From Prosopocoilus inquinatus (taxonomy: Eukaryota; Arthropoda; Insecta; Coleoptera; Lucanidae): a stretch of DNA of 64,000 bases. How positions within the stretch are numbered: position 1 is the stretch's first letter; every line of letters starts with the position of its first letter. The stretch spans positions 38,612,101 through 38,676,100 of the forward strand of contig CM069872.1 in NCBI GenBank assembly GCA_036172665.1. Direction: 5' to 3'. The notes below the pieces were generated by a model that had not been told where the DNA came from, made no database searches, and worked only from the letters and a program-made list of their open reading frames with translations. Below, in pieces: positions 1-64,000 of this stretch. Made by a program: the position numbers and the translations under genes.

Positions 1-2
1 CA

Positions 3-1820
3 CAAGCAGAACTTCACGCGCTGACGGCTGGAGCAAAGAAACGGGACAAAAGGCCAATCCAGTGGACACCAACAGCTGAGAAAGCATTCTACGAATGTAA
101 GAAGCAACTCACCGAAATAACATTATTAGCACACCCAGCTGAACAAGCCAAACTAGTTTTGGTCACCGACGCCTCAGACACTGCAGTAGGCGCTGTTTTA
201 GAACAAATCGACAATGGAAAAAAACAACCACTGGGATTTTTTTCAAAGAAATTGTCTCCAACTCAAACTAAATATAGTGCTTATGACCGTGAATTGTTAG
301 CCATTTATCTGTCTGTGAAATTCTTTAAGCATATGATTGAAGGAAGAAATACGGTAATCTTTACGGATCACAAACCGCTAACTTATGCTTTCAATCAGAA
401 ACAATCTAAAGCTTCTCCAAGGCAGCAAAGATATTTGGATTACATTGGACAATACACCACAAGCATTATTCACATATCAGGAGAAGACAACTGCGTAGCT
501 GACGCTCTATCTCGGATTGATAGCATCAAGTTACCTGTGATCGTAACGACCGAAGATATCGCTGAAAGTCAACTTACTGATGGTGAACTCCAACAGCTAC
601 TACAAGATGCAGGGTCACTTAATCTTAAACAATTAAGACTCGACGGAACCGAAACAAAAGTATATTGTGACATATCCACGGATTCCATTCGACCTTACAT
701 ACCAGTAGCGTTGAGGAAGAAGATTTTCGATACTGTGCACAACACTGCACACACCAGCGGACGAGCTACCAGAAGAGCAATTGCGGAAAAATTCGTCTGG
801 CCATCGATGAATAAAGATATCATCGATTGGGCTCGCACATGCCTACCATGTCAACGATCAAAAATCAGCCGACACATAAAACGTCGACCTGAACATATCC
901 CGATACCAGATGAACGATTCTACCACGTGCACATGGACATCATTGGTCCAATGCCAACATCCCAAGGTTTTCGTTATTGCCTCACAATGATAGACCGTTT
1001 CACGCGATGGCCAGAAGCAGTGCCTATAAAGGACATCACCGCAGACACCATCGTGGACACATTTTTCAATGCATGGGTGTCAAGATTCGGAGCACCGGCC
1101 ATCATCACCACGGATAGAGGAACACAGTTTGATTCGCAACTGTTCGATGCCATGACGAAAATAATAGGAGCTAAAACAGTGAAAACAACAGCCTACCACC
1201 CACAATCAAATGGGACTGTAGAACGATGGCATAGGACTTTGAAATCTGCAATAAAATGCCATGAGACAGCAAACTGGACAAAAGCACTCCCAATCGTACT
1301 ATTGGGTTTAAGAAACAGTCTCAAAGAAGATATAGGAACATCGGCAGCAGAAATGACTTATGGTACAACCCTAAGACTGCCAGGAGAATACTTCCACCAA
1401 GAACAATTTCTGCAAGACCAAACCATTTTTTTAGAACAACTCCGACAAGCCATGAGGAAAATCCGACCTCAGCCAACTTCGCACCATCAAAAACCAAGAA
1501 TTTTCGTGAATAAAACTCTTCACACATGCTCTCATGTATTCGTGAGAATGGATGGAGTCAAGAAACCACTAGACCAACCGTATAAAGGACCTTACAAAGT
1601 TCTTCGCAGAATAAATGATTGCTGTTTTGAAGTTGACCTAGACGGAAAACCATCTAACATTTCAATTGATCGTTTAAAACCAGCCTTTACAGAAATAGAC
1701 CATGAACGAGACAATTCCACCCTACGAACATACCCTGGAGCGAAGAAGAAAAGAGTATCGTTCCTGGAACCAGTTCATTCGCGGGGGAGTACTGTGGCGA
1801 CTGGCAATGATTTTAAATAA
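3..1820 (+). CDS. pol: Ty3/Gypsy pol, 3' part (RNase H + integrase), cut by window edge
   Basis: Reading is open from base 3, so the true start lies left of the window. A frame beginning at 159 would use TTG and is not a real start. The segment begins in the end of the reverse transcriptase/connection region. It then shows RNase H with acidic residues at nt 168 (VTDAS), 291 (RELLA), 366 (FTDHK) and 501 (VADAL). The integrase follows, with an HHCC-type zinc region ending in CLPC near nt 840, catalytic Asp at nt 936 (MDIIGP) and 1113 (TTDRG), and Glu at nt 1221 (VERWH). The last two are separated by 35 residues, as in D,D-35-E integrases. A GPY module is at about nt 1587. The frame ends inside the start of the putative 3' LTR. 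No stop or frameshift is seen, so this copy may be fairly young. No macrodomain or CCCH finger follows the integrase, so it belongs to a different lineage from the elements at 53-63 kb. Confidence 0.93.
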
Positions 1821-1955
1821 AAAAAAAACGTAGTAGTCATTAAGAAAAAAAAACACAACTTAATTGTCAATACAATTCTTGGTATTAAAAAATTTGCTAA
1901 TTAAAAAAAGCATTAATGTGATTTAATATATAAATCACTACACGGGAAAATAAAC
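1793..1955 (+). repeat. putative 3' LTR (start) of the left-edge Gypsy element
   Basis: A purine-rich GCGGGGGAG tract at the end of pol is followed by TGTGGCG, the same first seven bases as the LTRs of the two elements at 53-63 kb. A TATA-like AATATATAAA and an AATAAA lie downstream. The right boundary is not determined because the 5' LTR is outside the window; it could lie anywhere between about 1955 and 2040. Confidence 0.4.
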
Positions 1956-2039
1956 TTTATTTATTATTATTTTAACTGATTTCTTAATTAAAATCAGTCC
2001 AATTCGCTTCGTAAATGACGATAATTCGATTAGCACAAG

Positions 2040-3225
2040 CAGATTGCTATTTTTCTAGTTTTCCACGAGAAAATACTGCTTTTCTGCGACGGCATTTTAG
2101 GGGTCGATATCTCGGAAAGGGAGTGAGCTAGAGAGGAACAGAGCTCGCTTTTGAATGCGCCTCGTCGAGCTCTATAAGGGTGAATTTTTTCGCGATTTTA
2201 GGAGAAGAAAATATTTATTTATATTATAGTCTCTATCTCGCACCGTTTTCTAGAAAAAAATGTTGAAAAAAATATTAATTTGTTGCTGAAAATCTAAAAA
2301 AATTCAATAAGTCGATGATGGTTTGGGATATTGACTTCACTTTTTGGGTTCCACATTCATCCTCTATCGTCAAATTCAAGTTGGTTAAATCGCGTTTACC
2401 CCAACGTAATCGATAAATCAACCGTAATCATCCCCTTCACATTTTCTCCACAAATTTCTCTTCGGCAGGGTTAAAATCGATAAGAGTTCATCTCAAAGTG
2501 TTTATTCTTTCTCGCGCTGTTTTAGAAGAGAAAAACAAATTTCTTCAGACCTGTTTAATTAAAAAAATTAAGAAACTGAAGGTAAAATAATTATTTTCTC
2601 AGTGGAAAAGTAAAAAATAAAAAATTCGCTCACGTCAGTCGAATAATCGTAATTTATGGAGCGATGTTGTATGATTTTCATTTAAAATACAGTTCAAATA
2701 ACAATAAATAAAATTAATTTTAATATACGGTGGTGCTGCCATCTTTCAGTACGAAGTACGATCTATTAATTACCGATAATTACAGTTTTCTATATACAGG
2801 AAACTGTAATTGTCGAAGATTAATAAGTCTACATTCTTATTCAAAGTCACAAAAAAATCACCCTCGTAGAGCTCGACTAGGCAAATCGAAAGGTGCAAAC
2901 CGCAAGTCTCTATCTCGCACCGTTCTCGAGAAAAAAATTTGAAAAATATTAATTTGTTGCTGAAAATTTAAATAAATTAATATCAATAAGTCGATGGCGG
3001 CTTGAGATTTTGACTTGGTTTCTTTACCATTAACTCTATTTAATAAAACGGCGGTAATGGTGAGAAGCATAGCTTACTTTATTTACCATTCTCGAAATAT
3101 CAATCTTGATGTTATTCCGCCGGCGCATCCACCAAATCGTAGCGGTAAAACCACGATATCGCAAGAACTGTATGGAATATAAAAATGAAGTTTTCATCAC
3201 TCGATCACCCTAATCGAAGCCAATA
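2040..3225. repeat. diverged dispersed repeat with a ~110-bp direct duplication
   Basis: A segment of about 110 bp at 2230-2345, starting AGTCTCTATCTCGCACCGTT and running to AATAAGTCGATG, recurs in the same orientation at about 2906-3018. The stretch at 2060-2115 recurs diverged near 4285-4350 (both carry CAGCATTTTAGGGG-like or GGCATTTTAGGGG-like cores). No credible coding frame is seen. It looks like an old interspersed repeat. Confidence 0.5.
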
Positions 3226-3273
3226 TAAAGTGTGCTAAAGTTTTTTTTTTTAATGAAGTTAAGTAGGAATATA

Positions 3274-4108
3274 CCAGGTGGAAATTTTCAAACCCGAACA
3301 TAGCAAAGTTTCATTGAGAAATATGTTTTTGTAGATTACTGCTCGCCATTTAAAGATACGAAATGGTAATGGTATTAAATGAAAGATAAAATTAAGGCCA
3401 ATGTTATATTGTTAATACTTTTGAAATAGAAATTAAATTTTTAACTTTCAAAGTTTAGTATGTCAGATATGAAGTTTGCAATTCAATAACCAAAATTTTG
3501 TACAATATGCTTCTTATTCAAAATAAAATTACATTCATCTGTGTAGCATACTGATGTTTTTTTTTTAATATTCTTTGCAGTTGTGTGTTACTTATTCTTG
3601 AACAGTGTGAAATTTATTTAATTCTTAGTACAATTGAATTTAAAACTGATTTAGTTTCGACATGTGTCAGTATTGATTGCCCATGGCATCATTTCAACTT
3701 TATTGATAGTTTCAGAAACACCAGTATTTTTGTATGCAATGACATCGAATACAATTATCATTCTAATAAAGAAAGAATTGTAACTTAAACGACAAGAGTA
3801 CCTACCTTTTATTTGCTCTGTACAATAATTCATAATACTTTTTGACTGACGTATAAATTATTTTCAATTAAATGAAAGGACTGAAAGTTTCAAATCTGAC
3901 ATAGGCGACTAAATTTTTCGTTTAAAATTTGAAAATTTTATTTATATTCAGAAAGTATTAATATTTAGGAATAATTTTAACACCATAATATTGTCCATAA
4001 TTTTCTCTTTACTTTAATACCATGTATCTTCAAATGGCTATCAGCAATTCACACAACATAGTTTGCAATACAAGTTTGCTATGTTCGGGTTTGAAACTTT
4101 CCACCCGG
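3274..4108. mobile_element. non-autonomous TA-target element with ~220-bp inverted repeats
   Basis: The left end CCAGGTGGAAA and right end TTTCCACCCGG are inverted copies, each flanked by TA (3272-3273 and 4109-4110). The inverted similarity continues for about 220 bp on each side, through a shared CAAACCCGAACATAG block, with scattered differences. The centre carries no transposase. TA duplication and long TIRs fit a Tc1/mariner-type MITE, although the family is not identified. Confidence 0.75.
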
Positions 4109-4110
4109 TA

Positions 4111-6345
4111 CAATTAAATTGAAGAAAAGGTGGAAAATTATATAAAACTATGTAGACCTAAGTTGTTGTTAATGGCCTCTGCGTCTTGACTCTAATCGCC
4201 ACCATCGCAGAATAATTCTTTGCTCTCTTTTTGCAACTTAAAACTTAATATTTTCCTTGCTTCTCAAAAACTCCGGAAGGATGCATCCAGTTTTCCAGTG
4301 AGGAAAGACTGCTTTCTTTCGACAGCATTTTAGGGGGCGATATATCGACTCTGACTTTGTTGAAAATTGAAAACATTTGAATTAGTATTGTAGTCCCTAA
4401 AAAAATAAAGCAAAGACTTAGTTAAAGTTAAGTGGTGATTGAAAAATATATCCCTTTCTTGAAACTGAAATCATTTAATTTTGATTTATTATTTTTTATG
4501 TTATGTAGTATAACGGATTTTTTACTATTGTTGTATCATGTTATTGTTATTTATACTATTGATTTCTTTGAAAATTTTATTTTTTTGTCATTTCATTGAA
4601 ATTTCAAAGAAATTTAATTCTGTTGAAACGTTTACCTTTAAAAATGTTGAAATTTTTAATTCCTTAAAAAAAATAATTTTTGAAATTTCCACATCCCTAA
4701 ACTATACAGCAACTGCTTAATTAAAATTATTACTGTGTACAACCTATCTCAGCCAAGCCTTAATTTTTCGGGTGGTATAATGCATGCATGCTTAATTTTC
4801 GGGTGGTATAATGCAACATAAGTGCAGGATGTCCCATTTTCGATGGTATTCTATAAGCATCTCCGTTAATAATGGAAATATAAAAAACTAAGCACGCTAT
4901 ATTTGCTCAACTTTTTATGCCAATTTCAATGGTTAAATCAAAAATTTGCTGTTTCTTACTGTTTTCGTGGTAGAGTGGAAAAACGAAAAATTCACCAAAT
5001 TTTCAAACGCAAATAACTTTTTTTAATTTTTTTTTAAAGATATTAAAAAAAACAATTATACACTTTTTATTCGACTTTTAACGTAGATCATGGTTTCTTA
5101 ATTAAATCACGTGAGAAGTTCATAATAGTTGAGATACGAACCCAATCTTTGTTTTTTTTAAATGGAAGTCATAGTTGGCCTTGAAAAGGACTTTAAAAAG
5201 AGTATTTTTCAAGCTTTTTGAAAAATCTACAATATGTTGATATTATTTTCGAAATTGGCCGAGCTGTAGGCAAATTAATCACATTATTTGTTTCATTTAT
5301 GCGAAATGTAGTACGTATAGGCCTTAGTTCATGTAAAACAATAAAATATTCATTAAACCGTAATCTTGTAATAATTGATAAATTAGTACACCGACAGAAT
5401 TAGTATTCCATTACTGAGGAGCTGGAAACAATCTTAAACAGCAATATACGTATGAATATAAGCAATTTAAAAATGGATTAAACATGAAGTAATTTTAAAA
5501 TTGTATGGAAAAGTTTATTCCAAAGTATGCTGGAGTTTCAAATTGTTTGAATTAGCTTCCTAGGGTTACCATACTTTGGTATGATTATTTTAAAAACCAA
5601 CATAGGGATATGCTGCATAATTCTCATTACTGTCAACAGAAAAAGAAAAGAGTACAGTAATAGATATTAAGAAAATATTGAAAACGATTTAAATTAATGA
5701 TTTATTAAACGGTTAACGAACTTTTATCGCGATTTAATGCTTTACCGACTAAAACAAAAGCGGCAAGTCATCCCCGCCGCAAATATCATCTCTAGCTTGA
5801 AAATCGAAATTAACAACGCGTGGAAAATAAACAAACGCAAAGTCCGGTGTAGGGGATTTTTTTTTTGCGTTCGGTATCAATAAGCTAGATATGCTCATTG
5901 CTCAGAGTCATTAGGAAATTCAACTTTTGAACTTTGTTGACGTCAGGCGATATGAATTTCAAAGAAATCACGCCGATTAAATTTGCGGTTGTAATGCAAA
6001 ACAGCGAGCCAAGGGAAAACACATTTCCGTTTCGTTTTTCTCAGATGGAAACACTTTAATGTTACTAATCAAAATCGTACAAAATTTCGATTTGATGCTT
6101 GATTTGTTTGGACGTTCGTTGTTATTGACTTTTTTGCAAGTATGGAGAAACTTTTATTCAAAACAGTGAAATTTATTTACAAACGGCACTCAAAACATGG
6201 CATAATAACTAAAGTTTATTTTATTATTATATTATTTATATTAAAATGGGCTTCCTCCAGGCGCTTAATAGAACTCGATGAGTAGAGGAATAAGATGAGA
6301 CCGCATACAGTATCCTGTGAAACCCCAACTTTGATCCAAACACAA
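4111..6345. other. no gene seen; AT-rich with a 32-bp tandem duplication
   Basis: Nothing coding is recognised. At 4759-4816 a 32-bp unit (CTTAATTTTTCGGGTGGTAT and following bases) is present twice in tandem. The rest is AT-rich, with only short frames of unlikely composition. Confidence 0.5.
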
Positions 6346-6348
6346 TAT

Positions 6349-6560
6349 TTTTAAAAAAATTTTGTGCAAATCGTTTTTGATTGCAGTGAGAACCTCGAGC
6401 AGCCTCTGTACAGCTGTTTCAGCCCTGCTTGGGGCTTCGTCAGCAGAGACCTAGCTCGATATTCCCACTGCAAACAAAAACGACTTGCCCAATTTATTAG
6501 TGCAATGTCAGGTCAAAAAGGGATCGTAAGATGTCGCTATTTTATTTGTTCAGACACAAT
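6349..6560. repeat. dispersed repeat copy, related to 23791-24292
   Basis: About 200 bp here, from TTTTGTGCAAATCGTTTTTG through GATGTCGCTATTTTAT, match parts of the complex inverted repeat at 23.8-24.3 kb. The 81-codon frame across it is a by-product of the repeat. Confidence 0.65.
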
Positions 6561-6806
6561 ATGTTTAGGATTTTCTATTTCTGGCTTGAAAGTAAACCAA
6601 ACACATTAAACAAGGTATAAGGGTGGTCTTTGCTGTTCCAGATCTATCTACCTGTTCACCAGATTTATATCTTTTTCTTTTTGATCCGGTAATGGGAAAT
6701 TTCCTGCTGGGAAACAGAAAAAAAAGTTAACAAGGGACCAGCAAGGGACAAAAATAAATTACGGACTAGAATTCAAAATTCAAGTTTATTGGAGACTATG
6801 GTTTGC

Positions 6807-7056
6807 AATACAACATAAATTGGTTTAAAACTCCTAACCATAATACGCTTTTTCGATCCTATATACGTTTTTCGGCAGCTATGCTGCCACCTTCAGTAGA
6901 TGACTTATTTGTTTCGTAATCACTTTCACTTCTCTTGTGATTACGAAGCAAAGAAGTCATTTACTGAACATGGCAGCATAGCTGTCGAAATTTGTACGTA
7001 GGATCGAAAAATCATATTGTGGTTAGGACTTTTAATCCAATTTGTGTTGTGTGGAC
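6807..7056. mobile_element. ~250-bp foldback palindrome
   Basis: Two arms of about 110 bp are inverted copies. The left arm contains CTCCTAACCATAATACGC and GGCAGCTATGCTGCC. The right arm contains GGCAGCATAGCTGTC and TTGTGGTTAGGAC. The spacer between CGTAATCAC and GTGATTACG is short. It resembles a small MITE; no clean target duplication was found. Confidence 0.6.
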
Positions 7057-8100
7057 CAGAACCAGAAAAAATAGATCAGATACAAAAAATTAGATTTTGT
7101 GAGGCCCGTTAGGTATCTATATTTATTTCTACGTTTTTCCAATAAAATAAAAAGAATCAAAATAATGCAGACAGTACTGGGAGATACTTTTGCAGGTCTT
7201 CGCAAATACAAATTCAAGTCTAAGACATATTGATTGATTTATGCCCAGTTTCTAGAAACTTTTATGTCCAGTTGCACCGAAATTGCGTAGAAAGCATAGA
7301 AAATCCTATGTTTAATCAAGGATTAGTTCACAACGACGTAGGTGCAATTCAACCTTATAATTAGATATATTAAAAATGCCTATAGTTCTAACATGTCTAC
7401 ATGACTAATGATAAAAGAAACTGAGCTATCTAATGAAAAATTGTGAAGGAGAGCCACAAAGAAATCTCTTTACTTTAAAATAAAAATTGCAAAGTATTAG
7501 GGAGGCTGTATTCTCAGAAAACCAGTTGCTAACATGTTTTCAAGGATCTTAAATTGGAATACGAAGGTTAAGCGATTCAAGAGCATTAATGAACAATGTA
7601 AAAATGTAGGATTATGGACGGTCAACAAATACATGGGATGCCAATAACGTCATCATGTTGTTGAAGACACCGTACATGATAATTTTTTATTGTTACGGTA
7701 TTGTCATTAGATTGGTTACATGGATCAACAATTACAATCATACAACAAATGAAAAGAATCGATTTGATGCAATTAATGTTTATTTTTATCAATATGTTAT
7801 AAATAAATACATATTCAGCGTGAAATTGTCACAAACCCTGCAAATAATTGTTTCTCTCTGTGTTCTTTACAATTTACAAATTCGATACTGAATTGGATCG
7901 TCGATATATTTTTCCCTACATCATATATTTTCAAGGCCTCTCTTGTAAAAGGTTCTCTAAAGTTTCTTAATTCTGTTTTCCGAATTTTTGAATGACTGTA
8001 CATTTGGATAGCGGTTAAACTTTCGAATCCACCTTTTCTAAAACCAATTACAAAACAATCTAAAATTAGCTGCTCAACTTTTGTCTCTATTTGTTTCTTC
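7057..8100. other. no recognisable gene
   Basis: A minus-strand frame of 96 codons (7815-8105) and a plus frame of 78 codons overlap, but neither shows a motif I recognise. The rest is AT-rich and unassigned. Confidence 0.4.
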
Positions 8101-8104
8101 AACA

Positions 8105-8768
8105 TTTCTAAGCCAATAAGATCGATAGAAATGTATGATTATTCTTTGTTGTATTTGGCCTTGCTTTTTGTCAAGAAAACGTATTGGAGCTAAGCTATGC
8201 CAATAAAATCGACAAATATTTAGGAAAACCGTTTGTTTTTGGTTATTCTTTGCTGTCTTTGGCGTGGCTTCTGCCTACCTTTTACCCCTCCACGTCAAGA
8301 AACCATGACTGGATGTCTCCAGTCTCCTAGGCCCAGGTTTTTAAGAAAGAAAGAAAGAAAGAAAGAAATTTAGAAAAATTGATCGTCGTTGTTTATTCTT
8401 TGCTATCTTTGGCGTTGCTTCTGTCTACTTCTGTCTCCACCCACGTCAAGAAAGTATGATTGGAGATAAGCCAGGGCAATAACAAATATATTCTTTGCTG
8501 TCTTTAGCGTTGCTTTTGCCTACCTTTCTTCCCTTTATGTTAAGAAAATATTGTTGAAGGTGAGCTAGTGGTCAATAACATCGACAGATATTTAAGAAAA
8601 CCAGTCGATTTTGATTATTCGTAGCTATCTTTAGTGTTGATTCCGCCTACCTCTTTTTGGAAATAAGCTAGGCCAATAAGATCGCCAGAAATTTAGAAAA
8701 AACCGATCGTCTTTGGTGATTCCTTGCTATCGTTGGCATTTTTTCTGCTTACCCATGTTTTCCCTTCA
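8105..8768. repeat. degenerate tandem array, ~130-bp units
   Basis: Five or six diverged units recur, each holding a TATTCTTTGCTGTCTTTGGC-like core, a CCTCCACGTCAAGAAA-like block and a GCCAATAAGATCGACA-like block. A GAAA microsatellite lies inside at 8343-8369. The array resumes as a half unit at about 9602-9650, so the element at 8769-9601 interrupts it. Confidence 0.7.
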
Positions 8769-9601
8769 GGGGATGGGACGATTCGCCGTCGCCAACTCGC
8801 CGTCGCCGATTCACCGTCGCCAATTCGTCGTAGAACCAATTCGTCGTCGATCCAATTTACCGTCCGCCCAATTCGCCGTCCAATGTTACTGCTTTATTTA
8901 GCTTGATAAAACACTTTGTGGCCATTTTAGATAATATCCAAGTTATACCTACGAATTGAAGAAAATAACTATAATTTCAGTACGTTTCAAGTAAATTAAA
9001 ATGGACTTTACTATTGTTTTTCTATTTCAAGTTAAAATAAATTCCTAATTACAGTGCGACCACCGTAAGACACAAAATTACGAACAATTGGTGCTGTTCG
9101 TACACATAATCATAATTCTATTTTTTTTTTAATGGAACCCTTTTTTCAATTTATAATTTTAAATGACGAGCTTTCATCAATCAATATTTTGAAAGCAGTC
9201 GACTTTTGATGTGTAGTGATTTTGATTGATATGAAAATCAATATGATTTTGAGCAGAATCTGAAAATATAAAAAAGAAGAATTGGAGGGATTTTAGGAAC
9301 ACCCTGAAGAATAAGAAATACTTCCTGGAAGACCAAATTTTTTTATCTGTTTCTTTATCTATGTATAACATTTAATTTCTAACAAATTATTTTATTTTCC
9401 ATTAATTATGTTAACTTCTTTATTTTATTTACATATAATTATCGGTATATTATTATTTGGATATGTACCTGGACTTAAAACTTTAATCGCTGACGGCGAA
9501 TTTACCGACGACGAGTTTTTCGGCGGTGAATTGTACCTACGACCAATCGGCGACGGTGAATTGGCGACGACAAATCGGCGATGGCGAATTGTCCTAGACC
9601 C
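8769..9601. mobile_element. inserted element with minisatellite inverted ends
   Basis: The left end (GGGGATGGGACGATTCGCCG) and right end (reverse complement GGGTCTAGGACAATTCGCCA) are inverted copies over about 110 bp. Both arms are built of short tandem GCCGTCGCCAATTC-like units and are far more GC-rich than the AT-rich middle (8890-9480). It splits the tandem array on either side, which marks it as an insertion. The frames at 8713-8906 and 9408-9641 are by-products of the minisatellite. Possible short duplicated TTCCCT lies at the edges, not certain. Confidence 0.65.
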
Positions 9602-9649
9602 TTCCCTCCACGCCAAGAAAGCATGTTTGGAGATAAGCTAAAGGAAAAG

Positions 9650-11153
9650 CTCTTAGAAAATTAGCTGGTGACCTTTGAGTACTTTAAATAGCAACGGACA
9701 GAGTTGTAAAAGGTGAGCTACACTGAAAAAGAGGTTGGAAATATTTGGTCAAAATTACAAGAAATTGAATGTTGTTGAAAATGCATGATAGCAGATGAAA
9801 CAAAAGAACAGAAAATCCTAGAATCAAATTCCAAATATTGCGGCAATTTTCGTGTCGAAATTGTTTTCCTCTGCCGGACTGCTACGAACAGCATCGTTGC
9901 TTTTGACCAAATATAGAAACAGCAAGTAGCAAAATTAAATTTGCAATCACAACTTGGAAGGTCTTGCGACGAGATAAGAAGGCGCCTCGTGCGACATGCA
10001 TTGAAACCTATCGACCAAGGATGGCTGAAATTTTTTTCAAATGAGCAGCTTTACGATTATTTGTTGTCCGTCTGAACGTGTGACCCGCGGGATCATCGGG
10101 GTGGAATTTTATCTACAGGGGCAAACTACAAATTGTGACGCACGTTTGGAGGCTTGTCAGTTACGCGAATTGCTCTGCCCACTAATCCTTGGCATTAAAA
10201 TAACGACGAGACGAACTATTTCTGACAGCAAATCCAAAATAAGGTAACTTAAATAATTTACTTTGATGAAAAAAAAAAATATAATAAATAAATTCGCGCC
10301 TTTGTGAGTCATTGCAATTTGAAATGATTTAGAACAGCGATACGACCGTTTTAGACCACACTTCTTGTACATACAAGGTTTGGTCGAACAATTTAAATTG
10401 TACGGTAATGTGTAGCAGAATTTGAATTGAATCAAAAATTATCTAAAAAGGAAAACTGCCTAAAACTCTTTGTTTTGAATGTTTTGTCTAAACTCAACTG
10501 TCTTGTAAGTACATTCAAGAAATAACGAATTCATGGCTTTGATAGGGTAGTTTCTAAATTTGGGGATGTATTTAACAATAATAATGCCAATGAATGTTGT
10601 TGTATTGAGTCAATGTGACGGCATAAATTATTGTTCTTATCGCAGTTATTGTTCGCTTTGTGTAAAACTGTAAATATGCTTAATCTCTTTGTTCGAATTT
10701 CGAATTTTAGCCACGAAATTTTATCTGATGCTCAACTATTCCTGAAGCGTTTAGTCACAAAGAAACATAAAGAAAATTTGATAATTTGACAAAGAAATAT
10801 AAACAAAAAAAAAATTAAATTAAAAATTTGTAACCAGATATGTATCTACAGTTATGACCAACTAATTCGATACTTTTGTAAGTACGCTAGTTAGGCAGAG
10901 AATAAAAGAATTTTGTGGTATTACTAGAGTTGAATTTACGAATACGATTTTTACAATTCGTGTATTTATTTTTAAAGAATATGAACACAGACATAACGTG
11001 AATGCACACACGACTGGTTTTTAATTTAAATATGTAATTGTTTAAAGACACAACCAGTGGCAGAACAAATCAAAAATAAAAACATCAATAACCAGCAAAA
11101 TTAAACCAATAATTGCAAAAATAATCATATCAACATTATCAACTGTATTCACC
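9650..11153. other. no gene seen
   Basis: No coding frame or RNA gene is recognised. Frames at 10041-10247 (+) and 10157-10435 (-) overlap one another and have no motif. Confidence 0.4.
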
Positions 11154-11161
11154 ATCAGCAC

Positions 11162-12162
11162 CAGTGGCGGCTCGTGATGATTTACTGCGGATGGGCAACA
11201 ACTGCAAAAAGGAAAGTGGGTGCATTTTCCAAATAAAGTTATTTTTCGGGGCTTGTAATTTTTAAGCTAAATTTAAGCGGGGAATTTACAGAGATTTTTC
11301 TCAGCTTTCCAACACCTTTTGCCAAAAAAACAATCAACGAACGCGTTCTTGAGTTACAATCAAAATTCGAAAGCGACGCGTTTTTTATTTGCTCATTAAC
11401 CAAACGTCTCTCTCTCCCCTCACTATCATGCTTGTAATTTCTAAATTAAAATTAAGAGGGGATTTACAGAGCCTTTTCTCAGCTTTCCAACGCCTTTTAC
11501 CGAAAAACAATCGACGAATGCGTTCTGGAGTTACAAAAGCGATGCGTTTTTTATTTGCTCAATTAAATGAACCTCTCTCCCTCCCCTTGCAACTGTGCTT
11601 GTAATTTTTAGTTTCAATTTAAACGCGGTATTTACAGAGCTTTTTCTCAGCTTTCCAACGCCTTTTACCAAAAAACAATTGACGAACGCGTTCTTGAGTT
11701 ACAATGAAAACTCAAAAGTGACGGCCTTGTTTATTTGCTCAATTAATTGAACGTCTCTCTCTCCCTTCGCGATCGCGCTTGTAATTTTTGAATTCAATTT
11801 AAGCACGAGATTTACAGAGCTTTTTCTCAGCCTTCCAACGCCTTTTACCGAAAAAAGCAATCGACGAACGCTTCTTGAATTACACTCAAAATTGGCTGCG
11901 TTTATTTATTTAACTGAACGTCTCTCCCTCCCCTCGCGATAGCGCTTGTAATTTTTGGTTTAAATTTATTTATGAGATTTACTGAGATTTTTCTCAGCTT
12001 TTCAACGCCTTTCACCAAAAAACAATCGCCAAAACAACTGCAAAAAGTAAAGTGGATGTAAATTCCAAATAAATTTATTTTTCCGGGCTGTTCCGACGAG
12101 GAACCAGAACGTGCAACAGGGTGGGCACTGTCCAATTTGCCTACCCCAACCAGCCGCTACTG
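11162..12162. mobile_element. hAT-like non-autonomous element carrying a tandem array
   Basis: The left terminus CAGTGGCGGCT and right terminus AGCCGCTACTG are inverted with one mismatch. The flanking 8-mers ATCAGCAC (11154-11161) and ACCAGCAC (12163-12170) match at 7 of 8 positions, as expected for a hAT target duplication. No transposase is encoded. The interior is almost entirely a tandem array (separate entry). That array is bracketed by a direct repeat of about 50 bp containing AACTGCAAAAAG, present at 11205-11255 and again at 12033-12085. Confidence 0.78.
11256..12035. repeat. five-copy ~175-bp tandem repeat inside the hAT element
   Basis: Units begin GTAATTTTT at about 11256, 11432, 11600, 11780 and 11947. 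Each holds TTTCTCAGCTTTCCAACGCC and, except the truncated last unit, ends near CTCTCCCTCCCCTCGC. Copies are clearly diverged, so the array is not recent. Frames across it (11389-11604, 11902-12135) are not real genes. Confidence 0.85.
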
Positions 12163-12170
12163 ACCAGCAC

Positions 12171-12535
12171 AAAATATTTGCCTTTTCCTGAAACGGAGCA
12201 ACTTTTTATGCTCTTTCTGAAATTTATTATGATTTCATCACGTGCATATTTTCCTATGTGTGCGAGAAATGTTCGACGCCTTTCAGAAAAAAATTATGAA
12301 TTTGTAAATCAGTTATTGTCATTTATTTCTAATAGAAATACCTATTTACCACCGGTTTTTGAGATCTTTTAAGCACCTTTTTTATTACGGCGCGATAAGT
12401 TTGCTGTCTGTATTTTCCAAACTGCTTGAACAATGTGGGACTAAGCAAATACGCGACCTCCTAAATAAATTTATAATTGAAATCGACTCTTGTCCAATGA
12501 AAATTGTAAGTAAATGTTTTTTAAAACTCTAACCG
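12171..12535. other. no gene seen
   Basis: An 83-codon frame (12121-12372) starts inside the end of the hAT element and has no recognised motif. Nothing else is seen. Confidence 0.4.
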
Positions 12536-12806
12536 GACAGGCGAAAACCAGACTGAAATATTGGTACTAAATTAAATTTATTTAAGTAAGTGGTTTTTAA
12601 AACTGTGACCGAACAGAATTATAATCGGAAAAGCACTCAACGTTTCACTATCTATTGACTAATGAAGCTAACAATCGACAGTGAAATGTTGAGTGCTTTT
12701 CCAATTAGAATTCTGTTCGGTCACACTTTTAAAAACCATTTACTTAAATAAATTTTATTTAGTATCAATATTTCAGTCTGGTTTCCGCCCTGACTTTAGT
12801 TGTGCT
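12536..12806. repeat. palindrome joined to the non-LTR RT
   Basis: Arms of about 125 bp (12536-12660 and 12680-12806) are inverted copies separated by about 20 bp. The left arm has GGAAAAGCACTCAACGTTTC and the right arm has GTTGAGTGCTTTTCC. The right arm runs into the coding sequence of the RT (FQSGFRP), so the left arm carries the same RT segment inverted. Confidence 0.75.
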
Positions 12807-13990
12807 ATTGCCATTAATATTTGGCAATGTTTTAAGGTAATTGATAACAACAAAGTTATTATCTTAGTGTTATTAGGCTTTTCTAAAGCATTCGAAACTA
12901 TCAATTACAAATTACTATCATTATTTGTTTTATATTACATTGATTTTATTAATAATAATGCTATATTATTTTTTAAGAATCATTTGCATGGAAGAAGACA
13001 AAGAGTTATGCTCGACAACAATGTTTCTGAGGCGCTATCCATTCGTTCTGGTGTAGCACAAGGCAGTATTCTTGGGCCTTTACTTTTTTGTATTTATACG
13101 AGCTTTATGTTTAAAACTGTCCAGTTCTGCAAATGCCAAAGATACGTATACGCCGATGATACTCAATGGTATCACTGTTTTGATCAACCAAATATTGTTA
13201 ATGGCGTTGCAGAAGTTCATTCGGATTTACAAAAACTACAAAGGGCTGCTTCGGAACACTGTTTTCCAATCAATCCCGACAAATGCATAAATTACATTAA
13301 TATTGAAATAAATAACTCTTCATTAGAATTGGTAGACTGTGCAAAAAATCTTGGCCTTTACTGTGACCTGGATTTAAGATTCCATCTTAGTAAATTGCTT
13401 CGAAAAGCGTATGACTTAAGTTATTGTGTGGCAACAAAGATTTCTAATGGAAAATTCACACAAAACACTTTGTATTATCCCAATTTAACTATTGTGATGT
13501 AATTTATACACTCCATTCACATTAGAAAAATTCAACGAGTACAGAATTCGTGTTTACGTTTTATTTATGGACTCAAGGGCAAGGACCATATCTCACACTG
13601 TTTCGATAAAGCTCCCTGGTTAAATATGACTAAGGCTACGTTGTATAAAAGTTAAGCCAGGTTTAACTTGAAGGTTAACTTAGAATGTGAGACACAATAT
13701 GCCATACGTCATGATATGTCACAATCTAACTTAGGCTTAAATTTAATCCTGCTTTAAAACTTTTATACAACGCAGCCAAAGAGAGGTGAACTTTATTCTG
13801 CAGTATTTTTTTAATAAAATTATCTATAACAGGACACCGCAGTATCTCTACGAAAGGCTTACCAACTCCTCCTTCACACCTCCTTCCAAATATCATTTTC
13901 TTACAACTTTCCTAGGTTCTATAATAAGATTCTTAATTCATTAAAATCATGTTCGATTTCTTCTTTCAGACGACAGTTTCGTCAAGTTTA
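12771..13990 (+). pseudogene. non-LTR (Jockey/CR1-like) reverse transcriptase, broken
   Basis: The frame beginning QSGFRPDFSC shows the ordered non-LTR RT blocks. These are a SKAFETINYKLL motif (usual form DFSKAFDTINH), SGVAQGSILGPLL at about 13050-13085, and the catalytic YADD at 13149-13160. The endonuclease and the N-terminal half of the RT are missing, cut at the palindrome. The main frame stops at 13502. RT-like coding text continues in other frames (RTPQYLYERL near 13830) on both sides of a MITE inserted at 13634. This is a dead 5'-truncated copy that cannot act on its own. Confidence 0.88.
13634..13777. mobile_element. 144-bp MITE inserted in the RT relic
   Basis: The ends GGCTACGTTGTATAAAAGTT and AACTTTTATACAACGCAGCC are inverted with one mismatch. 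The second layer (AAGCCAGG / CCTGCTTTA) also pairs roughly. RT coding text lies on both sides, so insertion came after the retroelement arrived. Confidence 0.75.
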
Positions 13991-15129
13991 GCCTATAAGT
14001 GATAAGCAATGTGTTTCGTTTCAAACTTTCAAAATTCAGATTGAGCTTGAGTGTTTTAAATTACAGCTACGCTTGTAATAATTATTTTCCTCCTTTCTTG
14101 CCACTTGTAATTTGATTTCATTTGAACATAATTATATTCAAATTGCGAGCAGTTTTAACAAAAAAAAAACAATTTAACCCAAAATTAGCACTTAGACCAG
14201 TTAGAAGTTACTCTTCAATTAATGTAAATATAAAAGGGGTAATAGTTACGTAGAATAAAATAATTAAAAATAAACTCTCTTAAAAACAGGTTTCCGTTTT
14301 TTAACTTTAATTTTAAAATTTTAAGAACCTGCAAACATTTTCATAAAACAAAGATATTGTGAATGAAAACGTGGTAAGGTATCAAATTCATAATACCGCC
14401 AATTCCTAGCTGACATGATTGACATTTTGTTAAAGTAAAAAGATAAATATCCTAACTTTTTCAGTTATTAATGGGAGTTTATTATTTTTGTATTATTTAT
14501 TACGTTTTAGGGCAAGCAGAAAAATGAAAAATAAAACGTTTTTCCTGTAGTAAACCCGATCTGCGGACACGGCGTGTAAAGCAGTATTATATTGAAGCAT
14601 GCATACATACAAACACGTGTAGATAATTGTTGGAAAGGCTGCAAGAGTACCCGTCGTAAATAATTTTAGGTCGGTCGGGTTAATATAGTCGACCGGTAAA
14701 GTAATGGACAGGGGTTGTGAAGACCTGGGCGTCTTTAAAGTCCATGAGTGTAGATCGAAGCATACCTTTACGTCTTCACAAAAGAGTCATTTCGAAATTT
14801 TATATGGATTTTGTTAAAAACAGGGCCGGCAGAAGGCAGGAGGGTAAGTAAGGTATGAGGGCGCCAGTACAAGAGCGGTGCTAAAACGATGTAAAAGTAA
14901 AAATTCATTTTCGTTATATTATGAATAATTAATTAATGTGACTTGATTTATTATTTCTACAAAATAAGGAAATATAAATGCATACAGCGTGTCCCCAGAT
15001 AGACTCAAAAAGAGGATTTTTTTTATTTCCAACTTTAGAGAAAAGCAGAAACTTTAATAAGATAAATAATTTTTTTCTGAAGTTGAAAATGAAGTTTTCC
15101 TTCTTGTATATTAAAATAATGCTAATTTA
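13991..15129. other. no gene seen
   Basis: AT-rich sequence with no recognised coding region or repeat beyond short A/T runs. Confidence 0.4.
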
Positions 15130-15790
15130 CGGATTTTAATGCCATCTATCGTCTGAAAATGGAGATCTTTTTACTACTTTCTTAAAATAATTCACCTTTT
15201 TCAGACAATAAATGGCACTAGAAATCTGTTGACTGGCGACTAACCTCTTCCGCAAATATCGAATGACTTTACTCTTATTCTTCTTGTTTCTTTTGTCTAA
15301 GACAAATCTAAGTGCAAAAAGATTTCGATTTTTTCGGAAGAGGTTAGATTCACAAATTGTTGATGCCACCTATGGTCCGAAAATGTGGTTTATAAACTTT
15401 CTTTTCTATGTTAAGTAGGAAAAGTTGAGACAAAAGAAGTAGAAAAATGTTCAATTCTTCCAGAAGAAGTTTGACGGTAATATACAAACTATTAATAACG
15501 TTAATTCAAAATTGTAAGTCTTTTATAGTCTGTTTTTTCTCTCTCCTTTTTAAGTAAGAAAAATTAGAAGAAAAGTTGTTCGATTCTTCTGGAAGAATGG
15601 GTTAGACGCAAAAGTTGCTAGGTTACTGGCTGTCAACGCCATCTATTGTCTAAAAATGGAGAGAAATTAATCGCTAGCTTCTATTCTTTGAAGTGGAAAG
15701 AATTAGAACAAAAAAGTGTCCAATTCACAAGCAAGTAAGGATTTTTAATTCCCTCGATTTCGCATAATGTTAACACCATCTAGTAACGGA
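15130..15790. repeat. diverged local repeat with GCCATCTAT-YGTC cores
   Basis: Blocks like GCCATCTATCGTCTGAAAAT recur at about 15140, 15363 and 15639, each followed by a run with TAAGTAGGAAAAGTTGAGAC-like or AAGAATTAGAACAAAA-like text. A TTCTTCCAGAAGAA-like block lies near 15456 and 15586. This appears to be an old three-copy tandem or compound repeat without a gene. Confidence 0.5.
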
Positions 15791-16548
15791 TTTTTTATTC
15801 CTTCTTATAAGTAGTATTCGTATATCTTTGGTAGGTTTTCTCTTGTTTTTTGTCGAATTTTTGTTTGAGATTTTCAAGTATGTACTACTTAAATGATACT
15901 CGTCCATGCGAACCACACCCTTAAGAGCATTCAGCGTAAGGGCTACGAAACTGTCAAATGGTATCATTTAAGGTGAGCATCGTTGTACCTCATCAGAAGA
16001 GTTATCAATGATCAATCTGAATATACCATTTTGAAGAAAACAATAACAGGAAATTGTTTCCGTCTACTAATTTTGTACTTGATGTTCCAGTTTATATAAC
16101 TTCAGTGTTTCGTACACGAATCAGAGGTATCATCAAGAATATTGCTATTTCCATACAAGTTCAATTAGTCGAGAGAGATTATTTTCGTTATTCAAAAAAA
16201 ATTATTTACTTTCATCAACATAAAAATCTGCTGATAAAATGGTCAGTAATCGATAAAGGGAAATTTATTCGTTAGCTTGGACAAAAGGTAAAAAAAAAGG
16301 ACGTGTTAAAAATAATGTCCACCTTTATGAATCACATACTATCAACTACTCCGACACTAAAGTGACATACAAAAATGTGTAGATTCTTGATTTATATATA
16401 TTTTTTTAAAAAATTTCCGTAGCAATAATTTAAACTAAGATTGCTTTTTTTAAACAAGATTTGGAAAAAAATGGCTATTTTCAAATTTAAAAGCATATCT
16501 GCCAACCATGGAAGGTACAATATTTTTCTACAATTGATTTCATCTCTG
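15791..16548. other. no gene seen
   Basis: Short frames only (16054-16275 +, 15770-15967 -), no recognised motif. Confidence 0.35.
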
Positions 16549-16760
16549 TACACAGAGAAAAATGAGTAGTAAAAAGTAACACAATTGTAGTCAGAATGAA
16601 AACAGGAACAAATTGTAGCAAATATTCGCACAATTGTGGAACAAAACGCTATTCTTATAGCAATATTTATTACAATTGTGCTAATATTTGTTACAATTTG
16701 TTTCTGTCTGCATTCTGACTACAATTGCCTTACTTTTTACTATTCGTTCTTCTCTGTGTA
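16549..16760. mobile_element. 212-bp foldback MITE
   Basis: TACACAGAG at the left and CTCTGTGTA at the right begin inverted arms of nearly half the element each. Inner blocks AGTAAAAAGTAACACAATTG and CAATTGCCTTACTTTTTACT pair with few mismatches. A transcript would fold into an almost continuous hairpin. No clear target duplication. Confidence 0.75.
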
Positions 16761-17224
16761 GGGGCCATTAAGGTCAATTTATAGAATCCACACCGTTTTT
16801 GAAACAGTTTTATAAATTCACGTGGATTTCTTTCCCTTTTTTTGGAATAAGGGAGCGCCTATTATTGTTTTGCGTTATAGTTTTGCATAAGGGCGTTGAC
16901 TACCCTTTCTCTGGCCCTGGTTATAAGTAGAAATTATGAGTGATCCAAAATGATGTAAAAGTATGTGATATTTCTTTGAATGCTGAAGTTTCAACGGAAC
17001 AGCTCCCAGACTTACTGCATTTTCCCAACTGGTCTTTCGGTTATTAATTTTTTTAGGAGGTACCTAACATTCACCAAGAGAAATTGTTATATGGGACAAT
17101 CCGGTGATAAATATTCCGCTCGCCATGATGTGGTTATTCAAAATAAAGATTCAAACGCGTGGGATAATAAAACTTCCTATAAGTAATATTTCTGTTTGGA
17201 CTTTCACTGGGCGTTTTAGAAAGA
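16761..17224. other. no gene seen
   Basis: AT-rich spacer between the MITE and the GC-richer block at 17.3 kb. Nothing recognised. Confidence 0.35.
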
Positions 17225-17541
17225 GTGCTGTTTAGAATTTTATTTAAAACGCACACCTTTACCGCAACGAAATTGTCTTGCCACTCGCGTTATTATTATT
17301 CCTTCTGTTTCTATTACGACAGACCACGTGAAGACGGCGTGCTCGCTTTGCCGGTTCTTCCTTCCAGATGTCCTCGTGAACTGGCGCTGGTTCATTTTGG
17401 TCCCTATGTGTTTGTGCATAGCAGCCAGCGACCGCGCGCCCGGATTTCGGTTTCGATTTTGACGATTTTGGTCCCTTCGTCTTTTCCCTTTTTGTTTTTA
17501 AAACGTGGTGATAGATTATGGACCGTTTGCGAATACACGGT
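17225..17541 (+). promoter_or_regulatory. GC-richer block with ATG and strong splice donor: possible promoter/first exon
   Basis: This stretch is much richer in G, C and CpG than its surroundings (for example GCGACCGCGCGCCCGG near 17430). It contains an ATG at 17518, then 22 nt of open frame (MDRLRIH) and a consensus donor CACG|GTGAGTAAAG with GT at 17540. This is what a 5' exon of a gene with a long first intron looks like. No partner exon can be assigned with confidence; a candidate is at 21796. The product is not recognised, and the 123-codon frame through the block is probably chance. Confidence 0.35.
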
Positions 17542-17812
17542 GAGTAAAGATTTGTTGCTTGTTTTTCCGGCGGCGCTGCGCAATTCCCGTAAGTAGCGCG
17601 GTGTTGTTGCTATTTTTAAATTTGTTTACATTTTAGATGAGTGTTGTTGCGGTCGCTGCTTATGTCGCGTTCGAGCGCTTTAACAATTTGGGAATTAACA
17701 GCGTGTTTCTGGCTAACTCTTTCCAAAGTTGGAGACTTTAATTAGCAGTGAGGGCAAACAAACTGAAAAAAAAAACAAAATTAGAAGATCCAAGTCATTG
17801 AAACCATTTGGG

Positions 17813-17864
17813 TATAAGAAGTCCAGAGGCTTGTCTGTACAGAGAAGTCTCTGGACTTCTTGTA
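17813..17864 (+). other. 20-bp hairpin, 12-nt loop (possible small-RNA precursor)
   Basis: The arm 17813-17832 (TATAAGAAGTCCAGAGGCTT) pairs with 17845-17864 (AAGTCTCTGGACTTCTTGTA). All 20 positions pair, two as G-U wobbles, around a 12-nt loop. The stem is short for a canonical microRNA precursor (usually longer with bulges), so the function is unknown. Confidence 0.5.
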
Positions 17865-17869
17865 AAATA

Positions 17870-20800
17870 AATTAGATACACCAAGTACCAACAAAATTAG
17901 TTGACATTTATTACGAAAAAGATCCTTACATTTAAATTTAATCCCACAATGTAGCTGAAGACTTTTCTACTTTCTCCCAATCCTACTGAATTTAATACGT
18001 TTTAAGTCATCTCTGCCTGAGAGAATGTCGTCACGATTTCAAATCATAATTTATTTTCATAAATTGGCGTTTAAAACAACAAACCTATTCTTTAACTTCA
18101 ACCTAATTAATAAACAGGTAAATCTAAAAACCTTCTAAAATAAAATCATGCATTAGAATACATCCATAGCTAATAGACCCTGTACCAAACTACAATTCAG
18201 CTTTTACTCAAGCTAATCCTCTCCAGTTCATTCCGAAATTTGAGAATGTGATCACGAGTTTAAACTAATTTCTTTGAAAAAAAAAAATAGTTTTCACTAA
18301 AACAGGTATGTGTATTCATTAACAAAAACCTAACAGAGAGAGAAATTTTAAGAATTATCTTCAAGTTTAAAATCATGAAGATGAAATACATTAGGAAAAC
18401 TCATAGTTAAGAGACTCTTCTAACTTTGGAATAGTGGGTAACCAACCAAATTGTCACTGGCGTGGTCAGAATTTTAAACAACATCAGAGAGATAAATTTT
18501 AGGAATTATCCTCAGGTATAAAATCATGAGGTTACATTAGGAAACACTCTTAGCTAATAGACTCTCCTAAATTTGACACAGTACATACCATACAAATTTG
18601 CCACTGAACTAAAAAAAATATCTATTAGCTGACCACAACTAACTAATAGATAAATAAATTCTGGTTTGCCGGAAACTGTTCTGTAACGTGAAATCATAAA
18701 AATGATGCATATCAGGAATTTAATCTCGCAATTTAGCTAATAGACTTTCCTGCTTTTTTGTTTTTACTCGAGTTAATTCGTTTCAAGTAACAACACTACT
18801 CCTAACTAATAAAAATAAATATATATACTATAATGTGAAATCATAAAAATGTAGGGATATCAGGAGTTTAATCTCACAATTTAACTAATAGACTCTCCTA
18901 TTTTCTCGTTTTCACTCGAGTTAATTCGTTTCAAGTCATATCTAAATTTGAGAATGCCGTAACGATTTTAAACTAATTTCTTTCAAAGATTCAATTAGCT
19001 TTTATAAAAACAGGTCAGTCCGTTAAGAAAAACCTAACTAACAGAGAAATAAATTCTAAGAATGATTATTCAAAAATAAAATCTTAAAAATAAAACATTT
19101 GTAGCTAATACTTTTCTTCTAAATTTTAAATAGTACCTACCCAAGTTCATTCGATCCAAAACACCACTGTGTGTGGACGGGATTTAAAGTTGAATCAAAG
19201 TTGATTTTGATAAAAATATCTTTTAGCTGACCATTATTAACTAATAAATAAATAAATTTTCATATTGTCGAAAATTGTTCTTTAAATGTAAAATAGTGAA
19301 AATGAGGTATGTTTGGAATTTAATCTTGCAATTTAGCTAATTTATTTTATTTTAGCATCTGCTTGATCTGCTTGAGTTAAGTCTCTTTAAATTCCCGCTG
19401 GGTGTGAGTTAAACGTCGAGTTTCTTTTATCTTCTTTTTATAAATAATCAATCTCAATCTAAATAATAGTCTGGACACATAATGTAGTTTTATCGTTAAG
19501 ATGAGATACCTTGATACTCTAGGAAACGTTCAAAGCTAATAAACTCTTCTAAATACATACATTTCAATAATAACCAAGGTGATCCGAACCGCACTATCAC
19601 TGTGTGGCTTGAATTTTAAATTGAAATCGAATTAGTTTTGAGAAAAATAACAAGTCTATTGGTTAACAATCACAACTAACTAATAGACAAATAAATTCTG
19701 ATATTGCCGGACCCTGTTCTGTAAATGTAAACTCGTGAAAATTGGGTGTATTAAAAATTTAGTCTAGTTTAGTTAGTTTAGTCTAGTTTTTAAAAATTTA
19801 GTTAGCTAATAAACTTTTCCATATTTTCACGTTTGCTCGAGTTGAATCGAAATAAACCAGCGACGGGTGACTAAATTATTTGAAACTAAACTCTTTCTGC
19901 AAATGATTAATCACGACCTAATTAATAACTTGAAAATGCAATCTAATTTTATCGGAAACCATTGCAAATTGTTTGTTAAACTTAACTGTGGAAGGAAAGT
20001 GATTTCATTTTAGCTAATAGACTTCTGTATTAACTTTTTAATTTAATGTCAGTTTAACACTCTTAGAAACTTTTCTTCGGTTTTTGAACTTCCGCTCTAA
20101 TAATAGATGTCCAGGAAGACAATGTTGAATTTTTAGGTCGATTGTTCTTGTAACTCTAGCTAATAGAGAGATATAGTTTATCTTGAAATTAAAAATAATT
20201 GTCAAAAATGCGCATAAATGTCGTTAAACACTGTCAGAGATTTTCTTCACTTTTTAAATAAATCTTTTAAATTTAATTTTACTTTAGCTAATAGACTCAG
20301 CTTAATGCCAATTTAACACTTTCGGAGACTTTCTCCTCTCTTTGAACTTACACTTCCGGCCGAAACAGGAAGACAGTGTTGATTTTTTAGGAAGACGATC
20401 ATTCTTCTAGCTCTAGCTAATAGACGTTTTAAGTTGATATTGAAAATAAAGAGATTTTTTCCTTGCTTTTTTATAACTTCACTTTAGCTAATAGAGTTAC
20501 TTTAACACTTATAGAGACTTCTCACATATTTTTTAAACTTTCACTTTAGCTAGGCGATAGTGTTGAGTTCTTAGGACGTTAATTTTCCCACCTCCAGATA
20601 ATAGACTTCTGTATTTTATGTAAAAATTGAAAATAATTTGTCTTAAACATACATGAATATCGTTAAAGATTTTTGCTTTTACAGGACAATCATTCTTCTA
20701 TCTAATAGACTTCTGAGCATTGTGTTCAAACTCAATGAGTTAATAATGCGCGGTAATGTTGTTAAACATTCTTCTCAGATTTCTATTATTTTTTTTTTGA

Positions 20801-20975
20801 TAGTTCAGCATTAGTTAATTCGTTTATTCTTCTAACTAATAGACTTTTGTATTTTATATTCAAACTAAAACGGGTTTAATGCGTCGTTAATGCGTTTATT
20901 TTTTAATTTATGCTCATAAATCGGAAATTTTAACTTAATCACGCAATTTACCTATTAGACTGTTCTGTTGTCTGT
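17870..20975. repeat. degenerate higher-order array around a CTAATAGAC core
   Basis: About twenty positions carry TAGCTAATAGAC or close variants. Examples lie near 18168, 18548, 18737, 18883, 20013, 20287, 20415, 20595, 20698 and 20840. They are spaced about 70-270 bp apart. Larger diverged modules recur. ACTCGAGTTAATTCGTTTC lies near 18775 and 18914. GAGAATG-followed-by-ACGA-TTTAAAC lies near 18243 and 18951. TTAACAC-to-AGACAGTGTTGA-type blocks lie near 20053, 20308 and 20496. No long frame exists. The core is better kept than its flanks. Confidence 0.7.
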
Positions 20976-21790
20976 AGGGAACAGTGCTACTTTATTTTGA
21001 GACAACTGCACAGACGTCGTCGTCCAATTTTATAACTTTTTTTGTTCAATTTCTGTTAGAATAAAAATAGCTAAGCAATGGCGCTTATTCTACTTAATTT
21101 CTTTTTGGTTTATTATAAACTTTGGCTGTCAGATTGGAAATCTCTAAGGTGCCGTTTGATTTAATTGAAAACATTTAGCTCTTTTAGCTATTGGATTTAA
21201 GTAATTTTAATTTGCAAATTTAAAACACTGTTAATCATTTACGTTTAACAATTTGAAAGACTTAACTTGTAGACGATTTTTGTACGCGTAAGATTTGGTA
21301 GCAGTTAGTAGCAGCTGTCTAAATCCGGCAGAGTAAGTATCAAAGCATTTTGCAAACATGAACCCAGAAGGTTAAATCTAATTCAAACAACAGTTGCAAA
21401 ACTCTTGACGATATTGTATTTATGTTAATTTCTCAGAAGGGTATTACGTGAGATCAAAGTTAAGTTCATTAGGAGACTAATATTGTTGATAATCCGTTGG
21501 ACTTGAAGGTCAATAAAAAATAAAGAATTGAAGTTTTAAGTAATTTTTTTTGCGAACGAACCAAAACGTTCTAATCTAAATCTAATCTGCAAGCTGGATT
21601 TGAAAATTTTTATTTACACAAAAAATTATTTAGTTTCTTTAGTAGACCAATAAAGAATTTGAACCACGTTCTGTAGATTAAAATCTGAAGCTGAAAGGCA
21701 GGTAGCTAGACTTTCTCCGATGCTGCTGTGATTAGTAATTACTAATTCCTGTCCAAGTTAATAATAAACTGCAATTTGCATCTTAATTGG
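20976..21790. other. no gene seen
   Basis: AT-rich sequence after the CTAATAGAC array. No motif or frame recognised. Confidence 0.35.
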
Positions 21791-21795
21791 TGCAG

Positions 21796-21987
21796 TCTCG
21801 GTCAGACAAATAGACCAAGTGCACTGCTTCGAAGTCCTCCAAGCACACTCGTCGTTAGTTACACGTTTTGTGGAAGATTACGTTGATAAGATCCGTGACT
21901 CACGTGTACTATTTAACGCGACGAAATCGCGAGACATCATCAGTTTCAGATTGAAGTTCGTGGACGATAATAGTTTCTTGATATCAG
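21796..21987 (+). CDS. possible internal exon, product unknown
   Basis: An open stretch is bounded by an acceptor-like TGCAG ending at 21795 and a donor ATCAG|GTTTGT with GT at 21988. The reading that passes through EVLQAHSSLV and VEDYVDKIRDSRVLFNA is open throughout. It has less A/T-biased codon use than the neighbourhood. I do not recognise the protein. It could be an exon of the gene suggested at 17.5 kb, a fragment of an old element, or chance. Downstream frames at 22103-22520 are no better. Confidence 0.25.
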
Positions 21988-21989
21988 GT

Positions 21990-22960
21990 TTGTTTTGGTA
22001 AGTTGACATGTATTACGTACTTTGTTGTCACTATTATTTAGGAAAAAAAGTCATTCCGGTAAAGACAATTTTAATAATTCTTAATTTTTTATTTTTTACT
22101 TTTTGTTTCTTGTGTTTTGTTTTGTTTGTTTTGCGAAATTAAGGAGACAAATGTTGAGAAAGGAGTTATTGAAAAAACTACACTCTTGTTTTCGATCGCT
22201 TGGGGCTCTTCAAACTTTATTCGTGTTCGATTTGCGAACTTTCGGAGAATTTTATTTCCTTTACATAAGGGCTTGTTTAATTTTGGTTACTGAAGTGTAA
22301 AGTTGCGCACTTGAAGAAGAAAAAGTGTATTAAAGGAAGTGGTGCTAAATCTAAACGTTGTTTTGGTCTAGCTGGAATTTCTACGTCACTTGTTTATCAA
22401 TTAATTGCTTCTGCAAATACATTGCTTTGCAAATGTGTGCTAAACGTACTTAATTACTTGCTAATTTTTGACGACTTCATACATTTGGCCAATTTGGAAG
22501 ACATCGATAGTTTTTTTTGAATAAAACGATAAAGTTAAATTTAATTAAAGGATAAAGGGAATGGAATCGAAATTAAATGTCTTTGTCATCGAGTTTTGGA
22601 AACACCAAATCCTGCGTCATATTTCCTGCGGAAAAGTGTATATGAAAATGATTAGTTTCTTGAGATCGTTTTCCCATTTTCTACTTCCCATCACTTAGGT
22701 TTATACCTTACTTTAATTTATAGATTTTTACGTACGGAGAATTCGTAACTCCAAGCCTTCCTTCTAAAAAATACTTCAAATAATGAGGAGTAAAGTTGCC
22801 CTTTTTCTGGTTTATTAAAATCTGTTAGGAATATACACTGCAGGCAGAAAATATAAGACCTAGGTGGTCGTATTTGCATTGTATAATATGAACTACTAAG
22901 GGCTTAAAATAAAAATTAAAAAAATTCTTGAAGTTAAATGTTAAGTAAGGTATTGCAGGT
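21990..22960. other. no recognisable gene
   Basis: Two short plus frames (22103-22300, 22311-22520) have no motif. The rest is AT-rich. Confidence 0.35.
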
Positions 22961-22963
22961 TAA

Positions 22964-22985
22964 CAGTGGCGTATCTAGAAATCAA
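22964..22985 (+). repeat. hAT-type terminal sequence, orphan
   Basis: CAGTGGCGTATCTAGAAA resembles the outer end of hAT elements. I could not find an inverted partner within the next 2.5 kb, so the element is truncated or the match is chance. Confidence 0.3.
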
Positions 22986-23220
22986 GTCGCTGGGTCGCAA
23001 AATGTTTAGTACATGTGACAGACTTGATAGGGCTGTCAAAATTGGAGGTTAAGAAAGTGCCCTATAATTAACACTAAGCGGAGTATACTTGAATTACACC
23101 ATTACTAAGTTTGAATTTATTTAGCTGTATTTTCTTACATTATTTGTCTCCGACAATTTTTTTCTTTTCTCCTCTACTCTCAAAATGACTTTTCATTGAA
23201 GGATTCCACATCACATTCAG

Positions 23221-23390
23221 CTACACTCTGTTTTTTATTTCGGAACAGTACTTTAAAATTTTGGCGCTAAAAACGAGCATTGTCATTGGCCAAAAGAGCT
23301 TTGTCACTGGTTAAATCTGTCCAGCGACTAATGACAAAGCTTGTTTTTTGTGCTAAAATTTCAAAGTCTTCCGAAATAAAACGTAGAGTA
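23221..23390. mobile_element. ~170-bp palindromic MITE; related copy at 25354-25465
   Basis: CTCTGTTTTTTATTTCGG at the left pairs with CCGAAATAAAACGTAGAG at the right. Inner blocks TTGTCATTGGC and ACTAATGACAA also pair. A shorter relative starts CTCTGTTTTTTATTTCGGAG at about 25358. Confidence 0.65.
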
Positions 23391-23790
23391 TAGATGGACC
23401 TTGTTATTTTGAAATTCACCGAAAACCATCAGGAGAGACACAACACAACAATATAAAAATTAATAAATTCACAGAAATAAAATAGTTGGTAAAGGTAAAA
23501 CTTGTAGTATATGAAGTTAAATGGAAATAAAAAAAGGAAGAAAAGCAAAAAACGCAGAGAAGTTAAAAAGAGATATCTTAAAGGATAAATAAGATTTGTG
23601 TTTTACAGGTAATTAAATTAAAACGTATCTAAAAGTTTTAAAATCATGCAAATGCGTTATGTGCCCGGAGTCAATTGAAGCAAATGAGTTACTGATAATC
23701 GAACTGCCTCTATCATTTAATACCGTCCCTTATTTTTTGGTGGCATCTGTGGAATCTGGAGAAAATACTTCAAAACTTTGATTTTATATT

Positions 23791-24292
23791 TTAGAAAAAT
23801 TTTGTGCAAATCGTTTTTGATTGCAGTGAGAACCTCGAGCAGCCTCTGGACACCTGTTTCAGCCCTGCTTGGGGCTTCTTCAGCAGAAACGTAGCTCGAC
23901 ATTCCCACTGCAGACCAAAAACGACTTGCCCAATTTATTCGCAAATGCGATGTAAGAATGATGAACATATAAAATAGCGACATCTTACTATCGCTTTTTG
24001 ACCTAACATTGCAGTAGGATAGACAAATTGAAGCGGGATTTGCTCCTAATGAGTCCCCTATGCAAGGCGGCCATGCTTGCTGAAACAGCTGTCCAGAGGC
24101 TGCTCGAGGTTCTCACTGCAATCAAAAACGATTTGCACAAAATTTTTCTAAAATCTTTCATTATGCTTTGACAGCAAGCATGGCCGCCTTGCATGGGGGA
24201 CTCATTAGGAGCAAATCCCGCTTCAATTTGTCTATCCTACTGCAATGTTAGGTCAAAAAGCGATAGTAAGATGTCGCTATTTTATATGTTTT
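23791..24292. repeat. interdigitated inverted repeat (A ... B' A' B)
   Basis: Block A (about 23791-23867, TTTGTGCAAATCGTTTTTGA through GAGCAGCCTCTGGACA) reappears inverted at about 24083-24155. Block B' (about 23965-24083, ending GGCGGCCATGCTTGCTG) reappears inverted at about 24173-24292. The two inverted pairs overlap rather than nest. Frames at 23717-23983 and 24003-24194 (-) are by-products. Confidence 0.75.
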
Positions 24293-24553
24293 GATTTTAT
24301 AATAATTTTTTTTGTTAATTTTTTGTATTCTCCGTTTTACTAAGGAAATATAATTTCGGGCGTTTTAACATTAATCAATGCCATCCGTAAAAATAAGAGT
24401 TTAATTAGTGACGTATTTTGCGGTGGGATGGTATTTTGCGTGATAATTTGCGACATTAATTAATTTTTTTATGACTTTAATATTTATTCACGTGGACAGC
24501 TGACAATTACGTTTAAGAAAGAAACTTCATAAACTATTTATTGGCGCAATATA

Positions 24554-25118
24554 CAGGGTGCTGTGTTTTGAAACCCAACATAGGAAATCCCGTGTTAATT
24601 TAAAGGTACTCGAATATTGACTTCCCTAACTATTTTACAGCAAAATTCCATTTAGGTTTTTTAAAATACTTTTCAAGATGAATCTGTCTGAGTTTTAGAA
24701 TTTTTTATTCGTTTAGTTTCAAGATATTTAAAAAAATATTCTGCAGTTAAATTCAATTTTTTCCAAACTGTCAGCACAGCTTTAATCAATGATAGTAAAA
24801 CTGCAGATAATTAATAAATCTAGTTTTTTTTAAAAAAGATTCATGGAAAAACCTTTTCCAGTAATTTATTTTAACACTTACTGATCAAGGCCGTGCTGAT
24901 AGTTTAGTATAAATTCAATTCCGTCACTAATCTTTTTTTATAAATCTCGAAATTAAGTGAATGAAAAATTCACAAACTTCATAGATAGATTCATTTTGAA
25001 GAGTACTTTAAAAAATCTAAATGGAATTTTGCTGTAAAATAATTAGGGAAGCCAATATTCGAGCACCTTTAAATTATCATGAGATTTCCTATGTTGCGTT
25101 TCAAAATGCAGCACCCTG
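24554..25118. mobile_element. 565-bp foldback element, TA target
   Basis: Ends CAGGGTGCTG and CAGCACCCTG are each bordered by TA (24552-24553, 25119-25120). Inverted similarity extends inward for about 270 bp per arm, so nearly the whole element folds back. No coding content. The ends fit the Tc1/mariner-related MITE style. Confidence 0.8.
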
Positions 25119-25465
25119 TAAGTAGTTTGTATTTCAGAATAATTACGCCTTTACTTTAAATAAAATACTAATGCGTCACAGTTTAATTGATTAATTAAGT
25201 TAAATAATTTCGTTAAAGTGGGTAAGGGACACTTCACAAAATAATGTTTTTAGTTTGCGAAAGATATTATAGTATATCAGATGATTTCATAAAGATTTTC
25301 ACATGACAACTTTAATTGCTGACGTAGAGATAGAGTAAGAATAATATTTCGCTAAACTCTGTTTTTTATTTCGGAGCAGTATTTTGAAATTTTGGCGCTA
25401 ATATCCAGGCTCTGACCAATGATAAAGCTCGTTCTTAGTATCAAAAATTCAAAGTAGGTGTACGT

Positions 25466-26190
25466 ATTTATTAAAAAAAATAATAATAATCAGAATAGTA
25501 ATGTGTTTAGAGTTAAATTATGTCTTAATTGTGCATTTACAAAGGTCTAAAAATTAAGAAAAGAAATCTTAAGGTAGTATATCTTATCTAATTTTATCTG
25601 GAATTGATTCCTGAAAGGACTTCAATGTGTTTTATAATTAAATTCTTGGCTTGCGTCAACATAAATGAAAGAGGTGTTTCATTTTTCACAAAACAGAGTT
25701 TTTAAATTAATTAAAAATTAAATAAATAAAACATTAAATCGTTTCAAACCAAAATATACATATATTTTAATTAATTTAAATTATTTTTCCCCGGCTTTAC
25801 CATCCAAGAATTCCATGAAGTTTTATTTAGGTTTGTTTCAACAGTAGTTTCTGGACGGTTCGGAACCAAGGCAAATAATTGCCCAACAAAGTAATGACCA
25901 ATTTTATTAGCGCCATCAATTGTATACAAAACGATTTTACGTTAAAAGTAATATTGTGGGTTTGGGTTCAAACATTTTAATTTAGCAACTAGGATCGTAA
26001 TTGAATTAAAATTTACGTTTTTTTTTTGTAAATTAATTGCCGATGTTTTACACATATTGACATTCATTATTATTAATAATCCATCAAAGCAAAACGCAGA
26101 ATGTTATTTTATAAGACGATATTAATAATCCTCCAAAGCTACACGTAGAATGTTATTTTATAAGACGATCTCTCATAAAGCAACAAGTCT
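25466..26190. other. no gene seen
   Basis: AT-rich, no recognised feature. Confidence 0.35.
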
Positions 26191-26415
26191 TAGGCCGGTA
26201 TTCACAAACAAAACTTACACTATGTGTTCGTTTACAATTCGCTATAATCCATAAACCCTATGTATTTTCCACATTTTGGGAAAGTAATTCATAAAATGTT
26301 TTTAAATTCTCATTGGTTATGCGTCCAAAATGCGGAAAATACATCCAATTTATGAATTATGGAGAATTGTAAAGGAACGCATAGCGTAAGTTTAGTTTCA
26401 TTGGGGGGGGGGGGG
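26191..26415. mobile_element. palindromic MITE beginning GGCCGGTATTCACAAA, next to a G13 run
   Basis: Left arm blocks (AAACTTACACTATG, TTTACAATTCGC) pair with right arm blocks (GAATTGTAAAGGAACGCATA, GCGTAAGTTTAGTTT). The right end runs into a homopolymer of 13 G (26403-26415) where an inverted GGCC end would be expected, so the terminus has been altered there. Confidence 0.6.
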
Positions 26416-27399
26416 CTTCTAACAAGTTTAGAAGATCCCTTTCTATAAAGTTAGACAAGAAAAAAAAATAATAATGATGATAGCTTACTTCAGTTAGTTC
26501 TTGGTTTCTTTACTTCATGTGATTCAATTACATGTGGAAAGACTCTATTCTATTTCAGTTCCCGTTCTGAATCATTTCCAACTTTACATGCGCTTTTGCT
26601 AAATACTTCGTCCTATTAGCAAGAGAGCATGAGTAGTACCGATCGAAATGATTCAGAACAGACCTAAAAATAAAAAAAAAAAAATGCATAAAAACCACAA
26701 TAACCATACAATAAGCTAGAAATTTATCAAGAATTACTGATAAATAAGTTGACAAAGCTGGTTTTTATTTGGAAATAGTGTAACTATAATAAATTTTGGT
26801 ATTTTACGGCACTGCCAGCCGTCACGTGATGAAGGTGAAAAAAATTAATTACTAACATCCTAACACGCTAACGAATGTTTTAAAACTAGACCTAATTTAT
26901 GTTATTATGTTTAGAGAAAATTGGAGAGCAACATATTTAGTTAGTTTTTAGATTATTGATCTGTATTTTAAGTTTAATTTCTTTGTACCGTTAATTTTTG
27001 TTCACAAAAAATATAATCTCGTCGCTTTTGATGTTACATCTGTATCTGTCAAATAAACCTGCAAAACATCCTGTTGCTGTGTTGCAAATAGCCGAATAAA
27101 AAGATGATCTTGACTGTATGGCCAACACAAATGATAATTCTTGATCCCCTTGTACAATAACTTCGAAAAAATAAAAAAATGGATGTTTAGATTTTCTTTT
27201 AATATACAGTAAGTACATGTTTATCCCAGTTTAAGTTATAGTCAAAATTGAAACCCAGGATATTTTTATAGAATCTATCTCTGTCTTTGTATTGCTTGAC
27301 TTTGTATTCTTAAATTGTACTAGCAGGAACATTACGTCTAACGGTAAAGCTCAAATGTAAATAAAATTTGTTTTTTGTTTTCGTCATAGTCAAAGATAA
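26416..27399. other. no gene seen
   Basis: Short minus frames (26555-26755, 26991-27218) have no motif. The part near 27200-27400 may be 3' sequence of the minus-strand RT relic. Confidence 0.35.
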
Positions 27400-27840
27400 C
27401 AATTGATTTAAAGTTTAAAGCCAACGTTTCCTCGGTACCTACTTATGATGAGAGTATCGTCAGCGTATATCATTATTAATAATAATAATACCCTTTATTT
27501 TTTTCCGAATCTTCAAGGTCAGCAGTCAAAGATAACATTTAGTCAAGTATTAGGTAATTGTATTAATAAATCGATTATACAGATCGTGGAAATAAGGGGC
27601 CAGGAATAGTTCCTTGTGGGACACCAGTTTTCAGACTTAGCGAACCGCTTATATTGTTGTGTTATAGAGTGCATTTTTATTCTAATTTTACGTTTTGTTT
27701 TCCTTTGGGTAGGCAACTTTGACAAAGTAACAGTTTTTCTTCTATTCCGTAATTATATAATTTCATTACTAATAATGATTACCGACTAATTGCGTCAAAC
27801 GCTTTTGCGATATCCAAAAAAGCAACATTTTTTCCATAAA
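27400..27840 (-). pseudogene. non-LTR reverse transcriptase relic, minus strand
   Basis: On the minus strand the reading near 27785-27830 gives VAFLDIAKAFDAIS. Near 27600-27630 it gives GVPQGTIPGPL. Near 27450 it gives ADDTLIIS. These are the ordered RT blocks of a non-LTR element, in different frames and without long open reading. It is an old, broken copy. An AAT microsatellite lies at about 27475-27492. Confidence 0.75.
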
Positions 27841-28155
27841 TAATTGCAAAAGAATTGGTTATCTTAGGAGTGACTAAAGGGAAAAGATAATGCAAATACC
27901 AGGTGGATGTATAACCATAACCAAAGATAATGTCCAACGGTATGTGTTAAGGCATACGTGAGTTGCTTCAGAGAAATACCTAAACGTACAGAAGCACAGC
28001 AATTTGCATCGATAATGATTAATGATACACAAGTAAAAGCGTATGACTTGTGCAGTATACATATAAATCCATGCTTTGATAATGTTATTTGGAAAACGAA
28101 ACTTCAAAAACGTCTTTCATCATTAACTTTAGTATAGTTCTTGCTCGTGATAATT

Positions 28156-28283
28156 GTAGATAAGATATGAAAAAGAAAAAGACTTTAGATCGAGCTAAAA
28201 GTCAGTTTTGCGAAACGTCAAGTAAGGTAAATGAAAACTATATTTGTAGATCGATCTAAACTCTTTTTCTTTTTCAGATCCTG
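28156..28283. repeat. small inverted repeat (~40-bp arms)
   Basis: ATGAAAAAGAAAAAGACTTT with TAGATCG on the left pairs with CGATCTAAACTCTTTTTCTT on the right. The interior is about 45 bp. It may be a tiny MITE. Confidence 0.5.
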
Positions 28284-28740
28284 TCTTTATCATCTTTATC
28301 TGTTTGCAAACCAATGTCTTTCCTCTTAGGAAAACTTTCTGCTTTAGTTAAACAGAACCCAACTTCACCTTTTAGTACTCCTTTTACTCAAGGAATTTAC
28401 TTTAACTACCTGTTCAGTTATCTCGCCTTGCTAACACAGAAAATATTAGACAGGTCATATAAGGTACGTCACGCCTTCCACACACTTAAGGACAGCGTGA
28501 GTCATTTTGGTTTTATGTCACAAGAGAATAAAAGAGTGGATGATTAATAAAAAAATATATTTTCCTTTAAATTTCCTTCATGCATTTACCTTCCTACTCA
28601 AATAACATACGTCGCGTCTGCTCTTAAATTTGTTCTGTGTGTCTATATTTGTTCTACTGTTATTACACCACTGCTAAAAATGCGAAAATTTTTTAGGCAA
28701 ACTATTTTTAAAAGCCTGTCCTACACCACAACTAGTTCTA
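28284..28740. other. no gene seen
   Basis: One 77-codon plus frame (28314-28547) without a recognised motif. Confidence 0.3.
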
Positions 28741-28745
28741 CGTAA

Positions 28746-29040
28746 TTTTTTTTTAATGAGGAACTATGATGTAATGTGTACGATGATTGAGAAAGGTTTC
28801 GAAATGTGTTCGAGTCCCTAAACAAGGGCGATTGTAACTTCGAGTTCTAGTTTCACGCTATTTTTTTTTGAATGTGGAACTGTTTGTTGTCATACTTAAA
28901 TGGTTTTTCTGTAGAGATTTGTTCTAGCTTCACATTACCATTAATATTTTTTTTTAATGAGGAACTGACATAAGATGTTTCCGAATGGTTTTCGAATGTG
29001 TTCGATTCCCTAAACAGGGGCGATCGAAGCTTCTGATTTT
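28746..29040. repeat. three diverged tandem units, ~100-115 bp
   Basis: Each unit begins with a T run then TTAATGAGGAACT or TTGAATGTGGAACT (about 28746, 28861, 28948). The first and third hold GAATGTGTTCGA or GAAATGTGTTCGA followed by CCCTAAACA-GGGCGAT. Confidence 0.6.
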
Positions 29041-32000
29041 AAAATCTGTTGCATTGTGTAAACCGTGTCTTATCTTGATGTCAGGCAAATTTTTTCATCG
29101 TTTATTCAGTACGTGACGTAGCTCGCGAATTCTCGCAGTAAATTTCCGCAATAGTTTTATTTACCGTTCCTTTTGCGATACAGGACACGAACGCTTTCCG
29201 TTCAGCATCAAGGTTGACACATAAATCAGAATTACTTATAAACACAAATTAAGGAAAAAATGGGTAATGCGCATACGTGACTTACGAAAAATAAAGGAAA
29301 TTTCTGAAAATTGCAAGGATTCGATTACTCAATATTCTAAATTATACTAGAGGAAAGGTCGAAGTCGAAGTCACATGCCCCTCGATCTTTCTGTCTTCCT
29401 ATAAGTTTATCTACCAGATAATATCCTTGGAGACATTTGCATCGACAACGGTTTCCAATGAAATATGAATTTCTAGTAGGAAGGTGGATTTAAAATAAAA
29501 TGAAATCCTCTTTGAATAAATCAAGTATGTACATGTGTTTTGTTCAGAGAATGAATGACATCAATTATAAATCGTGTTGTATGTAAACAGTGTGTAAACG
29601 AGATACGGTGACACGTTTACATTTCATAGTTTAATTTGAATAAGTTATCGTGGTTCAAGTTCAGAGGCGCTCAAAGGAATTTAGCATCTCTTAGCTCATT
29701 CATTTTTTTAAACCTGAACACTTCGACTACAGCACAAAATATACAGGTGATTGTTTCAAAATGAGAACATAGACAATGTAATTAATATACAGATATAGGC
29801 ACGTAGAAGAGATGGAGGCGAAGGCGTAGCGTTTTCGTAAGTCTTCAATTGTATGCGAACTATTTGTTCCCATTGAATATCTATGATTTCAATTTAATTA
29901 AAAAATTAATGAGTTTCACGTATCTATCTAGGTGGTACGAATGAAATAACATTAGAATTTTTTTAATTGGCTTGTATTAAACGATTATGTATTTTAGTTT
30001 TCTTGCAGAACCTGTCTTCTTTAGAATTAATTATCATCTTCATTGAAAATATTATTTTTTTCTATACGTTGTTCACAAATTAAAGAACCATCATCTGTTG
30101 CATACGATGGTATAAAACATAAGTCCCCTATAAAACATTATCAAAATACTAAGTTGACAAGGTATTTGAAGTTTCATGTCAAAGTAATTTGTCAAATCAA
30201 TTTTACTGTTAGATTATTTACATTTCTATTCATTTTAACAAGCTATTTCAATTAATTACAGCTTGTCTCTTGTCTAAAATTGCTCACGAACGATAAGGTA
30301 AAAGTCAAGAATCTATCATAATTATTAAATTTAGAGGAATTTGTTGCAAGCGTATAACTTTACAGTTTATTTCAAACATTTGCCAATTTTATTACCAAAT
30401 TTTTAACTAGGACAGTGTTGCCGGTTGTACTTTTCACAAGGCAACACCTTTAGTGGTCTTTTAATTTGTGAACAAATTATAACATGTGATCAAAAAGTCC
30501 CGACTTTGGATATCTAAACGTCAGTCTTTGCTTAAAGTGTTTTGACAAGTATTGATGAAACTAATCTCATTCTGATTCTGATTAACAAAATGCTTATGAT
30601 AAAAAAAAAACATTCTAAGAGGGAGTGACGTGACTTTATGATCACATATTATTTATTGCGTACATGTATTTCGAAAGATATTGTAATTTTAATTTCCGAA
30701 ACTTAAATATTTCGTTTTGATTTTCATGGATGAAAAATAAAATGCGGGCCACGTGTTGTACTTTCTTTGTCTACTGAAATTTATTATATTTTAAATCCCA
30801 GTTCTACATAATTTTATTTCGTTCATCGAATCACAAATATTCCCTAAAAAAATCTATTTGTTGTGTACTTTAAATATTGTTATTTCGATTTTTAAAATTG
30901 TCGATTAATTTTCTAAAAAAGAAAATACAAGAAAAAATAAATTAAATATTTTCTTGTTATTTTTATGTTAAGTACCTAAGCAAAAGTGAATTCTTTCCTT
31001 GCCTGCTAAAATGTATCCAATTCCAACTTCGTGCACTAAATTCTTGACAATTTTCTTTTGTCCAGTGTATTAAAATACTCTGGAAAATTCTGGCCAACGT
31101 CAATGACGATAATCTTCACCAACAATAAGCAGTAAAGATTAATTAGTTATTCACGTGTAATTTACTATTAACAGGAATTATTCGTGCGCAACAAATTGTT
31201 TAACAATACCTATCACGTTGATATAATTGAATAATTGCTAACAATTTTCAACTAAAGCTACGTATTTGAATATAAAACATAAAACACAATTTTACGTTTC
31301 ATAATTAAAGGAATATAATTAGCAATATGCTGTTATCTTGATGGGTAATGGGTAATAATTATTAAATGGTTTCTTCTTAAAATAATTGAAAATTGTTTGG
31401 TTGGCTTTAAACATACCGGTTGTTGAATCGAGTAAAGATCATAGAAATTCAATGGGAAGTGCAAAAGAGATGGCATTAGGTTATGATGAGCCTATTTCGC
31501 CTTCTGTCTCCTATATTGCTCTATGTTTTCACTTTATAACAACGACCGCTATGTGCGATAGGAAGTCTCACTTACAATTAGAGATTTTTGAATAAGAGTT
31601 TTGCTGCTACTATCTTTCTGAAATTTGCTTTGCCTTTTTAAAATTTGCTTGTACCTTTTTTTTTTATTTGGCGTCCAGAGTACTGTGAATGATTGTACAC
31701 ATTGTAAATGGACAGCGCGTTATTCACAGCCCACTGGCTCGAATACTCCTTATTTGGTATTTAATTTCAAAGTTGAGTAGAAGTAATGTGAATAAATCCC
31801 GGCCTTTTAACTTCCTGCTAAGGTAAGTGATAAAATGATTCCGCCTATCTCAAATCATGAATACTTCGTCTTTTAACTTAAAAGGAAGTTCAAAGACCGG
31901 AACTAGAGTTTGTTAAGGCTAAAGTGGGCAAGTTTTGAGGTAAATTTCTTCCGGTCAATAAATAAGCAATCCTTAAAAAACATTATTCATCACATCTTTA

Positions 32001-32970
32001 CTTTGTTTCCTATCGCTGGCTTTTCCAAAATCGTAATAATATAAATCCTCTTTTACCTTTTCCTTGTCCTACCTTTATAACCTTTTCAAACGACCCCCTT
32101 TTACGTTCTTACAGGGACGTATTCAGGTTTATTCGCTGTTTACCATCTGGTTCTTTTGATTTGACTATTTTGTTATCCGTTATTCTGTATATACATCGCA
32201 GAATTCATAATTTCTGTAACTTCATCTTTGTATATTTTACAGTTTAAACTCTTGTAAACTGAAGGATCGAATGACGTAATTTCCAGTTTGTAGCGGAGAT
32301 AACATAAAGGCGTAATTAATAACAAATAGGTGCATTTTGTAACTTTTATTTACTAGAAAGAAGTCTTGCGTTTTCTTAAGAAAAAGAAGAAATGTCTTCG
32401 CTTAATAATCATTTTCTGAGATGAAACTCCCATCAATTGGAATCTGTGAATAGTTCTCCTTTTTCTACACGCATAATTTAGTTGGAGGAATTCAAATAAA
32501 TAGAGAGAGATATAAAATAAATAAGTCCTACCATTCTTCGATAATTCCTCTTTTGTAACCTTAATGGCCTTAACATTCTTTCAGAGCTTTAAAATTCTTA
32601 TTTACTGCCCAGATACATCTGTTTCTTTTCATCATTCTATTTCTTTTTCTTATTCATCCTTATGCTCGTTTAATGTGGTTCAATATGTAAAGCTCTTCAA
32701 ATTTGCATGTCACTACTTCCAATTAATTCACTGCCTTTAGTCTGCACCACCCATTGCCGTGTATTTTTTCTTTCACATTTTTTCCTTTCGTTTTGCCTAT
32801 TATCACTTATCGTAACTTTTATTAATTCCTTCTTTTTTCGTGTTATAAGAATAACCTCATTTTTCTAATGTTGCTACTCCTCCTCCTTCTCTGTTTATTT
32901 TACTATGCCTGACAGCAATGCTATTCTTTTCAGCAATGATGAATTTCTTAGACAGAAGTAAATTTATTTG
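29041..32970. other. ~4 kb without recognised genes
   Basis: No coding frame with a motif is seen; frames at 30043-30255 and 31386-31595 look like chance. A weak inverted pair (CCGGCCTTTTAACTTCCT near 31800, AGGAAGTTCAAAGACCGG near 31890) suggests a small degraded MITE. The interval 32560-32930 is strongly pyrimidine-rich on the plus strand. Confidence 0.4.
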
Positions 32971-32977
32971 GTTCAGA

Positions 32978-33373
32978 TTGTATGATTGAAGCACATCCTA
33001 ATTTGTTAAACAGATTTTTCTAGCGACCGGTTTTGGTGTTTAAACCTTAACTGTTAGCTGTTAACGTCGAAAATATAATTTAAAATTATGTTGTAAACGT
33101 TGGAAAAGAAAAAGAATTAAAAGTATATTGTGAATGCAGTGGTTGGGAAAAACAATTTCTGTGAACTGCAGTGGTTTGGAGAAACAGTTTCTCCTAACCA
33201 TTGCAATTGACAATATATGTTTAATTCTTTTCCTTTCCCAACATTTACATGATTTTAAATTTTAAATTATATTTTCGATGTTAGCAGCCCGATTAAGGTT
33301 TAAATAGCGAATCCGGTTGCTAGAATAAAATCTACTTAACAAATTAGGATGTGCTTCAATCATACAATCAAAA
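32978..33373. mobile_element. ~400-bp foldback element
   Basis: Outer blocks ATTGAAGCACATCCTAATTT and AAATTAGGATGTGCTTCAAT are inverted copies. Inner blocks (GTTTAAACCTTAA / TTAAGGTTTAAATAG; GAAAAGAAAAAGAATTAA / TTAATTCTTTTCCTTTCC) continue almost to a centre near 33180. No coding content. Confidence 0.75.
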
Positions 33374-34430
33374 TTTCTATCTAATTATGGACCATAATCA
33401 ACAATCATTTGGTTCAGTTTAGATTTGTTTTGCTTCTTACAGCGGGAAAATCCTAGAACCATCAGGAGCATGTGCCTAACGAAAAAACTCCTCAAGTCTT
33501 TTTTGTTCTACGCCTCTAGGACGGTTCTAGAACTATCCGTGCGAGAACCAAAACAAGCCTTTTGTAAAATTGGCAAATTAAGTTTGATTTCTCATTTAGA
33601 AGGTTGACATTAGTGAAAAAAGTTTGCGCTTTTCGAGCAACGCACAAACAGAAAAGCATGAAAACAACAGTGGACTAAACGGACAATCCTGTTTCAGTTT
33701 ATCGACTGTTTCAACCTCTGATGTATAGCGTTTTCTTATATATTTCATTCAACATTTCCATTACTTCTTTATCAATTCCCTTCTCTTCTTTTGAAGCTGC
33801 TCCTGATGATCGAAACATAGGCGCATTTCTTTGTTTCTGTTTATGGCTTTTCCTATATGTTATTTGCCAAAAGTAGAACATCGTCGATATTTCTGCCTCT
33901 TTTGAAACCGTATTATATTTCTTCAATCGTCTTATTTATTTTCTTTCTTGTGTACTAATATAATTGCTGGTCTTCTCATCAATGTTTACGCCCCTATCGT
34001 TTCAGTAATTTTTTTCTTTTTTCTTAAATACCCACAGATTTCCATCTTCCATCCCTTTGATATTTTCCTTTTCTTAATCATCTCATTTCCTACTCTTCTT
34101 AATGTTACCTTCTCTATTTTATCCATACATTTAATCATCGACGCATTTTCCTAGGCCTTATCTTTGCTATTATCAGATCTATTTTTTCTTTTGCGATTGT
34201 TAAGACCTCCTGATCGTATGTCGCTTTTGTTGTTTTACAACATAGTTACTTACAATGATTTTTTATGCTGAAAAAAAATTCTCAAGCATTGTGTTGGTGT
34301 TTTGGTAATTTTCTCATGAAGGAACGGGCGTTTAGCGGAAATAGCGTTTATTTCAGAAGAACTGTTTCTATGAAAACAAAGAATACAGGTTTGAAGTAAA
34401 ATTTTCCCCTTTGGTAAGGATGCAGGTGTC
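33374..34430. other. no gene seen; pyrimidine-rich part
   Basis: The interval 33945-34200 is pyrimidine-rich on the plus strand and yields a hydrophobic 68-codon frame that is most likely compositional. Nothing else is recognised. Confidence 0.35.
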
Positions 34431-34439
34431 ATAATTCAA

Positions 34440-34860
34440 AATACAGCAATCATCTTTGTTCTTCCAACTGGGTAAGTTATTCATGAAAATGATGAACAAC
34501 AAGGGACCTAGAACACTTCCTTGCAGAATTTCAGTTATAGAAGATTATCGTTTTTAAAAACGAATTTTTGATATCTATTACAGAGCTAAGATTATAACCA
34601 ATCGTACCCTTTACCTCAGATACCGTAGTGCTGTAATTTGCATAGCAGAACCTTGTGGTTAAGAGTATCGAACGCCTTAGCAAGATCTAAGAAAATTCCA
34701 CAGGCAAGTTGATGGTCTTCTCGATACTTCAAAATTGTAGTTGTAATTTAAAACATAGCAATTTCCACACATTGTGCTTTAAGAAAACAGTGTTGATTGG
34801 GGCTCCAAAGACCACAAGCTGCGAAAAAGTCGTTTATTATTTGGTATATGACTAGCTCAA
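34440..34860 (-). pseudogene. non-LTR reverse transcriptase relic, minus strand
   Basis: On the minus strand, sequence near 34465-34530 reads GSVLGPLLFIIFMNNLP, the conserved RT block before the YADD motif. Text further along (around 34655-34700) fits an ILLDLAKAFDTL-like block. Frames are broken and no start or endonuclease is present. It is a separate lineage or copy from the relic at 27.4 kb. Confidence 0.75.
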
Positions 34861-34865
34861 TAATT

Positions 34866-36360
34866 CTAGATAGGTGAATCGATTGGTGAAACTGGAGGTT
34901 TCTATCTTCAACTGTTTTCGAGAAAATAGGGATGTCAAATCAGATTAGGTTAGAATTAATTAGTGCAACACTCAGAACTACATAGAATTAAAATCCAATA
35001 AAAATATATAGGATGTTTGCCTACTCACACGCCATACTTCAGGGCGTTATGAAATTTTCATCTTGACGCTTACTTTCTATATTGGCGAATGTAACCCAAA
35101 TGATTTGGAACTGCTGATTGCACGCGAATATAACTAGAAAGTATCAAAACGCAGCAAAAAGGAGAAGCAAATCAATTAAATTGGGGAATAGAAAAGGACG
35201 AGGTCCGCGAGGATCCATTTTTTAGCGAATTTCGAGGACAAACATTTTCTTGGTAATTTCTCATGAAAGGTCGTAGAAATGTCAACTCGATAGAAGTTTT
35301 TCCAGGCGATTCTTATTACTTAATTACTTAAGTATGATTGTATACATGAAGTGAATACTCGTTTTAAAAATAACTTTATCCTACCCAAACACACTAAAGC
35401 ACTATTTGCTAGATCTTTTTCATATCTTGGTCCAATTACGTGGAACAGTATACCAGAATCGTTAAAATCATGTTCTTTACTCTCGTTTAAAAAGAAATAT
35501 ACCTCTGTTTTAAATGATACCAATTTTGTTTAAAATTTCTGTATAATCAAATGTAATTATGATTATGATATTATATTTGTAATATTTCAGTCATAACTCC
35601 CTCATTTGTTGCCAATGCTCTTGAAGACCTGAAATCTGAGATTATAACAACTTTTATATTTTGAATTTATAACACTGGTTATCATTATTATTATTATTTT
35701 CTTTTTATGTGACACCTCTGTTAATTTGATATATAATGCCAGTTAGATTGGTTATTTATTAGTTCTAATTATCTCTAATTAGGCGTAATATGCATTTTTT
35801 TTTTTTTTTATTTTGTATGTATTTAATGAAAAATTCGGCGTCAATGTGTATGAAATACCTATTAATATTTATTGTTGATTTTTTTTTGTAACTGATGGTT
35901 AAGTGAATAGCTTATGCTAAACTTCGCCGAATAAAGTCCGTTTATTATTATTATTATTATTATTCGAACGGTAATAACCGGAAGCTTCTATTTCGAACAG
36001 TTTTTTTTCGATAAATCAGAGGTATTCCAACCGAATGTTTAACAATCATAAAAAATAATATTTTCATTTTGACCGCTTACTTTCTGTATTAGCGAATGTA
36101 ACCCAAACGTTTTCGAACTGCTGGTTGGAGGCGATAAGAGAAATAAATAGAATAGAATAGAAAAGGACGTGCTCTGCGAGGGTGTATTTTTTGGCGATAT
36201 TCGAAGGCAAACATTTTTTTCATAACTTTCCATGAAGGACATGAAGAAATGTCAACTCAATGATGAATCGAACGGTGAAAACCGGAAGTTTCTATCTCGA
36301 ATCGTTTTCAAGAAAATAGGAGCATTCAATTCGGATGTTTGACAATCATAAAAGAAATTA
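34866..36360. repeat. diverged repeat units interrupted by a non-LTR 3' end
   Basis: Units containing GCGAATGTAACCCAAA and AGAAATGTCAACTC recur at about 35050-35310 and 36055-36260. Units with TTTCTATCT and TTTTCGAGAAAATAGG or TTTTCAAGAAAATAGG recur at about 34890-34935 and 36280-36320. Sequence flanking the retroelement at 35320-35964 joins into one unit, so the retroelement inserted into a pre-existing repeat. Confidence 0.6.
35320..35964 (+). pseudogene. non-LTR retroelement 3' end with (TTA)n tail
   Basis: A short frame reads the C-terminal tail typical of Jockey/CR1-like reverse transcriptases (SFSYLGPITWNSIPESLKSC, 35410-35470) and stops at 35533. About 400 bp of AT-rich 3' UTR follows, with AATAAA at 35931, ending in a TTATTATTA tail (35941-35964). 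It is a severely 5'-truncated insertion, the usual product of incomplete target-primed reverse transcription. Confidence 0.82.
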
Positions 36361-36726
36361 TAATAATTATTTATTTAAGCTCAAAATCTGAAAATTGAAG
36401 ATTCAAGTTTTGTTTTGCCTTAAGCCTTCATTATCAATAGATTCATCTTACTGTTTTACCATCAGTATTTACCTTTTTATGTTTTCTATCCTCTCTAAGT
36501 GACTTTTAATGTCCTCCAAATGATGTTTGAATTGCAAAATCACCTAGAATAAATTACGGTACGAGCTAAATAAAAATAACTACAAATTGATTCGGCTTAA
36601 ATTAAGACTACTCGTAGTCGTCAGTAGCACTTGAGTTGCTTTGGTTTTCACGCAGATGTGACATGTAACGTTCCATCTTTCAGGGAAAATGTTTGCAAGT
36701 TGTAATTTGACTTTTTTTTGTTACAG
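36361..36726. other. upstream of the peroxidase: intron or promoter
   Basis: AT-rich sequence ending in a splice acceptor (TTTTTTTTGTTACAG, AG at 36725-36726). It is therefore probably the 3' part of a first intron. The matching upstream non-coding exon and promoter were not located. Confidence 0.45.
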
Positions 36727-39700
36727 CCTGCACGTCTAAGAAGATGACGATGGCCCTTAAACTGGCCGTTCCTGTTACGGCACTTCTTCTTTTGATTTTG
36801 TCCATGCAGGCAGGTACCTTCGCTACGGATACCTTGCTACCGCGACCCATCACAGGTACAAGCCGCACTTATACCAGATTATTTTAACACAATCTTCGTG
36901 TGATGTGCTCATATTACGAGGTCGTTTAATACTTCGTTTATTTTTACTTGTGCCGATACGTTGGCACCAGTCAATTCAATTCAATTGGGACTTCAAAGTC
37001 GCCAGCCAAAATTCATCTGCTTGAAAAAAATATATTGCCTAGTTTCGTTCAAATCGAATCGAGTCGGAAAACAAAAAATAAAAGAAGTATAAAATTAATT
37101 GTTTTTCTCTTTCAGATACAAATTTAAAGTATTTTGTACGGTTTGACTTAGATTTTACTCCTAATATAAGCACTCTCACGCACATCCGAAAACCGCACGC
37201 CCAAGTGTGAGCAACCTCCGCTAACCCTGAAAGTAAAAGAAATTAACAAACCGACCAAAATAAAAAACGAACTCCGACGATGCTAGTGCGTCCTGGTAAC
37301 GTTGGACTTGTACACTTGTCTTGCACTTCATGTTACGACAATCTTCTTTTAGGTCGTTTAAAAAATCTCACGTCTACCAGTTAGACGTTTTTAGACTGTG
37401 TTCGGTTTTTTCTCTATCGTGGATAAATTTGAGCGCGCACTGGGAATTAATTCCCGCTTGTGCTCTCGAATGGTAAGATCTATTATTACCTTTAATTTAG
37501 TTTCACCATTCCTTGCTAATTTTGATGTATGTCACTAACCCCCAGGACAGACTCTGGATGCTGTTTTTGCACAGAAAGGAAACCCCAGCTCGTATGATAC
37601 TTGAAACGTCCCCGAAATTCTTTGGGCCGAAAATTTTCCGTGCAAAAAGGGACTCCAGTTTTTAAAACAGAGGTTTACGACAATTTCTTCAGCTCTTGCT
37701 AATTTTTAAAGAAAATTCAGGCATTCGTCAGTCAGAGATTGTCGAAGACGTCTGGTTGTCCCAGCTGACTTTAAAATTGTTGCATTATAAAGTTAAACCA
37801 CTGGTAAAGTTTTAGAGTTGGCAAACTCCTTGTTAACATCTATGTATGCTAATTTCATTTATGTTTTACCTTGTAAACTCACCTTTCTTTTTCGATGCTC
37901 AAAATAATGAAACGTAAATGAAATTAAATAAAAGTTGTCACGATCAAAATGAAAATCTTCTTTGCTTGTGGCAGACTGTTATGTTATCGTGGCAGCTTTC
38001 GATGTAATATCAGCCAAACTTCGACCTTGTTAACATCGAGCTTTTCCTAGGTGGCCAAGATAAGTTTAGTCACAGATGCAGGTACTTAAACGGCCCCCCT
38101 AAGAAGATGAAGCTGAAGATCACTGTCAATGACCTGAATCAAGCGGTCTCTTTTGGGCACACCATAGTAGAGCACATGTACAGACTAGAGACAAGCTTGG
38201 GATGGTCGGATATCACGGTTAAGCAAGGAACCCCCTCGCATGGTCAATTGATTGAGTCCGCCCCTGAAACGCAAGCTTTAATTCAAGGAAAACAGGCCTT
38301 CATTGCTTCCAAAGCCTCACTTCAACTCATCAACATGCGTTGCTTGAGGTAAGACAGTTGAGTATTGCCTTTTCTGAAACCCAAAACGAAATAACCAAAT
38401 TTGTTATAGCTATAGACGAGCGTCAATTGACTGCGCTAAACACATCTCCAAGTTCGAGTTTAACCAGACGCACCTTCACTCTGCCTGTGAGTTCAGGAAG
38501 ACTTGTTCGAAAGAGGACCTTTCGGCCAAGTATCGAAAGCTGGACGGGTCTTGCAACCACAAAAGCAGTTTGGGACAGTCTTTTACGAGCTATAAGAGAC
38601 TGCTGCATTCCGATTATCTCGATGGAATCCACTCCATGCGAAGGTCGGTTAACAAGAAATATGAATTACCGTCTGCACGCTTGATCAGCAATGAATTCAA
38701 GAAAACTCATGATGAGGCCTTAGACAAAGAACATACCTTGGCACTCATGCAGTGGGCAGAGTTTGTCTCACACGATTTGGCCCATACCGTCACTAGTAAA
38801 ATGGGTAATATATTTTTATTAACTGCGATGCAATTATTAAAGGTCTTCTTTTTTAGTTCATTCGGGTAAAACAATCGAGTGTTGCAGCCCAGACGGCACG
38901 GAGTTATCACCTAGGTACATCCACCCGTTCTGCGCGCAGATTTACATACCGAAAGGTGATGACTTCTACGAAAAGCACAACGTCAGGTGCATGAATTACG
39001 TCCGTTCAGTTTCCGCGATAAGACCTGATTGCAGCTTTGGACCTAACGAGCAGGTAAGTGTTTTGAATCTGTCTAAATATCTGTGCAACACCGTCCTTTC
39101 TATTTGCAAAGCTGAATCAAGCAACTCATTTTTTGGATGGGTCCCAAATTTATGGATCAGATGAAAGAAAGGCCTATTCGCTGAGGTCTTTGGAAGATGG
39201 GCACTTGAAGTCGAGCAGGAAACATGGAAAACTGTACTTGCCGGCTTCGATTAACCCCATGGAACATTGTCAAGTTAAATCTGATTCGTCCTCCTGTTAT
39301 TTATCAGGTATGTAATTAATTTTTGGGGTAAGCCAGAGGCCCTTCCTTTTAATCGTAGCTCACCCTTAAGCCCTGACATCTCAATCTTAGTACTTCTTTT
39401 TCATCAATGATTTTGGTATCTTTAAGAAGGCCCTCTAGTTTGCCAGATTTAACCTCTACTTAAATTGAAAACATCATTACCTGGATATAGATTTTTGTGG
39501 CCCTTAAACGATGAAGTTTCAATTCGTTTTTATTTGTAGGTGATTCACGCGTGAATGTCCATCCGCATTTGACCGCAATGCACACGATTTGGTTCAGAGA
39601 ACATAACAGACTCGCGAAACTGCTACTGGAGATAAACCCAGACTGGAATGACGAAACCTTGTACCAGGAAGCTCGTCGAATCGTCATCGCCCAAATGCAG

Positions 39701-40844
39701 CACGTCACCTACAATGAATTTCTGCCGGAAATTCTTGGTGAGGATTTTCTTTTTAGTCCTCAAGTTTTAATTTTGAATGAAATTATATTAAAAACCAGGT
39801 ACAAAGTATAAGCCTGCATTTGATCATCATAAGCACCAGGCTGACCCTTCAATTAGCAATAGCTTCGCCACCGCTGCGATCCAATTCGTAAAGACCTTGA
39901 TGGCTGACAAACTTGGGTAAGAGAACCACCGAAAGCCCTTCAAACTCACCCTTCAATTTGACCTAAATCATTCCAGTTTGTACTCGGAAAAGCGGGAGAG
40001 CAAAGGCGTTTTGAATTTGCGAGAGCACTTCAATAACCCGGAGGCCATTGAGAATGGTGGCCACTTAGATGCCCTCATCAGAGGTTTGGCCACTCAACCT
40101 AGTCAAAAGTTGGATTTGGGATATTCACCTGATGTAAGTCAAACTGCGTTCACCTTCAAACGGAAGTTGGAGTATTCCTTTGATTTCAGCTCACTGATTA
40201 CCTGTACAATAACGGACACTTGGGGCTCGATGTTTTGAGTTTGGATATACAACGAGGGCGTGACCATGGCCTTCCTAGTTACACCGCCTTCCGGTCACTA
40301 TGTGGCTTTCCAGAGGTGGACAGTTTTGAAGACTTGTACGACGCAATGCCCGAGAAGGTATTTTCTGTTTATTTTAGTTTAAAGGAAAACATTCCAATTT
40401 GTTTTTTTTTAAGTTGGCAGATTCTCTAGCGCGCGTTTACAAAGATCCACAAGACGTCGACCTGATCGTCGGAGGTCTTGCAGAAAACAAAGACGGCGAT
40501 TCGCTTTTGGGGCCAACATTCAACTGCATCGTTTCCGATCAGTTTGAACGCACTCGCTTGGGTGATCGTTACTTCTATGCAAACCCCAACCAACCATCGC
40601 CCTTCACCAAGGAACAACTGGACCAAATATCCAAAATTACTTTGGCCCGGATTTTATGCGATAACGGCGACGATGTGACCACCATGCAAGTGAACATATT
40701 CAAAACCATAAGCTCAGAGTAAGAATGCACTAGGTCGTGTGTAAGTGTGACAAATCGATATATTTTTTTCCTTGCAGGAATTCACTGATCGATTGTAGTT
40801 CAGCCTCCATTCCCAGCTTGGACCTAAACTACTGGAAGGTGTGA
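36727..40844 (+). CDS. secreted animal haem peroxidase, probably a pseudoenzyme
   Basis: After a 17-nt 5' UTR piece the CDS starts at 36744. Exons: 36744-36855, 38051-38348, 38416-38804, 38857-39053, 39112-39307, 39540-39737, 39799-39916, 39977-40133, 40190-40357, 40414-40718 and 40778-40844. All junctions are GT-AG and in frame, giving 734 codons and TGA at 40842. Residues 1-27 form a signal peptide (hydrophobic VTALLLLILSM). The peroxidase fold covers about residues 180-720, with landmarks YRKLDGSCN, LDGSQIYGS, AMHTIWFREHNRLA, LDIQRGRDHGLPSY and LARILCDN. It resembles insect chorion-peroxidase/peroxinectin proteins, which oxidise substrates with peroxide outside the cell. The distal His (H256) and the catalytic Arg (R401) are present. 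By comparison with myeloperoxidase, the haem-linking Asp is Ser255, the haem-linking Glu is Val404, the distal Gln is Glu252 and the proximal His ligand is Lys495. Peroxidase activity is therefore doubtful; a binding or structural role is an inference. Exon 3 has two possible acceptors 6 nt apart (38409, 38415). Confidence 0.93.
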
Positions 40845-40901
40845 CGTTTCGGAAGTTCATTCTTATTTTTACTTAAAAAAAAATCTTCTGGTTGAAGACT
40901 G

Positions 40902-40907
40902 AATAAA
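40902..40907 (+). terminator. polyadenylation signal of the peroxidase
   Basis: AATAAA lies 57 nt after the stop codon, in a short A/T-rich 3' UTR; further AATAAA-like sequence at 40948. Confidence 0.6.
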
Positions 40908-41309
40908 TTATGGCTGTCTCGTTGCTCTGAGCGACGATTTACATAAAATAAAGCAATCAAATAGGACCGTGAAAGCTGTAGCATGACGCCGCAGCTTTCG
41001 TATCAAACCGTTACCAAAATAATAAGACTGGAACAAGCATACGGAAATTTTCAAACTGTGCAAGTATTGGCCCGATTGTGCTTCCTAATTTATTATGTAT
41101 TGACAATTTCGTTTTGCGTATCATAGACTGTTTGTTATTATTATCATTTGATAGTTCTAATATGAAACAGCGTTCAAACTACATTAGTTCGGAGTTGTTT
41201 CTAGATTGTAAGTTTAACAGTTGGTAGGAAACTAAATAAAGTCGTTCTTTAATAATCTCGCCTTTATTATTTAAGGAAAAAAGAATCCTGCATATCTTAG
41301 CGCCTTATA
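40908..41309. other. peroxidase downstream spacer
   Basis: No coding region recognised between the polyadenylation signal and the foldback element. Confidence 0.4.
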
Positions 41310-43027
41310 CCGGGTGTCTCAGTATGGGCGGCGACCGGCGGTATGTAAGCTCATCGTAATACCTAAAGCTTCAGGAGAAAAAAAATTATGGTAAAAGTGG
41401 CCAAGAGAAATTCAAAGAAAATATTTTTAAGTATCTGAGTTGGCCGCAAGGGGGCGCATCAATAGGCTCAATAAAAATCAATTAATAATAAAATTTAATT
41501 TTACTAGCGAAAGTCTTAGAATAAGCTAGAGCTTTGCTAGCGCTATTAGAAAGCTGAATTAATTCTGTACACCTTTCATTTTAGACATATTATACTATCA
41601 CCGTTAATAAGGGTGGAGGAAACAGTTGAATTATTTACTTTAAAAAATATCATAACTTCGGTACTCTTTATCAGAAATTAAGAACTTCGGCTCGTTTGAA
41701 AGGGAATCTTATGCTGATTTAAAGTTTCTATCGAACGACTCCGGCTACTTTGTTATAAAGTAGTTAGAGGGCGCTATTTGCAAAAGTGATAGTTCTTCTC
41801 AGTTTCCCAAAAAAAAATTAATTGAAAAGGGGTATTTCTTTTACATTGATTACAAAGAATTCAATCCGGATAACATTTTGGTGAAAACCCGAAATTGATA
41901 ACTTTTTTCGTTCTCGAATTATTACCAAATGAGTCTATTAACTGAAGATAAAAACGAATCTAAAAGCTCAAACAAATGCTATCGAGTGACACCTTTCATT
42001 TTGAGGTAAGAGAGAAAGACATTAATCTATTTAAATGCACTAAGTTGGTTTTGAGAGCCTAATATGTAAATAAAAGAACAATACAGCAAACAAACACATA
42101 AATGAGAAAAATACTATCCGTAAGGATATCAATAATAATTTCTACGCAACTCTAAGCGGACATTAAAAAAGTACAGCACAGTGAAACTTTGTTGGTTAAA
42201 GTGCACGATTATTATTTATTGTTTTTATTTAGTGTTTCTATTATTCTTGTTTCTATATTTGTTCTTATATTCTTATGTTTAAATATCCTCTATTCCCAAA
42301 AACATTTAAATGCTTCTAAATAATGTCCTAACATTAATAAAACTTTTATAGGCATTATTTAACCTTAGAATTAAAAGTATTACTCGATAGCATTTGTTTG
42401 AACTTTCTCCTTCCGCTAATATCATCAATTCGTTGATAATAATTCGAGAACGAAAAAAGATACTCATTTCCGGTTTTCACCACAATGTTCACCATTTTAT
42501 ACGCTTTGCAACTGTTGCAAAAGAAACACTTTTCCATTTAATTTTTTTTTTGGAAAACTATGAAAACTATTATTTTCGGAAATAGCGCTCTCTAGCCACT
42601 TTATAACAAATTAGCCATAGTCGCTGAAAAGAAACTTTAAATTAGCTTAAAATTTCCTTTCAAATGAGCCGATGTTCTTAATTTCTGATAAAGAGTACCG
42701 AAGTTATGATATTTTTTAAAGTAAATAATTCAATTGTTTCCTCCACCCTTATTAACGGTGATAACAAGTCTAAAATGAAAGGTGTGCAGAATTAATTGAG
42801 ATATCCAATGACACTATCAAAGCTATAGCTTATTCTGAGCCTTTTAAGTAAAATTAATTTTTATTGTCGAGTACATTAATTGTGCCCCCTTGCGTCGTAT
42901 CAGATACTAAAAAATATTTTCTTTGAATTTCTCTTGGTCACTTTAACTATAATATTTTTTCTCCCGAAGCTGTAGGCATTACGGTTAACTATATACCGTC
43001 GGTCGCCGCCCATCTTGAGACACCCGG
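41310..43027. mobile_element. 1.7-kb foldback element with ~670-690 bp arms, TA target
   Basis: The ends CCGGGTGTCTCA and TGAGACACCCGG are perfect inverted copies flanked by TA (41308-41309, 43028-43029). Inverted similarity continues to about 42003 on the left and from about 42362 on the right. Paired blocks include TATCATAACTTCGGTACTC with GAGTACCGAAGTTATGATA, and CAAACAAATGCTATCGAGT with ACTCGATAGCATTTGTTTG. The 360-bp centre has no transposase. RNA from either strand would form a very long hairpin. Confidence 0.88.
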
Positions 43028-43029
43028 TA

Positions 43030-44815
43030 TGTTTCTTAAGGCCGAAAATAATTTGGTATGTTCAGTTACAACTTTTCTCAACTGACACACTCAAGGCAAT
43101 TTTAATTATTTGTTTTCGATACTAAAATTTATACGTAATTGAATGTGCAAACAGGAACTCGTAATTACTGATCGTAATAAAATTGCACGCCACATTAATT
43201 CCGGCGTTTAAACATTGTGGTGAATGTTAAAGAGCAGAAAAACGTAATTGCTTTTTGTAACTTTGAACTGCTTTAATAAACTATAAAGTAAGTTGTGTTT
43301 ACGAGCGCGTGGATTTATTTATTTTTTATAAAATGTGGAAATGCAACGTAAGTACAGATTAAGATTGAAGCAGAAATGTTAGACGATAACTTTAGAAATG
43401 TTCCGAGCGCTGACAATAAACTTCAAAAAGAAAAATGATCATAGATTTCATTGTTGTAGTTCTGTTCTAAGAATGTTGTATAACGAACAGACTATGACGA
43501 AGGCAAGGTCCTTTGAATTGAATACAACAGGTTTAAGTAAACTTCTTCCTTCCTTCAGAAAATCATATCTAGAGTTTTATAAATTGCAACTTCCAATGAA
43601 TTTGTTTCAAATATTTTAAGGAAACGTCCCTCCATGTCTATAATTAGATATGTTGTTAGGGTTTATAGGATATATGCAAACTATTCCTGAGAAGAGCAAA
43701 AGACGCGACTTATCTCTCTTATGTATTCATTGTCTACGTTTCCGTTTTACATCTAAGCCGACGCCTCTTGATATCAAACGTAATAATTTTATTGCGTGTT
43801 GTTGGTTAAACATCAAAGAAGCGTCGCGAAATATCAAAGCGGCTTGTGTGAGTATGATTTATGACATTCAATTGAAAACACGTGCTGTTTGTCGCAAAGA
43901 TCAAACACACACCGACTTTGTGATACGCTTACCGCTTTTTGTTATTATGGCGAATATTACTTAAAATGCCGAAAGGGGCGTGCCTTTCCTTAAAATGCAC
44001 CTGTGTTTCTGCGTATTTGCAAGATCAAAGACTACCGCTTTTTTTTTATATAAATGCCAGTCACTTCGGCGTTGTTTATATTAGCCTACATATTCTTTTT
44101 CTTCTTAATGAACACCTGCATCAACTTTAACAATGCCACCGTCTATATCTATCGGTTTGTGTATATTCCTAACTTTATTTTGCTACTGTAAGCGCGGCCT
44201 TTCTGGGTAAAGGAACCGAATTAAATTAAATGTGGTCTGAAATTTTTAATTGAGAAGTTACAAGAAATTTCTATTACGGATTCTTACGCTGCCACGACCG
44301 ATACGTTCATTCCTACGGGGCATCGGGCCCAAAAATGAAGAATAAAATGATACAAAACAAAAATAATTGAAATCTCTACCTTTACTTAATTAATGGGGCT
44401 TTCTCTCCCTTGGCATTAATGTTGGCAGCATTAGTTCTTGACTTTAGAACTGTACGAGTTTTATACGGAATTGTAATAAGAAGAAAGATGAATAACTGTT
44501 TACGACGCCAAAAGGAAATAAAAGTCCCTTGAAGGTGTGAATAAGTAGGATATATTGAACACGTTAAAGCAAAACGGAAAATGAAAATAATATCAAATTA
44601 AACGAATAAATGATGTAACAATTTTAAGGAATTTCCTCCAAAACAAATGGAACAAATTATCATAGAACAGAACTCACATCTTAAGTAGGAAACCTTTACA
44701 TCAAAGAACCTCTGTCATTTTCAGCAATAATTACAATAACAGGAATCATTAAATGATTACATGTGCTCTATAATGGCCTTCCCTACCTTTATTTGGTTCT
44801 GTTGGCTCGCGATGC
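43030..44815. other. no recognisable gene
   Basis: Plus frames of 73, 104 and 63 codons (43398-43619, 43650-43964, 43939-44130) show no motif and no splice context that I can support. Confidence 0.35.
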
Positions 44816-44817
44816 TG

Positions 44818-45156
44818 TCATGATATTTCTGAGTCGTGTAAGCCCTTCCTCATTCCGAAAGGGAGTACGGCCAGTTTGGCTTTATTCGATTGCGACGTGA
44901 CTGGATCACGAGGAGTCCGTGTTGCGGTGTCCCCAGCAACTGGTGTTTTGGAATCTTTTCGCGTGTGTTCGTCCACACACTTTTGATTCTTGTGAGGAGC
45001 TACGGGGAGATTTGCTATTTGTATGACATTTCGTCGGCTCTGACATGGTGCTGGTGGACTGAAACTCCACGGAGTTGTCTCAGTTTGGTCCTTGAAGTAC
45101 AGGACAGGTATGTTTGCGACTGTTGCTTTCTCTTTTCTCTTTTTGGAACAGTTCAT
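44818..45156 (-). CDS. unidentified basic, polar ORF; possible terminal exon
   Basis: A 112-codon minus-strand frame lies in a patch that is less AT-rich than its surroundings. The peptide is Pro/Ser/Thr/Lys-rich (SPPAPCQSRR, TRTPRDPVTS), as in disordered regions. Its ATG lies inside the tandem repeat at 45152-45217, so this start is probably not genuine; the segment may instead be a 3' exon read from an upstream exon to the right. No domain is recognised, and a 95-codon frame covers the same bases on the plus strand. Function unknown. Confidence 0.25.
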   Translation of the reverse strand: MNCSKKRKEKATVANIPVLYFKDQTETTPWSFSPPAPCQSRRNVIQIANLPVAPHKNQKCVDEHTRKDSKTPVAGDTATRTPRDPVTSQSNKAKLAVLPFGMRKGLHDSEIS

Positions 45157-45217
45157 TTTAGGATCGGCGTATTTTAGGACCGGCTCATTTTAGGACCGGC
45201 CTATTTGCGGACCAGCG
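45152..45217. repeat. ~17-bp minisatellite, four units
   Basis: CATTTTAGGATCGGCGT, ATTTTAGGACCGGCT and two variants follow head to tail. The architecture recalls the minisatellite ends of the element at 8769-9601, but no inverted partner was found nearby. Confidence 0.65.
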
Positions 45218-48200
45218 TTGACAAATTAATTATATATCTTGTAATGATGAACTTATTATTTTATTTTGATTTTAGTTAATCATCATTTGTTCTTATCCAT
45301 CTGTTTTCTCTTATTCTTCCAACATAGCCAGAGCAGAGTGAGTTTTTTTCTTTCATAAGGCGATGCATCTCTCTCACCAAATCGGTTGGAAGTGCGGCAG
45401 GGAGATTTCACAATTGTTTCGCTTGACTGTATACGTCGTTACTGATTTTGAAGTTCCAAAAAACTTTATTTGTTCCTTTAGGAAACGTTAAGAACTGTTG
45501 TTCTGAAGACTTAAAGCTAGCTGTCTTTCTAATGGCATGACGGCGTCTGTTTCCTGTGTAAATTACCTCTAGTAGTCTCCAGTATTCTTTCTTCACCTAA
45601 TCTATGTATATCTCACAGATCTCAAAGTTTCTCATACCATCACGAAGAAGTTTTCTGTTCCTCGACTTTTTTCTTTAGAAGTTAACTTCTTTGTTGTTGT
45701 TACGACATCGGGGTTCGCAAATAATAATCGTCGACTAATTTCGACTACTTTAATTGAGCATAGTCGTTTACACAATAGATTCTACGCTAATATTTATCTG
45801 CAGTACCTACTTAACAAATAACACTTTTATAATTCACCGTTTACTACTTCACAATATTTACACTTGTCGTTCGTTAAATTTATACTGTTTAAAGCGCTCA
45901 CCCATCTACGCTTGTATAGTTTCTAGACGCGCATGGAAGCATCGAGAAGTCTTCGCATACTTGCTGGAACATGTGGCCTGACTCTTGGAAAACACTGTAA
46001 CAATGAACAGTCGCGACAATTTCCAGGAATCATAAAGAAGATTCGGTTGACTAATAAACGCCGCCACTCGTCCGAATGCGAAATTTACTAACGTCACAAC
46101 TCAGGAATTAGTTTTATAGAATTGCTGTCTTACGTTTTTACGGAACACCTTAGAACTAGTTTTACAGAGCGAAACGTCGACTTACAGCTCAATTTTTCCA
46201 AGTGTCCGTACAAAAATGATATATTTTATGATAATTTTCATGGGATAAGATAGCTATTTATGTATTAAGATGCTAAAGGACTTAAATCGTCATTCACATC
46301 CGAAATGTAATTAATTTTTTTTGTAAAATCGTTTAAACCCACCTTAAAGCTTTGAAAAATAAACAGCACGATTCAAAAAAGAAATATCAAATACAATTGC
46401 TGTTTTTTTAGGCCTTAGGGCGTAAAAACCACTATTTAGGCCCGCAAATTAATGCACAAATGATCTAATTTTATTACGATTTTAGAAAAATATATTTTAT
46501 ACTAATTTTTATTGGTCAAAATAGTACTTCAGTCATAATAGTTTTGTTTTAGCTTCTGTACTCGTATGCCTTAATTTGATATACATTTTTCTTATTGACA
46601 GTTGTAAAATCAATAAGAATTGAAGTAAAATATATGTGTTTAATAGACAATTACATAATAATTGATTTAGAATTATTTAGGTATACAAAAGTTATAGTCA
46701 TATTTTAGAAAGCGAGGGTTATTTGTAAACCACAAACCATTTTTTCCGAAACAGAAATAAACTTTTCTAGAGGAATGGCATTCAAATAGTCATAAAACTT
46801 CTTGAAACTTAATTAATTCATGTTGTCAGTCTAGCTACCTACACGAAGATAAAGTCACGCGAACATTTAAAACTTCCAAATAAAATTATATGATTTCTCT
46901 TTTCTTTTTAATTTATTATTTGTGCAGCAAACAGCGGCTGACGGTCTTAACAAATTACTTAAATCTAATTGACACGGCGTGAAACTGCTTGCAACATATT
47001 ACGTGTGTATTATTTATTCGGAGAGATTGTTGCCGGAAGAAACCTCATTGTTTGGCGTAGAACAGATCCTCTGCAATCGACTTAATTACAGTCTAAATTT
47101 CAAATAATTTTCTACAACATTGTCAGCTCAGCTTTGATATGGAAATCGACTTGAATCCTTTTATAACATACGGAAATTTCCAAATTTAGTTTATGCATAC
47201 TTACGTAATATTCATTTTTAATCAATAAACATGTGTGAATTCTTTTAAATTTATTTATAGATTAATGATGATTTTGTAATTTGCTTTGGGCAAACAGAAA
47301 AGAAACTTTTTGTTTGGCAATTGTAACAGATGCACGTTTTCTCTTGCATCGTGTTGCACAATCGACAAGCAATAACTAACTTAAGTTACATCCAACAATT
47401 ACGAGGAACTCTTTCCGCAAACAATGTCCTGAAGGTTATTGTCACCAATGTCATTAACATTGCTTTCTTTTTCTCAACATCAATGACTGAAACCAGTTCG
47501 GCGTTCGGCGATTTACATACGAATTTCAGTACAGGCCGCTCCTTAATTAAGTTGGTGAAGAAAAAAAAACGAAAGTGGACAACAACGTAAAGAAACTTGC
47601 AGATCTGAGGAAAGCGCAGGAAAGTTCTGCTGTTATCCACAAGCGCATGCAGAGCAGTTGGTCAAAATGGGTTTCTCTTCCGCGTTGGCAGGAAACGAAT
47701 GTTTTTTTTTTGTAACAGCCAAAGAAATAACACTAATATCAAATCCGTAGGCAATATTTTATAATCATCTTTGGTTCCGCTTTGCAAGAAATTAGTAGGG
47801 AAACTCGCCACAATTTTTTTCTCGTTTCTTTGAAATTGCATGCAGTTAATTTGTTTTCTTAAAGTGTTTACAGTTTGTGTGAAGCAAATGCGAAGTACAA
47901 AGTAGACACGCCCCTCAAGGTTGTTGTTTACCATAAATGCAAATTGAGATTCAGGAGAACTTCATTTAATAAACATTATTTGCATGAACCACCGTTATAA
48001 TCTGATATAATAATATATAATAATAACGAAAAGAATGCTATGAAAAATACCGACCTGATTAGGTGGAATAAGATACTAATAACAGATACTGAAAAGAAAA
48101 ATAACAAACAAAATATTAACAGAGTCGAAAATTGGGAGGTAAATTAGTACAGCTAGAATCTGGAAAAGAAGACAAACGGAGAAGAAGCACTTTAAAGAAA

Positions 48201-49545
48201 AGTTAATAGCATCGACCAAGAGAAGTTGCGGAATATCAAAAAAATAGGAATAAACTACAGAGTCTCCGTCAATCTTGGGGGCCGAACAGTGTTTGAGGGC
48301 CTACTCAATTAGGTAACTTAAGTTTCAGTTAATTGTGGTGAGTTGCTCGCCAGGTTGTCGAAAAACGTTTTTTTACCTTTTTTTTAAACAGGGAAAATTA
48401 AAGGCAATTGACATTTAGGAATTCTTTTATTTTACGTAATTCAATAATGTCATTTAAAACATTGCTCTTAGACATTTTTTCAACTCCAATAGTGTCGCAA
48501 ACCCCAGCTAAGTACTTAAAGTTGAGCTGAGTTAAGTGAACGGTCAACTTGCTCAAAGTCGTCAAGTCAACGATCAGATCAAAAAACCATGTGGCCAATC
48601 AGAACTTAGGAAAATGATTATTTTTTTTTGACCATGTAGGAGGTCCTTTGACAGAACGGGGCCGTATCTTGCAACCTATATATAAAGACCATGCTTAAAT
48701 CCGTCCTTTGAATAAACAAGAAAGCAAGAGGGGCTTGGTAGAACACCGATACACAGAGAGTAGTAAAAGAAAAGAATTGAAGCAGTATTTGGGTTGGGTT
48801 GGGCATTCAAAAGCTTGGAAGACTTTGCCGATATGTGGTGTACAGAATGATCTACGACTTGTATGCCAAACGACAGTTGGTGATTGGAGTGGTCATATTT
48901 TGAGTAAAAAAGTGTGTTATAACAAGTTTAAATTTTTGAGAAGTAAAAATTCACTTTGAACCGTTGTCATCTTATCTATGATATACACTAACACACATAC
49001 TATAATTACGTGCTTTTAGAAGTAATAGTAGTTAACACTTTAATTTAAAAGCGTACGCAGACATGGTGTTTGTGTAGGGTTATTGTAACAGATGAGGCTG
49101 CATTGAATACCAATCCAAACAGGCGAGTTTTTTTGTCGGTCATTTCGAACGAGAACCTTTTTCCACTAATGGAAGTATATCCACAAAAAAATAATATTCA
49201 AAATAAGGAATAAAAACTGTAATTGATACTTGATACTTGATAACCCCAGAGTGGGTATCACTATCACAAGACTTTGTATAGCGAACATTACCTTAACAGT
49301 GACGTTCTTCATGCATATCTAAGTATATCATATTCAATGACTCCAAGCTTTACAATCAGGGGATGCAGAAAAGGAAAAAGAGTTTGGCCAGGTTCCATCA
49401 GTGGATTTACATATTAACTGGTAATTTTGAAGGTTTCCGCAGCCGTTGTTCATCTTCTTAGGCTTTGGAAGAATCTCGCCGCCGCCTCGTTTTTCTCGCG
49501 AATGACTTCTTCAGAGCTGCTGATGTCGATGTTCTTGGCTGCTGC
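45218..49545. other. ~4.3 kb without recognised genes
   Basis: Frames of 60-90 codons occur on both strands (for example 45408-45596 -, 47330-47590 +, 47662-47934 -, 48708-48959 +). They overlap each other and show no known motif. Some may be real exons that cannot be supported from sequence alone. Confidence 0.35.
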
Positions 49546-49551
49546 TGTTGC

Positions 49552-50155
49552 TTTTTGATAAAAGACTTTTGTTTTTCTAATGACTCTTTTTGAATTTTAC
49601 GAACAAAATAAGGTCTTCTATCTTCTCTCGCCAGGCTTGGAATTACCTGAAGACAGCGTTCTATTATCATTCTAAGATTTTGCAAAAGGAGAAAGAATCA
49701 GCTACTATGAAACTCGTTTCGTTTCTTTCCAGGAAATTGCATGTCACACGTTGTGAAGTGTTTTCTGGTAAATAAATGTTTGCTTTTCTAATGACTTTTT
49801 TGAATTTTACAGACAAAATAAACATCTTGTCACCTTGTCTCCTCTCGCCATTGCTTCGGATTGCCAGAAGAAACCATCAAATGTCGGCAAGTATGAAACT
49901 AGCTTCGTTTTCTTCCAGGAAATGCACGTCTCTTATTGTAAAGTGTTTTCTGATAAAAGATGTTTGCTATTCTTATGACTTTTTGAATTTTACGCACAAA
50001 ATGAACATCTTCTCTCGCCAATGCTTAGAATTGCCAGAAAGCAGCGCGTTCTGTGCAATTCTAAGTTTTTGAAAACGGACCAAAAGACGGCAAGCACGAA
50101 ACTCGCTTCATTTCCTTCCAGAAAATTGCAAATCACTTTTTGTGAAGTCGTTCTT
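49552..50155. repeat. three-copy ~200-bp tandem repeat
   Basis: Units start near 49552, 49762 and 49946, each with TAAAAGA-TTTG or TAAATAAATGTTTGC, then TTCTAATGACTTTTTGAATT-like text, CTCTCGCCA and a TTTCCTTCCAGGAAATTGCA-like block. A trailing partial unit ends near 50150. The short frames over it arise from the repeat. Confidence 0.65.
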
Positions 50156-50996
50156 TGATGGTTCGGGGTGGAGATTTCAGTAATTCGGAGTTTGAACGGA
50201 GATTCTGGTCTGAGGAAAGTCTCTATCATCACCGTTTGGGTGTTTTATAACCGCAAAACACAAATGTGTAAGTGCTTTTAAGGGACAGGATAAATTTCAC
50301 CCTACAGAGATAATTGTGGCGGATTGGGTGCAAGATCTGAGAGGCAGGATGACCACGAAAACGATATAAGTATATCGATAAATGGTTTTGGTTAATCTCT
50401 CTTCATATCAGCCATATACCGATATGAGCAGCTGAAACCTCCAGAAGGCTGCGAACAATACGCAGAAGCAAGAACCGTCTTTTCCGTGTTTATGGTTTAT
50501 TTTAAAAACAAAGGGAGGGCGTCAAAATTAACGTATGGAACAAATTAAATATCTTTAAAAAAAATGTATAAAAATTGATTTCAATCTCTAAAACGAGTCA
50601 ACAACGACAACAGTCCACTCCAAATATAAAAAATATTTCAAAATATGTGTGAAAAACTTTAGGACAAACTCTTATTATTATTTTTTTTAATAAACTAACC
50701 GTTGGCATTTTCCAAACTAGCGAGTCACATTTCCTGAGAACACAAAAGACAAAGACAGATTATCATAGCGGATTTTTTTTGTTTAAGTCTACACATCTTT
50801 GTCAGTTTCTCGCAAATTTGATATCACCATCTCACATGGGCCTCAAAGATAAAAATTTCACACCGGAAAGATGGCAAAAGACATTTATTTGACTAGGAGT
50901 AACTGAAATAAGCAAAAAAAGGAGCTGAGAATAAATGGAAAATTTCCCGCGCGAAGTTTTGGAAAATGAAACTTTTACTTGCTTGCACCTAGCATT
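50156..50996. other. no gene seen
   Basis: No recognised feature; one 76-codon minus frame (50832-51062) overlaps the hAT terminus. Confidence 0.35.
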
Positions 50997-51004
50997 GCTT
51001 ACAC

Positions 51005-52807
51005 CAGCGTTTCCCAAATTTTTAGGTTTCGCGACCCCATTTTGAACTATATTATGATTCACACCCCCCTACCCCGTCGAATCTCGAACTTGAACACTGA
51101 TGCTAAGCGACTACAAATAAAATGCTTTCATAGTATTTATTAAATATTTGAGACTCGTCCATGCGTTTCAAAACTGACAATAACAGCACATTTGCTTTAT
51201 TGAAGCTTGTTTGCATATCCTGACACGTTCTTTTTTCAAAAAAATCACCCACCCCATATTTGAATAAAATTTAAAAAAAAAATCAGCAAGTATAGATATA
51301 CTAATAATGTTTTATGCAGATATAAAATTTTGTTAAATCGTGACAATTTACTATTCTATTTGTTTTTATTTTATTTTATTTTTTAATGATACCTCAATCG
51401 TCTTTTTCTTTTCTTGATTCAATTTCAGTTTGATTCTCTTTTAATCAAACTAAATTAAAAATTCGCCAATGTCTTGATTCGATTTCATTTTATGTTAATT
51501 TTATAGAATTTTTTTTAGTCTTATTTTCGTCAACGATCATCTTTTTTTAAATGTCTTATTCGATTTTATTTCATTTAATTTTCAATATGATCAATTGATC
51601 GTGTTTTGTTTTTCCTTTTAATATATTTTATTCGTTTTGTTTTTATTTTTTAACTAGCATTTACCATTAATTTTTCGCTGATTTGTTTTGATTTTCGCTT
51701 ATTGAGTGTGAATTTATTTTACACTTTAATCCCGTCGATTGATCGCCATTTTAGTTTCTCTTTTATACGATTTGATTTGTTTTTTTTTTAAATTAAAATT
51801 AATCACTTATAGCCCTGTTTTGTTAAAATTTACGACGAAGTTTGTCAATTTTTAAATCAATTTGACTTATTGCTAGTTTTATATAACTTTTATTTTGGTC
51901 CTAACTTTATCATCTTTATTTTTATACAATCCTCATTTGACTCGATTTTGTTTACGTTTTAATATAATCAATTGATGGAACTTTGTTTTTTCTTTTAATC
52001 GATTTCATTCGTTTTGTTTTGTACTTTTAAAATTAACAATTAATCAACTTTTTTCGTTTTCTTTCAACGATTTACACGATTTAAGATTATTTTATTTTAC
52101 ATTTTAATTCCGCCGATTGATCGCCATTTTTGGCGAATTTCTTTTATTTGTTTTATTTTTTAATCCACTAAATTGAATTAAATTTTTGATTCTGATGAAA
52201 GTCAGTTTATGTCGATTTGATTCAATGATTTTCACACAATTTTTATTATCGTCCTGTCTTGTTTTTATTATCGTCCTGTCTTTTGTTTTTATTTCATTTG
52301 ATTTTATTCGTATTTTAGGAGTGTTTTGATTTTGATAATCAATTGAACGTCTTTTTTTTTCTCTTTTATTTGAGCTAAATCAAACTCATTTAATATTATA
52401 TATAAATTTTTTACTTTTTTATAAACACAAGATTTAACAACTCCGACACCCTGAAAGACCCCTAATAAATGTTCATTGACCCCTTTTAAATTTTCATCGA
52501 CCTACCGATCTCGCCGTCTTAGACAAAATATTTGGTTTTAATTAAACAAAGTTTAAAAAAAAATTGTTTAAGAAAAAGAAAAGCGATTAACATCAGCAAA
52601 AACTTTGAATCAGTGTATATAAGTTTTATAATGAAGATTTCTTTCTAAAGTCAAAAATAAAGAAGTTAAAGGGAGTAGGATTTCGCGCGTAGTCAACCTG
52701 TATAAGCAATTTCTTATAAAAAATAACATGATAAATTAGTTGCAATTTGCGCTCAATTTTTTAATTTAATTTATTCTGCTGCGCCCCCCATAGTTTGGGA
52801 AACGCTG
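51005..52807. mobile_element. hAT-like non-autonomous element with perfect 8-bp TSD
   Basis: CAGCGTTTCCCAAA at the left and its exact inverse TTTGGGAAACGCTG at the right define the ends. The flanks are the identical 8-mer GCTTACAC (50997-51004 and 52808-52815), the expected hAT duplication length. No transposase is encoded. The interior 51350-52400 is extremely T-rich on the plus strand and contains a diverged tandem duplication with a period of about 380 bp (blocks ATCAATTGAT and CGATTGATCGCCATTTT recur). Confidence 0.9.
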
Positions 52808-52815
52808 GCTTACAC

Positions 52816-53567
52816 GTAGCAAGTAAAATGTAGATGACTTCGGATGGAAAACCTTTCTACGCGTTCATTTATTTCTTTATATTTCATTTTGTTATTGTTT
52901 ATCTTTTCATAAGATAAAGAACTAGATGATTTTTGCCGGAAAAACTTTGAAAATCCCACAAATCCAGCTTTCCTTTGTGTCTTTGTATTTTGTTTATTCT
53001 GTTCTATTTCGTTTGTTTCTTTGCACTTATTTTTTGTGAGCATTTTTTATATATTTTTTGTTGTTTCTCTTTTTAAGCTGTATTTAACAAGATACCTTTT
53101 CTAAAGCTGGAATCAGTTTTGTTTTTCTTAAACGATCTGGTATGTTCACCTACGACCTGTTTGATCTACGTAAATGGAGTTCCACTGGTTGCAAGAGAGA
53201 GAAAACAGACCGTTCAACAAAAAAAATAAATCAATTTTATTTTTAGTACGATATACCGGGCGTCATCCAACGGGGTTTCTTCAACAGCGTTCTTCCTGTT
53301 CCTTTTCGTTTTTTTATGAATGTATTTCTAATTTTGAAAAATAAAATTCTGATGGGGAAATTTTTGTTGCAATCTATTTGAAAAATTACAAAATGAAAAT
53401 TGTTTTCCACAATTATTTTTGAAATTGAAAATGTAATAAATAAGGAAAGCCTAACTTTTCTTTTGAGTTATTTCGTGACGTTGCACAGTGCGTCGAATGA
53501 TAGCCGTAAATGGACAAAAATTATAATTCTTCTTTCTCTTATTTTTTGGTCTTGCAAATATACATAT
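52816..53567. other. no gene; TA-CCGGG element end at 53255
   Basis: At 53253 TACCGGGCGTCATCC followed by TTTCTTCAACAGCGT matches, in the same orientation, TACCGGGTGTGTCATT with TTTCTTCAACAGTAT at 55672. Both look like one end of a CCGGG-type TA element. The retroelement at 53568 lies between them. Nothing else recognised. Confidence 0.4.
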
Positions 53568-53912
53568 TGTGGCGAGCCGCTCAGTGCTGCGTCACGCTGA
53601 GGGCGTCAGGAGGTCGGTTCGCTGTTGTGCGTCATCGGCCATCACGCCACCGGGGCCTACACCGGGGTCACATCGAACAGACTGGAATCTTCCCGCATAG
53701 AGAGTTCCAGACGGCGGCGAATGATATAAAATCGCCCCGGGTTGACTCACCAGTCAGTCGAATTCTAACAGCGAACGTCGAAGTTAGATTTTAGTGTGTA
53801 AATAAATTGTTACAAATAAATTAGTTTTTAAGCTTTATTAAATTACGGTTAAGTTTTTATCGAGTGTTTTATTCGTTTAAATAAATAAATTTTAAACCCT
53901 AGAAACGTAACA
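53568..53912 (+). repeat. 5' LTR of the deleted element (345 bp)
   Basis: Begins TGTGGCGAGC and ends GTAACA. Contains TATAAAA at 53725-53731 and an initiator TCAGTC whose A at 53756 lies 31 bp downstream, so R would start there. AATAAA signals follow. From about CACATCGAACAGACTGG onward it resembles the LTR at 56612; the upstream U3 is largely different. Confidence 0.93.
53725..53759 (+). promoter_or_regulatory. LTR core promoter: TATA box + TCAGT initiator
   Basis: TATAAAA followed at 31-bp spacing by TCAGTC, the arthropod initiator consensus. No ATG occurs between the predicted start (53756) and the ORF start at 53936. Confidence 0.7.
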
Positions 53913-53913
53913 G

Positions 53914-53930
53914 TGGTGTCAGGTGTGGGG
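53914..53930 (+). other. primer binding site of the deleted element
   Basis: TGGTGTCAGGTGTGGGG begins one base after the LTR. TGG matches the tRNA CCA end, and the first nine bases fit a tRNA-Leu-type primer; the exact isoacceptor is not certain. Confidence 0.75.
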
Positions 53931-53935
53931 TACCT

Positions 53936-55309
53936 ATGGAACTGCATTCAGACCAAGGAAGGAACTTTGAATCGGCCTTGTTCAAGAACGTGTGTACTCT
54001 GCTCGGCGTCCGAAAAACTAGAACAACTGCACTCCACCCACAGTCGGACGGAATGGTGGAAAGGTTCAATAGAACCATCAACCGACATTTGTCCAAGGTC
54101 GTTTCCAATCAGCAGAGGGACTGGGACACGTACATCCCCCTGTTTCTAATGGCATACCGCTCATCTGTTCATGAGACAACAGGGGAGACTCCCGCGAAAG
54201 TGGTATTCGGGCGAGAGCCGAGACTGCCCTGCGACCTGAAGTTTGGTGTGAAGCCTGGCGAAGTCTCTGCCGACGAAGATTACGTGAGCAAATTACGCAG
54301 GAAAATGGATGATATCCACAACCAAGTGCGTCACAATATACAGACGGCCAGCGATCGGATGAAGGAGCACTATGACATCAACGCTCAACACGGGGGATAC
54401 CAACCTGGAGCACTGGTCTGGCTTTATAACCCCCAAAGACGTCGAGGCCTCTCCCCAAAATTACAGACCTCTTGGGAAGGTCCTTACAAGGTGATGAAAC
54501 GGATCAACGACGTCGTTTACCGCATCAGGAAGGTCCCCCATGGCAAACCCAAAGTAATCCACTTCAACCGGATAGCCCCTTACCATGGAGAAGCAGATGA
54601 AGGGACAGTACAAAGGGCGCAAGTTTCCGAAGTGAACTTCGAAACCTTCATGTCTCATCACGCTGAAGGAAGCAAGGCACGGTTTGGAGTGACCACGGAG
54701 AAGCAACAAGATCTCTTTAAAGTGCCACTGGAGTACAGTCTGGCCCACTGCGTAGCCGAAGACCTGAAAATGTCCAAAGGAATCGCTCAGGTGTTTAGGA
54801 AGAAATTTGGCCAAATCGAGGAGCTACGAAGACAGCATCCCATGGTAGGCAAGAGCTTGCAGATCATTGATTCGACGGCAGATCGGAGGCGCCACGTGCA
54901 TTATTTAGTCACTAAGAAGACATCAAGCGGTAAACCTGACTATCAAAGTATGTGGAGAGCCCTATATAGCCTGAGGAGACAGCTAATAGAGAACCATCAG
55001 ATGAAGTTGGCCATCCCCAAATTGGACTGCGGATTGGACGGACTAGACTGGAGAGTAATACGAAGCATGCTGGAAGTCATCTTCCACAGAACGGGAATTG
55101 AAGTCCTAGTCTGCAGCCATCACCCACAGGCAACAGTCAGCAACAGCAAAACCGTAGACTGCTACTTCTTCCAGACGGGAAATTGCAAGAATGGGCCAGC
55201 TTGTAGATTCCGACATCCTCCTTCAAGACTATCACCAGGAACATTTCGAGACGAAACGTTTTTAAGAAGGGGGCAGTGTGGCGAGCCGCTCAGTGCTGCG
55301 TCACGCTGA
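53936..55309 (+). CDS. short element ORF: integrase C-terminus + macrodomain + CCCH finger
   Basis: 457 codons, starting at an ATG that corresponds to Met1474 of the full polyprotein. It keeps the second catalytic Asp (D6) and the Glu (E42) of integrase but lacks the zinc domain and first Asp, so integrase activity is lost. GPY region near residues 180-184. The TARG1-like macrodomain spans about residues 255-393, with the catalytic pair K327 and D368. The CCCH finger is C409, C417, C423, H427. The frame ends with ten residues encoded by the 3' LTR. It differs from the full copy at eight residues before the LTR, including Gly to Asp at residue 364, in the catalytic loop before CGLD. This ATG is the first AUG after the predicted LTR transcription start, so the protein could be made directly from the LTR promoter. 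Whether the short ORF is expressed or merely survives by youth is unknown. Confidence 0.88.
   Translation: MELHSDQGRNFESALFKNVCTLLGVRKTRTTALHPQSDGMVERFNRTINRHLSKVVSNQQRDWDTYIPLFLMAYRSSVHETTGETPAKVVFGREPRLPCDLKFGVKPGEVSADEDYVSKLRRKMDDIHNQVRHNIQTASDRMKEHYDINAQHGGYQPGALVWLYNPQRRRGLSPKLQTSWEGPYKVMKRINDVVYRIRKVPHGKPKVIHFNRIAPYHGEADEGTVQRAQVSEVNFETFMSHHAEGSKARFGVTTEKQQDLFKVPLEYSLAHCVAEDLKMSKGIAQVFRKKFGQIEELRRQHPMVGKSLQIIDSTADRRRHVHYLVTKKTSSGKPDYQSMWRALYSLRRQLIENHQMKLAIPKLDCGLDGLDWRVIRSMLEVIFHRTGIEVLVCSHHPQATVSNSKTVDCYFFQTGNCKNGPACRFRHPPSRLSPGTFRDETFLRRGQCGEPLSAASR
55264..55276 (+). other. polypurine tract of the deleted element
   Basis: AAGAAGGGGGCAG immediately before the 3' LTR, identical to the tract at 62774. 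Confidence 0.8.
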
Positions 55310-55621
55310 GGGCGTCAGGAGGTCGGTTCGCTGTTGTGCGTCATCGGCCATCACGCCACCGGGGCCTACACCGGGGTCACATCGCACAGACTGGAATCTT
55401 CCCGCATAGAGAGTTCCAGACGGCGGCGAATGATATAAAATCGCCCCGGGTTGACTCACCAGTCAGTCGAATTCTAACAGCGAACGTCGAAGTTAGATTT
55501 TAGTGTGTAAATAAATTGTTACAAATAAATTAGTTTTTAAGCTTTATTAAATTACGGTTAAGTTTTTATCGAGTGTTTTATTCGTTTAAATAAATAAATT
55601 TTAAACCCTAGAAACGTAACA
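55277..55621 (+). repeat. 3' LTR of the deleted element (345 bp)
   Basis: Same length as the 5' LTR, with one base difference seen by eye. Ends GTAACA before the ATAT duplication. Confidence 0.93.
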
Positions 55622-55625
55622 ATAT

Positions 55626-56607
55626 TATAAACAGTTGCAGTAATTGAAAATAGAATAGTATCACTAGAATATACCGGGTGTGTCATTAGTATTGATTTCT
55701 TCAACAGTATCTTAACTATTAATTATAAAAGAAAATGTCTTATACAAAAGTTATTGTCTGTAATTAGCTCTATATCAGAAAATTATTTTCACATGTACAG
55801 CATGTTCCATAAGTGAGTCATCTACCAAACTTATACTTTTTTAAATGGAATATACCAATTTCGATAAAGCTCTTAAAAAACTTACAACTGTAGCCCTAAA
55901 TCGAAATCTACAGCTCTTCCATTGAATTAAAGAGCTAAAATGTAGACTAAATGTAACTAATTATAAATATCGTGTAGAATATTCCCTATGAGTAAACGTA
56001 ACATTTTTGATGTACAGTTATGCGCAACTAAAATGCACCAACTACAGGCAATCTTCACCCTCAAACCTTATGCTACAAGGCTCACAGAAATGTCAAATTG
56101 TAGCACTTAAGGTGCGCACGGCTGTATGTTTGCATAGAAACAATTGAAATTTAAAAGTTTAAATTTTATAAGAAAATTAAATGAAACGCCCTATATATTT
56201 TGATACAATTAAATAGCTAAAGTATAATCCAACTTCTGAAAAAATTAGATTTATTAAATTTCATTAAAGTATTGGGATTTATAAGTAATCCGAGAACGTA
56301 AGTTCACTATAAGGAGTCCTTACAACTGAAATTTATTAACTGCTAAAGTTCAAGCAAAAAATTTCCAATTATTATTTATATCTAATGAAAACTTAACTCC
56401 ACTAATCCTTCCATTTATTTTCAACATTTAATCGATATCTTGGGAACTGTTGAATATCGGCTAATGATTTTTAGCTGATTTTTGCAAACACGTGCCTTAC
56501 GTTTTTTAATATTCAATAGTATTTTGTCAAATTTAAAAAGAAAAATAAGTAACACTAGAGGCTAAAACATTTTCATTAAAAAATCATTAGCGTTGGATAT
56601 CTATTAG
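55626..56607. other. spacer between the two retroelements; TA-CCGGG end at 55674
   Basis: Contains the second CCGGG-type element end (55674). A possible weak inverted partner (TGAAACGCCCTATA) is near 56180. No coding region recognised. Confidence 0.4.
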
Positions 56608-56611
56608 ATAT

Positions 56612-56926
56612 TGTGGCGCACCAACCGGCTTAGCGCAAGGCGCCAAGAAGTCGGCCGCTGTTATGTGTCATCGGCCGGAGCCCACATCGAACAGACTGGA
56701 ATGTTCCAATTCGAGAGACTTCCAGACGCCAGCAAATGATATAAAATCGCCCGGAGTTGACTCACGAGTCAGTCGAATTCGAGCAGCGATAGTCGAAGTT
56801 AGATTTTAGTGTGAAAATAAATTGTTAGAAATAAATTAGTTTTTAAGCTTCATTAAATTACGGTTAAGTTTTTATCGAGTGTTTTATTCGTTTAAATAAA
56901 TAAACTCAAACCCTAGAAACGTAGCA
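56612..56926 (+). repeat. 5' LTR (315 bp)
   Basis: TGTGGCGCACC to GAAACGTAGCA. Contains TATAAAA at 56740-56746 and an initiator TCAGTC with A at 56771. Several AATAAA sites lie in R/U5 (for example near 56816 and 56897). Confidence 0.96.
56740..56774 (+). promoter_or_regulatory. LTR core promoter: TATA box + TCAGT initiator
   Basis: TATAAAA and TCAGTC are 31 bp apart, as in the short copy. No ATG lies between the predicted start and the gag-pol ATG at 57027, which sits in a favourable context (ACAATGG). Confidence 0.72.
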
Positions 56927-56927
56927 G

Positions 56928-56944
56928 TGGTGTCAGGTGTGGGG
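56928..56944 (+). other. primer binding site
   Basis: TGGTGTCAGGTGTGGGG, one base after the LTR. The first nine bases fit a tRNA-Leu-type 3' end; the exact tRNA is not proven. Confidence 0.78.
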
Positions 56945-57026
56945 TTTGTGCAAATAAATAAACAATTTAAAGTAAATTAAATTTAATCAGATTATTAAAT
57001 AAGTACAGTATCGGAAAAAAAAAACA

Positions 57027-60000
57027 ATGGCTACGAGAAAAGTGTTGTTGAAAGACTTAAAAGTGGCCGAATTAAAAACCGAATTGGAAGAACGAGAATT
57101 AGAAACCTGTGGTTTGAAAGGCGCACTTCAACAGCGTCTCCGATCCGATTTGTTGACAGCTGGCGAAGATCCAGAGACCTTCCTTTTCGAAATTTCGTGT
57201 GGTCCCGCCGATTTTAATAAAATCCTGAAAGATGAACTTCGAGAACAATCCAGAAATTTAGAGCAAAAGCTTCTAGAACAATCTGGAAATTTCAAGGACG
57301 AACTTCGAGAACAATCTGGAAATTTCAAGGACGAACTTCGAGAACAATCCAGAAATTTGGACGAGAAGTTTCAAGAACAGTCTGGAAATTTACAGAAGCT
57401 TCAAGAACAATCCAGAAATTTAGAGGAGAAGCTTCTAGAACAATCTGGAAATTTCGACAAATTACAAAATAAATTGTTGGAACAATCTAGAGACTTAGAC
57501 GAGAAATTTCTAGAGCAATCCAGAAATTTCGACGAGAAACTTCTAGAACAGTCCGGAAATTTGAAGGGTGAATTTCTAGAACAGACGAAAGGACTCGAAG
57601 ATAAACTAGTGGTAAAAATATCGGAAGAAACAAGAAACCTGCAAGAAAATGTGGAAGAAATAATATTCCAGCAGGATAATAAAATCAAAAATCTGGAACA
57701 AATCATGGCGGGGTTGCGAGTGTTCGGGGATCAGCCACCAGTAGAAACACTAGAAAATAATGAAACCCGAATTGTGGAAGGACCAACAGAAAATTCGAAA
57801 TTGAAAGTAAAACCACCAACGTTCGATGGAAAGTCTTCTTGGCCCAACTACTTCAAACAGTTCGAAGCAGCAGCAAAGGCGAACAGATGGACGGCCAGCG
57901 AAAAAGCCACTTCGTTAATTGTGGCCTTGAGAGGGGACGCTATCGATGTGCTACAGACGATGCCGCCAGAGGAACAAGAAGACTTCGACAAGCTGGTGAA
58001 TAGGATGGAAATGCGTTACGGACAGGCCCATCTGACCGAGGTATACCATGCGCAGTTGAGGAATCGCTGTCAGAAATCCGGAGAAACTCTTCAGGAATTC
58101 GAAGCAGACGTTGCGCGTCTGGCCCAGTTGGCATATCCCACAGCTCCTGTTGAATTCCTCAAATGTTTGACGGTGCAGACCTTCATAGATGGAATCCGTG
58201 ACCCAGACAACCAGCAGGCATTGAGAATGACCCATCCGAAGACGTCCAAGAACGCATTAGCTTATGCCTTGGAATTTGAAGCAGCGAGACGAGTCTCAAG
58301 AGGGCATGTCAAGGTGCGAGCGGCTATGGACTTCCAAGAGGAAGAAGAGGAAGAATCCGCTAACGCCAAGGTGGGATCTACTATAAAGGAGCGAGCCAGG
58401 GAGTATGCCACCGCCGAGGATGTTCGCCGCATTGTGGAACAGGTCTTCAAGCAGAAGAGGCCGCTGGTGTGGCCAGGAGGAAGGACATGTTCGCAGGCGA
58501 TGTCCAAAGCCCAGACAGGATCCAAGGAAGCCACAGTTAAACTAAGCCGGGTCGGTGCAGAGGGGCAAACGTCGACCCGTATTCAAAGGCCCCCAAAGAC
58601 GAAAGCCAACCAAGTAATTTTCCTACGGCAGTTAACCAGCAGTGTCTTCGTGGATGTCACCATTGATAACATTCCTCACACCATGTTGTTGGATACGGGT
58701 GCGACGAAGACCATCCTAAGACCCGACGTCATTAAGTCATCTGGACGCACCGAGCCGACCAAGTGGAGACTGAAAACTGCAACTGGAACATCAGCAACTG
58801 TCCACGGTGAAGTAGAGGTTATCATCACCATTGGTTCAACTCCAATAAAACACCGTGCACTGGTGGCAGATATAGAGGACGAGGCAATTTTGGGCATGGA
58901 CGTCATGTGTGCCCACGGGTTCCAATTGGACTTAAAGCGTGGCGTGATGGCGGTCAATAATGAGGAGTTGGTTCTACATCAACGAGGGGACGTGGCCGCT
59001 CGAGTAGTCCTCGCTGAAGACGTTGTATTACCCAGCAGGACTGAGGTTATCGTCGACGCAAAACTGGACGGTGTTTTTCAAGATGGGCAAGTCATTATGG
59101 TTGAACCTAATACTGATGATCAAAGGATTGGAAGAGGAGTCCTCGTTGGGAAAATGTTGTTGACGGCGAAGAAGGAAGTACCTGTCCGCCTGATGAACGT
59201 CAATTGTTTCTCTGTCAATATCAAGAAAAGAACAATCTTGGGAAGCTGCACCATGGTGTCCTCCATCTCCCGGCAACTTGAAACAAACGTGCCAGAAGCG
59301 AAAGTCCCAAAGAAATTATGGGAAATGGTTATGTCAACAGCCCAGGAATTGACTCCAGACCAGAAGACAAAAGCAAAGAATCTGATCGGCCGCTATCAAG
59401 ATGTATTTGAGGTAGAAAATGGATCCAAGGGAAGAACTGATGTCGTGAAACACAAAATAGAGACTGGAGAAGAAAGACCTATCCGTCAAGCTCCAAGGCG
59501 ATTACCGTTGGCAAAGCGTGAGGAAGCGGAACGCATTATTCGCGAGATGGAAAAGGATAATGTGATAGAACCATCAAGCAGCCCGTGGGCGTCACCAGTA
59601 GTGCTTGTGAAGAAGAAGGATGGGTCCACCAGATTCTGTGTAGACTACCGGTTACTCAACAATGTCACCAAGAAGGACAGCTATCCCTTGCCCCGGATTG
59701 ATGATACCCTGGACACCCTGGCCGGCTCAAAGATCTTCTCAACTTTGGACTTAAAGAGTGGATATTGGCAAGTGGAGCTGGCGCCCGAAGATCGAGAAAA
59801 GACGGCGTTTTCCATTGGTATGGGTCTGTGGCAGTTCACAGTGATGCCATTCGGGTTATGTAATGCCCCAGCGACATTTGAGAGGTTAATGGAGACGGTT
59901 CTGAAAGGTCTATCCTGGACAACGTGCATGGTGTACCTTGACGACATAATTGTCGTGGGAAAGACGTTCGACGACCACCTAAGGAACCTGGAAGGAGTGT

Positions 60001-62984
60001 TCCAGCGGCTTCGCGGAGCTGGACTAAAGCTTAGCCTCAAGAAGTGTCACCTGTTCCAGAAGGAAGTGAATTACCTGGGGCACATTGTTAATGGAAACGG
60101 AATCGCCGTGGACCCTGTGAAGATTCAGGTGGTGAAAGACTGGCCAACTCCCAGAAATAAACACCAAATAAGGAGTTTCCTTGGCCTGTGCACTTACTAT
60201 CGGCGCTACGTTCCTGGATTCGCAGACATTGCTAAGCCGTTGACAAAACTCACTGAAGAAGGTCGTCCATTTGAATGGGACCAACAGTGTCAAATTGGCT
60301 TTGAACAACTAAAGCAGTACTTGGTTAGTGCTCCTATTCTGAGTTATCCTCTCCCGAAAGGCAAGTTCGTCGTGGACACAGATGCTAGCAACGTTGGGAT
60401 TGGTGGCGTACTCTCCCAGATACAAGAGGGGCAAGAGAAGGTGATCGGCTACTTCAGTAAAGTCCTATCAAAGCCGGAACGAAACTATTGCGTCACAAGA
60501 AGGGAATTGCTAGCCGTCGTAAAAACGATAGAACACTTCTACAAGTACTTGTATGGTAGACGCTTCCTGCTGAGGACCGACCACGCCGCTCTAAAATGGC
60601 TTCTCCGTTTCAAGAACCCAGAAGGGCAAGTTGCACGATGGATCGAACGACTTCAGGAGTACGATTTTGAAATTCAGCATCGGGCAGGAACTAGCCATCG
60701 AAATGCCGATGCTCTGTCGAGAAGACCCTGTGCCGAAGACTGTAAGCACTGTAGTCGTTTGGACGAGAAAATAGCCACGACTGCGAGGACAGCCATTGTT
60801 GATGACAAATGGCAAGGCGAAGAACTGCGAAGAGACCAGGAGAACGACCCGGATTTGAAATTAGTGCTAGAATGGAAAAGCAGGGACGCGAGGCCTACCT
60901 GGGAAGAGGTAGCACCATGTGCACCGTCCGTAAAATCATACTGGGCGCAGTGGGACTCCATAGTGTTGGATCGTGGTCTTCTGAGACGAAGCATAGAGAA
61001 TCAGGAAGGCATGGAACAGAAGACACAGTTACTGATCCCCAAGAATAGGGTGCCAGAAGTTCTGAGGGAACTTCACGATGGAACTTCCGGAGGGCATCTG
61101 GGAGTTAAGAAGACTATGGAGAAGGTGCGCGAAAGATTTTACTGGGTGAACTGCAAGGAAGACGTGAAGGATTGGTGCAGAAAGTGTGCAGTCTGCGCAG
61201 CCAGTAACGGCCCCCACAGGCGGGGTAAGGCTCCCATGAGACAGTACAACGTTGGAAGTCCTTTTGAGAGAGTTGCCATCGATGTAGCCGGCCCGTTTCC
61301 AGAAACGAATGGTGGAAACAAGTACATCGTCGTGGTAATGGACTACTTTAGTAAGTGGGTTGAAGCTTACGCCCTACCTAACCAAGAGGCAGTCACTATT
61401 GCGGAAGTCCTTGTCAGGGAATGGATCAGTCGGTATGGTGCACCTATGGAACTGCATTCAGACCAAGGAAGGAACTTTGAATCGGCCTTGTTCAAGAACG
61501 TGTGTACTCTGCTCGGCGTACGAAAAACTAGAACAACTGCACTCCACCCACAGTCGGACGGAATGGTGGAAAGGTTCAATAGAACCATCAACCGACATTT
61601 GTCCAAGGTCGTTTCCAATCATCAGAGGGACTGGGACACGTACATCCCCCTGTTTCTAATGGCATACCGCTCATCTGTTCATGAGACAACAGGGGAGACT
61701 CCCGCGAAAGTGGTATTCGGGCGAGAGCCGAGACTGCCCTGCGACCTGAAGTTTGGTGTGAAGCCTGGCGAAGTCTCTGCCGACGAAGATTACGTGAGCA
61801 AATTACGCAGGAAAATGGATGATATCCACAACCAAGTGCGTCACAATATACAGACGGCCAGCGATCGGATGAAGGAGCACTATGACATCAACGCTCAACA
61901 CGGGGGATACCAACCTGGAGCACTGGTCTGGCTTTATAACCCCCAAAGACGTCGAGGCCTGTCCCCAAAATTACAGACCTCTTGGGAAGGTCCTTACAAA
62001 GTGATGAAACGGATCAACGACGTCGTTTACCGCATCAAGAAGGTCCCCCATGGCAAACCCAAAGTAATCCACTTCAACCGGATAGCCCCTTACCATGGAG
62101 AAGCAGATGAAGGGACAGTACAAAGGGCGCAAGTTTCCGAAGTGAACTTCGAAACCTTCATGTCTCATCACGCCGAAGGAAGCAAGGCACGGTTTGGAGT
62201 GACCATGGAGAAGCAACAAGATCTCTTTAAAGTGCCACTGGAGTACAGTCTGGCCCACTGCGTAGCAGAAGACCTGAAAATGTCCAAAGGAATCGCTCAG
62301 GTGTTTAGGAAGAAATTTGGCCAAATCGAGGAGCTACGAAGACAGCATCCCGTGGTAGGCAAGAGCTTGCAGATCATTGATTCGACGGCAGATCGGAGGC
62401 GCCACGTGCATTATTTAATCACTAAGAAGACATCAAGCGGTAAACCTGACTATCAAAGTATGTGGAGAGCCCTATATAGCCTGAGGAGACAGCTAATAGA
62501 GACCCATCAGATGAAGTTAGCCATCCCCAAATTGGGCTGCGGATTAGACGGACTAGACTGGAGAGTAATTCGAAGCATGCTGGAAGTCATCTTCCACAGA
62601 ACGGGAATTGAAGTCCTAGTCTGCAGCCACCACCCACAGGCAACAGTCAGCAACAGCAAAACCGTAGACTGTTACTTCTTCCAGACGGGAAGTTGCAAGA
62701 ATGGGCCAGCATGTAGATTCCGACACCCTCCTTCAAGGCTATCACCAGGAACATTTCGAGACGAAACGTTTTTAAGAAGGGGGCAGTGTGGCGCACCAAC
62801 CGGCTTAGCGCAAGGCGCCAAGAAGTCGGCCGCTGTTATGTGTCATCGGCCGGAGCCCACATCGAACAGACTGGAATGTTCCAATTCGAGAGACTTCCAG
62901 ACGCCAGCAAATGATATAAAATCGCCCGGAGTTGACTCACGAGTCAGTCGAATTCGAGCAGCGATAGTCGAAGTTAGATTTTAG
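57027..62984 (+). CDS. gag-pol: Gag-Pol polyprotein with SAP-like region, macrodomain and CCCH finger
   Basis: 1985 codons, no frameshift or stop between Gag and Pol. Residues 8-43: SAP-like helix pair. About 69-195: eleven-residue coiled-coil repeats (LLEQSGNF type). About 259-423: retrotransposon capsid; an acidic run follows near 438, and there is no CCHC knuckle. Protease DTG at 556-558. RT from about 820, catalytic D908, D972, D973 (YLDD 970-973). RNase H D1119, E1160, D1185, D1228. Integrase zinc ligands H1350, H1357, C1387, C1390; catalytic D1419, D1479, E1515 (35-residue spacing); GPY 1655-1657. About 1728-1866: macrodomain closest to TARG1/OARD1, with K1800 (LITKK) and D1841 (GCGLD) 41 residues apart, as in the human enzyme. 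CCCH finger C1882, C1890, C1896, H1900. The last 65 residues are encoded by the 3' LTR. Gag forms the particle and Pol copies and integrates the element; the macrodomain would bind or remove ADP-ribose (inferred). Confidence 0.95.
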   Translation: MATRKVLLKDLKVAELKTELEERELETCGLKGALQQRLRSDLLTAGEDPETFLFEISCGPADFNKILKDELREQSRNLEQKLLEQSGNFKDELREQSGNFKDELREQSRNLDEKFQEQSGNLQKLQEQSRNLEEKLLEQSGNFDKLQNKLLEQSRDLDEKFLEQSRNFDEKLLEQSGNLKGEFLEQTKGLEDKLVVKISEETRNLQENVEEIIFQQDNKIKNLEQIMAGLRVFGDQPPVETLENNETRIVEGPTENSKLKVKPPTFDGKSSWPNYFKQFEAAAKANRWTASEKATSLIVALRGDAIDVLQTMPPEEQEDFDKLVNRMEMRYGQAHLTEVYHAQLRNRCQKSGETLQEFEADVARLAQLAYPTAPVEFLKCLTVQTFIDGIRDPDNQQALRMTHPKTSKNALAYALEFEAARRVSRGHVKVRAAMDFQEEEEEESANAKVGSTIKERAREYATAEDVRRIVEQVFKQKRPLVWPGGRTCSQAMSKAQTGSKEATVKLSRVGAEGQTSTRIQRPPKTKANQVIFLRQLTSSVFVDVTIDNIPHTMLLDTGATKTILRPDVIKSSGRTEPTKWRLKTATGTSATVHGEVEVIITIGSTPIKHRALVADIEDEAILGMDVMCAHGFQLDLKRGVMAVNNEELVLHQRGDVAARVVLAEDVVLPSRTEVIVDAKLDGVFQDGQVIMVEPNTDDQRIGRGVLVGKMLLTAKKEVPVRLMNVNCFSVNIKKRTILGSCTMVSSISRQLETNVPEAKVPKKLWEMVMSTAQELTPDQKTKAKNLIGRYQDVFEVENGSKGRTDVVKHKIETGEERPIRQAPRRLPLAKREEAERIIREMEKDNVIEPSSSPWASPVVLVKKKDGSTRFCVDYRLLNNVTKKDSYPLPRIDDTLDTLAGSKIFSTLDLKSGYWQVELAPEDREKTAFSIGMGLWQFTVMPFGLCNAPATFERLMETVLKGLSWTTCMVYLDDIIVVGKTFDDHLRNLEGVFQRLRGAGLKLSLKKCHLFQKEVNYLGHIVNGNGIAVDPVKIQVVKDWPTPRNKHQIRSFLGLCTYYRRYVPGFADIAKPLTKLTEEGRPFEWDQQCQIGFEQLKQYLVSAPILSYPLPKGKFVVDTDASNVGIGGVLSQIQEGQEKVIGYFSKVLSKPERNYCVTRRELLAVVKTIEHFYKYLYGRRFLLRTDHAALKWLLRFKNPEGQVARWIERLQEYDFEIQHRAGTSHRNADALSRRPCAEDCKHCSRLDEKIATTARTAIVDDKWQGEELRRDQENDPDLKLVLEWKSRDARPTWEEVAPCAPSVKSYWAQWDSIVLDRGLLRRSIENQEGMEQKTQLLIPKNRVPEVLRELHDGTSGGHLGVKKTMEKVRERFYWVNCKEDVKDWCRKCAVCAASNGPHRRGKAPMRQYNVGSPFERVAIDVAGPFPETNGGNKYIVVVMDYFSKWVEAYALPNQEAVTIAEVLVREWISRYGAPMELHSDQGRNFESALFKNVCTLLGVRKTRTTALHPQSDGMVERFNRTINRHLSKVVSNHQRDWDTYIPLFLMAYRSSVHETTGETPAKVVFGREPRLPCDLKFGVKPGEVSADEDYVSKLRRKMDDIHNQVRHNIQTASDRMKEHYDINAQHGGYQPGALVWLYNPQRRRGLSPKLQTSWEGPYKVMKRINDVVYRIKKVPHGKPKVIHFNRIAPYHGEADEGTVQRAQVSEVNFETFMSHHAEGSKARFGVTMEKQQDLFKVPLEYSLAHCVAEDLKMSKGIAQVFRKKFGQIEELRRQHPVVGKSLQIIDSTADRRRHVHYLITKKTSSGKPDYQSMWRALYSLRRQLIETHQMKLAIPKLGCGLDGLDWRVIRSMLEVIFHRTGIEVLVCSHHPQATVSNSKTVDCYFFQTGSCKNGPACRFRHPPSRLSPGTFRDETFLRRGQCGAPTGLAQGAKKSAAVMCHRPEPTSNRLECSNSRDFQTPANDIKSPGVDSRVSRIRAAIVEVRF
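57231..57605 (+). repeat. 33-bp tandem coding repeats in gag (11-residue coiled coil)
   Basis: About eleven units of roughly 33 bp (GAACAATCCAGAAATTT or GAACAATCTGGAAATTT core) encode xLxEQSxNxxx hendecads; two units are slightly off length. Hendecad periodicity predicts a straight or right-handed coiled coil, probably a multimerisation stalk. Confidence 0.88.
62208..62625 (+). other. TARG1/OARD1-like macrodomain segment of the polyprotein
   Basis: Order of motifs: DLF (D1732), SLAHC-x2-ED, MSKGIA, FRKKFG, HYLITKK (K1800), GKPDY, IPKLGCGLDGLDW (D1841), and a closing EVLVCSHH strand. In human TARG1, Lys84 attacks ADP-ribose and Asp125 assists in releasing it; both are conserved here at the same spacing. 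Family knowledge: TARG1 removes ADP-ribose from Asp/Glu side chains. Activity in this element is an inference. Confidence 0.9.
62670..62726 (+). other. CCCH zinc finger segment
   Basis: C-x7-C-x5-C-x3-H (CYFFQTGSC...CRFRH), residues 1882-1900. This spacing fits RNA-binding CCCH fingers. It may replace the missing Gag CCHC knuckle or guide the macrodomain to RNA. Confidence 0.88.
62774..62786 (+). other. polypurine tract
   Basis: AAGAAGGGGGCAG immediately before the 3' LTR; it primes plus-strand synthesis in this class of element. Confidence 0.85.
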
Positions 62985-63101
62985 TGTGAAAATAAATTGT
63001 TAGAAATAAATTAGTTTTTAAGCTTCATTAAATTACGGTTAAGTTTTTATCGAGTGTTTTATTCGTTTAAATAAATAAACTCAAACCCTAGAAACGTAGC
63101 A
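62787..63101 (+). repeat. 3' LTR (315 bp)
   Basis: Identical by eye to the 5' LTR. The gag-pol frame runs 198 nt into it and ends at TAG 62982-62984. Confidence 0.96.
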
Positions 63102-63105
63102 ATAT

Positions 63106-64000
63106 TGAAAATAAATTAAGGATTAATAGAGTTAAATTTTCATTAGATAAAAATTATATATTAAATTAGTTTTTTTTTTTAAATAGTAATTATGTATACC
63201 TATAGTTTATTTCAGCGCTAAGCAGTTTTAGTAGCGAAGTTATGTTCTCGGATCACTCATAAATGGCAATATTTCCTCGACATTTAATAGAGAAACGTAA
63301 TTGTGCCCTTTCCTTCTTGTTTATTTTCTTGAAAGATGGTTCTTCGCCTCCACTCGATGCAGGAAGCTCCGTAGGTCTTTCTTCACCAAACTAAACAAAC
63401 TTTATACTAAATTAAATTGCATTTCTAAAAAAATATGGTAACGCATTGTGAATAAAATTCGATTTCGAAAACATTGCAAGCAAAATCTGCTACAATTCAC
63501 GTAAAAATAAGAACAAGCTTGAATTAATTCTCTGTTTACACTATCCAAACATTTTGATATATTTAAATGTTTTAAAATGTGTCTTATACGTTTGATTGTA
63601 TCGATTTTGATGTTTCCTTGATTCACTTGTCAAAAATTTGTCTATTGGTGATATGAGAAACGTTACTAAAACAAATTTTTCGTTGAATTACCAGCGTATT
63701 AGCAGGTAGTAGCAGGAGAATTTCTTATTTTCGTAAAACGCGTGGATGAAGGAATCAGATTTTAAAAAAATATTCGATACGTTTTGTTACGTATTTTTGT
63801 AATGTTCGATTAAACTTTTAATTCTTGAAATAAGATAATTTTTATTTGCAGTTTTAATGTTAAAATATCCCCACAAATTAATTTGAAATTATTCATATCT
63901 GTACTAGAAGACTCGATTGTTAGGATTAATAGTCAAAATTATTTAGATTTTTTTTTCAGTTGATTATGCAAAGGTAATTCATAGAATCGTAAATGTCACT
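63106..64000. other. no gene seen
   Basis: AT-rich to the window end. One 74-codon minus frame (63402-63626) without a motif. Confidence 0.35.

What the first reader, a model, noticed from the sequence alone, without database searches (positions are those of the whole stretch)
62208..62625. A TARG1/OARD1-like macrodomain fused behind the integrase of a Ty3/Gypsy retrotransposon
The region after the GPY module is not the usual chromodomain or env. It reads as a macrodomain of the TARG1/OARD1 class, with the catalytic Lys (K1800) and Asp (D1841) exactly 41 residues apart, as in human TARG1 (Lys84, Asp125), and the surrounding HYLITKK and GCGLD motifs. An ADP-ribosyl hydrolase in an integrating element could reverse host PARP marks at the integration site, or counter PARP-based defence. 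I do not know of a described retrotransposon with this arrangement.
Basis: partly seen in the sequence, partly recalled or inferred. Interest (0 to 1): 0.95.

Follow-up and report, generated by a model that had tools for sequence, protein, structure and literature searches.

The report
ADP-ribose eraser carried by beetle retrotransposons
A young jumping element in what is probably a beetle genome carries, behind its integration enzyme, a domain with the fold and key residues of an enzyme that removes ADP-ribose marks, and other element lineages in the same genome carry the same kind of domain, which suggests that host ADP-ribose marking may be something these elements have to overcome.

The parts
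56612..56926 (+). 5' LTR, 315 bp, TG...CA, preceded by ATAT
   Evidence: 0 differences from the 3' LTR
57027..62984 (+). single gag-pol ORF, 1985 aa, running into the 3' LTR
57048..57149 (+). SAP domain at the N-terminus of Gag; no CCHC knuckle was matched in the two gag/PR pieces searched
   Evidence: Pfam PF02037 E 2.3e-6
58650..58907 (+). aspartic protease
   Evidence: Pfam PF13975 E 2.1e-10
59709..60089 (+). reverse transcriptase (matched part of the piece searched; the domain begins earlier)
   Evidence: Pfam PF00078 E 5.6e-31
60354..60662 (+). RNase H
   Evidence: Pfam PF17917 E 5.6e-34
61035..61541 (+). integrase H2C2 finger and core
   Evidence: Pfam PF17921 E 1.1e-20, PF00665 E 7.1e-13
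61989..62090 (+). integrase C-terminal p58/GPY-type module
   Evidence: Pfam PF22938 E 1e-11
62217..62621 (+). TARG1/OARD1-type macrodomain; catalytic K at 62424-62426, D at 62547-62549
62658..62732 (+). CCCH zinc finger
   Evidence: Pfam PF00642 E 2.5e-6, above its cut-off
62787..63101 (+). 3' LTR, followed by ATAT
53568..55621 (+). second, internally deleted element (2054 bp) with its own diverged LTRs (1 difference in 345) and ATAT on both flanks
53936..55309 (+). open 457-aa frame of that short element: integrase C-terminal half, macrodomain (loop DCGLD instead of GCGLD), CCCH finger

Best explanation
The window holds a very young Ty3/Gypsy retrotransposon whose pol has gained a TARG1-type ADP-ribosyl hydrolase domain plus a CCCH zinc finger behind the integrase. 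Shown here: the fold, the catalytic residues, many copies, relatives in other insects, and purifying selection on the same kind of domain in sister lineages. Inferred: the domain is enzymatically active and rides with integrase (in other lineages with protease/RT) into the reverse-transcription and integration complex. There it strips host-added ADP-ribose, most likely from the ends of the element's cDNA or RNA and from Glu/Asp of proteins bound to them, so that host ADP-ribosyltransferases cannot block the ends or the complex. The CCCH finger most likely helps to hold the module on RNA or single-stranded nucleic acid; no CCHC knuckle was matched in this element's Gag.
Against: No activity, expression or mobility has been measured. 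The loop that reads MGAGIA in TARG1 reads MSKGIA here; its effect is unknown. Some lineages changed a catalytic residue (P0042 R/E, P0219 R/D, P0012 and P0047 with the Asp loop deleted, L038 with N for D), so binding alone may suffice for some elements. The position in pol differs between lineages, which argues against a role tied to integrase alone. dN/dS between diverged families was not computed for the window's own class. That PARPs restrict insect retrotransposons is not shown by any search here.
Confidence: 0.55

Rival explanations
1. The macrodomain is a reader, not an eraser: it tethers integrase or the particle to ADP-ribosylated chromatin (for example at PARP-marked breaks or open chromatin) and steers integration, as chromodomains do in chromoviruses.
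For: In class A and class E it sits at the integrase C-terminus, where chromodomains sit in chromoviruses (recalled). Some lineages kept the fold and changed catalytic residues.
Against: Catalytic K and D are kept in 119 of 126 integrase-bearing relatives and 18 of 19 non-A loci. In class B and D loci the domain lies between protease and RT, an odd place for integration targeting.
Confidence: 0.2
2. It acts on proteins of the host response or on Gag/Pol, reversing Glu/Asp mono-ADP-ribosylation placed by host PARPs, in the way that alphavirus and coronavirus macrodomains do.
For: TARG1 cleaves Glu/Asp-linked ADP-ribose (PMC8501950, passage). Viral macrodomains share the fold at lower Z. Their anti-PARP role is recalled.
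Confidence: 0.2
3. It is a neutral passenger: a host OARD1 cDNA caught by chance and carried along without function.
For: The host OARD1 gene has a 57-nt intron inside the domain, whereas the element copies are uninterrupted, as expected of captured cDNA.
Against: dN/dS 0.15-0.23 between diverged families of B2, C and D; the class A clade spans several beetle families and a leafhopper; the domain recurs at two pol positions.
Confidence: 0.04

Closest known systems
TARG1/OARD1 (C6orf130), cellular terminal ADP-ribose protein glycohydrolase
   Different: here encoded in a retrotransposon pol, uninterrupted, fused to integrase and a CCCH finger; the host has its own OARD1 gene with tandem macrodomains
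Macro-domain ORFs of epsilon-like endogenous retroviruses of ray-finned fish (Basta 2009, as cited in one passage of PMC4977317; the original is not held)
   Same: a retroelement that carries a macrodomain
   Different: there an additional ORF in vertebrate ERVs, macrodomain class not seen by me; here a fusion inside pol of insect Gypsy elements, TARG1 type, with CCCH
Orchid Ty3/Gypsy elements with an AlkB domain active in vitro (PMC9289625; abstract and passages seen)
   Same: a Gypsy element with a captured enzyme that erases a modification
   Different: separate ORF, plant host, m6A in RNA instead of ADP-ribose
DarG, antitoxin macrodomain
   Different: bacterial antitoxin; 21-23% identity
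Chromoviruses (chromodomain behind integrase; recalled)
   Same: extra domain fused behind integrase in Gypsy pol
   Different: no chromodomain matched; the added domain here is of an enzyme class

Membership tests
Ty3/Gypsy LTR retrotransposon | PR-RT-RNaseH-IN order between LTRs | tested here: met
   Pfam order in one frame; LTRs
Ty3/Gypsy LTR retrotransposon | placement in a named Gypsy clade by RT phylogeny against reference elements | not tested
   no reference elements were at hand; only own lineages and one Callosobruchus protein were in the RT tree
TARG1/OARD1 macrodomain class | fold closer to TARG1 than to other macrodomains | tested here: met
TARG1/OARD1 macrodomain class | catalytic Lys84 and Asp125 equivalents | tested here: met
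   K1800 and D1841; mutants K84A and D125A from PMC8501950 and PMC5725667, passages
TARG1/OARD1 macrodomain class | ADP-ribosyl hydrolase activity | not testable with these tools
   needs purified protein
DarG antitoxin | reaches the NCBIfam equivalog cut-off | tested here: not met
   41.9 bits against 250
Chromovirus | chromodomain behind integrase | tested here: not met
   no chromodomain listed at E up to 1 in the pol pieces searched
Env-bearing Gypsy (errantivirus type) | env ORF after pol | tested here: not met
   the pol frame itself runs through macro and CCCH into the 3' LTR

The most novel reading that the evidence does not exclude
Insect Gypsy elements have repeatedly and independently taken up TARG1-type hydrolases, at two places in pol, because insects ADP-ribosylate retroelement nucleic acids or nucleoprotein as a defence not yet described; the domain is the counter-defence.
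Probability: 0.3. Interest if true: 0.94.

Novelty: new variant of a known kind. Interest (0 to 1): 0.83.

Why it matters
Enzymes kept by mobile elements point at the host modification that hurts them. An ADP-ribose eraser kept by selection inside pol of several insect element lineages makes it directly testable whether ADP-ribosylation of retroelement cDNA, RNA or integrase limits retrotransposition. It would give DNA/RNA-end ADP-ribosylation, whose role in cells is called unclear in PMC8501950 (passage), a concrete biological setting. It also warns annotators: the Macrosteles protein P0013, named 'OARD1-like', groups with element-encoded domains in both trees.

Tried and rejected
Rejected: chromodomain or env at the pol end. 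Splicing as origin of the short element: its junction (just after the primer-binding region, joined to the middle of integrase) shows no GT...AG at the breakpoints by eye. An exact 20-base string across the junction was found in 0 of 32 other loci, two of which (L037, L038) do not reach that place. Viral contigs as a source of element relatives: 10 loci encode macrodomains 31-39% identical; their contexts were not studied.

Inconclusive: one capture or several. With 75 rows, holding all element domains together cost 28.65 log units, AU p 0.046. After adding two host rows and dropping five rows by my own judgement (P0219, P0047, P0071, P0118, P0039), p was 0.185. A+E and C/D+E as clades were not rejected (p 0.198, 0.249), and A+B is one side of a weak branch in the best tree (49/60); A and B fall together with P0060 and P0099 (86/94). 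Labels 'cell' and 'TE' are mine: several 'TE' rows lack integrase in the predicted protein, and several 'cell' rows have no named source. A+E is weak in the RT tree (66/51).

Not obtained: Gypsy relatives of class A/E that lack the macrodomain, and a genome-wide copy count; those two genome searches never got an answer. only waited. PMC2774666 (passages) gave nothing on macrodomains.

Papers: 10 of 10 searches. 'macro domain' with 'gypsy' in full text gave 1 paper, the fish ERV review; searches gave none; some searches gave longer lists of which only the top was shown. The pair 'macrodomain' and 'gypsy' was searched only with further terms. The library is open-access only; repeat databases were not searched.

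Full report

A second element lies about 1 kb upstream, at 53568-55621. Its LTRs (1 difference in 345) are 61-67% like those of the first in ungapped comparison. Its interior is the integrase C-terminal half, macrodomain and CCCH finger of the same family, 97% identical as protein over the aligned part, in an open frame of 457 aa. Its catalytic loop reads DCGLD instead of GCGLD.

In its own genome. The assembly has 650 Mb. With the macro-CCCH piece as query, 150 of 1454 candidates were scored; all 150 (the window's own copy included) matched at 96-99% identity, and 148 of 150 had no stop inside. The scored ones are the best candidates, so the number is a lower bound and leans to intact copies. 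In 30 sequences (the window plus 29 copies from that list) K and D are kept in 30 of 30. pN/pS in the macro piece is 0.11 (changes seen once: 13 synonymous, 5 not) and 0.28 (shared: 6 and 6); in an integrase piece 0.34 (33 and 39) and 0.13 (9 and 4). These copies were picked by similarity to the macro query, so the macro values lean low. The host's own OARD1 is elsewhere (C5:3752700, 61% identical to the Aromia protein P0051). It has tandem macrodomains and a 57-nt GT...AG intron inside the second, and it groups with OARD1 proteins of Aromia, Hypothenemus, Henosepilachna and Rhamnusium, beetles by recall except Aromia (85/99). From this and the element relatives I infer, without a name, that the host is a beetle.

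Other lineages in the same genome. From the matches listed for a cellular-type query I chose 20 places by hand for their differing scores and frames. By sequence likeness and flanks they fall into class A (the window family, 1; two B2 loci also hold a class A piece), B1 and B2 (5 and 5), C (4), D (4) and E (1). K and D are both present in 18 of the 19 non-A loci, in L027 across a broken frame; L038 has N for D. Pfam on 9 of the 20 shows protease, macro and RT matches in one frame in L034, L039, L041 and L042; protease and macro in L031 and L035; integrase and macro in L036; macro and RT in L037; only macro (and a weak unrelated match) in L026. The Macro scores of L034, L037 and L041 and the RT score of L039 are below Pfam's cut-offs. 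A neighbouring stretch gave an RT match in 9 of 10 cases, L071 being the miss. RT identity to the window's RT is 60% for E and 45-49% for the others. On the RT tree B (100/100) and C+D (100/99) are firm, A+E weak (66/51). The macrodomain trees give matching groups: A 97/87 and 100/99, B 99/93 and 100/95, C+D 99/94 and 94/83. For one macrodomain each of B, E, C and D, TARG1 is the first PDB match, E 6.2e-36 to 3.1e-42. So the same class of enzyme sits at the integrase end in two lineages (A, E) and between protease and RT in two RT groups (B, C+D). Whether it was captured more than once is not settled: AU p was 0.046 in one data set and 0.185 in the other, and A and B may share an origin.

Selection. 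In the eleven pairs of related families within B2, C and D with dS of 0.4-1.6, dN/dS is 0.15-0.23; the pairs share near-identical members, so they are fewer than eleven independent tests. Near-identical copies give scattered values (0.13 to 1.22), and pairs with dS above 2 were not used. The domain is therefore kept by selection in these sister lineages. For class A between species I have conservation of K and D but no dN/dS.

Elsewhere. A profile search returned 630 proteins, 120 listed; a search with the integrase-macro piece returned 159, 120 listed. Of the 224 proteins retrieved in all, 126 have integrase C-terminal homology (phmmer E up to 1e-5). Of these, 119 keep K and D, 4 have changes (P0012, P0042, P0047, P0219) and 3 lack the stretch (P0208, P0209, P0214); 104 of 126 have a CCCH motif by a regular expression. 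By the name column most are from one beetle, Aromia moschata. Other named species with integrase and macro in one protein are Exocentrus, Molorchus, Callosobruchus, Gonioctena, Harmonia and Diabrotica. Pyrocoelia P0009 has only the integrase-end motif by a regular expression and is not among the 126. Looked-up families: Aromia Cerambycidae, Harmonia Coccinellidae, Callosobruchus Chrysomelidae, Pyrocoelia Lampyridae. The leafhopper Macrosteles has a class A domain, P0013, under the name OARD1-like.

How it may work. Shown: fold, residues, fusion, recurrence, and selection in sister lineages. Inferred: activity and substrate. TARG1 removes ADP-ribose from DNA-end phosphates made by PARP1/PARP3, from thymidine and from Glu/Asp, and is stated to act on RNA ends too (passages). 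A linear cDNA with free ends is the obligate intermediate of these elements (general knowledge), and the host has PARP-type catalytic domains at about four loci (5 matches). A hydrolase delivered with integrase or with protease/RT would keep ends and complex clean. The passenger model is opposed by the selection data.

What is known. The ten paper searches showed no Gypsy element with a macrodomain, within the limits told under Tried and rejected. One review passage reports macro-domain ORFs in fish endogenous retroviruses (PMC4977317; the original is not held). An orchid Gypsy with a functional AlkB domain is the closest analogue in kind (PMC9289625, abstract and passages). Hence: new variant of a known kind, with good evidence of recurrence.

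Noticed in passing
window 3-1820 (+): Another Gypsy pol (RNase H and integrase, cut by the window edge); no macrodomain seen by eye in its 605-aa frame, no profile search run; its integrase is 30% identical to that of the finding.
   Followed up: partly
window 12693-13502 (+): A 269-aa frame that looks by eye like a fragment of a non-LTR reverse transcriptase (YADD motif).
   Followed up: no
window 57228-57595: Direct repeats at mostly 33-nt spacing in gag code for a repeated EQSxNF-like motif, perhaps a coiled coil.
   Followed up: no
L002-L010: LTRs of nine sister copies are 87-93% like the window's LTR (L007 98%) while their macro-CCCH DNA is about 99% identical, suggesting LTR exchange or uneven constraint.
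   Followed up: no
L076 (G000:C5:3752700-3753236): The host OARD1 gene carries tandem macrodomains joined by a Ser/Glu-rich linker.
   Followed up: partly
P0042, P0047, P0012, P0219: Elements in Diabrotica (P0042, P0047) and unnamed sources keep the macrodomain but changed catalytic residues: natural test cases for binding without catalysis.
   Followed up: partly
L011-L020: IMG/VR contigs (19-394 kb) encode macrodomains 31-39% identical to the element's.
   Followed up: no
P0013, P0014 (Macrosteles quadrilineatus): Annotated as ADP-ribose glycohydrolase OARD1-like; P0013 groups with element-encoded domains in both trees, and both proteins begin with sequence that by eye resembles the integrase-macro linker.
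   Followed up: partly
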